A stretch of 64,000 nt of DNA, from contig NC_014216.1 in NCBI RefSeq assembly GCF_000092205.1, positions 496,001 to 560,000 of the forward strand. The letters are read 5' to 3'. Made by a program: the position numbers and the translations under genes. Under the pieces are notes generated by a model. The model searched no databases. It was not told the origin of the DNA and saw only the letters and a program-made list of their open reading frames with translations. Every line of letters starts with the position of its first letter. Position 1 is the stretch's first letter. Shown one piece after another: positions 1 to 64,000 of this stretch. The DNA comes from Desulfurivibrio alkaliphilus AHT 2 (GTDB taxonomy: Bacteria; Desulfobacterota; Desulfobulbia; Desulfobulbales; Desulfurivibrionaceae).

Positions 1-73
1 CCGCCGAGCCGGCCCCCAGGGCACCCAGGCCGGCCACCGAACCGGCCAGGAATTTTCTTCTCGAGACTTTCAT
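1..73 (-). CDS. N-terminus of a Tat-exported protein, probably a molybdopterin oxidoreductase (partial)
   Basis: Only the first 24 codons lie in the window; the gene runs off the left edge. The ATG at 73 is preceded by GGAG. The translation begins MKVSRRKFLAGSVAGLGALG, a typical twin-arginine leader (SRRKFLAG) with an Ala/Gly-rich hydrophobic core, so the product is probably folded with its cofactor and exported through Tat. The catalytic part is not visible. Assigning it to the DMSO-reductase superfamily is an inference from the TorD-like chaperone gene directly upstream in the same operon, which in this family serves exactly such Tat substrates. It could instead be a Tat-exported iron-sulfur subunit. 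Confidence 0.6.
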   Translation of the reverse strand, partial: MKVSRRKFLAGSVAGLGALGAGSA

Positions 74-135
74 GGTGCTCCATCTCCCCTTTTATTTATA
101 TGGATAAGCTTGGTTCGTGTTGCTCGGTCGGCAGG

Positions 136-648
136 TTAATGATCAAGACCCTTGTCGCTGTGCCGGTGCAAGGTTGCCAGGGTTTCTTTGAGCTCCGCCG
201 CGGCGGCGGCGTAAAACCCCACTTCGTCGTGTTCTTCCAAAGCGGCGGCAAACCGTTCCGGCCAGCCCCGGTAATACCGTTGCAGCAAAGAATCAATGTC
301 CAGCTCCGGCGATTCTTTGGCCTCGGCCAGCAGCAGGGCCAGGGTTTCCAGCATGGCGGGAATATGGTCGGGCGGGTGGCCGGAGCTGATGACAATGCCC
401 TGCTCGCAGCAAATGCCGCTGAAATCGATCATGAATTGTCGCCGATCATCCCGGTCGAGATAACAACCGGCGTAGGGCGGAGTCTTGGTGCCGCCCCGGT
501 CATTGATGAACAGGCGCACGTGGATGTTTTCCAGTTGCTCCAGCTGCACATTCAATTGCCGGGCCAGTTCGGCGGAGGGGTAGTCGAAACAGCCGGCCAA
601 GTTGAGCAGTTGCCGGGAATTGCCTGGGGGGTGCATGGTCGCTTCCAT
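136..648 (-). CDS. TorD/DmsD-like molybdoenzyme chaperone
   Basis: The protein is about 170 residues, the usual TorD size, and looks all-helical and cytoplasmic. Family-like features are the N-terminal 'LLNLAGCFDYPSAELARQL', a central 'PPYAGCYLDRDDRRQFMIDFS' type segment and the helix around HPPDHIPAMLETLALLLAEA, where P-D-H-I-P-A-M-L-E corresponds to the conserved (D/P)H-(I/L)-x-x-(E/M)-(L/F) stretch of TorD chaperones. These proteins bind the Tat leader and apo-form of a molybdoenzyme and hold back export until the cofactor is inserted. I chose ATG 648 because GAGGAGAAAGG lies just upstream; the open frame extends to 702. The gene sits between a small exported protein and the Tat-signal gene, on the same strand. 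Confidence 0.75.
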   Translation of the reverse strand: MEATMHPPGNSRQLLNLAGCFDYPSAELARQLNVQLEQLENIHVRLFINDRGGTKTPPYAGCYLDRDDRRQFMIDFSGICCEQGIVISSGHPPDHIPAMLETLALLLAEAKESPELDIDSLLQRYYRGWPERFAAALEEHDEVGFYAAAAAELKETLATLHRHSDKGLDH

Positions 649-684
649 AACCTTTCTCCTCTCTGGTGCGGGGCACAAAACAGC

Positions 685-717
685 GGCGGCCACCGAAGTC
701 ATGCTTCGGCGGCCGCC
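685..717 (-). promoter_or_regulatory. Intercistronic hairpin upstream of the TorD gene
   Basis: Two 14-nt arms (685-698 and 704-717) pair with one mismatch around a 5-nt loop, in the 76-nt gap between the small exported protein gene and the TorD gene. No T-run follows, so an mRNA-stability or processing hairpin that separates expression of the two genes is more likely than a terminator. Confidence 0.5.
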
Positions 718-724
718 ATCAAAC

Positions 725-1069
725 TTAACCGCAGGATTCCGGTTTCTGGGTCATGGGATCATCGGAATCGGCCGCATGCTCATAGAGAAAAAGGAAGATG
801 TGCTGGACAACCCGGGGGTTGATGCCGGCGCCGCCGCAGGGCAGTTTGTCCTTGGCGGTGGTGAACATCTCCCGCCATTCCGCCCGGGTGTGAGCGCCGG
901 GTACCGGAATTTCTTCGTCGCAGGTGCGGGCCTGGCCGGTGAACCAGGCCCACTGGCCACGTTCCTTGTTGGCGTTTTCAAAGCCCTCAAGGTCCCAGGC
1001 CATGGCCAGGCCAGGCAGGGTGGCAAGAATGAAGCTGGTGATCAGGGCGAGTGAGAGTAATCTTTTCAT
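725..1069 (-). CDS. Small exported Cys-containing protein of unknown function (molybdoenzyme operon)
   Basis: The 114-residue product starts with a Sec signal peptide (MKRLLSLALITSFILATLPG, cleavage probably after LAMA). The mature part of about 90 residues has three cysteines (in ARTCDEE, KLPCGGAG and at the C-terminal ESCG), but no CxxCH haem motif. The segment HTRAEWREMFTTAKDKLPCG followed by a helix ending in FLYEHAADSD recalls the helix pattern of small class I c-type cytochromes that have lost the haem site; I do not recognise the family. AAGGAG lies at good distance before the ATG. It is the first gene of the operon with the TorD chaperone and the Tat protein, so a periplasmic accessory or electron-transfer role for the molybdoenzyme is a reasonable guess, not shown by the sequence. 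Confidence 0.75.
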   Translation of the reverse strand: MKRLLSLALITSFILATLPGLAMAWDLEGFENANKERGQWAWFTGQARTCDEEIPVPGAHTRAEWREMFTTAKDKLPCGGAGINPRVVQHIFLFLYEHAADSDDPMTQKPESCG

Positions 1070-1228
1070 GGCGGTCTCCTTTGTGAAAGATTGTTCTTTT
1101 TTATGCTGGAGGCAAGTTGAGGCCTCCTGTTATCCTTACGCTTATTGTTCTATCTACAATAACTTATCGGCATTATTCTTCTAAACCTGCCCAGGTAAAT
1201 AGAACATTCTTTCCTGTCTGTCGGCTTA

Positions 1229-1255
1229 AAAAACATCCAAACTAAGGATGTTTTT
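1229..1255. terminator. Bidirectional terminator-like hairpin
   Basis: AAAAACATCC (1229-1238) pairs perfectly with GGATGTTTTT (1246-1255) around a 7-nt loop, giving T-runs in both directions. In the minus direction it could end transcription coming through the TetR gene, or act as an attenuator in the leader of the downstream operon. Confidence 0.5.
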
Positions 1256-1299
1256 GCTGCCTGGTCGCGAGATCGCTACTCTCTTAATCAAACCCTTTT

Positions 1300-1325
1300 G
1301 ATAACCAGGTTAACTTCTGGTTATC
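1300..1325. promoter_or_regulatory. Perfect 9-bp inverted repeat, candidate operator
   Basis: GATAACCAG (1300-1308) and CTGGTTATC (1317-1325) are perfect inverted copies separated by 8 nt. The spacing and the AT-rich surroundings fit a dimeric repressor site. The nearby TetR-family gene is the obvious candidate binder, but this is an inference from position only. Confidence 0.45.
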
Positions 1326-1465
1326 AGAATAGAGAATGTAAAAATTAAAGTCAATAGAAAAATCATTCTTTTTGGTTTTTTTTGGTTGTGGGGATTGACG
1401 CCAAAAAACCACGTTGTCACATGGCTTTGATGTGCTTCAGGGAATAGATGGCGGGGCTTACCTGT

Positions 1466-1509
1466 GCCACATCACGAAGAAATATCACTGCTGTGGCAGG
1501 GTGGCCACA
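1466..1509. promoter_or_regulatory. Cluster of GCCACA/TGTGGC half-sites
   Basis: GCCACA at 1466-1471, TGTGGC at 1492-1497 and GCCACA at 1504-1509 form two inverted pairs that share the central TGTGGC, with spacers of 20 and 6 nt. This arrangement suggests a multi-site operator for an unknown regulator. Confidence 0.35.
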
Positions 1510-1594
1510 ACAAACATTTTCTGACTGAAAGCGCACTTGCCTGACAGCAAGCTACTTCCTTTTTGTGGGACTAATGAGGAACCGTCTTAGGTAC

Positions 1595-1610
1595 TACGTG
1601 ATTACACGTA
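1595..1610. promoter_or_regulatory. Perfect palindrome TACGTG-ATTA-CACGTA
   Basis: Six-base perfect arms flank ATTA, 57 nt beyond the stop codon of the TetR gene and within the upstream region of the molybdoenzyme operon. It is a candidate operator; no specific regulator can be named. Confidence 0.4.
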
Positions 1611-1666
1611 CCAAGGGTGGGCCGGCCAAGTTTTTTAGGTGGCTGAATGTGGTACCGGGGTAAGGC

Positions 1667-2263
1667 TCAGGCCTTAATGGCCGCCCAGGCATTGGCCATT
1701 AACTGATTGGTGTGAATGGTGAGAGGGTCCTGCAGTACGCATTGGATGCGGAGTTGGGCCGGGCGCAGAATGGCCCCGGTGAAAGAGACGGCGTTGAGAA
1801 AGACATCGCCCGGTTTAAGATCGCCTTTTTCCATGCCTTCGGCAATGATCCGGCGAATTACCTGGAAGGGTTCGGTGAAACAGACCGGGGCGGCATCCTC
1901 CATGAATTCGGCGTGTTTCATGAACATCAGGTATTCCATCATCGCCGGGTCCTTTTCCGTGAGCTCGAAGACCACTTCGGTGAAGGCCAGTAGCTTGGCC
2001 TGGGTGGTTTCCCGGCCATTCAGACGCTGGAGGAACATCTCGTTGAAATCGCCCAGGGTTTTTTTGTGCAGTACCTTGGCCAGGTTTTCCTTGCTGCCGA
2101 AGAGATTGTAGATGGCGCCGGTGCTTACCCCGGAACTGCGAACAATATCTGGAATTGAGACCCGATAGTAACCCCTTTCCACGAAGAGCTTGCGCGCACT
2201 CTCAAATATCCGGCGTGCCTTGTCTTCGGGGTCGATGGTACGTTTTCTTTTTTCGGTGTTCAT
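1667..2263 (-). CDS. TetR/AcrR-family transcriptional regulator
   Basis: The N-terminal helix-turn-helix is clear: 'ARRIFESARKLFVERGYY' followed by 'SIPDIVRSSGVSTGAIYNLF' and 'GSKENLAKVLHKK', the canonical TetR DNA-binding region. The remaining 140 residues form the helical ligand and dimerisation domain. I chose the ATG at 2263 (MNTEKRKRTIDPEDKARR), giving 198 residues, because TetR proteins normally start about ten residues before the first helix. The frame is open to 2368, with further ATGs at 2293, 2311 and 2368; none has a convincing Shine-Dalgarno sequence. The gene precedes the molybdoenzyme operon on the same strand and may control it through the inverted repeats in 1070-1666. Confidence 0.85.
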   Translation of the reverse strand: MNTEKRKRTIDPEDKARRIFESARKLFVERGYYRVSIPDIVRSSGVSTGAIYNLFGSKENLAKVLHKKTLGDFNEMFLQRLNGRETTQAKLLAFTEVVFELTEKDPAMMEYLMFMKHAEFMEDAAPVCFTEPFQVIRRIIAEGMEKGDLKPGDVFLNAVSFTGAILRPAQLRIQCVLQDPLTIHTNQLMANAWAAIKA

Positions 2264-2368
2264 CTGGGTGCCGGAGCCATTCAGTTTTTTCATGGTCAAT
2301 GGTGAACTCATAGCTGTTGGTAAGCTTTTTTGCTTGGCAAGAGGAGCCGTTGTGCGGTGTAAATTCAT

Positions 2369-2749
2369 TCTTTTGGTTTTGGTGTTGTCACCGGTTGGTC
2401 ATCGACCTCCCCAAGGTCTTGATGGTGGCCATATATAGGCAATTTGCCCAATATTTGCAAAACAAATTAGACTTAATGGGGCGGGTTGGCAAGTTGTAAA
2501 ATAAGCTGAATCGGCCCCCTGCAAGGCCCTTTCCCCCACACCGTGGTTTCTTATGCCAGGAAAGAACAATGTTTCTTGCCCGCCCCTGGCGGAAAAAACA
2601 AAAAAAAGTACCACACATTAAAAAAAAACTTGCTTCGCTAAAAAAATCTCTTCATCATATTTTTTGTGTGGAATTGCGTGGTCTTGGCTTGCGGATCACG
2701 GTTTGGTCGGCGCAAAGCGCCTGAAATTCAGTGGCAAGGAGTAAGGGTT
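2369..2749. other. Divergent intergenic region between tetR and the cold-shock gene
   Basis: No convincing gene is present. Near tetR there is a short palindrome GGCAA-T-TTGCC (2438-2448) in an AT-rich stretch that could be an autoregulatory site. From about 2590 the sequence is A-rich and leads to the cold-shock gene; the T-rich stretch TCATCATATTTTTT (2650-2663) could hold its -10 region, leaving a long 5' untranslated leader of about 85 nt. Such long leaders are usual for csp genes. Confidence 0.45.
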
Positions 2750-2962
2750 ATGTCGGAACGAGTAAATGGCCGGGTAAAATGGTTTAACGCTCCTAAAGGG
2801 TTCGGTTTTATCGAGCGGGACAATGATTCGGATGTTTTTGTGCACTACCGGGGGATTCGGGGGGAAGGTTACCGGTCTTTGCAGGATGGTCAGAGTGTCA
2901 GCTTTGCGGTGGTGGAAACCCCCAAGGGTTTGCAGGCGGAAGATGTGGAGGTGATTGGCTGA
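2750..2962 (+). CDS. Cold-shock domain protein (CspA family)
   Basis: The 70-residue protein is a single OB-fold cold-shock domain. The RNP1-like motif is 'KGFGFIERD' and the RNP2-like motif is 'DVFVHY'; the start 'VNGRVKWFNAPKGFGFI' is diagnostic. It binds single-stranded RNA and DNA and probably acts as an RNA chaperone in the cytoplasm. ATG 2750 is preceded by AAGGAG. The frame stays open upstream to 2666, but those residues are unlike a cold-shock protein. Minor oddity: VHYRGIRGEGYRSL replaces the more usual VHFSAI-x-x-x-GFKTL. Confidence 0.95.
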   Translation: MSERVNGRVKWFNAPKGFGFIERDNDSDVFVHYRGIRGEGYRSLQDGQSVSFAVVETPKGLQAEDVEVIG

Positions 2963-3027
2963 GCCTTGGTGATGACCAGTTCATCCGTAGGCCACCGGGA
3001 TTTTCGGTGACGCTTACGGACAGGCCC

Positions 3028-3069
3028 CCCCCCAAGCCCGGGAGCGTAACTGATCACGGGCTTGGGGGG
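3028..3069. terminator. GC-rich hairpin between convergent genes
   Basis: A perfect 13-bp stem (CCCCCCAAGCCCG at 3028-3040 with CGGGCTTGGGGGG at 3057-3069) has a 16-nt loop. It lies between the converging cold-shock gene and the minus-strand gene ending at 3075. No T-run follows, so intrinsic termination is plausible but not certain. Confidence 0.45.
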
Positions 3070-3074
3070 AGGGT

Positions 3075-3446
3075 CTACATTCTTATTTTGGCGTTGGTTT
3101 TTTCCGGGTGTTTTTCCAGGTGCTTGTAGCGGTTCTTGGCCGTCTGGGCCAGGCGGCCGACCACATGGGGCAGATCGGAATTCTCCCAAATTTCCACAAA
3201 GTTCGGCTGGTCCTTGAGGTTGCTTGTCACGGTGAAAGCCGGCGCACCATTAATCTCGGCGGGGTTCAGGCGAATATCTTCATATTCAGTTTTGATTTTG
3301 TCGCCGAAAATCCTGGTCAGCAGTTGTCCGGTGGTTTGCGCAAAGACCTTTTTGACATCTTCGGTTGATTCCGCCTTGCTGATTTTATTGCGAAAGTCGG
3401 GCAGCAGTTCGTTTTCATCCTTGCTGAAAGAAAGTTGTACCGTCAT
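3075..3446 (-). CDS. Conserved-looking hypothetical protein, 123 aa
   Basis: I do not recognise this family. The protein is soluble, with no signal peptide or membrane segment, and has a helical N-terminal half (ELLPDFRNKISKAESTEDVKKVF) and a mixed C-terminal half with several aromatic residues. GAGGAGG precedes the ATG, and this Shine-Dalgarno overlaps the stop codon of the acidic 88-aa gene upstream, so the two are probably co-translated. The codon use matches the neighbours, which supports a real gene. The pairing with the upstream acidic protein suggests a shared function that cannot be named from sequence. Confidence 0.75.
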   Translation of the reverse strand: MTVQLSFSKDENELLPDFRNKISKAESTEDVKKVFAQTTGQLLTRIFGDKIKTEYEDIRLNPAEINGAPAFTVTSNLKDQPNFVEIWENSDLPHVVGRLAQTAKNRYKHLEKHPEKTNAKIRM

Positions 3447-3451
3447 CTGTC

Positions 3452-3718
3452 TTATTCCTCCTCGATTTCACTGGGTTCTACATCCAGATCATCCTCATCG
3501 TCGAAGGTACCGTAGCCTCCGGTCCACTGTTCGGGCGGATCTATGGGATCGGCCCCCAGATCCTCCCAGGTTTCCAGTTCAAGCTCTTCAACCCGGTCAT
3601 CATCATACTGGACCTCCACCATGCCCTCCTCTTCATCCACCGTTACCACGGTAAAGATTTCGCCGGAGGGAAGTTCGTACCAGTTTCCTTCAATGGGCTC
3701 TTCGGCGTCGGAAGACAT
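3452..3718 (-). CDS. Small very acidic protein, possibly DUF6763-like
   Basis: The 88-residue protein consists of a short beta-rich core (NWYELPSGEIFTVVTVDEEE, then VEVQYDDDRVEELELETW) and an extremely acidic C-terminal tail. The core, with a W-Y start, an E/G-x-F-x-V-V strand and the V-Q-Y-D-D-D-x-V-E-E-L strand, recalls the DUF6763 family as I remember it; that assignment needs a profile search. AAGGTGAG precedes the ATG. The stop codon is embedded in the Shine-Dalgarno of the downstream 123-aa gene, indicating a two-gene operon. The protein is probably cytoplasmic and its function is unknown. Confidence 0.75.
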   Translation of the reverse strand: MSSDAEEPIEGNWYELPSGEIFTVVTVDEEEGMVEVQYDDDRVEELELETWEDLGADPIDPPEQWTGGYGTFDDEDDLDVEPSEIEEE

Positions 3719-3751
3719 GCACTCACCTTATCAGTTGGAATTAATAATACG

Positions 3752-3780
3752 GTAAACGGCCGGCAATGCCGCATCCCGAG
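3752..3780 (+). repeat. Truncated copy of the palindromic element
   Basis: The sequence GTAAACGGCCGGCAATGCCG matches the left arm of the complete copy starting 82 nt downstream (3834) with one change, then diverges. The right arm is missing. It appears to be a decayed or half copy in the gap upstream of the acidic 88-aa gene. Confidence 0.7.
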
Positions 3781-3833
3781 CCAGCCAGTCAAGGCGTCGG
3801 TGAAAACGTCCCGCTCCGCTAACCAAAGGGGGG

Positions 3834-3940
3834 GTAAACGGCCGGCAGTGCCGCAGGTTGCGGCAAGCGAGACGGCGAAGCGTACATCAGTACGCGAGCC
3901 GTCTCGATCGCCGCAAGATGCGGTGCTGCCGGCCGTTTAC
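3834..3940 (+). repeat. Palindromic (REPIN-like) element, copy 1, no flanking arm
   Basis: This 107-nt near-perfect inverted repeat starts GTAAACGG and ends CCGTTTAC, with a central GTAC...GTAC apex. Its inner stem (GCAAGCGAGACGGC with GCCGTCTCGATCGCCGC) belongs to the same sequence subtype as copy 11 (46479-46585). Its right end provides the TAA stop codon of uspA. The 43-nt accessory arm found at other copies is absent. Confidence 0.95.
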
Positions 3941-4395
3941 CTGGGTTTGACGGTCATTACCGGGCAATGCGCCTGCTTGAGCACCCGCTCGGCCACGCTG
4001 CCGAACAGAAACTTGGGCAACCCTTTAAAGCCCTGGGTGGCGATGATGATCAGGTCGCAATTATTTTCCTCGGCATGGCGAATAATTTCCGCCGCCGCAT
4101 CGTTGCCGGTGATTATTTTGGCCTGGTGGGGAATGTCGTCGGACAGGTTCTCGGCCAGGAAACTCTCCATCTTTTTCTCGGCATAGCCGTAAAGGTCTTT
4201 GCCCATGGAGTCCAGCGGGATATGCGGCACAGCAAAACCCATGTATGGGGCCAGGGATTCCACCACGTGCACGATTTCCAGCTCGGCCCCCAATTCCTTG
4301 GCGACCTTGCTGGCCTTTTTGATCAGCATGATGGAGTTGCCGGAAAAGTCCAGAGGGACCAGGATTTTCTTGATCTCCGGTTCGGGGTTTACCAT
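3937..4395 (-). CDS. Universal stress protein (UspA family)
   Basis: The 152-residue protein has the UspA alpha/beta fold pattern, from 'KKILVPLDFSGNS' at the N-terminus to 'HCPVMTVKPR' at the C-terminus. The ATP-binding signature G-x2-G-x9-G-S is present as 'GFKGLPKFLFGSVAERV' near residue 125, so it probably belongs to the ATP-binding, UspFG-like class. An ideal GGAGG precedes the ATG. The stop codon TAA is formed by the terminal GTAAAC of the adjacent palindromic element, so the insertion defines the exact C-terminus. It is a single-domain cytoplasmic protein with a general stress or survival role. Confidence 0.93.
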   Translation of the reverse strand: MVNPEPEIKKILVPLDFSGNSIMLIKKASKVAKELGAELEIVHVVESLAPYMGFAVPHIPLDSMGKDLYGYAEKKMESFLAENLSDDIPHQAKIITGNDAAAEIIRHAEENNCDLIIIATQGFKGLPKFLFGSVAERVLKQAHCPVMTVKPR

Positions 4396-4521
4396 GTTTT
4401 ACCTCCTGGTTCAGGTTTTACAGGATATTATGGTTGGTAACTCCAGCATACAACGAAAGCGTCGCGGAAAAAAAGCAGATAATTGGCTCGGGCGGCAAAT
4501 TTATTTTATTCTCACCGCTGT

Positions 4522-6618
4522 TTAGAGTTCCAGGGTAAATTCTTGTGTTTCAAAGCTTTTCGGTGTTTCTTCCAACTCTTCCAACTCTTCCAACTCTTCC
4601 AACTCTTCCGTTTCTTCGTCACGCTCCGTATCAATGGGACGCAGCACCCGTACCTTCACAGTCTGGCCGGGCTGCTGGTAAAGCATGGCGATTCTTAATT
4701 CGTTGGTGCCGGTTATTTCCCAATCATCAATGGCGACAATCAGGTCGCCTTCCATGATCCCCGCCGCCCGAGCCTTGCCGCGGGGGCTGAGGCCCACCAC
4801 CAGGGCGCCGCTTTCCTCCTCGCCGTCCCTTACCCGGACGCCCAGCAGGGCCTGGTCCGGCAGGCTTTGCGATGGCACAAAAAAGAAATAATCGGCGGCG
4901 GGAGCAGAAGCGGTCTGTTCCCGTACCGGCAGGATCACCTTTTGCTCCACCGCCAGCCGTCGGGCCAAGCGGGGCGGGATGGCGTTGCGTTTGTCGCTGT
5001 GACCCTGGCCCACCACGGCCAGCAGCCGGTATTCGGGGTTTTCTTGCAAAAACTTGGCCATCCGGTGAGCCATTTGTTCATCCCAGATGCTTTGAGCCTG
5101 CAAAAAGCCACTGAAACCGGCCGGGTCTGTTTCCGGGTCGCTGTCGTGCATGGTAAAAGCCGCGCCGATCCGTTGTTGGAAGCCCGGCAGGGCCAGATCC
5201 CGGTCGGCGGGCAGTTGGGCCAGTTCCTCGGGGCTTAAGGCGGTGGTGCCGCCCTCGCGGTAGACCTTGCTGGTAAGCCCCCGCTCCAGGTTCAAGGCAA
5301 TGATGGGCAGCCCGTGGTGGCGGGCAAAATCGATGATCTCCCGGTACAGGCGGTAGTCAAAGCTCCAGTTGGTGAAGTAATCGGACTGGCGCAAAAATTC
5401 CGGCTCGTCAAGTTCCCCTGCCACATAGGCGTCCAGTACCGGCTGGGTTGCGGCCGGAAACATCTCCATGGCCACCGCCACCTTGGGGTGCTGCTGGTGC
5501 ATGGCCCGAAGAACCCGTAGCTGCAGCAGGTGATCCTCGTAACGGCTGTGGACCTCGCCCACATAGATCACCCTGGTGTCGGCCAGTTCGGCCATGATCT
5601 CATGAAAACTCCGGCGGGCCGGGGCGGCAATACCGTCCGGCGGTTGATCCAGCCGCACCAGAATACCCTGCTGATGCGGGGCTTTGATCTGTTGCTCCAG
5701 GGTGTTGTCGGCAATTTTCAGTTGGCTGAACAGGCCCGGGGAATCAAGGGTGGTGAGCAGGGTCTCCAGATCGGCGGCTGCCGGCTGGGAGTGCAGACTC
5801 AGCAGGATGCCGGTTTGCTCGGGGTTTATCGGGTTTTCCCGGGCCTCCAGGGTAATGGGGTGGTTTGACCCCGGGTGCAGCGGGGCGGCAAAAAAGCCCC
5901 GGGCGGGATTTTCCTGTTCCGAACCCACAAAGAGCAGCGAGGAGGTGGCCAGGGCGGCAGGCTCAATCTGCTCAAGGGGCAGGGCATCGATATCCAGCCG
6001 GGCCAGCAGGTCCAGCAAGGGTTCCCAGGCCGCCGGTGTTTCGGCGGGGATAATCGCCAGGCGCTGTTCGGCAGCCAGAAAACCGGCCCAGGAGGGTGGC
6101 AGTTCGTTTGGGCTCAAGTGCCGAGGCAACTCCTGGTAGGGGTCCAGCCGGATTTCCGTGGGGCGGTCGTTCAGTTCCAGGGTGAAAGCGGTTTTTTTTC
6201 GCTGGCTGGTAAGGGTGGTGCTGTAGACCTGCCGGGGGGTGCTGACCAGCATGGGGATATCCAGCGGCAAAGGGGTATCCTGTTGCTGGACCAGGGTGAA
6301 ATGCAGCTCCACCCGGCCTTTCGTTTCTTGCAGCCGGGCCTCGGTTACCGCCAGCCGGGCCAGTTCGTAGCTCGGGTAAAACTCGCGCTGCAGCAGTTCC
6401 TGCCATGGTGCTTGTTGATGTTCATCCGCCGCCCGGCCGGCCGTGGGCCAGGCCAGGGAGAACAGCAGGAGAAAAAGCAGCCAGGCCGCCGCCGGCCGCC
6501 GCTGCGGCTTCGGCAACCAACTGCCGGGGGTGCTAGTGAGGCTTAAAGAGGGGGTTGGGTTACAGTTTTTTTTGCCAGTCGGCCAGGGCTTGGCGGGCGA
6601 TTCGGGCACGGGTTTCAC
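4522..6618 (-). CDS. ChaN/Tiki-superfamily protein with C-terminal PDZ domain
   Basis: The protein has three parts. A signal segment (AAAWLLFLLLFSLAWPTAGRA) indicates export. After a long beta-rich region of about 250 residues comes a ChaN-like (DUF399) haem-binding/Tiki domain, with GEVHSRYEDH, VAMEMFPAA, ALNLERGL and AVVGQGHSDKRNAIP as landmark motifs. A PDZ domain follows (LGVRVRDGEE...GKARAAGIMEGDLIVAIDD). The C-terminus is a low-complexity tail of repeated Leu-Glu-Glu encoded by a 9-bp tandem repeat. The GTG at 6618 overlaps the end of trmFO by 59 nt; a later start such as TTG 6516, just before the signal peptide, is equally possible. ChaN-type proteins are tied to iron or haem handling; the exact role is unknown here. 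Confidence 0.75.
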   Translation of the reverse strand: MKPVPESPAKPWPTGKKNCNPTPSLSLTSTPGSWLPKPQRRPAAAWLLFLLLFSLAWPTAGRAADEHQQAPWQELLQREFYPSYELARLAVTEARLQETKGRVELHFTLVQQQDTPLPLDIPMLVSTPRQVYSTTLTSQRKKTAFTLELNDRPTEIRLDPYQELPRHLSPNELPPSWAGFLAAEQRLAIIPAETPAAWEPLLDLLARLDIDALPLEQIEPAALATSSLLFVGSEQENPARGFFAAPLHPGSNHPITLEARENPINPEQTGILLSLHSQPAAADLETLLTTLDSPGLFSQLKIADNTLEQQIKAPHQQGILVRLDQPPDGIAAPARRSFHEIMAELADTRVIYVGEVHSRYEDHLLQLRVLRAMHQQHPKVAVAMEMFPAATQPVLDAYVAGELDEPEFLRQSDYFTNWSFDYRLYREIIDFARHHGLPIIALNLERGLTSKVYREGGTTALSPEELAQLPADRDLALPGFQQRIGAAFTMHDSDPETDPAGFSGFLQAQSIWDEQMAHRMAKFLQENPEYRLLAVVGQGHSDKRNAIPPRLARRLAVEQKVILPVREQTASAPAADYFFFVPSQSLPDQALLGVRVRDGEEESGALVVGLSPRGKARAAGIMEGDLIVAIDDWEITGTNELRIAMLYQQPGQTVKVRVLRPIDTERDEETEELEELEELEELEETPKSFETQEFTLEL
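4569..4610 (-). repeat. 9-bp tandem repeat encoding a Leu-Glu-Glu tail
   Basis: The unit CTTCCAACT occurs four times in a row from 4569 to 4604, followed by a partial unit. Because the unit is a multiple of three, copy-number change lengthens or shortens the acidic tail of the ChaN/PDZ protein without a frameshift. Confidence 0.9.
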
Positions 6619-7897
6619 CTCGCAGTCTTTTGGGGATTTTTTTACCGTTTGCGGCCATCAGGGGTGGAAACAGCCCGAAATTGATGTTGCTGGGCTGAAA
6701 AACGTCGGCCTCGGTCCGGATCAAATGGTTGATCAAAGCGCCCAGGGCGGTTTCCGGCGGCGGCGACGACAACGGCTTGCCCAGCAGCAGGGCGGCGGCG
6801 TTGATGCCGGCCAGCAGGCCGCCGGCGGCCGATTCCACATAACCTTCCACGCCGCTGATCTGGCCGGCCAGCAGGATGTCTGCCCGGGCCTGCAGTTGCA
6901 GGCTGGCCTGCAAGACCCTGGGGGCGCAAACAAAAGTGTTGCGGTGGATGCTGCCCAGGCGGGCAAATTGGGCCTGCTCCAAGCCGGGAATCTGGCGGAA
7001 AACCTCTTTTTGCCCGGCATGGCTCAGCTTGGTCTGGAAGCCCACCAGGTTGTAGAGCATACCCTCCCGGTTTTCCTTGCGCAACTGCACCACTGCATAA
7101 GGCTCGCGGCCCGTGCGGGGGTCGATCAGGCCCACCGGTTTCATGGGCCCGAAACGGGGGGTGTCTTCGCCGCGGGCGGCCATGATCTCGATGGGAAGAC
7201 AACCTTCAAAGTATCTGGGTTCCTCGAAATCGTGCAGCGGCACCTGGGGGGCGGTGAGCAGCGCCTTGATGAAGCGCTGGTACTGCTCCCGGTCCATTGG
7301 GCAGTTGAGGTAATCGCCGGGGCCTTCTTCGTAGCGGGAGGCGGAAAAAATTATGTCGCGGTTGAGGGAGTCGGCGTAGACAATGGGGGCGATGGCGTCG
7401 TAAAAGGCCAGTTGCTTGTCGCCGATCAGCCGGGCCAGCGCGGCGGCCAGCCCGGCGGCGGCCAGCGGGCCGGCGGCAATGATGATGGGGGCTCCGCCCG
7501 CCGGGGGAATTTCCGTGACCTCCCGGCGGATGATGGTCACCAGCGGTTCCTGCTCCAGGGCTTGGGTGATGTGCCGGGCAAACAGCGACCGGTCTACGGC
7601 CAAAGCCCGGCCGGCCGGCACCCGGGTGGCGTCCGCCGCCGCCATGACCAAAGAGCCCAGCCGCCGCATCTCTTCCTTGAGCAACCCCACGGCACTGTGC
7701 GGATCCTCGGCCCGTAGGGAATTGCTGCAGACCAGCTCGCCCAGGTCCGGCGACTGGTGGGCCGGACTGCAGTTGCCCGGCTTCATTTCATAAAGCGTTA
7801 CGGCACAGCCACGCCGGGCGACCTGCCAGGCAGCCTCCGCCCCGGCCAGCCCACCACCGATGATGGTTACCGGGTTGTCCTCATAGCCGTTAGTCAA
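6560..7897 (-). CDS. trmFO: TrmFO, folate-dependent tRNA (uracil-54-C5)-methyltransferase
   Basis: The 445-residue protein has the FAD-binding GGGLAGAEAAWQ motif near the N-terminus and the TrmFO signatures YEMKP, ELVCSNSLR, GLLKEEMR and AGRALAVDR. In the C-terminal half it has GQISGVEGYVESAAGGLLAG and NINFGLFPPL, also typical. It uses methylene-tetrahydrofolate and FADH2 to make ribothymidine at position 54 in tRNAs; this enzyme replaces TrmA in many Gram-positive and deltaproteobacterial lineages. The length fits the family. It lies downstream of adk on the same strand, separated by a palindromic element, and its 3' end overlaps the ChaN/PDZ frame. Confidence 0.95.
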   Translation of the reverse strand: MTNGYEDNPVTIIGGGLAGAEAAWQVARRGCAVTLYEMKPGNCSPAHQSPDLGELVCSNSLRAEDPHSAVGLLKEEMRRLGSLVMAAADATRVPAGRALAVDRSLFARHITQALEQEPLVTIIRREVTEIPPAGGAPIIIAAGPLAAAGLAAALARLIGDKQLAFYDAIAPIVYADSLNRDIIFSASRYEEGPGDYLNCPMDREQYQRFIKALLTAPQVPLHDFEEPRYFEGCLPIEIMAARGEDTPRFGPMKPVGLIDPRTGREPYAVVQLRKENREGMLYNLVGFQTKLSHAGQKEVFRQIPGLEQAQFARLGSIHRNTFVCAPRVLQASLQLQARADILLAGQISGVEGYVESAAGGLLAGINAAALLLGKPLSSPPPETALGALINHLIRTEADVFQPSNINFGLFPPLMAANGKKIPKRLRGETRARIARQALADWQKKL

Positions 7898-7925
7898 GAG
7901 TAATAACCTGCTGATATTACGACCC

Positions 7926-8032
7926 GTAAACTTGCAGCAGTGCTGCAGGCTGGGGCAAGCGGACCGGCGCCGCGTACATCAGTACGCAAGCCGGGCCGAT
8001 CGCCCCAGAATGCGGTGCTGCTGCAAGTTTAC
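7926..8032 (+). repeat. Palindromic element, copy 2, no flanking arm
   Basis: The 107-nt inverted repeat starts GTAAACTTGCAGCAG and ends CTGCTGCAAGTTTAC. Its inner stem (GGGGCAAGCGGACCGGC with GCCGGGCCGATCGCCCC) differs from all other copies, but pairing is preserved. It lies between adk and trmFO, and its right end supplies the TAA stop codon of adk. Confidence 0.95.
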
Positions 8033-8676
8033 ATGCCGAGTTCGGATTTTATGGCGTTGACCACCGCGTCGCTGGAGGTGCCGGTGATGGTTTGGAGCTG
8101 CCCTTCCTTTTCGTAAAAGCCGACCAGGGGGGCGGTTTTCTGGTTGTAGGTCTCCAGGCGGTGGGTGATGGCCTCCACCGTTTCATCGTCGCGCTGGACG
8201 ATGGGACTGCCGCATTTGTCGCAGATCCCTTCTTGTTTGGGGGGCATGCTTTTAACATTATAGATGGCCTGGCATTCGGAGTTGGTGCAGGTGCGGCGGG
8301 TGGTCAGCCGGTCCAGCAGCACTTCCCGGGGGACATCGATGTTAACCACCATGTCCAGGGTGATGCCAAGTTTATTGAGCAGTTCCTTCAAGGCTTCGGC
8401 CTGGGGAATGGTGCGGGGAAAGCCGTCCAGCAGAAAGCCCTTGGCGCAATCCGGCTGCTGCAGGCGTTTTTCCATGATCCCCATGATCAGTGAATCGGGC
8501 ACCAGGTCGCCCCGGTTCATGTAATCTTCCGCCTGGCGGCCCAGATCACTGCCGGCCTGAACCTCGCCCCGGAGAATATCGCCGGTGGAAATCTGGACGG
8601 AGCCGTCGATGGCGGTGAGCATCTTGGCCACCGTGCCTTTGCCGGCGCCGGGCGCACCCAAGAGAATAAGCTTCAT
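8029..8676 (-). CDS. adk: Adenylate kinase
   Basis: The 215-residue protein has the P-loop GAPGAGKGT at residues 7-15, the NMP-binding region (STGDILRGEV), the DGFPRT motif and a long LID domain. The LID carries four cysteines (CTNSEC and CDKC), so it is a zinc-binding or at least Cys4 LID of the long-form adenylate kinase. It catalyses ATP + AMP to 2 ADP in the cytoplasm. GGAGG lies upstream of the ATG. The stop codon TAA comes from the terminal GTAAAC of the adjacent palindromic element, directly after the ELGM C-terminus. trmFO follows on the same strand. Confidence 0.97.
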   Translation of the reverse strand: MKLILLGAPGAGKGTVAKMLTAIDGSVQISTGDILRGEVQAGSDLGRQAEDYMNRGDLVPDSLIMGIMEKRLQQPDCAKGFLLDGFPRTIPQAEALKELLNKLGITLDMVVNIDVPREVLLDRLTTRRTCTNSECQAIYNVKSMPPKQEGICDKCGSPIVQRDDETVEAITHRLETYNQKTAPLVGFYEKEGQLQTITGTSSDAVVNAIKSELGM

Positions 8677-8781
8677 TGGTAACCTCCTGTTGTGATATTA
8701 GATAAGTTGTGGGCAGAAAAACCATCTTTTATACCCGATTTCTTTTTGTTAATCAGTAAAAAAAGTTGCTCGGGGCAAATC

Positions 8782-8809
8782 TTGACAGTCGCCGGATCGG
8801 TCTTATTAT
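8782..8809 (+). promoter_or_regulatory. Sigma-70-type promoter for the hsp20 pair
   Basis: TTGACA (8782-8787) and TATTAT (8804-8809) are separated by 16 nt and lie about 70 nt before the first hsp20 start. The -35 box is a perfect consensus match. A heat-shock sigma-32 promoter was looked for because of the genes downstream; CTTGAC is present, but no CCCAT-type -10 box follows at the right distance. Confidence 0.6.
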
Positions 8810-8876
8810 TTAGGACGTAAAGGCCGGAATTACAGGCTGATAGTGGTTTAAAGACAACATCAACAGGAGGTGACCT

Positions 8877-9338
8877 ATGGCTGTGATGCGCTTTTACGAT
8901 CAACCGGTTTTTCGTAACCCCTGGGCGGATTTCGAGAAAATGCGCCGGGAATTCGACACCCTGTTTCGCAACCTGGGTAACGAGGCGGCCCGCGGCGGCA
9001 GTACCGTGTTCCCGGCCCTCAACATTTCCGAAGATGAGCATAACCTCTATGTAAGGGCGGAATTACCCGGGGTGGCCGCCGGCGACCTGGAAGTGGCGGT
9101 GGAAGGGGATACCCTGACCATCAAGGGGGAACGCCGGGGGCTTGAGGCGGCGGAGGCGGAAAAAGTGGCCTGTCACCGCCGGGAGATTGAGTCGGGCCGC
9201 TTCAGCCGGGCCCTGACCCTGCCCACCCGGGTAAATCCCGAACGGGTAACGGCGGTGGGCAAAAACGGTATCCTGCTGATTACCCTGCCCAAGGCGGAAG
9301 AGGTCAAGCCCCGGCGGATCGAGATCAAAACCGCCTGA
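8877..9338 (+). CDS. Small heat-shock protein, Hsp20/alpha-crystallin family (first copy)
   Basis: The 153-residue protein has an N-terminal arm (FRNPWADFEKMRREFDTLF), an alpha-crystallin domain from about residue 45 (NISEDEHNLYVRAELPGV, DTLTIKGER, GRFSRALTLPTRV) and a C-terminal strand. It is an ATP-independent holdase that keeps unfolding proteins soluble. AGGAGGTGACCT precedes the ATG ideally. The second hsp20 gene follows after a 34-nt gap with its own strong Shine-Dalgarno, so the two are probably made from one transcript as interacting partners, as is usual for paired bacterial Hsp20 genes. Confidence 0.95.
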   Translation: MAVMRFYDQPVFRNPWADFEKMRREFDTLFRNLGNEAARGGSTVFPALNISEDEHNLYVRAELPGVAAGDLEVAVEGDTLTIKGERRGLEAAEAEKVACHRREIESGRFSRALTLPTRVNPERVTAVGKNGILLITLPKAEEVKPRRIEIKTA

Positions 9339-9372
9339 TAAATTGCCGACGACATCTTACAGGAGGTGCGTG

Positions 9373-9774
9373 ATGAGTGACAAGGAAATGAAAGTTCAAC
9401 ACAAACAGGAAGTGCAGCAGGCCGGTGAGCCGACCAAGCCGGAACGTTACTTCGTTCCGGCGGTGGATATTTATGAATCGGAAGAAGCGGTTCATTTGCG
9501 GGCAGAAATGCCCGGGGTGGACAAGGATGGCGTGGAGATTAACCTGGAAAACGACACTTTGACCATCCGGGGGGTAAAGGCGGCCAACGGCGGTGAAAAC
9601 GAGCGGGTGTTGTTACGCGAATTTGAAACCGGCCATTATCTGCGGCGTTTCACCATTGCCGAAACCATCGACCAGGAGAAAATCGAGGCCGGCATGGCCG
9701 ATGGCCTGCTCAAGCTGACCTTGCCCAAGGTGGAGCCGGCCCGGCCTAGAAGGATCGAAGTTAAATGCGCTTAA
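9373..9774 (+). CDS. Small heat-shock protein, Hsp20/alpha-crystallin family (second copy)
   Basis: I chose ATG 9373 (MSDKEMKVQHKQEVQQAGEP), preceded by ACAGGAGGTG; the frame is open from 9343. The 133-residue protein has a hydrophilic N-terminal arm and a full alpha-crystallin domain (VPAVDIYESEEAVHLRAEMP, DTLTIRGV, GHYLRRFTI, DGLLKLTLPK). It differs clearly from the first copy in the N-terminal arm, which in this family determines oligomer type and substrate choice. Together they form a two-gene operon that ends at the strong hairpin at 9793-9846. Confidence 0.95.
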   Translation: MSDKEMKVQHKQEVQQAGEPTKPERYFVPAVDIYESEEAVHLRAEMPGVDKDGVEINLENDTLTIRGVKAANGGENERVLLREFETGHYLRRFTIAETIDQEKIEAGMADGLLKLTLPKVEPARPRRIEVKCA

Positions 9775-9792
9775 CCATACCGCTGCAGTGGC

Positions 9793-9846
9793 GGCAAACA
9801 CAAAAGGCCGTGCCCGGGTAACCGGGCACGGCCTTTTGTGTTTGCC
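9793..9846. terminator. Strong bidirectional terminator
   Basis: Two perfectly complementary 24-nt arms (9793-9816 and 9823-9846) with a 6-nt loop contain A-rich left and T-rich right segments in the stem, so it can stop transcription from both sides. On the plus strand it closes the hsp20 operon; on the minus strand it would end small-RNA candidate B. Confidence 0.8.
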
Positions 9847-9955
9847 CTTACGGACAATTTGGAAGGAGAGAGGGTAAAAGTACCAAACCTTAGAAGGAGG
9901 AGAGTAAGGTTTTAGTCTTTGGGTTAATAGACAGGGTTGCGGGGAAAAGGTTCCC
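9793..9955 (-). ncRNA. Candidate small RNA B (minus strand)
   Basis: Read on the minus strand, this unit carries CU-rich segments ACTCTCCTCCTTC and TACCCTCTCTCCTTCC, which are complementary to Shine-Dalgarno sequences, and ends in the 24-bp hairpin. Unit A, directly upstream, has the same layout. A conserved block (GGAACCTTTTC, then CTGTCTATTAA) at the 5' end may be its promoter, with TATTAA as a possible -10 box. Boundaries are estimates, and expression is not shown by the sequence. Confidence 0.45.
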
Positions 9956-10125
9956 AAAAAAAGTAAGGCCACCTGTCGAAAACGACAGGTGGCCTTACTA
10001 GGGTGCCCTTACGGGCGTTGGGAAGGAGAGAGGGTAAAGCACAAAACCTTTGAAGGAGGAGGTAAGGTAATTGGCTTTGTTTAATAAGACAGCGGTTGCC
10101 TGAAAAGGTTCCGGGAAGAAATATT
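9956..10125 (-). ncRNA. Candidate small RNA A (minus strand)
   Basis: This unit mirrors candidate B: a 5' block GGAACCTTTTC with CTGTCTTATTAA, then CU-rich TTACCTCCTCCTTC and TACCCTCTCTCCTTCCC, then the 16-bp hairpin with a run of eight T's. The two units share these single-stranded-looking segments but have entirely different terminator stems, the pattern expected for sibling small RNAs produced by tandem duplication. It lies 35 nt from the end of the DUF445 gene on the same strand, so it could alternatively be a processed 3' product of that transcript. Confidence 0.45.
9964..9999 (-). terminator. Intrinsic terminator on the minus strand
   Basis: A perfect 16-bp stem (9964-9979 with 9984-9999) and a 4-nt loop are followed, on the minus strand, by eight T residues (9963-9956). 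On the plus strand no T-run follows, so the element is oriented to end a minus-strand transcript, namely small-RNA candidate A. Confidence 0.8.
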
Positions 10126-10159
10126 TTTTTGGGGGGTTGCTGTATTTTGGGGGAGAGAG

Positions 10160-11743
10160 TTAAAACACGGTTAAGATCAGCAGATTGAACAGGCCGATAA
10201 GAAAGCCGATTAAAGCCCCGAAAAAATTGATGTATTTAAACTGATCCTGCATGATGGAGAGCAGCAGGCCTTCCAGTTGCAGCAGGTCCAGGCGGTCTAC
10301 CTTGCGGGTAACGATCTCCCGGATGTTGAGGGCGTCAATCAGTTGCGGTACCTCGCGCTCCAGCAGAAGGTTGATTTGTTCCTGCAGGTAGTCATTGATG
10401 CCGGTTTTGATCTCGCGGGGCAGCAGATCCGCCGGCCGGCCCAGGGGCTGGGCCAGTAGCCGGGTTTCCGTAAGGTCGATCAGCAGCCGGTCCAGCATCC
10501 TCTTGGTCCGCCGGGAACGCAGCAGGCGTAACAGTTCCTGCTGCCCGAACCGTTGCCCCCGTTCGGCGGCGTCTTCGCCCCAGAAATTTTGCAGCAGAGA
10601 GGCCAAAGGTAGCTCCCGGTGGGCGTTAAGCGCTTCATGGAGGACGCCGTTCAGTAAAGTGGCGGTTTCCGGGCGCGCCAGGAGCCGGCCCAGGGCCTGG
10701 GCCAGTTCCCGGCGGGCCTGATCCAGCTGGGCCGGGGGGATATCGGCCAGCAATTCACCCAGCGGCCGGTGGCAGAATTTTTCGGCCTCCCGGCGCATGG
10801 CGGCGGCAAGTTGGCGCCGGGCTTCCTCGTCCAACAGCCAGTGACCGGCGTTTTCCCCTTTGCGGCCAAGCCATGAGCGGATTTTGCCGGCCACCGTTTC
10901 CGGCGTGATGAGATTGCCCAGCACTGCCCCCATGGGGCCCAGGGAGCGGCTGAACTGGTGCAGGGCTTCCCCCAGGCCGGTGGCGACTTTTTCCTGGGCT
11001 TCCGGGCGGGCCAGCAGCTCGGCCAGGTGCTCCAGAAGGCGCGGGGCCTGTTGCTCCAGGCGCTCCAGCAGGGCGTTTAGCAGGGGGGCGGGGAGCAGCT
11101 CGGCCAAGCTCCGGCCGTCGGCCAGCAGCTGTACAAACTGCCGGTTGAGATAATCCGCCACCCCCTGCTGAAAGGCCGGGGCGGCCATGGCCTGGTGAAG
11201 CTGCTCGCTGACCGCGTTGACCAGTTCCTGCCGCTGCTCCTCGGGCAGGACCTGGTCCAGGCGGCGCTGCATCACTTCATTAAAATGTTCTTCGGAAACG
11301 GCCGTGAGCGTGGCGGCAAATTCCGGGCTTTGCAGGTGCTGATGGAGTTGTTTTAAAAAACGCCAGCGCACCACCTTGACGCCCACCCGGAAATAGGAGC
11401 GAAAGGCCGCCGGGACCAGGCTTTCCACCGGCCCAAAGGGGGTTTGCATAATCGCTTCGGTCTGGGTCTGGATCAGCAGGCGCAGGTTGTGTTGAAAGTC
11501 GTCCTGCCCCAAGGCTCGGCGTATATCCTGCGGGGTCAGCAGGTGTTCCCCCACCATTTTGCCGATATTGGCCGCCAGGCGGTGGCGGGCGGCGGGGATG
11601 ACCCCCGGGGTGAGAGGGAGGCGCCGGCCTGCCAGGTGCCAGGGGCGCAGGGGGCGGAATAGCATGCGGATGGCGATGTGGTTGGTCAGATAACCGATTA
11701 AAGCGCCGACCAGCGGCAGACTCAGGTAGGCGACAATGCTCAT
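10160..11743 (-). CDS. DUF445 family membrane-associated protein
   Basis: The 527-residue protein has the DUF445 hallmarks: an N-terminal membrane segment with PLVGALIGYLTNHIAIRMLF and the following 'RPLRPWHLAGRRLPLTPGVIPA' block, a long helical middle with coiled-coil character, and a C-terminal hydrophobic helix (INFFGALIGFLIGLFNLLIL). The N- and C-terminal helices probably anchor it in the inner membrane. The biochemical role of this family is not established. The start overlaps the pheA-tyrA stop by 4 nt (ATGA), so it is translationally coupled to it. Confidence 0.9.
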   Translation of the reverse strand: MSIVAYLSLPLVGALIGYLTNHIAIRMLFRPLRPWHLAGRRLPLTPGVIPAARHRLAANIGKMVGEHLLTPQDIRRALGQDDFQHNLRLLIQTQTEAIMQTPFGPVESLVPAAFRSYFRVGVKVVRWRFLKQLHQHLQSPEFAATLTAVSEEHFNEVMQRRLDQVLPEEQRQELVNAVSEQLHQAMAAPAFQQGVADYLNRQFVQLLADGRSLAELLPAPLLNALLERLEQQAPRLLEHLAELLARPEAQEKVATGLGEALHQFSRSLGPMGAVLGNLITPETVAGKIRSWLGRKGENAGHWLLDEEARRQLAAAMRREAEKFCHRPLGELLADIPPAQLDQARRELAQALGRLLARPETATLLNGVLHEALNAHRELPLASLLQNFWGEDAAERGQRFGQQELLRLLRSRRTKRMLDRLLIDLTETRLLAQPLGRPADLLPREIKTGINDYLQEQINLLLEREVPQLIDALNIREIVTRKVDRLDLLQLEGLLLSIMQDQFKYINFFGALIGFLIGLFNLLILTVF

Positions 11744-13416
11744 GGCCGGCGGCTGTTTAGCACATTATCCACCGCCAGGGCCTGCTCCATGGTGGGGCCG
11801 AGAAACTCTTCGCCCAGGGCGGCCCGGTTTTCTTCAATCAGTCGGCACAATTCGGTAATGTTTTCCGCCTCGGCCAGGTCCAGCACCCGCACCAGGTTGG
11901 CGGCAAAATCCCTTACAATCCGCCGGCCTTCCCCCGGGCAGGCCAGTATTTCGGCGTAAGTACGCGGGTTCTGGTAATGAATCCGGGCCATGGCCAGCAT
12001 GGAGTAGGCCGAGGTCAGGGTGGCGTGGCGTTCGATCTCCTCCGGCGGCAGTTCGTGCTGGCGCAGGGTCAGGGCCAGAGCCATGGCGGTGGCGCTGGGC
12101 AGCTTCTGGCTGACCCCCATCAGGAGATTGTGCCGGGGGGCGGTATCCTGAGAAATCACCGCTCCGTGCTTGTACAAAAAGGCCTCGAACTCGCGGCACA
12201 GCACCCCGCTGCGAGGGGTGCGCACCAAAGAGACGTTCTTGTCTTTCATGCTGGCGGCCTTGGGACCCCACAGGTTGTGCACCAGCATTACTTCCACGTC
12301 CGGGCCGGTGCATTCAAGGGCGGTGGCCAGGCTGGCTTCGGCCTCGCCGGCCAGCAGGATCAGGGCCTGGTTTTTGCCCAGCAGGTGGCCGTACTGGCGG
12401 ATGGTGGCGGCAGTGGCGCTGATGGGCACACAGATCGCCACCAGGTCCACCTGGGGAATCATCTCCTCGGGGCGCAGTTCGCTGTTGCGCCCCGAGAGCA
12501 TAACCTCGTAGCCTTCGCCGGTCAGGCGGCGGGCGAACCACTGGCTCATCTCGCCGCTGCCGATAAAGCCGCATTTTCTGATGATCTTGGTGCGGATGTC
12601 CACCCGGGGAAAAGTGCCGATAATCCTGATACTGCCGGGTTCCTGGATCACCTCTTCCTCGACATGCTTGAGCGCCTGCCGGATTTCGCCAGCCTCGGCA
12701 TGTCCTTCCATTTCAATGAAGAAGCTCAGTTTCCGGCTCTGGGGATCGATTTCGGAATCCATATCCAGCAGGTTGATCCCTCGCCGGGCAAATTCGCCCA
12801 GCATGGCGTAAAGCAAGCCCACCCGGTCTTTCAAGGGGCGGGTGATGACTGCGGTGGCGTCGTAACCGCTGGCCGCCGGCAGGCTGTCGCCCAGAATGGC
12901 AAAGCGGGTCAGGTTGTGGGGGCTGATTTCCCGCTCCCGCAGTACCAGGCCGTAGTGATGAATGGCCTCTTCGGCTTCAATAAGCCCGAAATCGGTGCGG
13001 CCGGAACTCAGCAGGTCGTTTACGGTGCGGTTCAGGTCATGGGCGGCCAGCAGGTCGGCGGCGGGGTGGCGGGCCGCCAGGTACTCTTCGCACTGCCGCA
13101 GAAACTGCGGCCGTCCGACCACGGTGTTGATGGTTCCGTCGCTGCTTGGGGCGCCCAGGGAAAGGTGGACCGGGAGGATCACGTTATCCTGCCAGTGAAT
13201 ACGCGGGTGGCCGCTGAGCAGACGAAAAAAATCGCGGTTGCGGCCCTCCCGGGTGTTGTGGGCCGGCAACAGGGCGCGGGTTGCCCCGCCGGCGGCCAGG
13301 GCGGCAAAAACGTCGGTGAAGCTGGGCAGCAGCAGCAGTTCGGCGGCGGGGTCATACTGCCTGGCTGCCTGCCAGGCATGGGAGCCTTCCGGGCCGATTG
13401 TAGCGATGGTGGCCAT
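11740..13416 (-). CDS. Prephenate dehydratase - ACT - prephenate dehydrogenase fusion
   Basis: This 558-residue protein joins both terminal branches of aromatic amino acid synthesis from prephenate. Residues 1-180 are a PheA-type dehydratase (TIGPEGSHAWQAARQY at the start; the signature HNLTRFAILG). Residues 195-270 are an ACT domain (DRVGLLYAMLGEFARRGINL with SEIDPQSRKLSF in place of the usual ESRP). Residues about 280-540 are a TyrA dehydrogenase with a Rossmann motif (CGFIGSGEMSQWFARRL) and HNLWGPKA for the usual HPMFGP. No chorismate mutase domain is visible. The dehydrogenase motifs deviate from consensus, so that half needs testing. DUF445 follows with a 4-nt overlap. Confidence 0.88.
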   Translation of the reverse strand: MATIATIGPEGSHAWQAARQYDPAAELLLLPSFTDVFAALAAGGATRALLPAHNTREGRNRDFFRLLSGHPRIHWQDNVILPVHLSLGAPSSDGTINTVVGRPQFLRQCEEYLAARHPAADLLAAHDLNRTVNDLLSSGRTDFGLIEAEEAIHHYGLVLREREISPHNLTRFAILGDSLPAASGYDATAVITRPLKDRVGLLYAMLGEFARRGINLLDMDSEIDPQSRKLSFFIEMEGHAEAGEIRQALKHVEEEVIQEPGSIRIIGTFPRVDIRTKIIRKCGFIGSGEMSQWFARRLTGEGYEVMLSGRNSELRPEEMIPQVDLVAICVPISATAATIRQYGHLLGKNQALILLAGEAEASLATALECTGPDVEVMLVHNLWGPKAASMKDKNVSLVRTPRSGVLCREFEAFLYKHGAVISQDTAPRHNLLMGVSQKLPSATAMALALTLRQHELPPEEIERHATLTSAYSMLAMARIHYQNPRTYAEILACPGEGRRIVRDFAANLVRVLDLAEAENITELCRLIEENRAALGEEFLGPTMEQALAVDNVLNSRRP

Positions 13417-13786
13417 CGTTCTTCCTGTGTCTTGGAGGTTCTGGGTCTGGTTAGTGGGCGGCCGGTCAGGGCCGCCGGGGTGGGGACGACAATTTTGTCT
13501 TTTTAGTGTGTTAAGTTGGCGTGGTCAACCGTTTTTGGGCCAAGGTCGGCCTGGGGGCAAAGAACGATCGTTCTATCACCCCGTAGATTGGTGCTTTTTT
13601 TGTGATGATGGTTAAAATCTTCTTGCATTGCAGGATGGAAACGGTCATTATGCTACTGAGTGTGACAAATTGTCGCACCTGGAATTGGCGTTGGAGCTGG
13701 TTCTGGCAGCCGGCGGCCGGTTGTTGCCGCCCCTGAAAAGGTCGGTGAAACCGGCAAAATTAAAGCACCAGAGAGGAGAATTGGTT
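13417..13786. other. Divergent control region between pheA-tyrA and the beta-propeller gene
   Basis: The 370-nt region drives two divergent genes. I see one perfect palindrome (13561-13574) and no convincing ORF. The frame of the beta-propeller gene is open upstream to 13628, but those residues carry no signal peptide and the real start is at 13787. Confidence 0.5.
13561..13574. promoter_or_regulatory. Perfect 14-bp palindrome AGAACGATCGTTCT
   Basis: The palindrome contains GAAC-N4-GTTC, the core of the LexA box known from Bacillus-type SOS systems. It lies about 145 nt from pheA-tyrA and 213 nt from the beta-propeller gene. Neither gene is a usual SOS target, so another dimeric regulator may be involved. 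Confidence 0.4.
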
Positions 13787-14914
13787 ATGAAAAAGAAGGT
13801 AATGGTTACGGCGGTGGCATTAACGATGTTGGTCGGGGGTTATTTGTCGTTCACCACCGTGGATGAGGATGCCGGTAAAGCAGTGGCCGGTGCCAACACC
13901 TATGAGGCCACCTTCTATGTGGCAGGGATGGGCGGTCATTTTGCCAAGGCGGAGGTGACCATCGACCCCAACAACACCGAGCAGCCCATCATTCTTAAAG
14001 GTATGCCCGGTATGGTGAACATCGGCCGGCCCAATACCCATCCCACCCATGACGCCCGGATCGACGCCAACGATCGCAACATCATGTTCTGGTCCACCTA
14101 CCGGCCCGATCCAGAGGGTAACCTGCATGTAGGCAAAACCGATCTTTCCACCGGCCGTGTGCTGGTTGACAAGGCCCTGCCGCCGGATGAGCGGGCCACC
14201 TGGACCGGCGCCAATTACTGCGGCTCCGGCCAGTCCAATGGTTATTTTATGCCCGTATACATGGGCAATGAAGGTTATATCGATGTTTTCAGCAAGGATG
14301 ATCTGACCCATAAACACCGGGTCTTTTTCGATGAACTGGGTTACGAGTCGGGCACCTACACCTTCGCCCACGGCACCAACTCGCCGGATATGAAGCACTT
14401 CCTGCTCAGTCTCAACCTGACCCCGGACGGCCATACCCAGTTTACCGGCAACACCCAGTTGATCCTGCTGGACATGAAGGCCCTGGAGCAGGGTAAGGTC
14501 AAAAAGGTGGCTGAAGCCAAGATCACCGGCAAACCCCGGGATGCCTCCGGCGGCACCATTACCTTCCGGCAATACTACACCGAGGACGGCAAGTACATCT
14601 TCCAGTCCGGCGGCGATCGCGGTTACATTATCGACGCCAAAACTCTGAAGGTGGTGCAGGTTGCTGCCCCGCTGCCCGGTGAGGCCCATGACTTCATGCC
14701 CACTCCCGACGGCAAGTACGGGGTGTTCGCGATTCGTAACCGGGTTTTTTCTGCCGCCGATGAGGGTGATGTCACCGATGGCTCCCTGGCCCTTTATGAT
14801 GTCAAAAATCGTCGGATGGTGGGCGAGGTTACCTCGGTTTGCCTTAGCTGCCACAACGCCATGGGCATGAAGGGCAGCGCAATTCTCTGCGGCCTGGACG
14901 CCAACTATAACTAA
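13787..14914 (+). CDS. Exported beta-propeller protein with a C-terminal haem c motif
   Basis: ATG 13787 is preceded by AGAGGAGAA and begins with a signal-anchor segment (MKKKVMVTAVALTMLVGGYL). The 375-residue product has repeated WD40/YncE-like blades (for example GKYIFQSGGDRGYIIDAKTL and GKYGVFAIRNRVF), resembling the cytochrome d1-type propeller. The C-terminal segment VCLSCHNAMGMKG provides one CxxCH haem c site, close to the last blade. It should be a periplasmic monohaem cytochrome or a haem-anchored propeller; the substrate is unknown. A strong terminator-like hairpin separates it from the ABC exporter genes downstream, which may still be functionally linked. Confidence 0.8.
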   Translation: MKKKVMVTAVALTMLVGGYLSFTTVDEDAGKAVAGANTYEATFYVAGMGGHFAKAEVTIDPNNTEQPIILKGMPGMVNIGRPNTHPTHDARIDANDRNIMFWSTYRPDPEGNLHVGKTDLSTGRVLVDKALPPDERATWTGANYCGSGQSNGYFMPVYMGNEGYIDVFSKDDLTHKHRVFFDELGYESGTYTFAHGTNSPDMKHFLLSLNLTPDGHTQFTGNTQLILLDMKALEQGKVKKVAEAKITGKPRDASGGTITFRQYYTEDGKYIFQSGGDRGYIIDAKTLKVVQVAAPLPGEAHDFMPTPDGKYGVFAIRNRVFSAADEGDVTDGSLALYDVKNRRMVGEVTSVCLSCHNAMGMKGSAILCGLDANYN

Positions 14915-14962
14915 AAAGCCTGACCCAAGCCGCGTTAAGCGGTGAGGTGGAGGGTTGAAAAA

Positions 14963-15029
14963 CAGAGAGCACTGGAGCGTGCCGCCCGGGTTAACCTGGT
15001 GGGACGCCTCGGTGCTCTCTGCCGTTTTT
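14963..15029 (+). terminator. Terminator after the beta-propeller gene
   Basis: CAGAGAGCAC (14963-14972) pairs perfectly with GTGCTCTCTG (15012-15021), with further partial pairing inside, and TTTTT follows at 15025-15029. It probably limits read-through into the permease gene. Confidence 0.7.
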
Positions 15030-15084
15030 GGGGCGGTTGGCTGCGGCGTTTTTTTGATTCATCTAGACTATTGGCTACCTTGAT

Positions 15085-16275
15085 ATGCAGATCAGTTTTA
15101 TTACTCTGGCCTTAAAGAATTTACGGCGCAAGGTCTTCCGCACGGCGGTATTGGTTTTTGCCATCGGCCTCTTTGTGGCCCTGCTGGTTTTTGCCGTTTC
15201 TTTCACTATCAGTATCACCTCCACCATCGATCGGGTTTCCCAGCGTCTGGGTGCCGATATCATCGCAGTGCCCATTGGGGCCCGCACCGAGGCCCAGGAA
15301 TACCTGCTGGAATCTCGCAACACCTCCTTTTATATGCCCGCCGAGCTGATTGATGAGGTCAAGGCCATTGAGGGGGTTAAAAACGTCACTCATCAAACCT
15401 ATGTTTCCTCAATCGACGGGCTGTGCTGCGACGTGATTCCCACCATGCTGGTGGCCTTCGATCCGGAAACGGACTTTATCATTAAGCCATGGCTCAACCA
15501 GGCCATCGGCCGTGGCCTGCGGCCCGGCGAGGCCATCGCCGGCGCTGGTACCGCCGACAACCTGGGACTGGGTCTGGTGGTGGTTGAGGCCACCCTGTTC
15601 AATACCCCGTTCAGTATAGTCGGGGATCTGGAAGCCACCGGCACCGGTCTGGATAATGCACTGTTCATGACCCAGGAGAGCTTTCAGTTGATCATTGAAA
15701 GCGGGCTGTCGCCGGTACGTGAGGATGAGATTTCGGTTATCTTCATCCAGTTGGAGGATGGTCTCGATCCCGATTACATGGGGCGGGTGATAGAGGGGCA
15801 GATCTACACCGTGGACGTGGTGACCCGCAGCAGCATGGGGGTGCGCTGGCTGACTACCCTGGCCGATATCAACAAGATCTTCCTGGTCACCGTCTCGCTC
15901 TCTTTACTGCTGACCGTTTTTTTGGTCTGGTCGATCTTTTCCGCCATCGCCAACGAACGGATCCGGGAGATCGGGATCATGCGGGCCATTGGGGCACGGC
16001 AGTCACACGTGGTACTGCTCTTTTTCCTGGAGGTCAACCTGTTGGGCTTTCTCGGCAGCCTGCTGGGGGTTGCCGGCGGTACCTGGCTGTCGGCTCACCT
16101 GGCGGCCAATTTTGAGTTGCTGAGCAGCATTGAGGCCGGGCTGGAAATATGGCAGCAGTTGCTGATCGGCCTGTTGGGGATGCTGGTGGGGGCCGGGGTT
16201 TGCCTGGCCGGAGCCATGGTGCCGGTCAACCGGATCAAGAAAGTAGAGCCGCTATTGGCCATCAAAGACGCGTAA
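15085..16275 (+). CDS. FtsX/MacB-type ABC transporter permease
   Basis: The 396-residue protein has the four-helix FtsX/MacB layout: one N-terminal membrane helix (TAVLVFAIGLFVALLVFAVS), a periplasmic domain of about 230 residues and three C-terminal helices (FLVTVSLSLLLTVFLVWSIF, FLEVNLLGFLGSLLGVAGG, QLLIGLLGMLVGAGVCLAGA). The motif ERIREIGIMRAIGARQSHV between helices 2 and 3 is the coupling signature of this family. Such systems work as mechanotransducers or lipoprotein/peptide exporters rather than classic pumps. The periplasmic domain contains a pair of adjacent cysteines (LCCD). The ATG has no clear Shine-Dalgarno. The ATPase gene follows after 11 nt. Confidence 0.9.
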   Translation: MQISFITLALKNLRRKVFRTAVLVFAIGLFVALLVFAVSFTISITSTIDRVSQRLGADIIAVPIGARTEAQEYLLESRNTSFYMPAELIDEVKAIEGVKNVTHQTYVSSIDGLCCDVIPTMLVAFDPETDFIIKPWLNQAIGRGLRPGEAIAGAGTADNLGLGLVVVEATLFNTPFSIVGDLEATGTGLDNALFMTQESFQLIIESGLSPVREDEISVIFIQLEDGLDPDYMGRVIEGQIYTVDVVTRSSMGVRWLTTLADINKIFLVTVSLSLLLTVFLVWSIFSAIANERIREIGIMRAIGARQSHVVLLFFLEVNLLGFLGSLLGVAGGTWLSAHLAANFELLSSIEAGLEIWQQLLIGLLGMLVGAGVCLAGAMVPVNRIKKVEPLLAIKDA

Positions 16276-16286
16276 AGAGGTGCGGT

Positions 16287-16964
16287 GTGGCGCAATTGGA
16301 GCTGCAGGACGTAAGTAAAATTTACCGGGTGGGAGATAATCAGCTTACCGCCATGAATCGGGTTTCCCTGCGGGTTGAGGAGGGGGATTTCATCTCCATC
16401 GTGGGGCATTCCGGCTCAGGCAAGACCACCCTGGTGTCGGTGATTGGCGGTATTCTGAGGCCCAGTACCGGCCGGGTGCTCTTTGAGCAGGACGATATTT
16501 GCGCCATGGACGACGCCCAACTTTCCGCCTACCGGAGCCGCAAAATTGGTTTCATGTTCCAGTTTGCCAGCCTGCTGCCCATGCTCACCGCTCGGGAGAA
16601 CGTGATGCTGGCAGCCCTGTTTGGCCGGGAAAGATCCACCGAGGAGCAGCAGCGGGCCGATCATCTGCTGGAGCTGGTGGGAATTGGTGATCGAGCCGGG
16701 GCTTATCCCGGTGAACTTTCCGGTGGCCAGCAGCGGCGGGTGGCCATTGCCCGGGCCCTGATGAACAGCCCGCGGCTGATTTTGGCCGATGAGCCCACCG
16801 GCGATCTGGACGAGGAAACCGAAGCGGAAATCATGGCCCTGCTGAATAAAATCAACCGGGAACAGCGGGTGACCATGCTGCTGATTACCCACAACGGAGC
16901 CTTGGCCCGCACCGCCGGACGAATGCTGCGGATGCGTCAGGGAACTTTGCTTACCGTCGCCTGA
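16287..16964 (+). CDS. ABC transporter ATPase (LolD/MacB-like)
   Basis: I chose the GTG at 16287 (VAQLELQDVSKIYRVGD), preceded by AAGAGGTG; the frame extends further upstream inside the permease gene. The 225-residue protein has Walker A (GHSGSGKTT), a Q-loop (MFQFASLLPMLTARENV), the signature LSGGQQRRVAIARAL, Walker B (LILADEPTGDLD) and the H-loop (LLITHNG). The sequence type matches LolD/FtsE/MacB ATPases that pair with FtsX-fold permeases. It forms a two-gene exporter unit with the permease upstream. The substrate cannot be inferred. Confidence 0.93.
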   Translation: MAQLELQDVSKIYRVGDNQLTAMNRVSLRVEEGDFISIVGHSGSGKTTLVSVIGGILRPSTGRVLFEQDDICAMDDAQLSAYRSRKIGFMFQFASLLPMLTARENVMLAALFGRERSTEEQQRADHLLELVGIGDRAGAYPGELSGGQQRRVAIARALMNSPRLILADEPTGDLDEETEAEIMALLNKINREQRVTMLLITHNGALARTAGRMLRMRQGTLLTVA

Positions 16965-17314
16965 GTGGGAAAAAAAGAAGGGAGAAGAAATTGCCTTACC
17001 TCCTGCCGATCCTCAAGGGACCGGCAGGAGGCTTTGGGTCGACGAGGGGGGGCCAACCCAAACGGCAAACTGCAAAAAAGGAGGTTTTGGAGTACAACTA
17101 TGAATTGCAACAGTTACCATTGTAGATATGGAAGAATCGTGCCGCCCCCGCCAACCCGGGGGTGTTTTTATTTTATCTTGCTGTTGATTCGTTGTTATAT
17201 TTTTTTTGCTCGGGTCCGAGCCGGGGGCGAGTGCCGCAGTTTTGGTTAAGTTAACTTGTCGGCTATCTGCCGTTTGGGTGGTATCTTGTTGAGATTGCAG
17301 GGAAACAGAGGCTG
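16965..17314. other. Intergenic region with two hairpins and a doubtful short ORF
   Basis: After the ABC ATPase, CCTCCTGCCG (16999-17008) pairs with CGGCAGGAGG (17022-17031), a probable end-of-operon hairpin. AAGGAGG at 17079-17085 precedes an ATG at 17100 by 14 nt; the resulting 49-codon frame (MNCNSYHCRYGRIV..., ending at 17249) runs over a second hairpin with a T-run (17145-17176). It is therefore doubtful as a gene. The stretch between 17180 and 17314 is T-rich and shows nothing further. Confidence 0.4.
17145..17176 (+). terminator. Small intrinsic-terminator-like hairpin
   Basis: CCCCCG (17145-17150) pairs with CGGGGG (17157-17162) and is followed by TGTTTTTATTTT. It suggests that a short transcript ends here, perhaps a leader or small RNA starting near 17040-17100. 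Confidence 0.5.
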
Positions 17315-18763
17315 TTAGTTTTTGTTGATAATCAACAGATCTTGGTCGCTGCCGCCGGCGTTCGGCTGCCGGCAGGCGGCAGGAAAAATGGCGCTGGCGG
17401 TGGTGCCTTGTCCCCGCGCCGATGTGAAATGTAACCGGCCGCCGTGCTCTTCCATGATCCCGGCGGAAACCGAGAGCCCCAAGCCGGTGCCGCCGCAGTC
17501 GCGTTTGGTGGTAAAAAAGGGATCCTGGATTTTCTCAATATTCCGGGCCGGTATCCCGCAGCCCTTATCGACAATCTTCAAGATAACCTGTTTTTGGCCG
17601 GGATTGTACTCGGTGCGCACCGTAATCGCGCTTTCCGCCGAGGTCAGGGCCTGGCAGGCGTTTTGGAGCAGGTTGATGGCCACCTGCTCGGCGCGCTGGA
17701 AGTTGCCTTTAATGGGCGGCAAGTCGGCGGCCAACTCCAGCCGCAGGTGATGGGTGGCCTTTTTCAGTGGTGAGGACAGCAGGGCCAGGGCCGCCCGGAC
17801 GACCTGGTTGAGGTCGAACAGTTGGCTCATTTCGGCGGCGCTCTGGCGGGCGTAGTCGTTGAGGTTGCGTACGATCCTGGTGATGCGCTCGGAGCCGTCG
17901 ATGATTCCGGTCAGCAGCTCGGGAACATATTCACGTAGCTCGCTGTAAGGCAGGCCGGCCACCGTGAAATCTCCCCGGCTTTCCAGGTGCCCCTCCAGTA
18001 TGGCGCTGGTGTCTTGCCAGATCCGCTGCAGCAGCGGCGTGTTCATGGTGATGAAGTTGTTGGGGTTGTTGATCTCGTGGGCCACTCCAGCAACCAGGAT
18101 GCCCAGGGAAGCCAGTTTATCGGCCTCGATCAACTGTCGCCGCCGCTGATCAGCTTCCCGTTCCGCCCGTTGCCGGGCTTTGAGGTCCTCTTTGAGTTGC
18201 CGGTTGGCTTCGGCCAGTTCCGCCGTCCTTGCCTCCACCAGTTGTTCAAGGTGGCGCCGGTGGTTGTCCAGCTCCCGGTTGGAGCGTGCCAGCTCCTCCT
18301 GCTTTTCCCGCAGCAGCCGCCGCAACCGGCGATGCTCCATGCCCTTTTCCAGTGCGACTTCAAGTTCCTGGGGAGAAAAAGGTTTCTGCAGGTAATTGGC
18401 GGCCCCCTGTTTCATGGCCGCCACCGCCGTTTTAATCTCATGCTGGCCGGAGATGACAATTACTTCTATATCGGGCTGGCGGCGCCGGGCCTCGGTCATA
18501 AAGCTGAGGCCGTCCATTTCCGGCATCAGGATATCGGTCAGCAGCAGGTCAAAATGCTCCCCGGCCATGATTTCCAGTGCGGCGGGACCGCTGGCGGCGG
18601 TGCTGACCCGGTAGTGCAGTTTCTGCGCCTGCAGGGTGATGAGCTGGAGTACCAGGGGCTCATCATCCACGGCCAGGATTCGCCCCCGCAACTGGTTTGC
18701 CTTCGTTCGCCGGAAGGCGGTCGGGGTGGCGGGAGGTGGCTGTGATTTAAGCCGGTTGCTCAT
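17315..18763 (-). CDS. Hybrid sensor kinase with N-terminal receiver domain
   Basis: The 482-residue protein starts with a receiver domain (residues about 28-140; acceptor Asp77 in LLLTDILMPEMDG, Lys in QKPFS), followed by a coiled coil (about 145-210) and a histidine-kinase core. The HisKA motif is GVAHEINNPNN with His229; the ATPase domain has the N box NLLQNACQAL, G1 DKGCGIP and G2 GGTGLGLS. No transmembrane helix is present, so input must come from phosphotransfer to the receiver or from a cytosolic partner. The NtrC-type regulator gene lies 9 nt upstream on the same strand, so the two are probably a phosphorelay pair. Confidence 0.92.
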   Translation of the reverse strand: MSNRLKSQPPPATPTAFRRTKANQLRGRILAVDDEPLVLQLITLQAQKLHYRVSTAASGPAALEIMAGEHFDLLLTDILMPEMDGLSFMTEARRRQPDIEVIVISGQHEIKTAVAAMKQGAANYLQKPFSPQELEVALEKGMEHRRLRRLLREKQEELARSNRELDNHRRHLEQLVEARTAELAEANRQLKEDLKARQRAEREADQRRRQLIEADKLASLGILVAGVAHEINNPNNFITMNTPLLQRIWQDTSAILEGHLESRGDFTVAGLPYSELREYVPELLTGIIDGSERITRIVRNLNDYARQSAAEMSQLFDLNQVVRAALALLSSPLKKATHHLRLELAADLPPIKGNFQRAEQVAINLLQNACQALTSAESAITVRTEYNPGQKQVILKIVDKGCGIPARNIEKIQDPFFTTKRDCGGTGLGLSVSAGIMEEHGGRLHFTSARGQGTTASAIFPAACRQPNAGGSDQDLLIINKN

Positions 18764-18772
18764 GGGGGCAGG

Positions 18773-20185
18773 CTATTGCCGTTTCAGGCGTTGGTTCAGG
18801 GCCTGTGGGGTGATGCCCAGCAGGCTGGCGGCCACCCGCTGGTTATTGCCGGAACGGCGCAGGGCTTCCTCCACCAGGGTGGCGGCGGCCGCTTTCAAGG
18901 TCGGGAGCCGGTCCAGCTTCTGGGCCCATTCGGTGTCGTAAGAGGGCGCCGCCGGTCGGGGTTGATCGGGGGAGCCCAGCTTTCCCTGCACCGCCTTGAT
19001 AAAGGTTTCGGTGCGCAGCAGCCGGGCACGGTGGCCGCTCATGGCGTCAAAGACCATGGCCCTGAGCTCCCGGATATTGCCCGGAAAATAATAGTTTTTC
19101 AGCAGCGGGATGATTTCCTGGTGGTAAACAGGTTTTTTCTTGCGGAACTCCCGGGCCGCCTCGCCGAGGAAGTGGTCCAGCAGCAGCGGGATATCTTCGG
19201 TGCGCTCACGCAGTGGCGGCAGGTGGACATGGTGGGTGCGCAACCGGTAATAGAGGTCGTTGCGCAGGGCCCCTTCCGTCCGCAATTGATCGGGATCCTT
19301 GTGGGTGGCCACCAGGACCCGGGCGTCGGTTTTTTTTGCCTGATCGGAACCCAGTGGGTAGTACTCCCGGGTTTCCAGAAAGCGCAGCAGCTTGACCTGG
19401 GAGGTGGGGCTCAAATCGCCGATCTCATCGAGAAACAGGGTGCCGCCCTTGGCCTTTTCCACCAGCCCCGGGCGGGCCTGGTCGGCACCGGTAAAGGCCC
19501 CTTTGGCATGCCCAAACAGGGTGTCGGTGAACAACTGGTCATCAAGCCCGGCCACGTTGACGGTGACAAAGCGCCCCCGTCGTTTGCTCAGGCGGTGGAG
19601 GGCCTTGGCGATTTCCTCTTTGCCCACTCCGGTTTCACCGGTGATCAGTACCGGCTGGCGCCCCTCGGCCACCGCCTCGCAGTATTGGAAAACCGCCTGC
19701 ATTTTGGGGTGGTCGGTGATAATCCCGGCAAAGGCCTCGGGGTGGCTCAGGTCGTTGGTGAAAAAACGGTCGGCCAGCAGCGAGTTTTCCCGGCGTAATT
19801 GCCGAACTTCCAGGGCCCGGGTGACGCTGGGCAGCATCTGGTCGGTCTTTACCGGTTTGACCAGGTAATCGAAGGCGCCGCGGCGCATGCAGTCCACCGC
19901 CGTTTCCACCTCGTTGACCCCGGTGATCACGATCACCGGGATCTCCGGATGGCTCTCATTGAGCTGGCTTAACAGCTCCTGTCCGGAAATCCCGGGCATG
20001 ATCAGGTCCAGTAAAATGACCTCGACTTCCGTGTCGGCAACTATTTCTGGCACCCGGCGGCCGTCCGGGCAGCGGATGGTGTTGGTTATGCCGTGGGTCT
20101 TCAGGGCGATATCAAAGCTCGCCAGCGCATGTTCTTCGTCGTCAACCAGTAGAATCGGTTGGTCGGGATAGGTGTTGGCACCCAT
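18773..20185 (-). CDS. Sigma-54-dependent response regulator (NtrC family)
   Basis: The 470-residue protein has three domains. The receiver spans residues 8-125, with Asp60 (VILLDLIMPG) and Lys in LVKPVKT. The AAA+ sigma-54 activation domain spans about 155-390, with Walker A GETGVGKE, the sigma-54 contact loop GAFTGA and Walker B GGTLFLDEIGD. The C-terminal Fis-type helix-turn-helix is GNNQRVAASLLGITPQALNQ. When phosphorylated it should open sigma-54 promoters, whose targets cannot be seen here. The sensor kinase gene follows after 9 nt. Confidence 0.95.
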   Translation of the reverse strand: MGANTYPDQPILLVDDEEHALASFDIALKTHGITNTIRCPDGRRVPEIVADTEVEVILLDLIMPGISGQELLSQLNESHPEIPVIVITGVNEVETAVDCMRRGAFDYLVKPVKTDQMLPSVTRALEVRQLRRENSLLADRFFTNDLSHPEAFAGIITDHPKMQAVFQYCEAVAEGRQPVLITGETGVGKEEIAKALHRLSKRRGRFVTVNVAGLDDQLFTDTLFGHAKGAFTGADQARPGLVEKAKGGTLFLDEIGDLSPTSQVKLLRFLETREYYPLGSDQAKKTDARVLVATHKDPDQLRTEGALRNDLYYRLRTHHVHLPPLRERTEDIPLLLDHFLGEAAREFRKKKPVYHQEIIPLLKNYYFPGNIRELRAMVFDAMSGHRARLLRTETFIKAVQGKLGSPDQPRPAAPSYDTEWAQKLDRLPTLKAAAATLVEEALRRSGNNQRVAASLLGITPQALNQRLKRQ

Positions 20186-20224
20186 TGATTGTTGTCCCCC
20201 TCATGGATCTATACTTCCAAGCAG

Positions 20225-20737
20225 TTAAATAATATCGGAGGGCCAGAGCAGGTTGGTGCTCATCCAGCCGGTGGTGCCGTCGCTGTGCTGGAGTTTAACC
20301 CAGTCCCGGCGCCGTTCCAGGGGTTCGAAAACCACCCCGTAACGGACTGTGGCCTTCACCTCGTAATTGGTACCGGGGCCGACCCGCAGGTTGGCGACCT
20401 CCACCTGCACGATTACCCTTTTTTCATTGCCGACCAGGGGGGTGTAGACCCAGCCCCGATCTTTTTCAAAATCTTCAATTTGGGCCCACTCTCCCTGCCG
20501 GCTGATAACTTTAAGGGGGAAGTCGCGAAAAACTTCCCATAGAATTTCATGGTCAGTTCCCGGGCCGGAGCGGATGTTGATTTTGTCCCGCTGAACGCTT
20601 ACGTAATCGGCCAGCGCAGTGGCGGGCAAGGCCAGCAGCAGGGCGGCAATCAGCACGATCAGCCCCCGGCGGGGAACAAGCGGCAAAGGTCGGTTCAGTG
20701 TGGTCAGTAAACGATGGGTTACCATGTCGTGGCTCAT
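20225..20737 (-). CDS. Exported protein with two bacterial SH3 domains
   Basis: From ATG 20737 (MSHDMVTHRLL) the protein has about 170 residues; ATG 20725 is an equally good start and the frame is open to 20818. A signal peptide (GLIVLIAALLLALPATALA) is followed by two SH3b domains: VQRDKINIRSGPGTDHEILWEVF and VEVANLRVGPGTNYEVKATV. Such pairs usually bind peptidoglycan or act as targeting modules; there is no catalytic domain. It lies just downstream of the kinase/regulator pair's upstream end and faces the palindromic element at 20841-20992. Confidence 0.85.
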   Translation of the reverse strand: MSHDMVTHRLLTTLNRPLPLVPRRGLIVLIAALLLALPATALADYVSVQRDKINIRSGPGTDHEILWEVFRDFPLKVISRQGEWAQIEDFEKDRGWVYTPLVGNEKRVIVQVEVANLRVGPGTNYEVKATVRYGVVFEPLERRRDWVKLQHSDGTTGWMSTNLLWPSDII

Positions 20738-20840
20738 TTTGGGTTTAAATGTTGAAAAGTTTGGCCCGGTAGCGCAGGATTTCGGTAATGCACGGTATCT
20801 ATGGCAAACTAGCACCAACCGCCCGGCAAGTCAATACTCA

Positions 20841-20992
20841 GGTAACCGTTCACCAGAGGTACTAACCTACAGGTATAACGGGCCGTAAGCGAACAGCCGT
20901 GCCGCAGGTTCGGGCAAGCAGCCAGGCGCAGCGTACCCCCTGTACGTAAGCCTGGCTGATCGCCCGAAGATGCGGTGCGGCTGTTCGCTTAC
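20841..20992 (+). repeat. Palindromic element, copy 3, with left accessory arm
   Basis: The accessory arm (20841-20884: GGTAACCGTTCACCAGAGGT, then ACTAACCTACAGGTATAACG and GGCC) is followed by a 108-nt palindrome (20885-20992) starting GTAAGCGAACAGCCGTGCCG and ending CGGCTGTTCGCTTAC. It fills the gap between the SH3 gene and the HD-GYP gene. Its palindrome is nearly identical to copy 8 (39717) and copy 12 (47285). Confidence 0.95.
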
Positions 20993-20996
20993 ATAC

Positions 20997-22640
20997 TCAG
21001 CAGTCCTGTTGTGCCGGAGATAATTCCCGCTTGGCGTAATGGCGATAAACCTTGTGCTCGATGAAAAAGGCCAGGATGTCCGGATCGATGTGTCCTGCCT
21101 GTTGCATGGACTCCATGATTTCCAGGGCCCGGGAGAGGGGCATGGGCTTTTTGTAGGGGCGGTCCGGGGCGGTCAAAGCTTCAAAGATATCGGCGATGGC
21201 GATGATTCTAGTCGGTAGCGGGATTCGGTCGGCAGTGAGGCCGAAGGGATAGCCGCTGCCGTCTAGTTTTTCATGGTGCCCGGCGGCATATTGGGGAACT
21301 TGCCGCAGTTTTTTAGGGAAGGGCAGTTCACTCAGCATTTTGTGGGTGACCAGGACATGGTTTTCAATGATTTTCCGTTCTTTATCGTTGAGGGTTCCTT
21401 TGCGGATGCTGAGGTTGTCCAGTTCGTCGGCGGTCAGCCGGCACTCACGATTCCCTTCGGTACAGGGGCGAGCGGCAATTTCCTGCAGCCTGGCGATCTT
21501 CTTCTCATCCAGGTGCTCCGTGGGCAGGTTGCACTGCTCCAGGAAGCGTTGTTCCTCGTCCAGGGCCGTCAGCTCCACCTCCAGCTTCTCAAACGCCGAT
21601 GCCACAGGGCCGGAGCCGTTATCCGGGCCGGCCGGGTTTGGCTGTTGCCGAGCCAGGGCCTGGCGTAGGGCCTGGATCTGTCGATCTCGCTTGTGGATCT
21701 CGTAACGGGCTTTTACCAGTGCGATGCGGTCATGGAGGGCCTCCAGCTTGGTGGCTTTGGACACCAGGCGCTCCGGGGTGACGATTTTGCCGATATCATG
21801 CAGCCAGGCGGCGATGCTGAGCTCCCGCAGTTCATCTGTGTTGAGTTGAAAGTCCCGGAACCGGCCCCGGTCTTCATTCATTGCCTGGGCAATATCCATG
21901 GTCAGGGCCTGGACCCGGCGGATGTGGCCGGCGGTGTGGGGTGATTTTTCGTCGATGGTAATGGCGATGGTTTTAATGAAGGCGTCAAAGAGATTTTCCA
22001 GGTCGCGGTAGAGGCGGACGTTGGTAATGGCCACGGCAGCCTGGGAGGCCAGAGAAGCAATCAGGTCTACGTCCTCGGGGGGGAAGGGGATAGGGCGCCT
22101 CTGCTGGTCCTGGGCATTGATCAACTGCAGCACCCCGATGATCTCTCCTTCCTTGTTCTGCATGGGGATCAGCAGCATCGATACCGAGCGGTAGCCGGTA
22201 CCGGCATCAAACTGGCGGGTGCCGCTGAAGTCGAACCCTTTGGCCTGGTATACGTCCGGGATGTTGACGATTTCACCGGTTAAGGCGGTGTGGCTGGAGA
22301 CGTTGGTGTGGTTGCCCGCACCATCGATATAAAGTGGTACCGGCGGCCAGGTGATGGGGCCGGCGCTGCCGCCCATCCGGACCCCCATGGTGGTATTCTG
22401 GATAATGGCGAATTCCAGGTGCCGGCCGTGGTCGTCGAGCAGGTAAAGGGTGCCGGCGTCGGCGTTGGCAAAGGCCCGGGCCTCGTCGACGATCTTTTCC
22501 AGCAGTACCGGCAGGTCATGTTCGGCGGAAAGGGCGATTCCGATGGCGGCCAGTTGGGCCAGGTGGTTTTGCAGGCGCTGCCGGTCATGGTTGTCGCCCA
22601 TGGTTGGCTTGTGGGCATCTGGTTCTTTGCCGGTCTTCAT
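20997..22640 (-). CDS. GAF domain - HD-GYP-type phosphodiesterase with large insertion
   Basis: The 547-residue protein has an N-terminal GAF domain (about 25-205; VDEARAFANADAGTLYLLDD and GVLQLINAQD) and an HD-GYP domain. Metal-binding motifs are HTAGHIRRV, LHDIGKIV, NHVLVTHKML and HHEKLDGSGYPFGL. Between HDIGKI and the last motifs there is an insertion of roughly 130 mostly helical, charged residues, much longer than in standard HD-GYP proteins, where about 35 residues separate them. It should hydrolyse a cyclic dinucleotide such as c-di-GMP under control of the GAF ligand. Its stop codon lies 4 nt beyond the end of palindromic copy 3. Confidence 0.88.
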   Translation of the reverse strand: MKTGKEPDAHKPTMGDNHDRQRLQNHLAQLAAIGIALSAEHDLPVLLEKIVDEARAFANADAGTLYLLDDHGRHLEFAIIQNTTMGVRMGGSAGPITWPPVPLYIDGAGNHTNVSSHTALTGEIVNIPDVYQAKGFDFSGTRQFDAGTGYRSVSMLLIPMQNKEGEIIGVLQLINAQDQQRRPIPFPPEDVDLIASLASQAAVAITNVRLYRDLENLFDAFIKTIAITIDEKSPHTAGHIRRVQALTMDIAQAMNEDRGRFRDFQLNTDELRELSIAAWLHDIGKIVTPERLVSKATKLEALHDRIALVKARYEIHKRDRQIQALRQALARQQPNPAGPDNGSGPVASAFEKLEVELTALDEEQRFLEQCNLPTEHLDEKKIARLQEIAARPCTEGNRECRLTADELDNLSIRKGTLNDKERKIIENHVLVTHKMLSELPFPKKLRQVPQYAAGHHEKLDGSGYPFGLTADRIPLPTRIIAIADIFEALTAPDRPYKKPMPLSRALEIMESMQQAGHIDPDILAFFIEHKVYRHYAKRELSPAQQDC

Positions 22641-22650
22641 GCGAGGCTCG

Positions 22651-23400
22651 TCAGGCTTTTTCGGGCGGCCCGATCTGTAACAGGGCCAGAAATTCCAGGT
22701 TTCCTTTGGGGCCCGGCACCGGCGAGGTGATCACACCCTGCCAGCTTAAGCCGAGTTCGGCGGTGAAATTTTGCAGCCGGGAGACCACTTCCCGGTGCAG
22801 TTCCTGGTCGCGCACCACCCCGCCTTTGCCGACCTTGCCCTTGCCCACTTCAAACTGCGGCTTAATTAAAGGAATAATCAGGGCTGCCGGCTTGAGTAAG
22901 GGCAGCAGCGGCGGCAGCAGCAACTCCAGCGAAATAAAAGAGGCGTCCATCACCGCCAGGTCGATGGCCTCGGGGATATCGGTGGTGGTTAAATGGCGGG
23001 CATTGGTCCGCTCCATAACCACCACCCGCGGGTCCTGGCGCAGTTTCCAGGCCAGTTGGCCGTAACCCACATCCACCGCGTAAACCCGGGCGGCACCGCG
23101 TTGCAGCAGGCAGTCGGTGAAGCCGCCGGTGGAGGCGCCGATATCCAGGGCCACCAGATTGGCGGGGTCAACGGCAAAATAATCCAAGGCGGCGGCCAGC
23201 TTCAAGCCGCCCCGGCTGACAAACGGGCAGGGATTCTCTTTTACCTGCAGCGGGGTGGCCGGCGGCAGCAGGGTGCCGGCTTTGTCCAGCACCTGGCCGT
23301 GCTCCCCCCGCACCTGGCCGGCGGCGATCAGGGCCTGGGCCCGTTGCCGGCTAGGGGCCAGGCCGCGGGTTACCAGCAATTTGTCCAGGCGCTGTTTCAT
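22651..23400 (-). CDS. tlyA: TlyA-family rRNA 2'-O-methyltransferase
   Basis: From ATG 23400 the protein has 249 residues: an S4 RNA-binding domain ([20 protein letters not shown]) and an FtsJ-type methyltransferase domain with the SAM motif [20 protein letters not shown] and the catalytic K-D-K-E-like set ([27 protein letters not shown]). TlyA methylates ribose positions in 16S and 23S rRNA and is often annotated as hemolysin A. An upstream in-frame ATG at 23418 lies inside the accessory arm of palindromic copy 4; a single-base variant of that arm creates it. Either way the translation start region has been reshaped by the element. The HD-GYP gene follows downstream. Confidence 0.92.
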
Positions 23401-23410
23401 CTTTTGTATC

Positions 23411-23561
23411 GTAACCATTCACCAGGGGTACTAACTTGCCGGTTTAACGGGCTGTAATCGTTCAGCAGTGCCGCAGGTTCGGGTAAGCAGCCAGGTGCAG
23501 CGTACCCCCTGTACGTAAGCCTGGCTGATCGCCCGAAGATGCGGTGCTGCTGAACGATTAC
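23411..23561 (+). repeat. Palindromic element, copy 4, with left accessory arm
   Basis: Accessory arm at 23411-23453 (GTAACCATTCACCAGGGGTA start), palindrome at 23454-23561 (GTAATCGTTCAGCAG ... CTGCTGAACGATTAC). It occupies almost the whole gap between glmM and tlyA. The arm lies 11 nt from the tlyA start codon, so it forms the 5' leader of tlyA. Confidence 0.95.
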
Positions 23562-23567
23562 TTTGTA

Positions 23568-24917
23568 TTAAGTGGTCTGCTGCTTAATGTGCTCGCAGAT
23601 TTCTTTGGCGATCATGCCGATCCGGGCCTGGTCGGCGCCCTCCACCATGACCCTGATCAGCGGCTCGGTGCCGGAGGGGCGGATGAGAATACGCCCCTCT
23701 CGGCCCAGTTCGGCCTCAGCGGCGTTGACCAGTTTTTTAAGGCCCTTGATTTTGTCGGGGGCAGCCGGTCGTTCCAGGCGGACATTTTCCAGCACCTGGG
23801 GGACGGCGGTCATCAGGCCGGCCAGTTCCGAGAGCCTTTTGTTCTGCTTGAGCATGACCGCCAGCAGGCGCAGGGCGGCGAGGATGCCGTCGCCGGTGGT
23901 GTTGTGGTCCAAAAAGATCAGGTGTCCCGATTGTTCGCCGCCGAAATTATACCCCTTGGTGCGCATTCGTTCCACCACGTAGCGGTCCCCCACCGGGGTC
24001 CGCTCCAGCCGGCCGCCATGGGCCCGCATAAAGTGTTCCAGGCCGAGATTGCTCATCACGGTGGCCACCAGGGTTTTGTGGCGTAACCTTTTCTCGGCCA
24101 GCAGGTCGGCGGCGCAGATGGCCATGATCTGGTCGCCGTTCAGGATGGTGCCGGTTTCGTCGGCCACCATCAGGCGATCGGCGTCACCGTCCAAAGCCAG
24201 GCCGATATCCGCCCCGGTCTCGCGTACCTTGGCGGCCATGATCTCCGGGCAGAGCGCCCCGCATTCGCGGTTGATGTTGGTGCCGTCGGGTTCGGCCCCG
24301 ATGGTGGTAACTTTGGCCCCCAGTTCGCTGAACACATGGGGGGCTACCCCGTAGCCGGCCCCGTTGGCGCAGTCCAGGACAATATGGAGATCGTCCAGGC
24401 TGAGATCGGCGGGAAAGGCGTTTTTCAGGTAAACGATATAGCGGCCCCGGGCGTCATCGATGCGGGTGGCGCGGCCGACTTCCTCGGCGGTGGGGCGCAG
24501 GGCTGCCATTTTTTGTGAAAAAATCAAATCTTCGATGGCCAGTTCTTCGGCATCGGGAAGTTTGTAACCGTCGGCGGCAAAGATCTTGATCCCGTTGTCG
24601 GCAAAGGGATTGTGGGAGGCGGAGATCACCACCCCGGCATCGGCTCGCATGCTGGTGGTGATAAAGGCGATCCCCGGGGTCGGCAGGGGGCCCACCAGCA
24701 GAATGTCCACTCCCATGGAACAGATTCCGGCGGCCAGGGCGTTTTCGATCATGTAGCCGGAAAGGCGGGTATCTTTGCCAATCACAATGCGGTGGCGGTG
24801 GCTTTGCTGCTTAACCAGGAAGGCCAGGCCGCGGCCGACCTGCATGGCGATCTCGGTGGTCATGGGGTAGAGGTTGGCCATGCCCCTGATGCCGTCGGTG
24901 CCGAATAATCTTCTCAT
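23568..24917 (-). CDS. glmM: Phosphoglucosamine mutase
   Basis: The 449-residue protein has the family's four landmarks: the start [14 protein letters not shown], the phosphoserine loop [17 protein letters not shown], the Mg-binding loop [10 protein letters not shown] and the C-terminal phosphate-binding [15 protein letters not shown]. It converts glucosamine-6-phosphate to glucosamine-1-phosphate for peptidoglycan and LPS precursors. It is the third gene of a cdaA-cdaR-glmM operon, overlapping cdaR by 4 nt. In Gram-positive bacteria GlmM binds and inhibits CdaA; conservation of the order suggests the same link here. Confidence 0.97.
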
Positions 24918-25672
24918 GGCTGCGGCTGCTCCGGAAGCAGCGGGACCGGTTCGGTATCCCGCCTGTTTTCATCGTTTTCCGCCTCTTCGGGCTCAATGAT
25001 CAGCCGGACCTTGACCGTGGTTTCGCCCAGCAACTCCGTCAGCTTTTCGTCCATGACCAGGGCAACCTGGCGGCTGGTGGTTTCGGTTAAGCCTTCGATG
25101 TCGACGGGCACGGTGGGCAGCTGGTCGGTCTGGCCCAGCAGGGTCGCCGGGCCGCGGATGCTGATGGTGGCCGGGTCGGCCTGGACCTGTAGCAACAAGT
25201 AGCCCGGTGCCGGTTGACCGGTGATCTTCGGCTCCACCGGGAAGTTTTTTTCTTGCAGGTGGTCGATATGCAGGGTGGTATGGGCTGGCTGCACCCGTAA
25301 CACCTCGATTCCACGTGGGAAAGGTATTGAGTCCGGGTCGTTGCGGATGGCCATGGTTCCTGGTTGGGCCCCGGCCAGGTTGATGGTGCGGGTAACGTTC
25401 TGGCGCCGCAGGCCGTCGATCAGCCCCCGCGGGCCGGCGATGGTCACCTCCAGTTGCTGTTTGTACTGGTTGACAATCACCATGTCGCGGGGCAGGTTGA
25501 CCAACTCCACCGGCACCAGCACATGGGTGTCGATTTTGTCCTCGCCGACCACGAAATGCCACAGCAGCACGGCAAAGAGCAGGGCCAGCAGGCGCAATAC
25601 CCAGTCTTTGGGCCAGTAGTCGGCGACCTCGGTGGTGGCCGCCTTTTTTATTTGTTCAACCAGTTTTTCCAT
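24914..25672 (-). CDS. cdaR: CdaR/YbbR-domain membrane protein
   Basis: The 252-residue protein has one N-terminal membrane helix ([20 protein letters not shown]) and repeated YbbR domains facing the periplasm (for example [20 protein letters not shown] and [19 protein letters not shown]). The tail is rich in Glu and Pro. CdaR proteins regulate the diadenylate cyclase CdaA. The gene overlaps cdaA by 25 nt and glmM by 4 nt, so the three genes are tightly coupled. Confidence 0.9.
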
Positions 25673-26439
25673 AACTTGGGAGAGATATACTCTTTGGGCA
25701 GAAAAATATTGTCCAGCCTGCTGCGCAAAGCCTGTTCATCCAGGTCCAGGGTCAGGGCGCCGTGCTGGGCCAGGGAGACCCGACCGGTCTCTTCGGAAAC
25801 CACGATGACCACCGCGTCGGTTTCTTCGGTGACCCCGATGGCCGCCCGGTGGCGGGTGCCCAGGTGCTTGCTGATATAGGGGTTTTTGGTAAGCGGCAAA
25901 AAGCAGCCGGCGGCGGCGATTTTATCGTCGACGATGATCACCGCCCCGTCGTGCAGCGGCGAGTTGTGCAAAAACAAGGAGTAAAGCAACTGGTGGCTGA
26001 CCTCGGCATTGAGGCTCTGGCCCGATTCCAGAAAATCCTTCAGCCCGGTGCGCCGTTCGATAACGATCAGGGCTCCGATCCGGTCGCGGGAGAGGGCATA
26101 AGCCGCCTTGACCGTTTCCCCCAGAACATGAAGGGTTTCCTCGCTGGATTTGCTGAAGGGGGTACGCCCGAACTGGGTCAGGGCGCGGCGGATATCACGC
26201 TGAAAAATAATGATGATAATCAGGAAAAGGGAGCTTAAAAACGAGCCCAGCAGCCAGTAAAGGGTTAGAAACTCCAACTCCCGGGCCGCAAAATAAATCA
26301 CGATCAGTACCGCGATACCGACGAGCATCTGGACCGCCCGGGTGCCTCTGATCAGCAGCATGATCCGGTAAATGAGATAAGCAACGATCAGGATATCGAG
26401 TACGTCTTGCCATCTCAGTGAGGTCAGGTTCGTCAGCAT
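25648..26439 (-). CDS. cdaA: Membrane-bound diadenylate cyclase CdaA
   Basis: The 263-residue protein begins with three membrane helices and carries the DisA_N/DAC domain. The catalytic DGA motif is LHDGAVIIVDD and the RHR motif is LGTRHRAAIG, both intact. It makes the second messenger c-di-AMP from two ATP. It is the first gene of the cdaA-cdaR-glmM operon, well known in Firmicutes. In a Gram-negative host it implies that c-di-AMP controls osmolyte or cell-wall balance. No ydaO-type riboswitch is visible in the 5' region. Confidence 0.95.
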   Translation of the reverse strand: MLTNLTSLRWQDVLDILIVAYLIYRIMLLIRGTRAVQMLVGIAVLIVIYFAARELEFLTLYWLLGSFLSSLFLIIIIIFQRDIRRALTQFGRTPFSKSSEETLHVLGETVKAAYALSRDRIGALIVIERRTGLKDFLESGQSLNAEVSHQLLYSLFLHNSPLHDGAVIIVDDKIAAAGCFLPLTKNPYISKHLGTRHRAAIGVTEETDAVVIVVSEETGRVSLAQHGALTLDLDEQALRSRLDNIFLPKEYISPKLWKNWLNK

Positions 26440-26796
26440 CTGTTAGAAAATCGTTGCAAGCGGAAAAAAAGCGGAGCGGTAAAGGGCCGTAACAGCCCCT
26501 TTGAGCAAAGGGCCGTTTAATGACGATATGGCCGCACAGACCCGGCCATGTCATCATTAACCAACACAATAGCCGATAAAGACCCGGACGGGCAAGGGGA
26601 GTGTTTGATTTTTCACAAAAAAATATTGACAGTCCGGCTGTTTTGCCGGCGGCTTCCGAATAAACCTGCCGGGCCGATGGCAAATAAGGGTTTTTTACCC
26701 CTTACCGCTTGACAGTTAACCACGATAACGGTATATAACCCCTTTTGCATTGTCCCAATTATTCCAAGTCATTTATTGCAGCAAGGAGATGTAGCT
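26440..26796. other. Divergent control region between cdaA and rpsT
   Basis: No gene is visible. On the cdaA side there is an inverted repeat (ATGGCCG at 26528-26534 with CGGCCAT at 26543-26549, extended by flanking complementary bases) that may be an operator or leader hairpin. A lone TTGACA occurs at 26626-26631 without a clear -10 box. On the rpsT side lies the strong promoter listed separately. Confidence 0.5.
26709..26737 (+). promoter_or_regulatory. Strong sigma-70 promoter of rpsT
   Basis: TTGACA (26709-26714), a 17-nt spacer and TATATA (26732-26737) form a near-consensus promoter, as expected for a ribosomal protein gene. Transcription would start near 26744, about 53 nt before the start codon. 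Confidence 0.8.
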
Positions 26797-27069
26797 TTGG
26801 CGAATCATAAATCGGCGATGAAAAGAAATCGGCAGAATGTGGTCCGGCGCGAACGTAACCGGTCCAATCGCTCCCGCCTGAAGACCCTGTACCGGCGGAT
26901 TGATGAGGCAATCGTGGCCAACTCCCCCGAGCAGGCCCGCCAGGCGTTGCAGAACGCGGTACCGATGATTGCCAAAGCGGTCAATCAAGGGGTTTTGCAC
27001 CGCAACACCGCCGCCCGCAAGATCTCGCGGCTAACCCGTCGGGTTAATGCCTTCGCTCAGAACAGCTGA
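26797..27069 (+). CDS. rpsT: 30S ribosomal protein S20
   Basis: The start is a TTG at 26797, preceded by AAGGAGA; the product is 90 residues beginning (M)ANHKSAMKRNRQNVVRRERN, which matches S20 exactly in type and length. E. coli rpsT also starts with UUG, where the weak start codon takes part in autoregulation, so the same control is likely here. The longer frame from 26776 is unlikely, since it would contain the Shine-Dalgarno. A classical terminator follows. Confidence 0.96.
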   Translation: MANHKSAMKRNRQNVVRRERNRSNRSRLKTLYRRIDEAIVANSPEQARQALQNAVPMIAKAVNQGVLHRNTAARKISRLTRRVNAFAQNS

Positions 27070-27102
27070 TCCTTTCGGCTTTGAGATTTTGTCTTGAGGA
27101 GC

Positions 27103-27139
27103 AAAAGCCATGGTGCCTTCGGGGGCCGTGGCTTTTTTT
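27103..27139 (+). terminator. Rho-independent terminator of rpsT
   Basis: AAAAGCCA pairs with TGGCTTTT, with further pairing around a TTCG-containing loop, and seven T's complete the signal. Confidence 0.85.
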
Positions 27140-27180
27140 GTCGTTGGCAGTCCATTAAGTCAGCAGGTTATGGGGCCTCG

Positions 27181-28716
<1,536 letters not shown>

Positions 28717-28741
28717 CCTTTTGAGATAACGGAATGCCCTG

Positions 28742-29329
28742 ATGCTGGTGGTAATCGACAATTACGACTCCTTCACCTACAACATCGTCCAAACCCTGGG
28801 AGGGATGGGGGCGGAGATGGTCATTTACCGCAACGACGAGGTGGATATCGCCACCGTGGAGGCCTGCCGCCCCCATCGGCTGCTGATTTCACCGGGCCCT
28901 TGCACTCCGGCCCAGGCGGGAATCTCCGTGGATCTGATTCGGCACTTCAGCGGTAAAATCCCGGTGTTGGGCGTCTGCCTGGGGCACCAGGCCATCGGTG
29001 AGGCCTTCGGCGGTAAAATCGTCCGGGCCGACCGCTTGATGCATGGTAAAACCAGCATGATCAGCCACGACGGCAAGGGAGTTTTTCGCGGCCTGCCCGA
29101 TCCCTTCGAGGCCATGCGCTACCATTCTTTGGCGGTGGAGGAAGAGAGTTTGCCCGGCTGCCTGGAAATCACCGCCCGGTCGGACCATGGTGAGTTGATG
29201 GGCTTGCGGCACCGGGAACTGGTGGTGGAAGGCGTTCAGTTCCACCCCGAATCCATCATGACCCCGGCCGGGGTTGGGCTGCTGAAAAATTTTATTGATC
29301 CCGACTATCCGTCGTTCTTGCGCGGTTGA
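28742..29329 (+). CDS. trpG: Anthranilate synthase glutamine amidotransferase (component II)
   Basis: The 195-residue class I amidotransferase has the start VVIDNYDSFTYNIVQTL, the oxyanion and nucleophile motif LGVCLGHQAIGE (Cys in the elbow) and the catalytic His/Glu in VQFHPESIMT. It supplies ammonia to TrpE. The gene is separate from trpE (25-nt gap) and from trpD, unlike the fused TrpGD of E. coli. Confidence 0.96.
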   Translation: MLVVIDNYDSFTYNIVQTLGGMGAEMVIYRNDEVDIATVEACRPHRLLISPGPCTPAQAGISVDLIRHFSGKIPVLGVCLGHQAIGEAFGGKIVRADRLMHGKTSMISHDGKGVFRGLPDPFEAMRYHSLAVEEESLPGCLEITARSDHGELMGLRHRELVVEGVQFHPESIMTPAGVGLLKNFIDPDYPSFLRG

Positions 29330-29358
29330 GGGAAGCCAGTCTTCTACAGGGGGAGTGA

Positions 29359-30402
29359 ATGATCAAGGAAGCGATTGCCCGGGTGGTGGCCGGCCATGAT
29401 CTGGAGGAAACGGAGATGGTGGGGGTGATGCAGGAGATCATGGGCGGTGAGGCCACCGCCGCCCAGATCGGCGCTTTTATCACCGCCCTGCGGATCAAAG
29501 GGGAGACGGCGGCGGAGATCACCGGGGCCGTTCGAGTAATGCGGGAGAAAGCCACTCCCATTACCCCCTTCACCGCCGAAGAACTGGCGGCCGGGCAGGT
29601 GCTGATCGACACCTGCGGCACCGGTGGTGATTCCTCCGGCACCTTCAACGTTTCCACCACCACCGCCTTTGTGGTGGCCGCCGCCGGGCTGCCGGTGGCC
29701 AAACACGGCAACCGCTCCATTACCAGTTCCTGCGGCAGTGCCGATGTGCTGGAAAGCCTGGGGGTGGACCTGCAACTCGCCCCGGAGCAGATTACGGCAG
29801 CCATTCGCCAAGTGGGGATCGGCTTCATGTTCGCCCCGGCTCTGCACGGGGCCATGAAGCATGCCATCGGGCCCCGCCGGGAAATCGGGATTCGCACCAT
29901 TTTCAATATTCTGGGTCCGCTGACCAATCCCGCCGGGGCCAACGTGCAGGTAATGGGGGTTTATGATCGCGCCCTGGTGGAAACCCTGGCCGGTGTGCTG
30001 GGCCGCTTGGGCAGCCGCCGGGTGATGGTGGTCTGCGGCGAGGGTAACGTCGATGAGATTACCGTCACCGGTCCCACCCAAATAGCCGAATACCACGCCG
30101 GTGAGGTGCGCAGCTATACCGTGTCCCCGGAAGATTTCGGGCTGACCCGGGCCGGGCTGGCCGAAATCAGCGGTGGCGCGACGGCTGCCGAGGCAGCGAC
30201 ACAGTTGCGGGCGGTGCTGGCCGGTGAGCCTGGTCCCCGCCGGGATATGGTGCTGCTCAATGCCGCCGCCGTGTTCATTGCCGCCGGGCGCTGTCCCGAT
30301 TGGGCCGCCGGGGTTGAGCTGGCCCGGGAACTGATCGACAACGGGGCGGCGCTGGCCAAACTCGACGCCTTGGTAGCCTTCTGCCGGAAACAGAAATCAT
30401 GA
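29359..30402 (+). CDS. trpD: Anthranilate phosphoribosyltransferase
   Basis: The 347-residue protein carries the PRPP-binding loop DTCGTGGDSSGTFNVST, then AKHGNRSITSSCGSADVLE and the anthranilate-binding region FMFAPALHGAMKH. It joins anthranilate and PRPP. GGGGGAG precedes the ATG. Palindromic copy 5 starts 3 nt after its stop codon and separates it from trpC. Confidence 0.96.
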   Translation: MIKEAIARVVAGHDLEETEMVGVMQEIMGGEATAAQIGAFITALRIKGETAAEITGAVRVMREKATPITPFTAEELAAGQVLIDTCGTGGDSSGTFNVSTTTAFVVAAAGLPVAKHGNRSITSSCGSADVLESLGVDLQLAPEQITAAIRQVGIGFMFAPALHGAMKHAIGPRREIGIRTIFNILGPLTNPAGANVQVMGVYDRALVETLAGVLGRLGSRRVMVVCGEGNVDEITVTGPTQIAEYHAGEVRSYTVSPEDFGLTRAGLAEISGGATAAEAATQLRAVLAGEPGPRRDMVLLNAAAVFIAAGRCPDWAAGVELARELIDNGAALAKLDALVAFCRKQKS

Positions 30403-30405
30403 TTC

Positions 30406-30555
30406 GTAAACGTTCAGCCGCACCGCATCTTCGGGCGATCAGCCAGGCTTACGTACAGGGGGTACGCCGCGCCTGGCTGCTTACCCGAACCTGCGGCACG
30501 GCTGAACGTTTACGGCCCGTTATATCAGCAGTTATTGGCCCTGGTGAACGCGTAC
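30406..30555 (-). repeat. Palindromic element, copy 5, between trpD and trpC
   Basis: Palindrome at 30406-30513 (GTAAACGTTCAGCCG ... CGGCTGAACGTTTAC) with the accessory arm on the right (30514-30555, ending CTGGTGAACGCGTAC). The whole unit is inverted relative to copy 3. The arm ends 1 nt before the trpC start codon, so the trpC ribosome-binding region consists of element sequence. Confidence 0.95.
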
Positions 30556-30556
30556 T

Positions 30557-31324
30557 ATGATTCTGGACCGTATTGTTGCCCGCAAAAAAGAAGAGATTGC
30601 CGCCCTCAAGCGCCGGGGGCTGGGTGCTCCCGCCGATGAGCCGGACCCGCCCCGCGGTTTTATCGCCGCTCTCACCGGTTGTTCCGAGGTGGCGGTGATT
30701 GCCGAGTTGAAAAAGGCCTCGCCGTCCAAAGGGGTTATTCGTCCCGATTTTGATCCCGCCGCCATTGCCGCCGCCTACCAGCGGGGCGGGGCTGCCGCTT
30801 TGTCCATTCTCACCGATGTCGATTTTTTCCAGGGCTCCCTGGCCTATATTCCCCAGGTGCGACGGTTGGTGCCGCTGCCGGTGCTGCGCAAGGATTTCCT
30901 GCTCGATCCCCTCCAGGTGGAAGAGGCCTCCCGTTACGGGGCCGATGCCATTCTGCTGATCGCCGCCATTCTGACCGTGCCGCAGATGGAGGAATTGCGC
31001 TTGCAGGCGGAAGAGCTGGGGATGGATGTGCTGGTGGAGATCCACGACGAGGCCGAGGCCGAACAGGCCCTGGCCGCCGGCGCACGGCTGATCGGGGTTA
31101 ACAATCGCGATCTGCGCGATTTTTCCATGGACCTCAACACCACCTTTCGCTTGCGTAAACTGATTCCCCCGACCATTCCCCTGGTCAGCGAGTCCGGGAT
31201 TCGCGATCATGCCGATATCACCGCCCTGGCCGCGCACGGCATTGCCGCCGCCCTGGTGGGGGAGACCCTGATGCGGGCCGAAGACCCCGGCCAGGCCCTG
31301 CTGGCCCTGCGCGGTGCCGTTTGA
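30557..31324 (+). CDS. trpC: Indole-3-glycerol phosphate synthase
   Basis: The 255-residue TIM-barrel protein starts MILDRIVARKKEEIAALKRR and has the family motifs AELKKASPSKGVIRPDFDP, SILTDVDFFQGSL, LRKDFLLDPLQV and GVNNRDLRDFSMDLNT. It makes indole-glycerol phosphate. It is not fused to TrpF. The ATG directly follows a palindromic element, with no recognisable Shine-Dalgarno, so translation may be weak or depend on the fold of the element. A second element follows 2 nt after its stop. Confidence 0.96.
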   Translation: MILDRIVARKKEEIAALKRRGLGAPADEPDPPRGFIAALTGCSEVAVIAELKKASPSKGVIRPDFDPAAIAAAYQRGGAAALSILTDVDFFQGSLAYIPQVRRLVPLPVLRKDFLLDPLQVEEASRYGADAILLIAAILTVPQMEELRLQAEELGMDVLVEIHDEAEAEQALAAGARLIGVNNRDLRDFSMDLNTTFRLRKLIPPTIPLVSESGIRDHADITALAAHGIAAALVGETLMRAEDPGQALLALRGAV

Positions 31325-31326
31325 AT

Positions 31327-31476
31327 GTAAACGTCCAGCAGCACCGCATCTTCGGGCGATCAGCCAGGCTTACGTACAGGGAGTACGCTGCGCCCTGTCT
31401 GCTTGCCCGAACCTGCGGCACTGCTGAACGTTTACGGCCCGTTATATGGGCAATTGCTGGCCTTGGTGAACAGTTG
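31327..31476 (-). repeat. Palindromic element, copy 6, between trpC and trpF
   Basis: Palindrome at 31327-31435 (GTAAACGTCCAGCAG ... CTGCTGAACGTTTAC) with the accessory arm on the right (to about 31476), the same inverted orientation as copy 5. One stem carries a few mismatches (GCCCTGTCTGC instead of GCCTGGCTGC), so it is slightly degraded. Confidence 0.93.
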
Positions 31477-31506
31477 CGGTTGGACCTTGCAAAGAGGAGT
31501 CGGTTG

Positions 31507-32142
31507 ATGGAAGGACGGACAAGAATAAAAGTTTGCGGCATGACCGAGCCGGTGCGGGCGCGGGAGGCGGTGGCCGCCGGAGTGGACGCCCTGGGCTTTA
31601 TCTTTGCTCCTCAAAGCCCACGCCTGGTGTTGCCCGAACAGGCCCGGGAGATTATTGCCACCCTGCCGCCTTTTGTTGATGCGGTGGGGGTTTTTGTTAA
31701 CGAAGAGGTCGAGGTGGTGCGGGAGATCGCCCAGTACTGCGGGCTGACCATGTTGCAACTGCACGGCGACGAGGAGCCGGAATTCTGCCGGGCCATGCCG
31801 TTGCGGGTGATCAAGGCGATCCGGGTGGGGGAGCACAGTCTGCCCGCCGATTTGAGCCCTTATCGAGGTTGTGTCAGCGCTTTTTTGCTGGATACTTATC
31901 AACAGGGAGTTGCCGGCGGCACTGGGCAAAGTTTCGACTGGCAACTGGTGGCCCGCCTGGCTCCCCCGGCGCCGGTGGTGCTGGCCGGGGGGTTGACTCC
32001 GGACAATGTCGGGGAGGCCATCGCCCGGGTGCGCCCGTTTGCGGTGGATTTCAACTCCGGCCTGGAAACGGCCCCCGGGCTTAAAGATTCCCGCCTGCTG
32101 CGCCGGGCCGTGGCCGCCGTCGGCTTGGCCGATGGGCAGTAA
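31507..32142 (+). CDS. trpF: Phosphoribosylanthranilate isomerase
   Basis: I chose ATG 31507 (MEGRTRIKVCGMTEPVRARE), preceded by AGAGGAG; the open frame upstream is the translated palindromic element. The 211-residue TIM barrel has the catalytic Cys in KVCGMT, GFIFAPQSPR, LQLHGDE, the catalytic Asp in FLLDTY and the C-terminal VDFNSGLETAPGLKD (normally SSGVE-x-x-PG). It is the last gene of the local trp operon; trpB and trpA do not follow. Confidence 0.95.
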   Translation: MEGRTRIKVCGMTEPVRAREAVAAGVDALGFIFAPQSPRLVLPEQAREIIATLPPFVDAVGVFVNEEVEVVREIAQYCGLTMLQLHGDEEPEFCRAMPLRVIKAIRVGEHSLPADLSPYRGCVSAFLLDTYQQGVAGGTGQSFDWQLVARLAPPAPVVLAGGLTPDNVGEAIARVRPFAVDFNSGLETAPGLKDSRLLRRAVAAVGLADGQ

Positions 32143-32154
32143 CTCCCTTCTTCC

Positions 32155-32194
32155 GGCCGTGTGTTGCTGAGCAACCCCAACGGCCCCGTTTTTT
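32155..32194 (+). terminator. Terminator of the trp operon
   Basis: GGCCGT (32155-32160) pairs with ACGGCC (32180-32185), GTTGC with GCAAC inside, and six T's follow at 32189-32194. Confidence 0.85.
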
Positions 32195-32195
32195 C

Positions 32196-32220
32196 GGCGA
32201 AAACCGCGGCGGTTTTCGCC
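32196..32220. terminator. Second hairpin downstream of trpF
   Basis: A perfect 10-bp inverted repeat (GGCGAAAACC with GGTTTTCGCC) and a 5-nt loop lie directly behind the trp terminator; a T-run (TTTTTT) follows 12 nt later. It may act as a back-up terminator. Confidence 0.5.
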
Positions 32221-32463
32221 CTCTGTACCTTTTTTCCCTCCACACCCACCCCGATTTTCGCTTTCGCTGGGCCCCATTTCTTCATTTATCCCCCCACCAA
32301 AGTCAACCGATATGAATAATTAGCTGTTTGTTCATTCGGTTGATGGTCTGTTTTTTTGTATTTCTACACCGATAAATGTGTTTACATAACTTTTAGATTT
32401 GCGTATTTGTTTTAAACCAGGCTTTAACACATTGTGCCGGTGGGGCCGGCGCGAGGGTAGGGA

Positions 32464-33903
32464 ATGGCCAGCGACAAGCTCTTTAAAAGCGGGGTTGAAT
32501 TTCAGGATGGGGCCTTTGTGCTAAAGGTTTCCAAGGACCGCCTGTGCGCCGTGGTGCGGGCCAGTGACACCGAAAAAGCGGTGGATCTTGACCGTGAGGT
32601 GTTGCAGAAGTTGCTGGCGGAAGAGGGGATTGTTTATGGCCTGTTGCCGGAGCCGGCGGTGCGGTCGGACGGATCCTTATTTGTGGCCCGGGGGCTGGCG
32701 CCACAGCATGGTGAGGACTCCCGGGTCAAAATGCACGTCAAACCCTCGGTGGTCCGTGTCCCCAAGGTCAAGGATCCCGGCCGTGACCAGGTGGATTTTC
32801 GCGAGTTGGGCAGCATCGTCAATGTGGAAAAGGGGCGCCAACTGCTGGAAATCATCCCTCCCACCCCGGGAACCCCCGGCAAAGACCTCTTCGGGGCGGA
32901 AGTGCCGCCCAAGCCCGGCAAGGAACGCAAGCTGAGAACCGGGCCCGGGGTTAGCGTTTCCGATGACGGGCGCAAAGTTTATGCCGCCTGCACCGGCAAG
33001 TTTGTCATGGCCGACGGCAAACCGGGCGTCTATGAAGAACATGTGGTCTCCGGCGATGTGGACATGTCGGTGGGCAACATCGCTTTTGGCGGCAAAAAGC
33101 TGATTGTCAACGGCGAAGTGCCCATGGGGTTTTCCGTGAAGTGCCGGGGCGATATTGTGATTGCCAAGGGGGTTTACAACAGCCTGGTGATGGCCGGTGG
33201 TAAGCTGACGGTCCGGGGCAGTGCGGTGGGTGAGGAAACGGTGCTGCGGGCCCGGGGGGATGTGGAGATTACCTTCATGGAAAACGGGCCCGGGGTGGAG
33301 GCCGGCGGCGACCTGATCATCAATGACTCAGCCATCCAGAGTCATGGTTTGGTGGGGGGCGCCATCTACGCCAAGGGGCAGGGGGTGCTGGTGGGGGGCA
33401 AATACATAGTTGGCGGTTCGGTTTACGTGCGCGATCTGGGAACCGATGCCGAAGTGCAGACCATCCTGCACGTAGGGGTGGTGCCTTCGATTCAGGGGCG
33501 GAAGCAAAAAATAGATGAAGATCTGCATCTCTGGGCCGAGCGGCTCAATGAGATCATTAAAAATATCAGCGCCCTTGAAAAAATGAAAAAGGAACAGGGT
33601 GCTCGTTTCCCCGAGGAGCGGGCAGAGCTGCTGGGCAAGTACAAGAAGGCTATGCCCAAGGCCATGGATCGGGTAAACGTTCTTACCGAACAGGCCAACG
33701 CCCTGGAAAAGGAACTGGAACAGATGGTGGCTGAAAGTGTTTATGTCTATGGCACCATCTATCCCGGCGCGGTGGTGAGTATCGGCAGCGCTACCCGTTA
33801 TGTCACCAGCGAAGAGCAGCAGTGCGTGGTCTACTTCGACCAGAGCACCCGTCAGATCCTGATCCGCAAGATGAACCAGGAAGAACAGGCCCTCTTCAAG
33901 TAA
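32464..33903 (+). CDS. FapA-like (DUF342) polymer-forming protein
   Basis: The 479-residue protein has the DUF342/FapA layout: an N-terminal domain ([39 protein letters not shown]), a right-handed beta-helix with regular Gly-rich turns ([46 protein letters not shown]), and a C-terminal coiled coil ([19 protein letters not shown]) closed by [17 protein letters not shown] precedes the ATG. Members of this family form polymers or interact with chemotaxis and cell-surface systems; the local role is unknown. Its stop overlaps the convergent YbeY-PdxJ gene by 8 nt. Confidence 0.88.
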
Positions 33904-35092
33904 AAGCCGGGCTGGCCTGTTTGATAATGGCCCGCATCTCTGCCACCGCTTTTTCCAGGCCCACCAGAATGGCCCGGGCCATGATGGCATGGCCGATGCT
34001 CAATTCCTCGATGGTGCCTAAAGCCGCCACCCGGGCGGTGGTGAGATAATTCAGGCCGTGGCCGGCATTGACCCGCAGGCCGGCAGCCAGGGCCTCTTCC
34101 GCCGCCTGGGCCACCAGGGCAAATTCCCGTTCCCGTTCTTCTTCCGACGGCGCGTCGCAGTAGCGGCCGGTGTGGATCTCCACAAAGCTGGCGCCGATGG
34201 CCGCCGCGGCGGCGATCTGGCCCGGGTCGGGATCGACAAACAGGCTCACCGGAATTTGGGCCTGGTTCATTTCCTTGATCACTTTAGCCAGCTTTTTTTG
34301 CTGACCCTTCACGTTGAGCCCGCCTTCGGTGGTCAGCTCCCGCCTTTTTTCCGGTACCAGGGTGACCATGTCCGGCTTGAGCCGCAGGGCGAAATCGATG
34401 ATTTCAGCCGCCGCGGCCATTTCCAGGTTAAGCTTGCTTTTCACCGTTTGCCGCAGCAGCAGGACATCGCGGTCCTGGATATGGCGGCGATCTTCCCGCA
34501 GGTGAACCACGATGCCTTCGGCCCCGGCCAGCTCGCAAATACCGGCGGCTAGGACCGGATCGGGTTCGTTGATCCCCCTGGCCTGGCGCAGGGTGGCTAC
34601 ATGATCGACATTGACGGCAAGCTGGGTCATTTTGCTTTTCCTCTCGTGCTCTTGAAGTTTGTGCAGCAGCGCTTCTTCCGCTTCGGCCATGCGCTCCGCC
34701 TCGGCGGAGCTTTGTTCGTGGTCGTAGCCCAGCAGATGGAGCAAGCCGTGGGTCAGCAACCAGGCCAGGCGATGCCCCGGGCTGACCCCGGCGGCCCGGG
34801 CCTCCCGGCGGGCGGTGTCCAGGCTGATCACCACGTCACCCAGCATTTCATCGCCTAAGCCGCCGGGTATCTCCGGGGCCTCGCGCTGGGCAAATGCCAG
34901 GACGTTGGTGGGGCGGTTGCGTTGCCGGAAGAGATGATTAAATTCCTGCATCTGCCGGTCGTCCACCAGCAGCAGGCTCAACTCACTCCGGGGTTGCCCG
35001 GTAAGGTGCAACAGGATAGCCGCCTGTTTTTTCAGCCGGGCCAGCTCGTTAGAGCCGATGTCGCCGCCCTGATGCTTGAGCAGTACCGGCAT
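33896..35092 (-). CDS. YbeY - PdxJ fusion (rRNA maturation endonuclease / pyridoxine 5'-phosphate synthase)
   Basis: The 398-codon frame is continuous. Residues 1-150 are YbeY, with the zinc motif [11 protein letters not shown] (H-x3-H-x5-H, His115, His119 and His125) and [10 protein letters not shown]. Residues 155-398 are a full-length PdxJ ([73 protein letters not shown]), which condenses aminoacetone phosphate with deoxyxylulose phosphate to make PNP. An AGAGGA sits 8 nt before an in-frame ATG at 34630, exactly where a separate PdxJ would start, so the second half may also be translated alone. The gene follows phoH, the usual YbeY neighbour. Confidence 0.92.
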
Positions 35093-35093
35093 C

Positions 35094-36140
35094 TCAGCTT
35101 TCCTGGCGGGTGGCCGTGGTCGCGTCCTGGCCGCTTTTCCGGCGGCTGGCGGATGCCGGCCTGGTGGCCGGCCGCTTTTTGCTTCCGGTGGCTTGCTGGT
35201 AGGCTACAATGATCTTTTGTACCAGGGGGTGGCGCACCACGTCGGCATCGCTGAATTCACAGAAGCTGATCCCTTTTACCTGCTTGAGAATCCGCTGGGC
35301 TTCGACCAGGCCGGATTTTTTCTCCGGCGGCAGGTCAACCTGGGTGACATCACCGGTGATCACCGCCTGGGAGTTGAAGCCCAGGCGGGTAAGAAACATC
35401 TTCATCTGCTCGGAGGTGGTGTTCTGGGCTTCATCCAGGATGACGAAGGCGTCATTTAAGGTGCGGCCGCGCATGAAGGCCAGGGGGGCGATTTCAATGA
35501 CCCCCTCATCAAGCAACTGGGCCACCTTGCCCGGTCCCAGCAGGTCGTTTAAGGCGTCGTGGAGAGGTCGCAGGTAGGGGTTGACCTTCTCGGCCAGATC
35601 GCCGGGCAAAAAACCCAGCCGTTCCCCGGCCTCCACCGCCGGTCGGGCCAGAATGATCGACTTTACCCGGCGGTTGACGTAAGCGGCCACCGCCATGGCC
35701 ACGGCCAGGTAGGTCTTGCCGGTTCCCGCCGGGCCGATGGCGAAGACCACATCATGGCGGCGGATGGCGTCGATGTAGGTTTTCTGGTTAAGGCTTTTGG
35801 GGGAAATAACCTTCTGTTCGGCGGTGATATAGACTTTGTCCAGAAAAATATCGGTCAGCACCGCCTTGGGTGAGGCGGCCAGCACCCGCAGGGCGTAGGC
35901 CACGTCGGCCGGGTAAACCGGGTAGCCGGAGCGGAGCAACTCGTAGAGCTTGCGCAGGGCCGAAGCGGCCAGCGCCACTTCGGCCTCGCTGCCTTTGAGG
36001 GTCACGGTGGTGCCGCGTACCTGGATGCCTACCCCGCTGGTTTCCTCAATGATCGCCAGGTTACGGTTCAGCTCCCCGTACAGTTGCCCCACCAGGGCGT
36101 TGTCGTTGAAAGAGAGTTCTTCGGTGGTTTCGGTCATCAT
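35094..36140 (-). CDS. phoH: PhoH-family ATPase (YbeZ type)
   Basis: The 348-residue protein has an N-terminal KH-like region ([21 protein letters not shown]) and a helicase-like ATPase domain: Walker [14 protein letters not shown], the PhoH motif [20 protein letters not shown], Walker [12 protein letters not shown] and the motif [11 protein letters not shown]. The C-terminal tail is basic. YbeZ works with YbeY in ribosome quality control. The start overlaps the end of the DsbA-like gene (ATGATGA), and ybeY-pdxJ follows after 1 nt, forming a tight operon. Confidence 0.95.
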
Positions 36141-36997
36141 CTTGCCAATGCTTCTTCCACCATTTGGCGCAGGTTTTCCGGCGAGCGCTGTTCCAGCAAC
36201 ATGCCGTTGACAAAGATGGTGGGTGTGCCGCGCACCCCGGCCTGTTGACCGTCCTGGATGTCCTGTTCCAGCCGGCTGTGCAGTTCCCGGCTTTGCAGAT
36301 CGCGGTTAAAGCGTTCCATGTCCAGTTCCAGTTCCCGGGCGATGGCGCGAATCCGTTGCGGACTGATTTCGCTTTGGGCGGCAAATAATTTGTCGTGAAA
36401 CTCCCAGAACTTGCCCTGGTTCTGGGCGGCCATGGTGGCCAGGGCCGCCGGTTTGGCGTATTCGTGGAAGGAGAGCGGAAAGTGCTTGAAAACCACTTTA
36501 ACCTGGTCGGGAAACTGCAGCATAATCTGTTCGATCAAGGGTTTCACCCGGGCGCAGTGAGGGCACTGAAAATCGCTGAACTCCACAATTTCCACCGGGG
36601 CGTCGGCCCGCCCCAGAAAAGGGGCCCCTTCGGTATTGATCTGCAGGGCAAAGCGCAGTGAAAGTTCCTGGACCACCCCGCTTGCTGACCCGGTCACCAC
36701 GATTTTTTCCGGAATACCGGCCCGCTGCAGCCCCACGGCGCTGATACGATCCATTTCCGGGTCGACGGGGATGGTGCCGGTCAGTTCCCCCTGCTCGTCA
36801 TAAATCAGCACCTTGCCTCCCTCAACCAATATATAGATACGGCTGCCGTCGAGGGAATAAGCCACATCCAGGGGCTTTTCCTCCGGGGTGATGGCCACGC
36901 CCGCCTGCCAGCTCACCCCGGCCAGGGCCGGGCCGCCGAGTAACAACAGGGCACAGGCAATAATCGCGGTTAACGAAGCAATGGTACGAAAAGACAT
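36137..36997 (-). CDS. Exported DsbA-like thioredoxin-fold protein
   Basis: ATG 36997 (MSFRTIASLT) has AAGGA at 8 nt distance, better than ATG 37006. After a signal peptide (AIIACALLLLGGPALA) there is a region of about 90 residues with an NHL/propeller-like blade (LDVAYSLDGSRIYILVEGG), then a DsbA/DsbG-type domain starting at APVEIVEFSDFQCPHC, with the redox-active Cys-Pro-His-Cys. It continues with VVFKHFPL, FWEFHDKLF and VRGTPTIFVNG containing the cis-proline. It should act as a periplasmic thiol oxidase or isomerase. It overlaps phoH by 4 nt; why a periplasmic redox protein precedes phoH is not obvious. Confidence 0.88.
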   Translation of the reverse strand: MSFRTIASLTAIIACALLLLGGPALAGVSWQAGVAITPEEKPLDVAYSLDGSRIYILVEGGKVLIYDEQGELTGTIPVDPEMDRISAVGLQRAGIPEKIVVTGSASGVVQELSLRFALQINTEGAPFLGRADAPVEIVEFSDFQCPHCARVKPLIEQIMLQFPDQVKVVFKHFPLSFHEYAKPAALATMAAQNQGKFWEFHDKLFAAQSEISPQRIRAIARELELDMERFNRDLQSRELHSRLEQDIQDGQQAGVRGTPTIFVNGMLLEQRSPENLRQMVEEALAR

Positions 36998-37116
36998 AAA
37001 AATCATCCTTGTTGGTTTTGGTTTTACTTCATGCCGTGTTCGACGCCGGCCGCTCCGGCGTCAATTACCGGTCATCGGCGCATTATAAGGACTCTTTAAA
37101 AATACGCAAGCTTGTC

Positions 37117-37266
37117 GTAAGCGTTCACCAGGGGTACCAATTTACCGATCTAACGTGCCGTAATCGTTCAGCAGTGCCGCAGATTCGGGCGATCAGCCAG
37201 GCGCCGCGTACACCGGTACTCAAGCCTGGCTGATCGTCCGAAGGTGCGGTGCTGCTGAACGATTAC
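37117..37266 (+). repeat. Palindromic element, copy 7, with left accessory arm
   Basis: Accessory arm at 37117-37159 (GTAAGCGTTCACCAGGGGTA start), palindrome at 37160-37266 (GTAATCGTTCAGCAG ... CTGCTGAACGATTAC). Its apex differs from other copies (GCGTACACCGGTACTC). The right end provides the TAA stop codon of the GlcF-like gene. Confidence 0.95.
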
Positions 37267-38510
37267 AGCTTGTCCAGCAGGACGGCCAGGTGAATTACCC
37301 GCGCCTGGTGGTAACCCTGCCGGGCAGCGTGGCGCCAGTGGAGCAGGCAGCCGGTGCAGGCGGTGGTGATTACCTCGGGGGCGACTGTTTGGGCCGCCTC
37401 GCTCAGGCGCCGGAGAATGCCCTCGGCGCTCTCCGGGTGGGCCAGATGGAAGTGACCGCCATGGCCGCAGCACTGAGGGCCGTCCGGCAATTCCAGCAGT
37501 TCCAGGCCGGGCAGCCTGTTCAGCAACTGGCGGGGTTCCCGGGTGATTTGGCACCCGAAGCGCAGGTGGCAGGGGTCGTGGTAGAGAACTTTAAGCGTTT
37601 TTGGGCTGCCGGCTGCAGCATCGGCCGGGCCTTCGCTCTCACCGCTTGCCGGTGTGGGTGGCGGCTGGGGAGGCTGCTGATAAAGAAAGTGGGAGAACTC
37701 CCGTACCCGGGCGGCGAAATCCTCGGCCCGGCCGGCCCATTGCGGGTCGTCGGCCAACAGCTCCGGGTAGCGCAGCAGGTGGGAGGCGCAGGAGGCGCAG
37801 GCAACCACGATGGGGCTTTGGCCGGGATGGGCGGCAATGTTAACCCTGGCCATTCGGCGGGCTTCTTCCTTTTGGCCGCAGCTGTAGGCCGCCAGGCCGC
37901 AGCAACCCCGCGCTGGATGGGGGGCAGCCGGTGGCTGCCCGGCCCGGGTCAGCAGGTTGCTCAGGGCGCGGGTTATTTCCGGTTCCAGGTAAGTGGCGAA
38001 GCAGCCGCTGAAGATATACGGCTCGGAGGTGGCCGGGGCGGTTTTTTCCGGTGGCCGGGGCGGCTCACTGGTCGCCGCCGGTTGATGATCCGGCAAAATC
38101 CCCAGGCGCAGATTGAGACCGCTGTCGGCCGGCAGGTTTAGCTCTTTGAGCCGTCGGGCCAGGGGGGCCAGGGCCTGGAGCAGGCGCGGGCGGCTCAAAA
38201 GCCCGTTGCTTAAGGCTCGCAGCATTGCATGCTGCCCGGCCCGCCGGGTCAATTCCCCGCGGGCTTCGGCCAGCATTTCGGCCACCGGCAGCCGGCGGCT
38301 GCAGACCTGGCTGCATGCCCCGCACAGCAGGCAATGGGAGAGGATTTCAGCATAGACGGTACTGGCGGCGGTGGGGTCCAGCCGGCTCAGCAGGTGCAGC
38401 TTGCCCCGGCCGGTATGATACTCCCGCCCGGTTTGCCGGTAAACCGGGCAGACCGTGCTGCAAGCCCCGCATTTAGCACAGTTCTGTTCCGGCCTCACCC
38501 CGGCGCTCAT
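37263..38510 (-). CDS. GlcF-like iron-sulfur oxidoreductase subunit
   Basis: The 415-residue protein has two N-terminal 4Fe-4S motifs (CAKCGACSTVCPVY and CLLCGACSQVC) and two CCG domains (ARGCCGLAAYSCG and GPQCCGHGGHFHLAHP) with the ligand-like cysteines CASCASH and CTGCLLHW. This matches glycolate oxidase subunit GlcF and related LldE/HdrB-type subunits. A linker of about 50 residues rich in Pro interrupts the middle. No FAD subunit (GlcD) is adjacent, so the electron donor is unknown. Its stop codon is formed by palindromic copy 7, and its start overlaps the end of prfB by 4 nt. Confidence 0.88.
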   Translation of the reverse strand: MSAGVRPEQNCAKCGACSTVCPVYRQTGREYHTGRGKLHLLSRLDPTAASTVYAEILSHCLLCGACSQVCSRRLPVAEMLAEARGELTRRAGQHAMLRALSNGLLSRPRLLQALAPLARRLKELNLPADSGLNLRLGILPDHQPAATSEPPRPPEKTAPATSEPYIFSGCFATYLEPEITRALSNLLTRAGQPPAAPHPARGCCGLAAYSCGQKEEARRMARVNIAAHPGQSPIVVACASCASHLLRYPELLADDPQWAGRAEDFAARVREFSHFLYQQPPQPPPTPASGESEGPADAAAGSPKTLKVLYHDPCHLRFGCQITREPRQLLNRLPGLELLELPDGPQCCGHGGHFHLAHPESAEGILRRLSEAAQTVAPEVITTACTGCLLHWRHAARQGYHQARVIHLAVLLDKL

Positions 38511-39614
38511 GGTTGCCAGAGCAGGTATGAGATAATGAAGGGGTCCAGGTCGCCGTCCAGCACGTTGTCAACGTTGCCGGTTTCGTGGTTGGTCCGGTGA
38601 TCCTTGACCAGCCGGTAGGGCTGCAGCACATAGGAGCGGATCTGACTGCCCCAGGCGATCTCCTTTTTGTCGCCGTGGAGGTGCTGCTGCTCTTCCTTGC
38701 GGTTGGCCCGTTCCCGCTCATAAAGCTGGGCCTTGAGCATCTTCATCGCCGTGTCTTTGTTGCGGTGCTGGCTCCTCTCGTTCTGGCACTGCACGACAAT
38801 GCCGCTGGGCAGGTGGGTGATGCGGATGGCCGAGCTGGTTTTGTTGACGTGCTGGCCGCCGGCGCCGCTGGCCCGGTAAGTGTCGATGCGCAGGTCTTTG
38901 TCGTTGATCTCCACCTCGATGTTGTCGTCGAGTTCCGGAAAGATGAAGACCGAGGCAAAGGAGGTATGGCGCCGCCCGCCGGTGTCGAAGGGGGAGATTC
39001 TCACCAGCCGGTGAATCCCCATCTCGGAGCGGAGGTAGCCGTAAGCCCAGCGCCCCTTGACCAGCACGGTAACGCTTTTGGTGCCGGCTTCATCGCCGGG
39101 CAGGTGGTCGAGGATCTCGGTGGAAAATCCCTTTTTTTCTGCCCAGCGCAGGTACATGCGCAACAGGATGTCGGTCCAGTCCTGGGCCTCGGTGCCGCCG
39201 GCGCCGGCGTGGATAGTCAACATGGCGTTGCTGGCGTCGTGTTCGCCGTTGAACATGCACTCCAGCTCCATGGCCGCCAGGCGTTGTTCCACGCTGTTCA
39301 GCGCCCGGGACACCTCCTGTTCGGTCTCATGGTCGTTTTCGGCAATGGCCAGTTCCAGCAGCACCTCGGCGTCTTCAAAGGAGTCGATTACCTGCTGCCA
39401 GTTGTCGATGGTGTCCTGCAGGTCGCTCTGCTCCTTTTGCACCCCGGCGGCGGCTTCGGGGTTGTCCCAGAAGTTCGGGGCGGCGCTGCGGTGTTCCAGT
39501 TCCTGGATGCGGAGTAATTTGTTGTCCAGGTCAAAGATGGCTCCGCAGGGTTTGCAGGCGGCCTTGCAGGTTTTCGGCTTTTTCTTTCAGTTCGGGGGCA
39601 ATGCTGAAACTCAT
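38507..39614 (-). CDS. prfB: Peptide chain release factor 2, with programmed +1 frameshift
   Basis: Translation starts at ATG 39614 (MSFSIAPELKEKAENLQGRL, preceded by AGAGGA). After 27 codons it meets the in-frame stop TGA in the heptamer CTTTGAC; a +1 shift onto GAC restores the frame that runs to 38507, giving 368 residues. The main frame contains the tripeptide anticodon SPF (RISPFDTGGRRHTSF) and the catalytic GAGGQHVNKTSSAIR. RF2 ends translation at UGA and UAA and autoregulates through this shift, as in E. coli. GlcF-like follows with a 4-nt overlap. Confidence 0.96.
39530..39536 (-). promoter_or_regulatory. RF2 programmed frameshift site CTTTGAC
   Basis: The minus-strand heptamer CTT-TGA-C is identical to the slippery stop of E. 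coli prfB. A GGAG Shine-Dalgarno-like element lies a few bases upstream (CGGAGCCATCTTTGAC), shorter than the E. coli AGGGGG. Low RF2 levels would promote the shift and raise RF2 synthesis. Confidence 0.93.
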
Positions 39615-39672
39615 GGTGTTCCTCTGTAGGCTAAAGTGTGGTGCTGGGCTGAACGTTTATTTAAAGCTAAAC

Positions 39673-39824
39673 GTAACCGTTTACCAGGGGTGCTAACTTG
39701 CCAGGTATAACGGGCCGTAAGCGAACAGCCGTGCCGCAGGTTCGGGCAAGCAGCCAGGCGCAGCGTACCCCCTGTACGTAAGCCTGGCTGCTTGCCCGAA
39801 GATGCGGTGCGGCTGTTCGCTTAC
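39673..39824 (+). repeat. Palindromic element, copy 8, with left accessory arm
   Basis: Accessory arm at 39673-39716 (GTAACCGTTTACCAGGGGTG start), palindrome at 39717-39824, nearly identical to copies 3 and 12. It lies between lnt and prfB, 3 nt from the lnt stop codon. Just left of it, the stretch GTGCTGGGCTGAACGTTTAT (39641-39660) resembles the right end of another copy and may be a remnant. Confidence 0.95.
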
Positions 39825-39826
39825 AG

Positions 39827-41560
39827 CTAAACACGCTTTATAACATAAATATGCCTGACTATGCCAGCGCTAAGCAGCAGCAGGCAGAGGAGGCCGAAAA
39901 GGTAACCGCCGGCGGTGAACAGGCTGTTCATCTTGCCCGCCGGAGCGGGAAGCGGCAGGGCGGCATGGCGGGCGTCCGGCACGAAAAGTTGGGTGGCCTG
40001 ATGCAGCCGTCCGTCCGGGGTGATCATGACGCTGATCCCGGTGTTGGCGGCTCGGGCCAGGGAGCGGCGATTTTCCACCGCTCGCAGGGCGGCCATGGAA
40101 AGATGCTGGTGGGGGGCGTTGCTTAAGCCGAACCAGGCGTCGTTGGTGATATTGACCAGCAGTTCGGCCCCCCCGGCGGTCATCTGCCGCGCCAGCCGGG
40201 GAAAGATGGCCTCAAAGCAGATCAGGGTGCCGATCTTGCGATCGGCGCAGGTCAGCAGGGCAGGTTCGGGGCCGGGGGTAAAGTCGCCCAGGGTTTCCAC
40301 CACCGGTGCAAAAAAGGGCAGCAGCCGGCGCAAAGGGATATATTCGCCGAAGGGTACCAGGTGTTGCTTGCGGTAAATTCCGGCCGGTTGTTGGACGGCC
40401 GGGTCCGGGCTGATCAGCATGGCGCTGTTGTAATACTGCAACTGCCGGTCATTATCCAGTTCCCGGTGGGGGGCCCCCACCAGCAGGCAACTGCCGTGTT
40501 GGGCGGCAAAATCGATGATGTCGTAAAACAGGTGGTGTTCCAAGGGGTAAAAGGGCAGGGCGGTTTCCGGCCAGACGATGAGCGTCGGCGGCTTCTCCGG
40601 CCCGGCCGCCGTCGCTTCGCTTAGCTCCAGATAGCGTTGGACGGTGGCAAACCGCAGTTGCTGGTCCCACTTCTCCTCCTGGGGAATATTGCCTTGGACC
40701 ACCGCCGTTTCCAGCACTGGGGCGGTGGCCAGGATTTTGTCAAATTGCTGCAGGCGGAGGGAGCCGTAGGCGACCGAAGAGATCAGCAGCAGCACGGCCA
40801 GGGCCAGCGACCAGCGCCCCGGCAGGGCGACTGTGCGGCGGTATGGAAACCGTTCACCAGGGGTGCCAACTTGCCGGTCTGACGTGCCGTAATCGTTCAG
40901 CAGTGCCGCAGGTTCGGGCAAGCAGTCAAGCGCAGCGTACCCCCTGTACGTAAGCTTGGCTGATCGCCCGAAGATGCGGTGCTGCTGAACGATTACCAGC
41001 AGGGCCAGCAGGGTGGAGCTTAGAACGATCAAAAAGGTGATCGCATGGTGGCCGCCCAGGTCGGCCACCTGGGTCAACAGCGGCAGCTGATACTGGCTGT
41101 AGCCCAGATCCTGCCAGGGGAAGCCGGTGAACAGCCTGGCCCGCAACACGTCCAGCCCGACCCAGATCACAGCTGGGGCCCATAAGACCAGCCCCCGGTG
41201 CCTGTTGTCGTTCCCACCCCAGCCGGTAAGGGTGACCAGCAGGGCGGCGAACACCGCGGGGTACAGACTCATGTAGATAACCAGCAGCCCCAGGGCCAGG
41301 GCTGCCACCAAAGGATGCACGCCGCCGTAGTCGCCCAGCACGATGGTGATCCAGTGCAGCAGGGGCAGATGATAAACTACCCCGGCCAGCAGCCCAAGGC
41401 CGGCGGCTCGCCGCCAGTCAAGCTGCTGGATCGCCAGCAGCAGCGGGGCCAGCGCCATCCAGGCCAGCAGGGCATGGCCGCCGCTGCCGGGCGAGGAGAA
41501 AAAGAGCAGCAAGCCGCTAAGCGCCGCCAGGGAAATTTTACCCATGCCCCCCATGCCCAT
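39827..41560 (-). CDS. lnt: Apolipoprotein N-acyltransferase with an in-frame repeat insertion
   Basis: The 577-residue protein has N-terminal membrane helices (for example ALLAWMALAPLLLAI), a periplasmic nitrilase-like domain and a final helix. The catalytic region is intact: WPETALPFY, YRKQHLVPFGEYIP (Lys) and LICFEAIFPRL (Cys). It transfers the third acyl chain to lipoproteins. Residues 189-238 are the translation of palindromic copy 9, inserted between a membrane helix ending LLALL and the helix RWSLALAVLLLISS; without it the length would be about 527, normal for Lnt. The insertion is 150 bp, so the frame is kept. corC lies 12 nt upstream. Confidence 0.93.
   Translation of the reverse strand: MGMGGMGKISLAALSGLLLFFSSPGSGGHALLAWMALAPLLLAIQQLDWRRAAGLGLLAGVVYHLPLLHWITIVLGDYGGVHPLVAALALGLLVIYMSLYPAVFAALLVTLTGWGGNDNRHRGLVLWAPAVIWVGLDVLRARLFTGFPWQDLGYSQYQLPLLTQVADLGGHHAITFLIVLSSTLLALLVIVQQHRIFGRSAKLTYRGYAALDCLPEPAALLNDYGTSDRQVGTPGERFPYRRTVALPGRWSLALAVLLLISSVAYGSLRLQQFDKILATAPVLETAVVQGNIPQEEKWDQQLRFATVQRYLELSEATAAGPEKPPTLIVWPETALPFYPLEHHLFYDIIDFAAQHGSCLLVGAPHRELDNDRQLQYYNSAMLISPDPAVQQPAGIYRKQHLVPFGEYIPLRRLLPFFAPVVETLGDFTPGPEPALLTCADRKIGTLICFEAIFPRLARQMTAGGAELLVNITNDAWFGLSNAPHQHLSMAALRAVENRRSLARAANTGISVMITPDGRLHQATQLFVPDARHAALPLPAPAGKMNSLFTAGGYLFGLLCLLLLSAGIVRHIYVIKRV
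40847..40996 (+). repeat. Palindromic element, copy 9, inside the lnt coding region
   Basis: Accessory arm at 40847-40888 (AAACCGTTCACCAGGGGTGC start) and palindrome at 40889-40996 (GTAATCGTTCAGCAG ... CTGCTGAACGATTAC), with the same sequence type as copy 4. It has no stop codon in the lnt frame and is exactly 150 bp, so it adds 50 residues (VIVQQHRIFGRSAKL... to ...GTPGERF). Confidence 0.95.
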
Positions 41561-41572
41561 GAAATAGTCCGG

Positions 41573-42451
41573 TCAGGTAATTTTTTTCTGGATTTTTACC
41601 GTGAGCACCCGGCGCTTGTCCGCCGCAATGACCTCGAAGACCAGGGATTCGATACTCAGGGTGACCCCGGGCGGCGGCACCTGGTCCAGGTGGTGGAGAA
41701 TCAGGCCGCCCAATGATTCGTAAGGTCCTTCCGGCAACTCGGTGCCGAAAAAATCTTCCACTTCTTCGATATCGACCTTGGCATCGGCCAGCACCGTATT
41801 TGGGTCCACCACCTTCCAGCGCCGGGTGGTGCGGTCGTGTTCATCCACGATATCACCGACGATTTCCTCAACAATGTCTTCCAGGGTAATCAGGCCCCTG
41901 ACCCCGCCGAATTCGTCATTGACCACGGCCATATGGTTTTTTTGCTGCTGAAAACTTTTCAGCAGTTTGATGACCTTGCTCTTCTCCTGGACAAACACGG
42001 CGGGTTTGGCCAGCATCCCGGCGGTGGGCGGCTCACTGCCGTTCAGGCAGTAGGGCAGCAGATCTTTGGCGTGCAGGATGCCGATGATCTGGTCGGGGCT
42101 GTCCCGGTATACCGGAATGCGGCTGAACCCCCGGTCGATGATGAGCTGGAGCAGGTCCGCCAGCGGGGTGGCGGCTTCCGCCATGACCATTTCGGCCCGC
42201 GGGGTCATTACCTCGTAGGCTTGGGTGTCTTTGAGTTCCATGATCCCGGCGATCATTTCCCCCTCTTCGGGGGTGATCAACCCCTGTTCTTCACCTTCAT
42301 CGAGGATCTCCTGGATTTCCTTTTCGATTTCCTCGGCGGTGTCGGGGTTTTTGCTGATACCGAGCAGATTCAGCAGGCGACGGAAGGGTGATTCCGCCGC
42401 CCTGGGTGAAGTCGGAGGCTCCGCGGGGGCGGGTTCTGGTGATGGGTCCAT
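41573..42451 (-). CDS. corC: CorC/HlyC-family protein (YbeX type)
   Basis: The 292-residue cytosolic protein has a CBS-domain pair (VMTPRAEMVMAEAATPLADL and AVFVQEKSKVIKLLKSFQ) and a C-terminal CorC_HlyC domain (LADAKVDIEEVEDFFGTELP, then YESLGGLILHHLDQVPPPG). There is no membrane domain, as in E. coli YbeX/CorC. This family takes part in Mg/Co efflux and in ribosome maturation. In E. coli the order is ybeZ-ybeY-ybeX-lnt; here corC and lnt remain together, while prfB, glcF-like and dsbA-like genes lie between lnt and phoH-ybeY. Confidence 0.93.
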   Translation of the reverse strand: MDPSPEPAPAEPPTSPRAAESPFRRLLNLLGISKNPDTAEEIEKEIQEILDEGEEQGLITPEEGEMIAGIMELKDTQAYEVMTPRAEMVMAEAATPLADLLQLIIDRGFSRIPVYRDSPDQIIGILHAKDLLPYCLNGSEPPTAGMLAKPAVFVQEKSKVIKLLKSFQQQKNHMAVVNDEFGGVRGLITLEDIVEEIVGDIVDEHDRTTRRWKVVDPNTVLADAKVDIEEVEDFFGTELPEGPYESLGGLILHHLDQVPPPGVTLSIESLVFEVIAADKRRVLTVKIQKKIT

Positions 42452-42808
42452 GATGGTGGCAAATATCTCCCGATGGATTATAGTTGAACAACCGTTAACT
42501 GGTCACCTGCTACCCCCATTGCGGTGCTTTGCCAAGGGGTAAGCGGCGGCGGGGGAGCATAATCAGTTAATTACAAACAATAGTTACGGGTCGTGGAGAC
42601 GTCAATATTATTTTTAGGCGGTCAACGGTTAATCAGGCTGGTGGCGGCAGGACGTTTGTAGGGGCAGATTGGCGCCCTTTTTTCTTTTCTTTTCCGGCCA
42701 AATAGGTTAGATATGGCCGCGGCCGAGGGAAAAAGATGGTGGTCGGAACCTTAGTGTTCCGCCTGCCTTTTTCCCTTTTCTTTTGCGGTGAGCATAAAGG
42801 GGTTAACA
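42452..42808. other. Control region between corC and accC
   Basis: No gene is seen. The accC-proximal part contains a T-rich tract and the hairpin listed separately. A second weak candidate (GGGGC...GCCC followed by TTTTTTCTTTTC, about 42661-42690) may terminate a short transcript. The promoter of accC is not obvious. Confidence 0.45.
42727..42775 (+). promoter_or_regulatory. Terminator-like leader hairpin upstream of accC
   Basis: GGGAAAAAG (42727-42735) pairs with CTTTTTCCC (42767-42775), and CGGAAC (42744-42749) with GTTCCG (42756-42761); TTTTC follows. It lies 33 nt before the accC start, so it may be an attenuator controlling the carboxylase operon. Confidence 0.5.
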
Positions 42809-44215
42809 TTGAAAGACAAGGTATTGATTGCCAACCGGGGTGAGATTGCCCTGCGTATTATGCAGGCCTGCCGGGATCTGGGGCTTGACTATGTGGTGGT
42901 ATACACCGAGGCCGACGAGCAGTCCGAGCATGTGCAGCGCAATCTCGACAGTAAGAGCAACCAGCGCCGGGCCTGGCGGGTGGCCAGTTATACCGATCCC
43001 AACGATATCCTGGCGGTGGCCGACCACACCAAATGCACAGCCATTCATCCTGGTTACGGTTTTTTTTCGGAAGATTACCGTTTTGCCCGCCGGGTTACGG
43101 TTCGTGATCAGCCCCTGACCTTTATCGGTCCCAAATGGGAGGTGATCAAGGACCTGGGTGATAAAATCAACACCAAGCGGGTGGCCAACCAGTTGGGAAT
43201 TCCCACCATTCCCGGCACCGACGGACCCATCTACAACGAGATTGATGCCGAGGAGATCGCCAGGCGCCTGCTTGAGGATCAGGCCGAACGGGAGATCAGG
43301 CAGCCTTCGGTGCTGGTTAAGGCGGCCGCCGGCGGCGGCGGGATGGGGATTGAAGAAGTACATGAAATAGAGCAGTTCCGCCGGGTTTACCGCCAGGTGC
43401 AGAACTATGCCAAGCGGCAGTTCGGTGATTCCGGGGTACTGATCGAACAATGCCTGCGTGATTATAATCATCTCGAGGTGCAGCTGCTCTGCAGTCGCCA
43501 CGGTGAGCGGGTCCATTTCGGCACCCGTAACTGCACCATTCAAAGTACCGGCCGCCAGAAGCGGCTTGAGGCCGCGCCGGGTTTCGACACCTCCTGTTTT
43601 CCCTATGAATTCGACGCCCCGGCGGTTTTGGACGAGATCGTTGAAAATTCGCTGAAGCTGGCCTCGCATGTGCGCTACGACAACGTCGGCACCTGGGAGT
43701 GGATCGTCAGCCGCAGCGGCCAGCCTTACCTGCTGGAGGTCAATACCCGGATTCAGGTGGAAAATGATGTGTCGGCCCGGATCAGCTATCTTGACGGCAA
43801 GCATCCCAACCTGATTCGCGAGCAGATCAGGTTGGCCCTGGGCGATAAGTTGGGGTACAGTCAGGCTGATATTGAGTTCCGCGGTGCCAGCATCGAGCTG
43901 CGGATTGTCGCCGAAGACCCCCAGCGCGGCTTTGCCCCCTGGATCGGCACCATTTCGCAGTTTTCCTATCCCCGGCACGAATGGTCGGTGGTTTATTCCC
44001 ATGTTCCCATCGATCGCCCTTACGCGATTCCCAGCGACTATGACCCCAACCTGGCCCTGGCCCTGGTCTGGGGTGAATCAATGGCCGAGGCCAAACAGCG
44101 TGCTCGGCGTTTCCTGGATGAGATGGTAATTGAAGGCAGCAACTCCGCCGGGGCACCAATTAATACCAACCTGCAATATCTGGCGGACAACATGGACCGC
44201 CTGTTGACTTTCTAA
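42809..44215 (+). CDS. accC: Biotin carboxylase subunit (acetyl-CoA carboxylase type)
   Basis: The start is probably TTG 42809 (LKDKVLIANRGEIALRIMQA) with AAAGGGG at 7 nt; GTG 42788 is in frame but has no Shine-Dalgarno. The 468-residue protein has the ATP-grasp features of biotin carboxylases: GYGFFSEDYRFA, KAAAGGGGMGIEEV, LEVQLLCSRHGERVHFGTRNCTIQ, the active-site RIQVENDVSAR (EVNTRIQVEN) and DPNLALALVWGES. It carboxylates biotin on the carrier protein using ATP and bicarbonate. Insertions around residues 130-170 (EIARRLLEDQAEREIRQ) set it apart from standard AccC. The fused carboxyltransferase gene follows after 17 nt. Confidence 0.92.
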   Translation: MKDKVLIANRGEIALRIMQACRDLGLDYVVVYTEADEQSEHVQRNLDSKSNQRRAWRVASYTDPNDILAVADHTKCTAIHPGYGFFSEDYRFARRVTVRDQPLTFIGPKWEVIKDLGDKINTKRVANQLGIPTIPGTDGPIYNEIDAEEIARRLLEDQAEREIRQPSVLVKAAAGGGGMGIEEVHEIEQFRRVYRQVQNYAKRQFGDSGVLIEQCLRDYNHLEVQLLCSRHGERVHFGTRNCTIQSTGRQKRLEAAPGFDTSCFPYEFDAPAVLDEIVENSLKLASHVRYDNVGTWEWIVSRSGQPYLLEVNTRIQVENDVSARISYLDGKHPNLIREQIRLALGDKLGYSQADIEFRGASIELRIVAEDPQRGFAPWIGTISQFSYPRHEWSVVYSHVPIDRPYAIPSDYDPNLALALVWGESMAEAKQRARRFLDEMVIEGSNSAGAPINTNLQYLADNMDRLLTF

Positions 44216-44232
44216 GGACGGTTAGACCTGTT

Positions 44233-46482
44233 ATGGAAGACTTACGAAAACGTTTGCTCAAGGCCGAAGAGCGCATCAGTTACCTCGGCTGGATCAAGGA
44301 GGGCTCGGAATGGGCCAACCTGCCCGCCCTGCAGGAGAAGCTGCAGAGTCTGCGGGATGCCTTTTACGAGCACAGCCACGAGCACCTGGCGGAAAAAATC
44401 GGCGCCCTGGAGGAATCCCTGACTTTTCTGGAAAGTCGCTGCGAGGAGACCTTGAGCCCCATGGAACGGGTGCGGATCGTCCGCAGTCCGCTGCGGTTTT
44501 CGCTGAAAGATATCCTGGAAAACGTTTACGAGGAATATACCGAGCTGGGCGGTGAAGAAGATGCCAATATCGATCCGGCCCTGGTGGCGGCCCGGGCCAG
44601 TATTGCCCGGCGGGTCAAAAACAAGGTGGTGATGCAGCAGGTCATGGTCATCGGCCATGAAAAGGGGCACGGTGAGGAATACCGTAACGGCGGCAGCACC
44701 AAGCCCTGGGGCAACGAGAAGGCCCTGCGCTACATGCGGGTGGCGGAAACCGAAGGGATCCCCATCCACTTTTATGTTTTCACCCCGGGGGCCTTCCCCG
44801 TGGAAGAGTATCCCGGTGCCGGGCAGCAGATCGCTCGCAACCTCTACGCCATGGCCAAGTTACGAGTGCCGATGGTTGCGGTGACCTCGGAAGGGGGGTC
44901 AGGCGGGGCCGAGGCCGTGGGGATGGGTGATTTCCGGCTGATGTTTTCCCACGGCTATTATTCGGTCATTTCTCCGGAGGGGGCCGCCGCCATCGAGGGC
45001 AAGATCCGGGAAGGGGTCAAGGTGCCCAAAGACCTGCTGGAAAACTGCGCCGAGCGCCTGGCCATCACCGCCGAAGACAACCTGCGTCACGGCACCATCG
45101 ATCGAATTATCCAGGAACCCCTGCTGGGGGCCAGGCGGGATGATTTTACCTTTTTCCGTCGGGTTAAAGACGAGATGATTCGGGCCACCGACGAGGTGGT
45201 GCTGAAAACCAAAAGCCTGCGGGCTTTCCGGGCCTATGAGTTGAAGATGGAAAAGGCCGGGCCCGATGATGATCTGCGGGTTTACGTTTCCTGGGAACTG
45301 GCCGATGACGAGATCGGCCGCCTGCTCCAGCACCGCTCCCGCAAATACCGCCAGATGGCGACCAAGGCCTACCGGGAACACCTGACCACCGGAGCGGCGC
45401 TGTACCGCCGGGTCGGTCGTGGGCTGGCCAAGTTTTATTACACCATTCGCTACGACGTGCTAAAAAGCCGGCACAAGCAGGTGAAGAAGGTGATGCAGGA
45501 CGTCTCCGGCGAGGGCTCGGTGCTGATCAAGCAAATGTCGGCCCCCTTTACCGCGGCCTACGACTTCATCACCCGCAAGCCTGGTTCCCGCGCGACCCGT
45601 GGTTCGGCGGGATGGGGCACGAGCAGCCCGGAACAGATTGAATATGGCGAGATCTACACCTCCTCGCTGGCCAATGAAGACCGTACGGTGAGTTGCCCCA
45701 ACGCCGAGCGACACGGCTGCAAGGATCTCTGGGTGCCGGATCTTTATGGCGAGTTCTGCGGGGTCTGCGAAAACTGCGGCCACCATTTTCCCCTGGAATA
45801 CCAGTGGTATATGAAGCATCTTTTTGAGCCTGATTCCATCCGGGAGTTCAACGCCGACCTGGCTTCCATCAACCCGCTCTCTTTCCCCGGGTTCGACAAG
45901 AAGCTGGAGGCGGCCCGCAAAAAGACCGGCCGCCCCTGCGCCATGATCACCTTCGATGCCCGGGTAATGGGAATCGACATTGTGGTGGCCATGCTCTACA
46001 GCGATTTCCGCAATGGTACGGTGGGTGCGGCCGAGGGTGAAAAGTTTGCCCGGGCCTGTGAGATTGCCCGGATCAAGCGGCGGCCATTGCTCTCGTATGT
46101 ACACACCACCGGCGGGATCAGGATTCACGAGGGCACCATGGGGGTTATTCAGATGCCCAAGTGCACCATGGCGGTGCGGGAATATATCGACTCAGGGGGC
46201 TTGTATATCGTGGTTTACGATAACAACTCCTATGCCGGGCCGGTGGCCAGCTTTCTGGGCTGTTCGCCCTACCAGTTCGCCATCCGTTCCAGCCGGCTGG
46301 GCTTTGCCGGCCCCCGGGTAATCCGCGATACCACCGGGGAAGATGTGCCGCCCGATTACCACGGTGCCCGCAGCGCCCTGAAACGGGGGCATATCCAGGG
46401 TATCTGGGACCGCCGGGACTTCCGGCGCAATCTGCACAAGTCGCTGATGACCATGGGCGGCGGTAATCTTTATTACCGGTAA
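44233..46482 (+). CDS. Fused AccA-AccD carboxyltransferase
   Basis: The 749-residue protein joins both carboxyltransferase halves. Residues about 20-330 resemble AccA (VMVIGHEKGHG, FVFTPGAFPVEEYPG-like FTPGAF, SEGGSGGAEAVGMGD, YYSVISPEGAAAI). Residues about 475-740 resemble AccD, with a Cys-rich zinc ribbon (CPNAERHGCKD and CGVCENCGHHF), then LEAARKKTGRPCAMI, GEKFARACEIA and GFAGPRVIRDTTGED. Order alpha then beta is the reverse of the beta-alpha order in PccB/AccD5-type fused enzymes. A helical linker of about 110 residues separates the halves. The stop TAA comes from palindromic copy 10. It should carboxylate acetyl-CoA, though another acyl-CoA is possible. Confidence 0.9.
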   Translation: MEDLRKRLLKAEERISYLGWIKEGSEWANLPALQEKLQSLRDAFYEHSHEHLAEKIGALEESLTFLESRCEETLSPMERVRIVRSPLRFSLKDILENVYEEYTELGGEEDANIDPALVAARASIARRVKNKVVMQQVMVIGHEKGHGEEYRNGGSTKPWGNEKALRYMRVAETEGIPIHFYVFTPGAFPVEEYPGAGQQIARNLYAMAKLRVPMVAVTSEGGSGGAEAVGMGDFRLMFSHGYYSVISPEGAAAIEGKIREGVKVPKDLLENCAERLAITAEDNLRHGTIDRIIQEPLLGARRDDFTFFRRVKDEMIRATDEVVLKTKSLRAFRAYELKMEKAGPDDDLRVYVSWELADDEIGRLLQHRSRKYRQMATKAYREHLTTGAALYRRVGRGLAKFYYTIRYDVLKSRHKQVKKVMQDVSGEGSVLIKQMSAPFTAAYDFITRKPGSRATRGSAGWGTSSPEQIEYGEIYTSSLANEDRTVSCPNAERHGCKDLWVPDLYGEFCGVCENCGHHFPLEYQWYMKHLFEPDSIREFNADLASINPLSFPGFDKKLEAARKKTGRPCAMITFDARVMGIDIVVAMLYSDFRNGTVGAAEGEKFARACEIARIKRRPLLSYVHTTGGIRIHEGTMGVIQMPKCTMAVREYIDSGGLYIVVYDNNSYAGPVASFLGCSPYQFAIRSSRLGFAGPRVIRDTTGEDVPPDYHGARSALKRGHIQGIWDRRDFRRNLHKSLMTMGGGNLYYR

Positions 46483-46585
46483 ACGGGCAGCAGCACCGCA
46501 TCTTGCGGCGATCGAGCCGGCTCACGTACTAATGTACGCTTCGCCGTCTCGCTTGCCGCAATCTGCGGCACTGCTGCCCGTTTAC
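46479..46585 (-). repeat. Palindromic element, copy 10, no flanking arm
   Basis: The 107-nt palindrome GTAAACGGGCAGCAG ... CTGCTGCCCGTTTAC is the inverse orientation of copy 1 and shares its inner-stem subtype (GCGGCGATCGAGCCGGC and GCCGTCTCGCTTGCCGC; a CCGGC/GCCGT pair includes a G-T). It provides the stop codon of the fused carboxyltransferase gene and separates it from the carrier gene. Confidence 0.95.
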
Positions 46586-46631
46586 CCGGTTGCCGACTGT
46601 TCTTCATTACGATTAAGGTTTGGAGTCTGTC

Positions 46632-47282
46632 ATGCAGGAACATGATATTGATTTTGATGCCATTTTAAGCCGTTACCGGGCTGATCCTTTTGCTTACCGC
46701 GAGGTGCGGACGGCGCATACCGGCCGTTTGCGCTGCAAAGTGCGGGAGGGGGATGAGGTGGTCGGGCCTTCCGGCAAGTTTCGGCATATTCCCGGCACCC
46801 TGCTCTATGAGCTGGAAAGGGAGCGCAACCTTAAGCCGATTACTTCCCTGATCAACGGTCAGGTTGCCATGCTGCGCAGTGATCTGGAGGGCAGCTTTGT
46901 TGAGTCCGGCGAGCATGTCCTTACCATCCGACATCCCCTTAAAAAAAGGGAGATCGTGGAAGACATTCTGCGCCAGGTCCTGACCCCTTACACGGCGCCG
47001 GAAAAGGCCAAATACTTCTTTTCCCTGGAGCTGCAGTCCCGGATCGATAAATACGGCCAGCGCTCGGTGAGCATTAAACCCGGCGATGAGATTCTTACCA
47101 TGTCGTTGATGAAGCGCGACACCCCGGTCTATTATGACGGCGAGCCGGGGATCATTCACTCGGTTTATTTCAAGCCCGGGGTCAGCGTCGACCAGGGTGA
47201 ACCGCTTTTTGGGGTCTGTCCCAAGGAGAAGTTGCCCCTTATCGAGAAGATTATCACCCGCGTCAAGGCCGAGTGGGAATAA
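46632..47282 (+). CDS. Biotin-carrier-like protein of the carboxylase operon
   Basis: I chose ATG 46632, with GGAG at 6 nt; TTG 46620 is in frame. The 216-residue protein ends in a biotinyl/lipoyl-type domain (about 140-205): SVSIKPGDEILTMSLMKRDT, PVYYDGEPGIIHSVYFKPG and VDQGEPLFGV. The candidate biotin lysine is Lys161 in S-L-M-K-R-D, where normal carriers have (A/V)-M-K-M. An earlier segment (NGQVAMLRSDLEGSFVESGE, HVLTIRHPLKKREI) looks like a second, degenerate half-hammerhead. With accC and AccA-AccD upstream it should be the carrier subunit. The atypical motif makes actual biotinylation uncertain. Confidence 0.8.
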   Translation: MQEHDIDFDAILSRYRADPFAYREVRTAHTGRLRCKVREGDEVVGPSGKFRHIPGTLLYELERERNLKPITSLINGQVAMLRSDLEGSFVESGEHVLTIRHPLKKREIVEDILRQVLTPYTAPEKAKYFFSLELQSRIDKYGQRSVSIKPGDEILTMSLMKRDTPVYYDGEPGIIHSVYFKPGVSVDQGEPLFGVCPKEKLPLIEKIITRVKAEWE

Positions 47283-47284
47283 AC

Positions 47285-47438
47285 GTAAGCGAACAGCCGT
47301 GCCGCAGGTTCGGGCAAGCAGCCAGGTGCAGCGTACCCCCTGTACGTAAGCCTGGCTGATCGCCCGAAGATGCGGCACGGCTGCTCGCTTACGGTTCGTT
47401 AAACCACCAGGTTAGTAGTGCCTCTGGTGCACGGTTAC
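47285..47438 (+). repeat. Palindromic element, copy 11, accessory arm in opposite relation
   Basis: Palindrome at 47285-47392 (GTAAGCGAACAGCCG ... CGGCTGCTCGCTTAC) in the orientation of copies 3 and 8, but with the accessory arm on the right and inverted (47393-47438, ending GGTGCACGGTTAC). In copies 3, 4, 7, 8 and 9 the arm precedes a palindrome of this orientation. The palindrome therefore appears flipped relative to its arm. Confidence 0.93.
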
Positions 47439-47448
47439 GAATAAATTC

Positions 47449-48075
47449 TCAGCGGGGCAGGTGGAAGGGCTGGTCCTGGTGTGACAGTTCCACGCCGTCG
47501 GGGGTGATTTTGTCCAGTTTCAGATTGCCGGGCAGGCGGTCTCCTTCCTGATACTGGCGGCCGCCGACCACGATGAAGCGGCGCTGGTGATTTTCCGAAT
47601 AGACATGCACTTGCAGGGTGGGCGGGCTGATCTGCTGCCGCACCGCTGCCGGCAGGTCGCTGAACTTGGGCGGCGCGGCGTCGGGTTGGGGCGGTGGCGC
47701 AGTGGCCGGGGCCGGAGCTGGGTCGGCGGCAGTGGTCGCTTCCGCAACTTCATTGGCTGTGGCGGCTGGTGGCTTCGCGGCTGCTTCAGGAGCCGGGGCC
47801 GCTGGTTGTTCCTGGTTTTTTGGCGGAGCGGGGTCGTCGGCCGCTGCGTGTTGCTCGCTTTTCCGCTCCAGCAGGCCGGGGCCGGGTTGCGTGAGCACCA
47901 GGTAGCCCAGCACCCCGAGCAGCAGCAGCGCGTTGAGCAACAGGATCGGCACCAGGCGGGAGCGGGCCGGTTTGCCCGCAGTCGTCGGGCTCTCCTGCTG
48001 GGTTTCCAGGCTGGGAACCTTGCCCAGGTCCCGCTCCCGTTGAGATTTTTTCAGGGCTTCAAGGATATAAGACAT
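47449..48075 (-). CDS. gspB: GspB-like type II secretion assembly protein
   Basis: The 208-residue protein starts MSYILEALKKSQRERDLGKV, the diagnostic GspB N-terminus, followed by one membrane helix (LVPILLLNALLLLGVLGYLV), a long Ala/Pro-rich periplasmic linker and a C-terminal GspB domain (LPAAVRQQISPPTLQVHVYS, RFIVVGGRQYQEGDRL). With GspA it helps place the GspD secretin through the peptidoglycan. AGGAAAG precedes the ATG and gspA ends 23 nt upstream. The other gsp genes are not in the window. Confidence 0.9.
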   Translation of the reverse strand: MSYILEALKKSQRERDLGKVPSLETQQESPTTAGKPARSRLVPILLLNALLLLGVLGYLVLTQPGPGLLERKSEQHAAADDPAPPKNQEQPAAPAPEAAAKPPAATANEVAEATTAADPAPAPATAPPPQPDAAPPKFSDLPAAVRQQISPPTLQVHVYSENHQRRFIVVGGRQYQEGDRLPGNLKLDKITPDGVELSHQDQPFHLPR

Positions 48076-48098
48076 AGCTTAACTTTCCTGGCCGGGGC

Positions 48099-49427
48099 TC
48101 ACTCGGTTTTTTTATTGGGTGCTTGGCGGTTGAAGTCTGCGGTGCCGGGTGGCGGCAGGTCGACCAGTGAGCGCCGCAGTTGACGCCAGGTTTGGGGGCC
48201 GACAATACCGTCGGCCTCCAGGCCGTGGGCGGCCTGGAAGTTGCCGACCAACTCGGCCAACTCGGCGTCGAAGTAATCGGCACCGCTGGCGGTGGCCGCC
48301 AGGGTGGCTGCCGCCCTTTCCTCCTCGTGGCCGCTCAACTCCGCCGCCAACTGTTGCAAAAGAAAGCGCAATTGTCGTACTTCCGGCCCCTGGTCGCCTT
48401 CCTGCAGCAGTTCGCCGGGCAGTAGCGGCGGCCACAGGATCTCCTGGGGGATGGTGGTTTCCCCGGGTTGTTTCGGGGGGGCGAGCGGCAGTTGTTCCGG
48501 CAGCAAGCGGTAAGTCAGCAGGCCTGCGGGCAGCAGGGCCAGCAGCAGGATGGCGGCCAGCAGGCGGCGGCGCAGGGTCGGAGCGGCCAGCAAACGGCGC
48601 CAGCGTTCGGGCAGGTTGCTTTCGTGCTGCACCTCCCGGGCGGCCCGGCGCAGAATGGCGGCATCGACCTCGTTGCGCTCCTCGACGTAAGCACCCAGCA
48701 GGGCCCGGTCGCAAATCACGTTGATCAGCCGCGGAATGCCGCCACTGAGCCGGCACAAAGTTTTCAGGGCGCCGGCGGTGAAGAGCGACCGGCTTACCCC
48801 CGCCACCAGCAGCCGATGCCGCACGTAGGCCACGGTTTCCTCCGGGCTCAAAGGGCCCAGATGGTAGCGGGCGGTGATGCGCTGGGCCAGTTGGCGCAGC
48901 TCAGGCCGGGTCAGGATTTCCCGCAGTTCCGGTTGCCCCAGCAGGGTGATTTCCAGCAGCTTGCTTTCGGAGGTTTCCAGGTTGGTCAGCAGGCGGATCT
49001 GCTCCAGCACCTCGGGGCTGAGATTCTGGGCCTCGTCGATGACCAGCACCGTCCGCCGGCCGGCGGCATGGCTTTGCAACAGATGGTCATTGAGGGCGCC
49101 GACCAGGGTACGGAGGCTGGTGCAGCCGGCGGGATAGCTGATCTGCAGCTCATCGCAGACGGCGGCCACCAACTCCACCGCGTCCAGGCGCGGGTTGAGG
49201 ATCAGCGCCAGGTCGACCTCGGGGGGCAGTTGCTCCAGCAGGCTGCGGCACAGGGTGGTCTTGCCGGTGCCAACCTCGCCGGTCAAAAGAACAAAACCGC
49301 CGCCCTCACTTACCCCGTAAAGCAAATGGGCCAAGGCTTCGCGATGCCGGGCGCTGAGGTACAAAAAGCGCGGATCGGGGGTGATGGAAAACGGTTTGTG
49401 GTTGAAGCCGAAGTGTCGTTCGTACAT
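48099..49427 (-). CDS. gspA: GspA/ExeA-like AAA ATPase with peptidoglycan-binding domain
   Basis: The 442-residue protein has an N-terminal AAA domain (MYERHFGFNHKPFSITPDPR start, Walker A LLTGEVGTGKTTLCRSL, Walker B VLVIDEAQNLS), a membrane helix (LLAAILLLALLPAGLLTYRL) and a periplasmic peptidoglycan-binding domain (FQAAHGLEADGIVGPQTWRQL). This is the ExeA/GspA architecture. With GspB it supports assembly of the type II secretin. birA starts 84 nt away on the opposite strand. Confidence 0.93.
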   Translation of the reverse strand: MYERHFGFNHKPFSITPDPRFLYLSARHREALAHLLYGVSEGGGFVLLTGEVGTGKTTLCRSLLEQLPPEVDLALILNPRLDAVELVAAVCDELQISYPAGCTSLRTLVGALNDHLLQSHAAGRRTVLVIDEAQNLSPEVLEQIRLLTNLETSESKLLEITLLGQPELREILTRPELRQLAQRITARYHLGPLSPEETVAYVRHRLLVAGVSRSLFTAGALKTLCRLSGGIPRLINVICDRALLGAYVEERNEVDAAILRRAAREVQHESNLPERWRRLLAAPTLRRRLLAAILLLALLPAGLLTYRLLPEQLPLAPPKQPGETTIPQEILWPPLLPGELLQEGDQGPEVRQLRFLLQQLAAELSGHEEERAAATLAATASGADYFDAELAELVGNFQAAHGLEADGIVGPQTWRQLRRSLVDLPPPGTADFNRQAPNKKTE

Positions 49428-49485
49428 AATAGCAAACTACTGGTTACCTTGAACAGCTTGTTTCGTCAAGATTTTCCTGAGTTGC

Positions 49486-49515
49486 ATGGTAAATATCAAC
49501 GAGGCCGAAAAGTGA
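49486..49515 (+). CDS. Possible 9-codon leader ORF overlapping the birA start
   Basis: ATG 49486 opens a 9-codon frame (MVNINEAEK) whose TGA overlaps the birA GTG (GTGA at 49512-49515). The arrangement would allow translational coupling. There is no clear Shine-Dalgarno, so it may be accidental. Confidence 0.25.
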   Translation: MVNINEAEK

Positions 49516-50474
49516 CCGATACCGTAACTGCCGCCACCCCGGCGGCGACTGCTTTGCCCCCGCCGTCATTGGTGGCACTGGTGGAGCAGATGAGCGCCGG
49601 GGAAAAAGAGTGCCGCCGGGATTTTGCCGAGGCGGCGGCCGATGAGATCCTGGCCTACGGGGCGGTGGTGGGCGCCGCAGTTGAGCTTTTCCAACGCCGG
49701 GACCGCTGCATGGATTACGCCCGGGCGTTGATCCGGGAGTATGAACAGGCGGGGCGCGCTTTTCCCAGCGGGCAGGTTTTTATTGCCCGGGAGCTGGCCG
49801 CCGGCAAGGGGCGTTTCGACCGCAGCTGGCACGCCCCGGCCGGCGGGCTGTGGCTTACCCTGGTGCTGGTCAACACCCTGCTGCCCCAGCACGGCCGGTT
49901 TTATTCCCTGGCGGTGGGGGTGGCCTGTGCTGAGACCTTGCACTCCTTTGGGGTGCCGGCGAAGATCAAATGGGTCAACGATATCCTGCTGGATAACCGC
50001 AAGCTGGCCGGCACTTTGATTGAAACCGATCGGGGTCTGCACGGGGCCGAGGAGTATGTGTTGATCGGCATCGGCATCAATGTTAACAACGATTCTTTCC
50101 CGCCGGAACTGCACGGCCTGGCCGGGGCGATGAAGGATTATCTGGGCCGGGAAATCCCGTTGGAGGTGGTGGCGGCCCGGCTGCTTAGCAAGTTGCGCTG
50201 GAACATCGGTTTGCTGCACTACGCCGAGGCCCGGCAACTGGCCGAGGAAGGTGACACCGGCGAGCCGCCGCTTAACCATCCGCTGCTGCAGAGCTGGCGG
50301 CAGCTCAGCGACACCATCGGCCGCCGGGTGATGTTCGGCTTTGATATCCAGCGCCGGCCCCAGTACGAAGCGGTGGTGGAAGATATCGAGCCCTCCGGCG
50401 GTCTGGTGTTGCGCCATCTGGCCGACGGGGCGCAGATCATCGAACACGCCGGCGAGATAATTTACCTGGACTGA
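49512..50474 (+). CDS. birA: Biotin--protein ligase
   Basis: The start is probably GTG 49512 (VTDTVTAATPAATALPPP), with GAGG 7 nt upstream; the same frame is open far upstream, but that part is antisense to gspA. The 320-residue protein has the class I ligase motifs AAGKGRFDRSWHAPAGGLWL (usual GRGRRGR-x-W), IKWVNDILLDNRKLAGTLIE (usual KWPND) and IGIGINVNNDSFP. It has no N-terminal DNA-binding domain, instead an extension of about 60 residues. It attaches biotin to a carrier lysine, possibly the atypical carrier encoded 2.2 kb upstream. Its stop overlaps the GT2 start (TGATG). Confidence 0.88.
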   Translation: MTDTVTAATPAATALPPPSLVALVEQMSAGEKECRRDFAEAAADEILAYGAVVGAAVELFQRRDRCMDYARALIREYEQAGRAFPSGQVFIARELAAGKGRFDRSWHAPAGGLWLTLVLVNTLLPQHGRFYSLAVGVACAETLHSFGVPAKIKWVNDILLDNRKLAGTLIETDRGLHGAEEYVLIGIGINVNNDSFPPELHGLAGAMKDYLGREIPLEVVAARLLSKLRWNIGLLHYAEARQLAEEGDTGEPPLNHPLLQSWRQLSDTIGRRVMFGFDIQRRPQYEAVVEDIEPSGGLVLRHLADGAQIIEHAGEIIYLD

Positions 50475-51403
50475 TGAACGACGAATTTCCGCCGGTCAGT
50501 GTTATTATTCCCACCTATAATCGGGCCGACTTCCTCGATGGGGCCATGGCCTCGGTGCTGGCGCAGAATTATCCCTGCTTTGAACTGCTGGTGGTGGATG
50601 ACGGCTCCCGCGACCAGACCGCCGAGGTGGTGGCCGCCTGGCAGCGCCGGTTGGCGGCGAAAACCGATGAACCCGCCGACAGCAGCGTGGATTCGCGCCC
50701 TGGTGAAGCCATGACCAGGTTGCTTCCGGCGCCGGGCAGCCGCCCCAGCTTAAGATATCTCCGCCAGGAAAATCGCGGCCCGGCGGCGGCCCGTAACCTG
50801 GGCATTAAAGAGGCCCGCCACGACCTGCTGGCCTTTCTCGATTCCGACGACCGCTGGCGGCCCGGCAAGCTGGCCGCCCAGGCCGGGGCCATGGCCGCCC
50901 GGCCGGAATTTCTGCTCTCCCACACCGAAGAGATCTGGTGGCGTAACGGCCGCCGGCTGAACCAGAAAAAGCGGCACCGCAAGCAAGGCGGCGAGCTTTT
51001 TGCCCGCAGCCTGGAGTTGTGTGTCATCGGTATGTCCACCGTTATGGCCCGCCGCCGGTTGTTCGAGGCTGTCGGCATGTTCGACGAAAACCTGCCCTGC
51101 TGTGAAGACTACGACCTCTGGCTGCGCCTTACTGCCCGCCACCCCGTCCTCTACTTGGAGCAACCGCTAACGGAAAAACATGGCGGCCGGCCGGATCAGG
51201 TTTCGGTGCAGTACCGGGTGGGGATGGATCGTTTCCGCATTCAAGCCATTGGCAAGCTGCTGCAAGACGGTGCCTTGACTCGGGAGCAAACGGCCCTGGC
51301 CCAGCAGGAGTTGCAGCGAAAATGCCTTATTTACGGTGAGGGTTGCCTGAAGCACGGGCGGCAGCAGGAGGCGAGTCACTACCTCAAGCTGGCCAAGCGT
51401 TAA
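50474..51403 (+). CDS. Family 2 glycosyltransferase
   Basis: The 309-residue protein has the GT-A start VSVIIPTYNRADFLDGAMAS, the DDGS motif (LLVVDDGSRDQT), the ENRGPAAARNLG motif, the DxD-like LDSDDRWRP and the acceptor-side ED in CCEDYDLWLRL. No membrane helix is seen. A Pro/Ser-rich insertion of about 30 residues (around 65-95) lies before the second strand. It probably transfers a sugar in surface glycan synthesis; donor and acceptor are unknown. It overlaps birA by 1 nt, an odd partnership. Confidence 0.9.
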   Translation: MNDEFPPVSVIIPTYNRADFLDGAMASVLAQNYPCFELLVVDDGSRDQTAEVVAAWQRRLAAKTDEPADSSVDSRPGEAMTRLLPAPGSRPSLRYLRQENRGPAAARNLGIKEARHDLLAFLDSDDRWRPGKLAAQAGAMAARPEFLLSHTEEIWWRNGRRLNQKKRHRKQGGELFARSLELCVIGMSTVMARRRLFEAVGMFDENLPCCEDYDLWLRLTARHPVLYLEQPLTEKHGGRPDQVSVQYRVGMDRFRIQAIGKLLQDGALTREQTALAQQELQRKCLIYGEGCLKHGRQQEASHYLKLAKR

Positions 51404-51424
51404 GCAGGAGTACCCCGTGATCGC

Positions 51425-52741
51425 TCACTCCTCCCGCAGTCGCCGCTTGGCGTGGATGGTCCAGAAAACGCCGGGTACCAGGAAGCAGAGGGCCAGCACC
51501 ATGGTCACCCGGCGGGGGTCGATCCCATGGTCCAGGGCAGCTCCGGTGAGGTAGGTGGAAATACTTAGAATCATGGTTACCAGGGCCATTTCGGTGGCGA
51601 ACACCCGGCCCCGGTACTGGTCTTCCACCGCCTTTTGCAGCAGGGTGGTGCTGAAAACCCACTGCACCGAGCCGCCGATATGCCCCAGCAGCACAAAGAG
51701 TGCCGCCCAAGCCAGGGTCGGCGAGAGGCTGAAGGCCAGGTAGGAGAGGCAGCCCATGAAGAAGGCCAGGCCGATGGAGCGATACATGTCCCGGTTGCTC
51801 TCCCCCAGCAGGCGCCAGGCCAGAATGGGGCCGATGGCCGCACCAATCCCCCGCATACTGTAAAGCACACCGCTGCCGCCGCCCTGGCCGCCGACCTGAA
51901 AAACCTGTTCCCCGAAGATAGCCAGCATCACCAGCAGCCCGCCGGAGATCGCCCAGCCGCTTTTCACCATCAGCAGCGCCGCCACTTGGCGATGGCCGGC
52001 CAGGTAGCGGATTCCAGCCGTTAAATCGTTAAGCCCGGTGTAATCCCGCCAGGTGTTTTTGCCGGTTTTTTTACGGGCCACATGGGGCAGCACCACGCTG
52101 GCCAGCAGGGCGGCGGAAACGGCGAAGGTGAGGGCGTCCAGCACGATGGCGGTCTGCCAACCCCAGGCGGCGGTGACCAGCCCGCCCAGGGCTGCCCCGA
52201 CGGCCAGCATCACCGACCAGGTGGCCCCGGACAGGGCGTTGGCCAGGTGCAGCTCTTCGGGGCGGCAGACGTTGGGCACCGAGGCCCGCCGGGCCGGATC
52301 GTAAAAGGACCACAGGGTTTCCTGGATCAGGGCCAGCACAAACACCAGCCAGACCAGTTCGGCGTCGCGGACCAGCAGAAAGCCCAGCACCACGAAGATG
52401 CGGCCCACATCGCAGAAGATCATGATCGCCTTGCGGGAAAAACGATCCGCCACCACCCCGGCCGCCGGGGCCAGGATGGCGGTGGGCAGGTACTTGGCAA
52501 TCAGAAACCAGCTCACCGCCACGCCGCTGCCCACCAGCTCATTGAGCAGGACAAAAACGGCGATATAGTTGAACCAGTTGCCCATCTGGCTGACCACCCC
52601 GGCCAGCCAGAAGCGCAGGTAGTTTTTATTGCCTTTGAATAAAATAACGTAGGAACGCCACTCCCCGGCGGGCAGATGGGGGCGGCTGAGGTCGGGGCCG
52701 TTCTGGGCGGCTGCGTTGGCGGTTGGTTCGGGAGTGGGCAT
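51425..52741 (-). CDS. Major facilitator superfamily transporter (EntS-like)
   Basis: From ATG 52741 (MPTPEPTANAAAQNG) the protein has 438 residues; a GTG at 52822 would extend it by 27 residues. It has about twelve membrane helices and the MFS loop motif GVVADRFSRKAIMIFCDVGR. The RRASVPNVCRPEELHLANALSG stretch is typical of the MFS_3/EntS group of exporters. It probably exports a small molecule; the substrate is unknown. It stands alone, convergent to the GT2 gene and divergent from fbp. Confidence 0.88.
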   Translation of the reverse strand: MPTPEPTANAAAQNGPDLSRPHLPAGEWRSYVILFKGNKNYLRFWLAGVVSQMGNWFNYIAVFVLLNELVGSGVAVSWFLIAKYLPTAILAPAAGVVADRFSRKAIMIFCDVGRIFVVLGFLLVRDAELVWLVFVLALIQETLWSFYDPARRASVPNVCRPEELHLANALSGATWSVMLAVGAALGGLVTAAWGWQTAIVLDALTFAVSAALLASVVLPHVARKKTGKNTWRDYTGLNDLTAGIRYLAGHRQVAALLMVKSGWAISGGLLVMLAIFGEQVFQVGGQGGGSGVLYSMRGIGAAIGPILAWRLLGESNRDMYRSIGLAFFMGCLSYLAFSLSPTLAWAALFVLLGHIGGSVQWVFSTTLLQKAVEDQYRGRVFATEMALVTMILSISTYLTGAALDHGIDPRRVTMVLALCFLVPGVFWTIHAKRRLREE

Positions 52742-52954
52742 CGCGCCAGAATGGGATTTTTCGCCGACGCTGTCAAGCCGGTTTTTGTCTCGATTGGGTT
52801 GTGGCCGGGGGTTATTGGCCACAAGACTATGCTGTTGCCCGTAGTTTTTGTTTGACCGGGTTTGCCATCTTGCTTAAGGTATGGGGCGATAAGTTGTAAC
52901 CCGTGCCGCCCAACGGCATCGGCGCCTAACCTAAAAAAAGGAGTGATAATCGCG

Positions 52955-53989
52955 ATGAGCAGACCACTGGGAATTACGGTAAGCCGCCATATCATGGACA
53001 GCCAGAGGTTGCACCCCGAGGCCACCGGTGATCTCACCGGTTTGCTGAACGAGTTGATCGTGGCGGCCAAGACCATCTCGGCCGAGGTCAACATGGCGGG
53101 GTTGGCCGATATCCTGGGAATGAGCGGCAAGACCAATATCCAGGGCGAGCATGTGCAGAAACTCGATGAGTTTGCCAACAACACCATCAAGCGGCGCATG
53201 GCCCGCTGCGGTTATCTCTGCGCCATGACCTCGGAAGAGGAGGCCGACATCATCCCGGTGGCGGAGGGTTACGAGGGCAAATACACCCTGGCCTTCGATC
53301 CTCTGGACGGCTCATCCAATATCGATGTCAATGTCAGCATCGGCACCATCTTTTCCATCCACCGCCGCTTTACCCCCGACGGCGGCCCGGGGGAGGAGGT
53401 CGATCTGCTGCAGCCCGGCAAAAAACAGGTGGCCGCCGGTTATATCATCTACGGCTCCAGCACCATGCTGGTCTTCACCACCGGCGACGGGGTGCACGGC
53501 TTTACCCTGGACCCCAGTGTCGGCGAGTTCTATCTTTCCCACCCCGATATCCGGATCCCGGAAAAGAGCAAGTATTTCAGCATCAACGAGGGTAACTGGC
53601 ATTACTGGCAGGAGCCGGTGCGCCGCTACCTGGAATATCTCAAGGCGGAGGACAAGGCCACCGGCCGGCCCTACAGTGCCCGCTACATCGGTTCCATGGT
53701 GGCGGATTTTCACCGCAACCTGATCGCCGGCGGCATCTTTCTCTACCCCAGGGACAGCAAGGATCAGACCAAGACCTACGGCAAGCTGCGGCTGCTCTAC
53801 GAAGCGGCGCCGCTGGCCATGGTGGTGGAACAGGCCGGTGGCAAGGCGGTGACCGACGACGGGCGGTCGATCCTCGACATGGCCCCGGAGGATTTGCACC
53901 AGCGGGTGCCGGTGGTGATCGGCAGCGCCCGGGACGTTGATACCTTCCTCCAGTTCATGAACGATACGCCCGTTAAACCGGCCGGTTAG
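52955..53989 (+). CDS. fbp: Fructose-1,6-bisphosphatase class I
   Basis: ATG 52955 (MSRPLGITVSRHIMDSQRLH) follows AAAGGAG. The 344-residue protein has the metal-binding MTSEEEADI, the signature FDPLDGSSNIDVNVSIGTIF, GSSTMLVFTTGDGVHGFTLD and ARYIGSMVADFHRNLIAGGI. It removes the 1-phosphate of fructose-1,6-bisphosphate in gluconeogenesis. tkt lies a kilobase downstream on the other strand, hinting at a local sugar-phosphate cluster. Confidence 0.96.
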   Translation: MSRPLGITVSRHIMDSQRLHPEATGDLTGLLNELIVAAKTISAEVNMAGLADILGMSGKTNIQGEHVQKLDEFANNTIKRRMARCGYLCAMTSEEEADIIPVAEGYEGKYTLAFDPLDGSSNIDVNVSIGTIFSIHRRFTPDGGPGEEVDLLQPGKKQVAAGYIIYGSSTMLVFTTGDGVHGFTLDPSVGEFYLSHPDIRIPEKSKYFSINEGNWHYWQEPVRRYLEYLKAEDKATGRPYSARYIGSMVADFHRNLIAGGIFLYPRDSKDQTKTYGKLRLLYEAAPLAMVVEQAGGKAVTDDGRSILDMAPEDLHQRVPVVIGSARDVDTFLQFMNDTPVKPAG

Positions 53990-54017
53990 AGCCATTGGTG
54001 AATGCTTGCCTCGTAAT

Positions 54018-54959
54018 CTACCCTAATCTTTGCAGCAATCCGGCCAGCGCCGCCGGGTTGACCGCCTCGTAGATCTCTTTGCGGATTGCCGCCCCTCCCG
54101 GTACCCCTTTGAAATAGCGGCCGATCTGGTTGTTGATCCGGGACGGGTGGTGGTGGGGGTGGTATTGCTGCAAAAGCTCCAGGTGGCGCCGGGCGGCGGC
54201 CAGCCGCCGGGGCAGGGTGGGGGAGGTTGGGAAGTCGGGGGAGAAGACCCAGGGAGCGCCGATGGCGCCCCGCCCGATCATGACCCCGTCGCAGCCGGTG
54301 TTGGCCATCATGGCCACGGCCTCTTGGTGGCAAGTCACGTCGCCGTTGCCGATCACCGGCACTTTTACCGCCTGTTTCACCGCCGCGATTAACCGCTGGT
54401 CGGCCCGGCCGCTGAAACCGTCGCTCCAGGTCCGCCCGTGCACGGTGATCGCCGCCGCCCCGCAATCCTCACAGCGCCGGGCAAATTCCGGGGCGGTGAT
54501 ACGCTGATGATTCCAGCCGGTCCGGATCTTCACCGTCACCGGCAACTCGGTGGCTTTGACCACCGCCGTAACAATGGCCGCCGCCAGCTCAGGCTGGCGC
54601 ATCAGGGCGGCACCGGCGCCTTTCTTCACCACCTTCTTCACCGGGCAGCCCATATTGATGTCGATACCATCAATGGGCAGCCGGCTCAAAATCGCCGCCG
54701 CCTGGCCCATCACCTCCGGTTCAGCCCCGAAAAGCTGCATGATCACCGGCCTCTCCGCCGGCACCGTGGCCAGCAGCTCCAGGGTGCTGGGCTGTTGCCG
54801 GACCAGACCGTGGCAACTGATCATCTCCGAATAGCAGAGCCCCGCCCCATACTCCCGGCAGAGCAGGCGAAAGGCCAGGTCGGAAAAACCAGCCAAGGGC
54901 GCGGCAATCAGCGGGGAAGCCGGGGCTATGGGTCCGATTTGCAGGGTTTGCTCGTTCAC
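54018..54959 (-). CDS. dusB: tRNA-dihydrouridine synthase (DusB type)
   Basis: The start is GTG 54959 ([20 protein letters not shown]). The 313-residue flavoprotein has [20 protein letters not shown], the signature [20 protein letters not shown] with the catalytic Cys, [27 protein letters not shown] and the FMN phosphate site [16 protein letters not shown]. It reduces uridines in the tRNA D-loop. It follows tkt on the same strand after 8 nt. Confidence 0.93.
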
Positions 54960-54967
54960 CGATTTTT

Positions 54968-56959
54968 TTATAAGCGGGCCGCAGCCTCCGCCACTTTTTC
55001 CACGGTGAAGCCGAACAGTTTAAACAACTCCCCGGCCGGGGCCGACTCGCCAAAGCGGTCCAGGCCGATTACCTGCCCCTTGCGGCCCACATACTTGTAC
55101 CAACCGGTGGTGCAACCGGCTTCGATGGCGATCCGTTTGCTCACCGCGTCGGGCAGTACCTGCTGCTGGTAGGCCTCATCCTGGGCCTCGAAAACCTCCA
55201 CGCAGGGCAGGGAAACCACCCGGGTGGGGCGGCCTTGTTGGTTCAACTGCTCGGCGGCGGCCACCGCCAACTCCACCTCCGAGCCGGTGGCCATGATGAT
55301 CAGTTCCGGGGTGGTGTCACAGTCGCGCAAAACGTAACCGCCCCGGGCGATGGCAGCGCTCTGTTCGGCGCTACGCTCCTGGTGGGGCAGCCCCTGGCGG
55401 GAGAGCAGCAGGGCGCTGGGGCCCTCTTTTCTCTCCACCGCCTGCTGCCAGGCCACCGCCGTTTCCACCGCGTCGCAAGGGCGCCAGACGTTGAGGTTGG
55501 GAATCAGCCGCAGGGAGCTGGTTTGTTCAATGGGCTGGTGGGTGGGGCCGTCCTCGCCCAGGCCGATGGAGTCGTGGGTCAGCACGAAGAGTGCCCGCTG
55601 TTTCATCAGGGCGGCCATGCGGATGGCGTTGCGGGCGTAGTCGCTGAAGATCAGGAAAGTGGCGGTGTAAGGAATAAAACCGCCGTGCAGGGCCAGGCCG
55701 TTGCCGATGGCCACCATGGCGAACTCCCGCACCCCGAAGTAGATATAGTTGCCGGCCTGATCTTGCTTGATGTCCTTGCTGCCGCTCCAGATGGTGAGGT
55801 TGGAGCCGGCCAGGTCGGCGGAACCGCCGATCAGTTCCGGCAGCAGCGGCCCGTAGCCTTCCAGGGCCAGTTGCGAGGCCTTGCGGCTGGCCACCTTGGC
55901 CGCCTTGGCTTCGCTCTCGGCGATAAAGGCTTGCGACTTGGCCGCCCAGTCGGCGGGCAACTCCCCGGCCAGCCGGCGTTTCAACTCAGCCGCCGCTTCC
56001 GGGTGGGCCTGTTGGTAAGCGGCCAGCTTTTCCTGCCAGGCGGCCTCCGCCTGGCCGCCGCGCTCACGGGCGTTCCAGCCGGCGTAAATTTCCGCCGGAA
56101 TCTCAAAAGGGCCGTGGGGCCAGTCCATCTCGGCCCGGGTCAGGGCGATCTCTTCTTCGCCCAGCGGGGCGCCGTGGCAGATTTCCTTGCCCTGCTTGTT
56201 GGGCGAGCAGCAGCCGATGATGGTCTTGCAGCAGATCAAAGTCGGTTTGGCCTGCTCGGCCCGGGCCTCGTTGATGGCCGCTTTGATCGCTTCCGGGTCG
56301 TGGCCGTCCACCTCGGCGATCACCTTCCAGCCGTAGGCGGCGAACCGGCCCGGGATATCCTCGGTGAACCAGCCTTCCACTTCGCCGTCGATGGAAATCC
56401 CGTTGTCATCGTAGATGGCGATCAGCTTATTGAGCCCCAGGGTGCCGGCCAGCGAGCAGGCCTCGTGGGAGATGCCCTCCATCATGCAGCCGTCACCCAG
56501 GAAGACGTAGGTGTGATGGTCGACGATTTCGTGGCCGGGCCGGTTGAACTGGGCGGCCAGGGTCCGTTCGGCGATGGCCATGCCCACGGCGTTGGCAATG
56601 CCCTGGCCCAGCGGCCCGGAGGTGGTCTCCACCCCCGGGGTGTAACCGTACTCGGGATGGCCCGGGGTTTTGGAGTGGAGCTGGCGAAAATTTTTGATCT
56701 CTTCAATCCCCAGGTCATAGCCGCTCAAATGGAGCACCGAGTAAAGCAGCATGGAGCCGTGGCCGTTGGAGAAAACAAAGCGGTCGCGATCGGGCCAGGC
56801 CGGGTTGCCGGGGTTGTGCTTTAAAAAATCGTTCCACAGCACTTCGGCGATATCAGCCATGCCCATGGGGGCGCCGGGGTGGCCGGAATTGGCTTTCTGG
56901 ACGGCGTCCATGCTCAAAGCACGAACCGCATTGGCAAGTTGGTGGCGGGTGGGGGCCAT
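54968..56959 (-). CDS. tkt: Transketolase
   Basis: The 663-residue protein has the thiamine diphosphate motif ([19 protein letters not shown] to [11 protein letters not shown]), [18 protein letters not shown] at the N-terminus, the pyrimidine-binding [20 protein letters not shown] and the C-terminal [16 protein letters not shown]. An excellent GGAGGAG precedes the ATG. It exchanges two-carbon units in the pentose-phosphate pathway. It may be co-transcribed with lptE upstream and dusB downstream. Confidence 0.97.
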
Positions 56960-56977
56960 TTTCTCCTCCTGCTTTTT

Positions 56978-57520
56978 TTACTGGTTGCGAGTCAAACTGC
57001 GTAAAACACGTAAGTATACCTGTTCAGCCAGGTTGTCCACCAGGTTGTGCAGGGCCTGGCGCTTGTTGGCGTCGTTCTGGCTGATGCTGTCACTGAGGTT
57101 GTAAGTCTCTTCCAGCTTGATGCTGGGGTTTTGCCATACTATGCGGCCGCTGGCCCGTTCGGTGAGGGTGGCGCCGGCGTCCATAATGGCGGTTAGTGAA
57201 CGGGCGGCACTGGTGGTATCGTAGGAAAAACCGGGGTAACGCACCGAGTTGATCCGGCCTTCCAAAACGTAATCCGCTGCATCTTCATCGGCCACCAGGA
57301 TAATCCGGGCCGACTGGGCCAGCCAGTCGTTGATGGCATTATGGGCCTGGACTTCCAGGGCCAGTTCGCTGGTGGCATTGCGCCACATGGGGGCGTATAT
57401 CGGCACCGGCGGCAGATCGCGCACCTCGGGCAGCACATTGGGGTTGTGATAGCCGCAGGCGGTCAGGCCGAGCAACAGCGCCAGGCAGGCTGTTAGTGTG
57501 CTAATTTTAAGAATGTGCAT
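56978..57520 (-). CDS. lptE: LPS-assembly lipoprotein LptE
   Basis: The 180-residue protein has a lipoprotein signal peptide with the lipobox LLGLTACGYH, and the LptE fold pattern (VPIYAPMWRNATSELALEVQ, ADYVLEGRINSVRYPGFSYD). It should plug the LptD barrel in the outer membrane and shows that the host has LPS. The ATG directly follows the leuS stop (TGAATG). The leuS-lptE order is as in E. coli, but holA does not follow. Confidence 0.9.
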   Translation of the reverse strand: MHILKISTLTACLALLLGLTACGYHNPNVLPEVRDLPPVPIYAPMWRNATSELALEVQAHNAINDWLAQSARIILVADEDAADYVLEGRINSVRYPGFSYDTTSAARSLTAIMDAGATLTERASGRIVWQNPSIKLEETYNLSDSISQNDANKRQALHNLVDNLAEQVYLRVLRSLTRNQ

Positions 57521-60016
57521 TCAGATCACGATATTGACCAGCTTGTCCGGCACCACGATGATCTTGCGCACCGGGGTGTCGCCGACAAAGCTTTGGACCT
57601 TGTCGTCGGCCAGGGCCATTTCCTTCAACTGCTCTTCCGGGGTGCCCGGCGTCACCTGCAGCCGGCCGCGAACCTTGCCCCTGACCTGCACCACCACGGT
57701 GATCTCCTCTTCTTTGGCTGCCTCCGGGTCGAACTGGGGCCAGCCCTGGCGGTCCAGTGCTTCTGCCTGGCCCAGCTCTTCCCACAGCTCGGCGCAGAGG
57801 TGCGGCACCATGGGGAAGAGCAGGGTGAGCATGGTCTGCACCGCCTGGCGGTTCACCGCCGGCTGCGGTTGCTTGTCGGCTTGGGCGGCATTGAGGGAGA
57901 AGAGGGTGTTGCTGAGTTCCATCACTGCGCTGATGGCGGTATTGAACTGGAAGGAGTTGTCGATGTCCTGGCTCACCTTGCGGATGGTCTGGTGAGTTTT
58001 ACGGTGCAGGGTCCGGTCGGCTTCGCCAAGGTCGGCCGGCAGCTCTTCGCCGGCGGCCCGCAGCATCTCCCGGTTATCCAGCACAAAACGGTGAATCCGG
58101 CTCAAGAAGCGGAAGGCACCTTCAACCCCCTGGTGGTTCCATTCCAGGTCCCGCTCCGGCGGGGCCGCAAAGAGGCTGAAGAGGCGCACCGTATCGGCCC
58201 CGTACTGTTCGATCAGCTCGTTGGGGTCCACCACGTTGCCCTTGGACTTGCTCATCTTGGCGCCGTCTTTAATCACCATCCCCTGGGTGAGCAGGTTGGT
58301 GAAGGGTTCGTCGATGGAGAGGTAGCCCAGATCCCGCAGCACCTTGGTGAAGAAGCGGGAGTAAAGCAGATGCAAAATGGCGTGCTCCACCCCGCCGATG
58401 TACTGGTCCACCGGCAGCCAGTAGTCGGCGGCTGGTTTGTGTAATGGTGCATCGTGACTGTCCGGGCAGGTGTAGCGGGCGAAGTACCAGGAAGACTCCA
58501 TGAAGGTGTCCATGGTGTCGGTTTCCCGCCGGGCCGCACCACCGCAGGCGGGGCAGGCGGTGTTGATAAAGCTCTCCAGAATATGCAGCGGCGATTTGCC
58601 GGCCTGATCGAAGTTGACATCGGTGGGCAGCACCACCGGCAACTGCTCTTCCGGCACCGGCTGCACCCCGCATTTTTCGCAATGGATGATGGGGATGGGG
58701 GCGCCCCAGTAACGCTGGCGGGAAATGCCCCAGTCCCGCAGGCGGTAAGTGATTCGGCTGCGGCCCACCCCCAGCTCTTCGGCCCGGGCGGTGATGGCCG
58801 CCTTGGCCGCTTCGTGGTCCAGGCCGGAGAAATCGCCGGAATCGGCCAATACCCCCGGGCCTTCGTGGGCTGCGGTCATGGTGGCGCCGTCGAGTTTTTC
58901 CCCGTCGGGGTGAACCACCGGCACCACCGGCAGGTCGTACTGGCGGGCAAACTCGAAATCCCGCTGGTCGTGGGCCGGCACTGCCATCACCGCTCCGGTG
59001 CCGTATTCCATCAGGACAAAGTTGGCGGCGTAGATGGGCAGTCTGGCCCCGGTAAAAGGATTTAAGCAGTAGCCGCCGGTAAAGATCCCTTCCTTGGGGG
59101 GCTCTTCCCCGGCCGCCAGGCGCCGGCGGGCAGCCTGGGTGCGTTGCACGAAATCGTTGATCTCCGTCTCCCGTTCACTGCCCCGACTCAGTTCGGCCAC
59201 CAGCGGATGTTCCGGGGCCACCGACATGAAGGTGGCGCCGAAGACGGTATCCGGCCGGGTGGTGAAGATGGTCAGCTTGTCATCACTACCTTCGATGGAG
59301 AATTCCAACTCCGCCCCGGTGCTTTTGCCGATCCAGTTGCGCTGCATGGTCAGCACCTTTTCCGGCCAGCCGGGCAGGCGGTCGCAGCCGGCCAGCAGCT
59401 CTTCGGCATAGGCGGTGATTTTCAGGAACCAGCCCTGCATCTGGCGGGGGGTCACCGCTTGGTCGCAGCGCCAGCAGGCGCCGTTTATCACCTGCTCGTT
59501 GGCCAGCACCGTCTGGCAGGTCTCGCACCAGTTGACGGTGGTGAGCTTGCGGTAGGCCAGCCCCTTGTTAAGCATCTTCAGAAAAAAGAGCTGCTCCCAG
59601 CGGTAATATTTCGGGTCGCAGGTGGCCAGTTCCCGGTCCCAGTCGTAGCTCAGCCCCAGGCGCTGGAGTTGGCCGCGCATGTAGTCGATGTTTTCAAAGG
59701 TCCATTTGGCCGGGTGGGTGCCGTGCTTGATGGCGGCGTTTTCCGCCGGCATCCCGAAGGCGTCCCAGCCCATGGGGTGGATCACGTTGTCGCCGCACAT
59801 CCGCCGGTAGCGGGCCACCACGTCGCCGATGGTGTAGTTGCGCACATGACCCATGTGGATACGGCCCGAGGGGTAGGGGAACATCTCCAGGACGTAATAT
59901 TTTTTGCGGCTGCCATCGGCCTCGACCTGCCAGGTCTTGCCGGCCAGCCAGCGGTCGCGCCATTTTTCTTCAATGACGGCGAAATCGTAACGGTTTTGCG
60001 GAGTGCTCATGATCAC
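57521..60016 (-). CDS. leuS: Leucyl-tRNA synthetase
   Basis: The 831-residue class I synthetase has the HIGH-type motif [16 protein letters not shown], a CP1 editing domain ([20 protein letters not shown]), a zinc-binding region (CEKC and CPAC), the [21 protein letters not shown] motif and a C-terminal anticodon-binding region. The length is normal for the bacterial enzyme. No T-box leader is visible in the upstream gap. lptE follows immediately. Confidence 0.97.
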
Positions 60017-60245
60017 TTACTTTAGTTTGGCTGAAGAAGAGATGTTGGGGGCAAAAAGCCGGGTTCACAAGATCATGGTCTTTTACCTGACCGCAACCAA
60101 AAAAACAACCGTATCCTGATCCGCTCTCCAGCCGGTGTTTACTATCTGCTTGACAAGCTCTTCCTGTCGGCCTGATACTGCTGGTAGTGAAGATGCCCGA
60201 CGTTCCGTCGGCCATGGTTGTTCATTTCTTGCCGGGAGCCTGCTT
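60017..60245. other. Divergent gap between leuS and the DUF5752 gene
   Basis: This 229-nt region must hold both promoters. I see no clear -35/-10 pair, no riboswitch and no ORF that looks coding. Confidence 0.4.
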
Positions 60246-60953
60246 ATGGTTGCCTCTGTCACCCCCCAAGTGTCCGCGTCCCGTCAGCCTTTTGCGCTCA
60301 AGGACTGCTCTCTGATCGCCATTGCCACCGGCCGCAAGGCCTTTACCCTGGCCGAGCTTCGCGACCACCTGAAGGATGTAACCCTGGACAGCGTTTATCA
60401 TCACTTCTGGGGCGGGTTGCTGGGGGCCCGTTTTGAGGAGCGGGAGTTCAATAACGACTTTGCCGCCTGGTGCCGCCACCACCTGTATGAGTTGGAGCTG
60501 GCCGAGCAACTGGCGGTGGTGGACCCCGGCGAGCACCGGGAACTGGAAGGCCTGCGCCGGGAGGTGCTGGATATAATTGATGAACGGCTGGACAGCAGTG
60601 AACTTGCGCATTGGCGGCGGGCCCCGCGACCATTTGAATTTATCCGCTCGCAACTGGTGATTTTTGCCACCGGTAAAACCCTGCAGCAGCCGACGGACTT
60701 GGCCGCGGTGCTTCCTGAGATCTCCACCGGTTCGGTGTTTTACCACTTTATCGATTCCCGCCGTCGCCTGGAAGATGGTGGGGATGACTTCAGCTTCTGG
60801 CTGGCCGGTTTCGGCGATGAATACCAGGAATTGCGCAACAGCCTGGATAATATCGATCCCTTTTTTGCCAGCCTGAGCCAGGTGCGGGATGATCTGGCGC
60901 GCCTATGCCGGGAACACTGTGGGATAAACGCTCACGACAGGAGTAAGGGATAA
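60246..60953 (+). CDS. DUF5752 family protein (trehalose/glycogen cluster)
   Basis: ATG 60246 (MVASVTPQVSASRQPFALKD) follows GGGAG. The 235-residue soluble protein contains two similar halves: FALKDCSLIAIATGRKAFTL with VYHHFWGGLL, and FEFIRSQLVIFATGKTLQQP with VFYHFIDSRRR, each followed by a helical segment ending in a short F-x-x-W/WLAGFGDEY-type motif. This internal duplication is characteristic of DUF5752 proteins that accompany TreT-like glycosyltransferases. Its function is unknown. The stop overlaps the treT start by 1 nt (TAATG). Confidence 0.82.
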   Translation: MVASVTPQVSASRQPFALKDCSLIAIATGRKAFTLAELRDHLKDVTLDSVYHHFWGGLLGARFEEREFNNDFAAWCRHHLYELELAEQLAVVDPGEHRELEGLRREVLDIIDERLDSSELAHWRRAPRPFEFIRSQLVIFATGKTLQQPTDLAAVLPEISTGSVFYHFIDSRRRLEDGGDDFSFWLAGFGDEYQELRNSLDNIDPFFASLSQVRDDLARLCREHCGINAHDRSKG

Positions 60954-62191
60954 TGAAAGAGATGCTGGCAGCCTATGCCGAGGTTGTGGGGCAGGATGTA
61001 ATCGCCCATCTGCAGCAGTTGTCCCGGCCCCTGCAGGGGATGAAGGTGGTGCATGTCAACTCCACCCGGGTGGGCGGCGGGGTGGCGGAGATCCTGGAAA
61101 AGCTGGTGCCGCTGAGCAACGAACTGGGAATTGACACCAGTTGGGAGGTGATCAGCGGCAATGAGGAGTTTTACCGCTGCACCAAGGCCATGCACAACGG
61201 GCTGCAGGGCCACCGGGCGCCCATCGCCGACTCCCTGTTGCAGGCCTATGAAGAGGCCAACCGGGAAAACGCCGACCAGCTGCGGGAGCAACTGGAGGCG
61301 GCGGATTTCGTTTTTATCCACGACCCCCAGCCCGCCCCCCTGCTGGGGTTGTGCCCCAACCGCCGGGGGCGCTGGATCTGGCGCTGCCACATCGACGCCA
61401 GCCGCCCCTACCGGCCGCTCTGGCGCTACCTGCGCAACCATATCGCCCCTTACGACGCCAGTGTCTTCTCCCTGCCGGACTTTACCCAGGCCCTGCCCCA
61501 TCCCGAATACATCATTCCCCCCAGCATCGACCCCTTAAGCGACAAAAACATTGAATTGCCAGAGGCCGAAATCGACCGGGTGCGCCGGGAGTTTGCCCTG
61601 GACCCGGACCGGCCCATGGTCTTGCAGGTTTCCCGCTTTGACCGCTTCAAGGACCCGGTGGGGGTTATCGAGGCCCATCGCCTGGCCCGCAAGTTCGTCC
61701 CCGACCTGCAACTGGTGCTGGCCGGCGGCACCGCCACCGACGACCCGGAAGGGGAGGCGGTGCTGCAGGAGGTGCGCCAGGCCGCCGGTGACGATCCCGA
61801 CGTCAAGGTGCTGCTGCTGGCGCCGGATGCCCACCGCACCATCAACGCCCTGCAACGGGCGGCGGATATCGTGATCCAGAAATCCACCAAAGAGGGGTTC
61901 GGGCTGACGGTCACCGAAGGGCTGTGGAAGGGCAAGCCTGTGATCGGTGGCGACACCGGCGGCATCCGCCTGCAGGTGGTCAACTACCATACCGGTTTCC
62001 TGGTCGGCACCCCCCAGGGGGCGGCCTTGCGGATTCGTTACCTGCTCTACCGCCGCGACCGGATGGCGGAAATGGGGGAGAAGGCCCGCCAGTTCGTGCG
62101 GGAAAATTTCCTGCTCACCCGTCACCTGAGGGAATATCTGGCCCTGATCGTCGGCCTGCTGCACCAGGCCGAATACCGGATCGAGTTGTGA
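60953..62191 (+). CDS. treT: TreT-like trehalose synthase (GT4 glycosyltransferase)
   Basis: The 412-residue protein has the TreT start (MKVVHVNSTRVGGGVAEILE), the middle FIHDPQPAPLLGL and RCHIDASRP, and a GT-B C-domain with VLQVSRFDRFKDPVGVIEAH and QKSTKEGFGLTVTEGLWKGK, ending PVIGGDTGGIRLQV. TreT joins NDP-glucose and glucose to trehalose in a reversible reaction. With the GlgX gene downstream it suggests interconversion of glycogen, maltodextrin and trehalose as a compatible solute. Confidence 0.88.
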   Translation: MKEMLAAYAEVVGQDVIAHLQQLSRPLQGMKVVHVNSTRVGGGVAEILEKLVPLSNELGIDTSWEVISGNEEFYRCTKAMHNGLQGHRAPIADSLLQAYEEANRENADQLREQLEAADFVFIHDPQPAPLLGLCPNRRGRWIWRCHIDASRPYRPLWRYLRNHIAPYDASVFSLPDFTQALPHPEYIIPPSIDPLSDKNIELPEAEIDRVRREFALDPDRPMVLQVSRFDRFKDPVGVIEAHRLARKFVPDLQLVLAGGTATDDPEGEAVLQEVRQAAGDDPDVKVLLLAPDAHRTINALQRAADIVIQKSTKEGFGLTVTEGLWKGKPVIGGDTGGIRLQVVNYHTGFLVGTPQGAALRIRYLLYRRDRMAEMGEKARQFVRENFLLTRHLREYLALIVGLLHQAEYRIEL

Positions 62192-62232
62192 GGCGATAAA
62201 ACATCATAAAAGGGCGCCGAGGGGCCAAGAGC

Positions 62233-64000
62233 ATGAACAACCAGCAAGTCGCGGTCTGGCCGGGGCAACCCTATCCCCTGGGAGCAACCTGGGACGGCCT
62301 GGGGGTAAATTTTGCCCTCTTCTCGGAAAATGCCACCAAAGTTGAATTGTGCCTTTTTGACCAGCGGGGTCGCCAAACCGCCTGCCTGGAACTTAAGGAA
62401 CAGACCGATCAGATCTGGCACTGTTATCTGCCCCAGGCGCGACCAGGCTGGCTGTATGCCTACCGGGCGCACGGCCCCTACGCGCCGGAAGAGGGACACC
62501 GCTTCAACCCCGCCAAGCTGCTGCTGGACCCCTACGCCAAGGACCTGGCCGGCGATCTGCGCTGGCATGACGCCCTGTTCGGCTACCGGATCGGTGGCCG
62601 CAAAGAAGACCTGGCGCCGGATCGCCGGGACAGCGCCCGGTATCTGCCCAAATGCCGGGTTATCGACCCCGCCTTCACCTGGGGGGATGACCGGCCGCCG
62701 GCCACCCCCTGGCACGACACGGTGATCTACGAGTTGCACGTCAAGGGTTTTACCAAACTGCTGCCGCAAATCCCCGAGCAGTTGCGCGGCACCTACGCCG
62801 GGCTGGCCAGTGAGCCGGCCATCGATTACCTCCGCCGCCTGGGGGTCACCGCCGTGGAACTGATGCCGGTGCACGCCCTGGTGGATGAACGCCACCTGGT
62901 GGACCGGGGCCTGCGCAATTACTGGGGCTACAATACCATCGGTTTTTTCGCCCCGGACAAACGTTACAGCGCCGCCGCCGGGGTCAATGAATTCAAAAGC
63001 ATGGTCAAGGCCCTGCATGCCGCCGGCATCGAGGTGATCCTGGATGTGGTCTACAACCACACCGCCGAGGGCAACCAGCTGGGGCCGACCCTGGCCTTCC
63101 GGGGCATCGACAACCGCGCCTACTATCGCCTGGAGCCGGACAACCTTCGCTATTACCGCGACTACACCGGCTGCGGCAATACCCTGAACATGCAGCATCC
63201 CCGGGTGCTGCAGTTGATCATGGACAGCCTGCGCTACTGGGTACTGGAGATGCACGTGGACGGCTTCCGCTTCGACCTGGCCTCGGCCCTGGCCCGGGAA
63301 CTGCACGAGGTGGACCGGCTGGGGGCCTTTTTCGATATTATCCACCAGGACCCGGTGCTCTCCCAGGTCAAGCTGATCGCCGAGCCCTGGGACCTGGGGG
63401 AGGGCGGTTACCAGGTGGGCAACTTCCCGGTGGGCTGGACCGAATGGAACGGCCGTTACCGCGACGAGGTCCGTTCGTTCTGGAAAGGCGAGGGCGGCGC
63501 CATCGGCGATCTGGCCTACCGGCTCACCGGCTCCAGCGACCTCTACGAGCGGGGCGGCCGCCGGCCTTACGCCAGCATCAACTTCATCACCTGCCACGAT
63601 GGCTTCACCCTGCGCGACCTGGTGAGCTACAACGACAAGCACAACGAGGCCAACGGTGAAGACAACCGGGATGGAGAAAGCCATAACCGGAGCTGGAACT
63701 GTGGCGCCGAAGGCCCCACCGACGACGCGGAAATCAACGCCCTGCGAGTTCGCCAGCAGCGCAACATGCTGGCCACCCTGCTGCTTTCCCAGGGGGTGCC
63801 CATGCTCTGCGCCGGGGATGAATTCGGCCGCAGCCAGCAGGGTAACAACAACGCCTACTGCCAGGACAATGAAATAAGCTGGCTTAACTGGGAGCTGGAT
63901 GAAGAACAGCAGGGGCTGCTGGCCTTTACCCGGCGGCTGCTGCAACTCCACCGCCGCCACCGGGTTTTCCGCCGCCAACATTTTTTTCAGGGCCGTAGCC
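62233..64000 (+). CDS. glgX: Glycogen debranching enzyme GlgX / isoamylase (partial, 3' end missing)
   Basis: ATG 62233 opens a frame that stays open to the window edge (589 full codons); the gene continues beyond it. An N-terminal CBM48 domain ([20 protein letters not shown]) is followed by a GH13 catalytic domain: [30 protein letters not shown] (nucleophile Asp), [14 protein letters not shown] (acid Glu) and [20 protein letters not shown], with [20 protein letters not shown] as typical for GlgX. It cleaves alpha-1,6 branches of glycogen or limit dextrin. treT lies 41 nt upstream. Confidence 0.95.

Follow-up and report, generated by a model that had tools for sequence, protein, structure and literature searches.

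Apolipoprotein N-acyltransferase (Lnt) is a conserved envelope enzyme and is essential in E. coli. In Desulfurivibrio alkaliphilus AHT 2 the lnt gene contains a copy of a palindromic repeat, which raises the question how such a repeat came to lie within the reading frame of this enzyme, and what it adds to the protein. The locus lies in the window analyzed here, a stretch of 64,000 nucleotides corresponding to positions 496001-560000 of the 3,097,763-bp single-contig genome. An earlier note, made from the letters of the window alone, had described a stop-free copy within lnt that supplies residues 189-238, and on this the open reading frame and the mapping of the repeat agree. The unit is indeed in frame, but it measures 151 bp, one base more than the 150 bp given there, with the ends GAAACCGTTC...GAACGATTAC. 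The features of the locus are as follows.

39827-41560, minus strand: lnt (apolipoprotein N-acyltransferase), a 577-aa open reading frame with the Pfam domains LNT_N and CN_hydrolase and with solved Lnt relatives by sequence and by fold.
40846-40996, minus strand, in frame (family consensus orientation plus): 151-bp MITE copy of subfamily A in lnt, assigned by its genome-wide family and its ends.
40846-40888: accessory arm of this copy with the outer terminal repeat GAAACCGTTCACCAGG (consensus GTAACCGTTCACCAGG).
40889-40996: 108-bp palindrome of this copy, GTAATCGTTCAGCAG...CTGCTGAACGATTAC, DNA fold z = -7.8.
39673-39824: 152-bp MITE copy, the second at this locus, which lies at the stop codon of lnt and has the ends GTAA and TTAC.
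39825-39832, other half at 39665-39672: target duplication AGCTAAAC of the second copy, 8/8 match.

The Pfam domains cover residues 15-183 (LNT_N) and 285-519 (CN_hydrolase) of the protein, and the insert lies between them. On the lnt strand a very stable RNA hairpin is predicted (-80 kcal/mol, z -7.1). A second Lnt, which had also been considered, was not found in this genome among the matches listed (36 of 228 candidates scored), the other rows covering the insert region only. Rfam matches in 39600-41100 (E up to 1) numbered three, all far under the gathering scores, and we judged them to be chance. The duplication flanking the second copy includes the lnt stop codon (39827-39829). The copy within lnt, by contrast with five of the seven other arm-bearing copies in the window, which show a duplication at 7-8 of 8 positions, has no 8-bp target duplication: its flanks GCGGTATG and CAGCAGGG agree at 2/8. 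Its own insertion event is therefore not directly readable, and one has to suppose that a flank was lost, that recombination took place or that an older copy was converted. Eight arm-bearing copies are present in the window, as had been counted before, if a partial-arm copy at about 7885-8032 is included.

The nature of the repeat was read from its family. With the 150-bp unit as query, at least 39 further copies in the same orientation were found in the same genome at 87-95% identity (40 of 283 candidates scored), the Lnt copy being up to 94% identical to other copies. The 22-bp core of the palindrome matched 189 times at three mismatches or fewer, the reversed control pattern not once (0), and merging of 183 listed core positions gave a copy number of at least 177. 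The 140 stretches retrieved around core matches (L039-L178) were searched with nhmmer and yielded 195 non-overlapping matches, 92 of which were taken as full copies (model start at 6 or less and end at 147 or more of 150); the other 103 were excluded from the analysis of the ends. Full copies have sharp ends, GTAAC...TTAC, with the consensus terminal inverted repeats GTAACCGTTCACCAG and GTAATCGTTCAGCAG (family terminal repeats: GTAAnCGTTCAnCAG). The direct repeats that flank them are exactly 8 bp long: the identity of the flanks is 0.79 at this length, compared to 0.24-0.32 at every other length between 3 and 13. A duplication of at least 7/8 was present in 62 of the 92 full copies, against 0.8 expected from shuffled flanks, while the flanks of 16 copies matched at three or fewer of 8 positions. 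With terminal repeats, 8-bp duplications, a length of about 150 bp, no transposase and at least 177 copies, the repeat is a MITE. This corrects the earlier view of it as a selfish palindrome of unknown mobility.

Palindrome-only copies behave differently from arm-bearing ones. A duplication of at least 7/8 was found in only 4 of 63 such copies in the retrieved stretches, and they may have originated or spread by another route. The palindrome-only copies of the window, at 3834-3940, 46479-46585 and 47285-47392, also lack an 8-bp duplication. Of 170 palindromes (L039-L178), 101 have 12-nt ends that are fully complementary to each other, compared to 19 after the right ends were re-dealt, and these covarying end variants point to hairpin-keeping subfamilies or to arm-to-arm correction. 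Five subfamily-B copies matching their model over 1-133, 1-131 or 3-133 have flanks that agree at 6, 7, 8, 8 and 3 of 8 positions. In a related genome, G003, many contigs terminate in 115-bp copies that have no arm and are almost identical, which looks like a recent amplification that broke the assembly.

According to passages in two papers, IS66-family elements have the ends GTAAGCGTCC or GTAACCGTCC (PMC12888890) and generally produce 8-bp duplications (PMC3916326). The MITE family shares these traits, combining GTAA ends with an 8-bp duplication. A single IS66 transposase (PF03050) is encoded in the genome, within an element whose ends are GTAAGCGCTCAGCA and GTAAGCGCTCAATG. Among the outer 12 bases, right ends of the MITE share 9-10 with these ends and left ends 7-9, the left ends of subfamily B agreeing at only 7/12. 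The IS66 copy itself has no duplication (2/8); on inspection by eye, tnpB is missing and tnpC is short. It is located at 1311-2842 of L179, between open reading frames that by eye resemble a glycosyltransferase and a nucleotide-sugar enzyme, and is apparently decayed; a search for MITE stretches in this locus gave nothing beyond chance-level matches. The IS66 element of the congener G002 has identical ends and an open frame of 527 aa, and likewise no duplication (0/8). No PF03050 match was obtained in the MITE-rich genomes G001 and G013 (79% and 95% complete). On the resemblance of the ends and the length of the duplication, the MITE has likely been mobilized by IS66.

To describe the effect on the protein, an AlphaFold2 model of Lnt was built with 27 relatives (pLDDT 87, pTM 0.89). 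Its fold agrees with that of solved Lnt structures (TM-score by target 0.78-0.84 over 24 chains). The insert had been placed between two membrane helices, and this is borne out: TM-like stretches flank it at residues 170-194 and 243-270, and the model has helices at 171-196 and 249-279, mostly with pLDDT above 90. The first eight residues of the element extend the upstream helix in the model, and residues 200-216 and 218-238 have a pLDDT below 50. A second, weaker low-confidence stretch is seen at about 401-430. The catalytic motifs are intact, as had been stated; E332, K398 and C448 are invariant in the 28-row alignment. These residues correspond to the E. coli triad E267/K335/C387, and C387 is named in the titles of matched solved Lnt structures. 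The model thus predicts a disordered insert in an intact Lnt fold. By analogy with the E. coli topology, the loop carrying the insert is probably cytoplasmic; the charges in the loop, six K/R against five D/E, do not decide this placement.

Lnt matches were obtained in all 38 genomes searched, the present one included. We measured the linker as the stretch equivalent to F175-Q288, for which 107 of 110 rows were usable. The segment had been expected to be missing from relatives, and their linker is much shorter, with a median of 66 residues in 106 other Lnt proteins compared to 114 here. Only three of the 106 exceed 100 residues, those of G004, G029 and G001. The element models were run on 29 loci of relatives (L010-L038), whereas 80 more distant loci (L218-L297) were measured for length only. 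Two elements within the lnt frame were found among the 29. G001, another species of the genus, has an in-frame subfamily-B element 10 codons downstream of the insertion point in D. alkaliphilus, with flanks CGAAAAAC and CCAAAAAT that agree at 6/8 (counted by eye). G029, which belongs to another family of the same order and was found via its long linker, has a 154-bp element, also in frame (154 + 8 = 162, 54 codons), with flanks GGCTTGTT and GACTTGTT that agree at 7/8. Three other two-ended copies in G029 have flanks matching at 8, 7 and 3 of 8 positions, and its genome holds 47 matches to its element, a count in which both strands of the palindrome may be included. The Lnt of G004 (L012) has a long linker of unrelated sequence and an extra stretch in an earlier loop; as a candidate element the linker was rejected for want of a significant match.

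Six repeat-rich genomes are known here: G000 (this organism), G001, G002, G003, G013 and G029. Three of them (G000, G001 and G029) carry an element in the Lnt loop, amounting to at least three insertion events, and a relic is probable in G002; in the lnt genes of G003 and G013 no element was matched. Further genomes screened for the repeat gave 2 matches (G004) or none (G009 and G036, with the G029 element as query). The elements of G001 and G029 differ and lie at different points of the loop, which was struck independently in these two genomes. Since Lnt was picked for the insertion in D. alkaliphilus, this genome does not count as independent support for a hotspot. It seems doubtful to us that the loop ahead of the final N-terminal helix serves as a genuine landing pad, with insertions favored there and not merely tolerated. 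A cause might then be sought in the transposition machinery, or in an mRNA hairpin or long disordered loop that aids membrane insertion of Lnt or its regulation, which as part of the same idea we regard as equally doubtful.

The element is found in other genes as well. We screened 196 copies for an open reading frame that runs through the copy and extends 40 codons or more to either side of it; 23 copies were spanned, and 21 of these were scanned with Pfam (L152 and L068 were left out). Domain support on both sides of or around the element was obtained for four: Lnt, MurF (L123), the M1 aminopeptidase PepN (L051) and a UvrD-type helicase (L075). The cleanest in-frame case is MurF. Its element of 133 bp has a perfect duplication (TTGCCGAT, 8/8), and 133 + 8 gives 141 nt or 47 codons. 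It is missing from all seven relatives with a MurF locus, where the flanks are 52-89% identical and the gap comprises exactly 47 columns in three congeners and 48 in four others; G003, the eighth genome searched, gave no proper MurF match. The PepN element (151 bp, flanks 7/8) is missing from six of seven relatives, and the seventh, G002, has different, unmatched residues at this place. The helicase element is missing from 7/7 relatives, but this case is weaker, the element being truncated (138 bp) and the loop variable in relatives. In G001, PepN has an in-frame B element at a different place (L306), and a further one is read in a Mur-ligase-like frame of 605 aa that lies upstream of MurF (L299).

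Several candidates were set aside. Spanning frames without a Pfam match (e.g. L132, L112, L162, L153 and L060) were not counted as in-gene copies. In PagL (L097), TrpF (L057), PPDK (L174), FliO (L138) and an EngA-like GTPase (L082) the element precedes the domain on the N-terminal side and probably lies ahead of the real start codon. Disrupted genes were looked for in the empty-site open reading frames of the 92 full copies. Nine translations, a non-systematic sample, were read by eye; several resembled antisense shadow frames and others chance read-through between neighboring genes.

Taken together, we consider it highly probable that the insert in Lnt is a MITE, most likely moved by IS66, that is read in frame as about 50 disordered residues in a tolerant loop. 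The element is non-autonomous; most likely a transposase of the IS66 family moved it, and it would have landed in the loop that joins the last two membrane helices of the N-terminal part. The gene would have stayed readable because the minus-strand frame of the element is open and the net added length preserves the frame, and Lnt would then be made with the extra residues, presumably with its activity retained. For the genus, a published proteome of D. dismutans covers 1,864 of 2,491 predicted proteins (passages in PMC12142623).

An opposite origin, in which Lnt had the 50 residues natively from early on and relatives lost them, the repeats elsewhere being derived from lnt, might draw on the variable length of the linker and on the long, unrelated linker of G004. 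It is largely refuted by the shorter linkers of the other Lnt proteins, by the high copy number with transposition scars elsewhere and by the different elements at different loop points in G001 and G029, and we give it next to no weight. An older element in the loop, common with G002 and refreshed here when a younger copy recombined with it or converted it, would explain why the Lnt copy lacks a duplication although it is so similar to other copies. At this site, and in the same orientation, G002 carries an arm-like stretch that is probably a relic of an arm: its matches to three of four G002-type arms are beaten or equalled by only 6-8 of 7910 control windows and 0 of 2000 shuffles. The fourth arm is weak there (equalled by 145/7910 windows and 25/2000 shuffles), and nhmmer found no element in the G002 linker. 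Moreover, the stretch resembles G002-type arms and not significantly the arm of the D. alkaliphilus family, for which 80 of 978 control windows were as good, and this fits a separate insertion. We regard a refreshed older element as rather unlikely.

The remaining alternatives concern the product and the selection of the element. The stability of the mRNA hairpin could suggest that it is removed by ribosome skipping or excision, so that no protein with the 50 residues is ever made. Plain reading suffices, however, as the insert has no stop and keeps the frame. All four Pfam-supported in-gene copies of this genome, and four more in genes of relatives, are in frame, whereas skipping needs no frame; removal is thus very unlikely. 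The element might also be a coding element adapted to genes, with a selected peptide, as proposed for the Rickettsia palindromic elements (RPE). One frame is open in 35 of the 92 full copies, yielding a recognizable peptide, and the length of the element plus 8 is divisible by three in 58 of 92. However, it is not divisible in the other 34, 28 of which are one base short, and at least one open frame is present in 52 of 92 copies, as in Markov-1 simulations (mean 53.2, range 40-62, 30 runs). Of the 176 copies that measure 95 bp or more (20 shorter copies were not counted), only 10 lie inside genes of a proxy set, compared to 1852 of 2800 windows drawn at random from the stretches that hold the copies. 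The nearest gene end within 60 bp is a 3' end for 109 copies and a 5' end for 48. The family is not adapted to genes, and most copies lie outside them; the suggestion that stop-free frames would favor life inside genes did not hold. We accordingly disfavor a coding element as quite improbable. The in-gene copies of the MITE look instead like survivors that kept the frame and hit a permissive place.

In-frame MITE fusions have been described in other bacteria, so that a selfish palindrome as a protein segment, although confirmed here as an in-frame part of lnt, is not a new phenomenon. A review states that in-frame fusions by intragenic MITEs are not unusual and that RPE are the extreme case (PMC10969869), and passages in other papers give in-frame examples for Coxiella QMITEs (PMC5896051) and enterobacterial RU elements (PMC2759123). 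Like the enterobacterial RU/ERIC, Coxiella QMITE and Anabaena MITE families, the present family is short, non-autonomous and sometimes in frame in genes. It differs in its IS66-like ends, exact 8-bp duplications, 108-bp inner palindrome and occurrence in Desulfobacterota, and in that one membrane-enzyme loop was struck repeatedly. RPE are, in the same review passages, also palindromic, about 150 bp long and in frame in conserved genes with a recognizable peptide, a trait paralleled here by Lnt, MurF, PepN and the UvrD-type helicase. Nearly half of the RPE lie in open reading frames according to these passages (PMC10969869), in contrast to the few in-gene copies here, and in the present family a transposition scar is visible. 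GTAA ends and 8-bp duplications are shared with IS66 insertion sequences (passages in PMC12888890 and PMC3916326), but the MITE has no transposase. REP sequences are likewise high-copy palindromes and mostly intergenic, but are described in a passage of PMC3733652 as 20-40 bp long with a GTAG or CGTC tag, whereas here the palindrome has 108 bp and the ends are GTAA/TTAC, and arm-bearing copies have target duplications. In the literature searched the family appears undescribed: Desulfurivibrio combined with 'miniature inverted-repeat' gave no match, and the D. alkaliphilus genome paper (PMC5016858) mentions neither 'transposase' nor 'insertion sequence'. The MITE family and the lineage seem new.

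For a specialist, the surprise is that the same loop of the same enzyme was filled at least three times. Scars and empty sites show how a mobile hairpin becomes a protein segment, namely through a net length divisible by three, an open frame and a permissive loop. The question raised by RPE, how palindromes enter proteins, becomes testable in a cultivated environmental organism, and the repeated use of one Lnt loop is a natural insertion-tolerance experiment.
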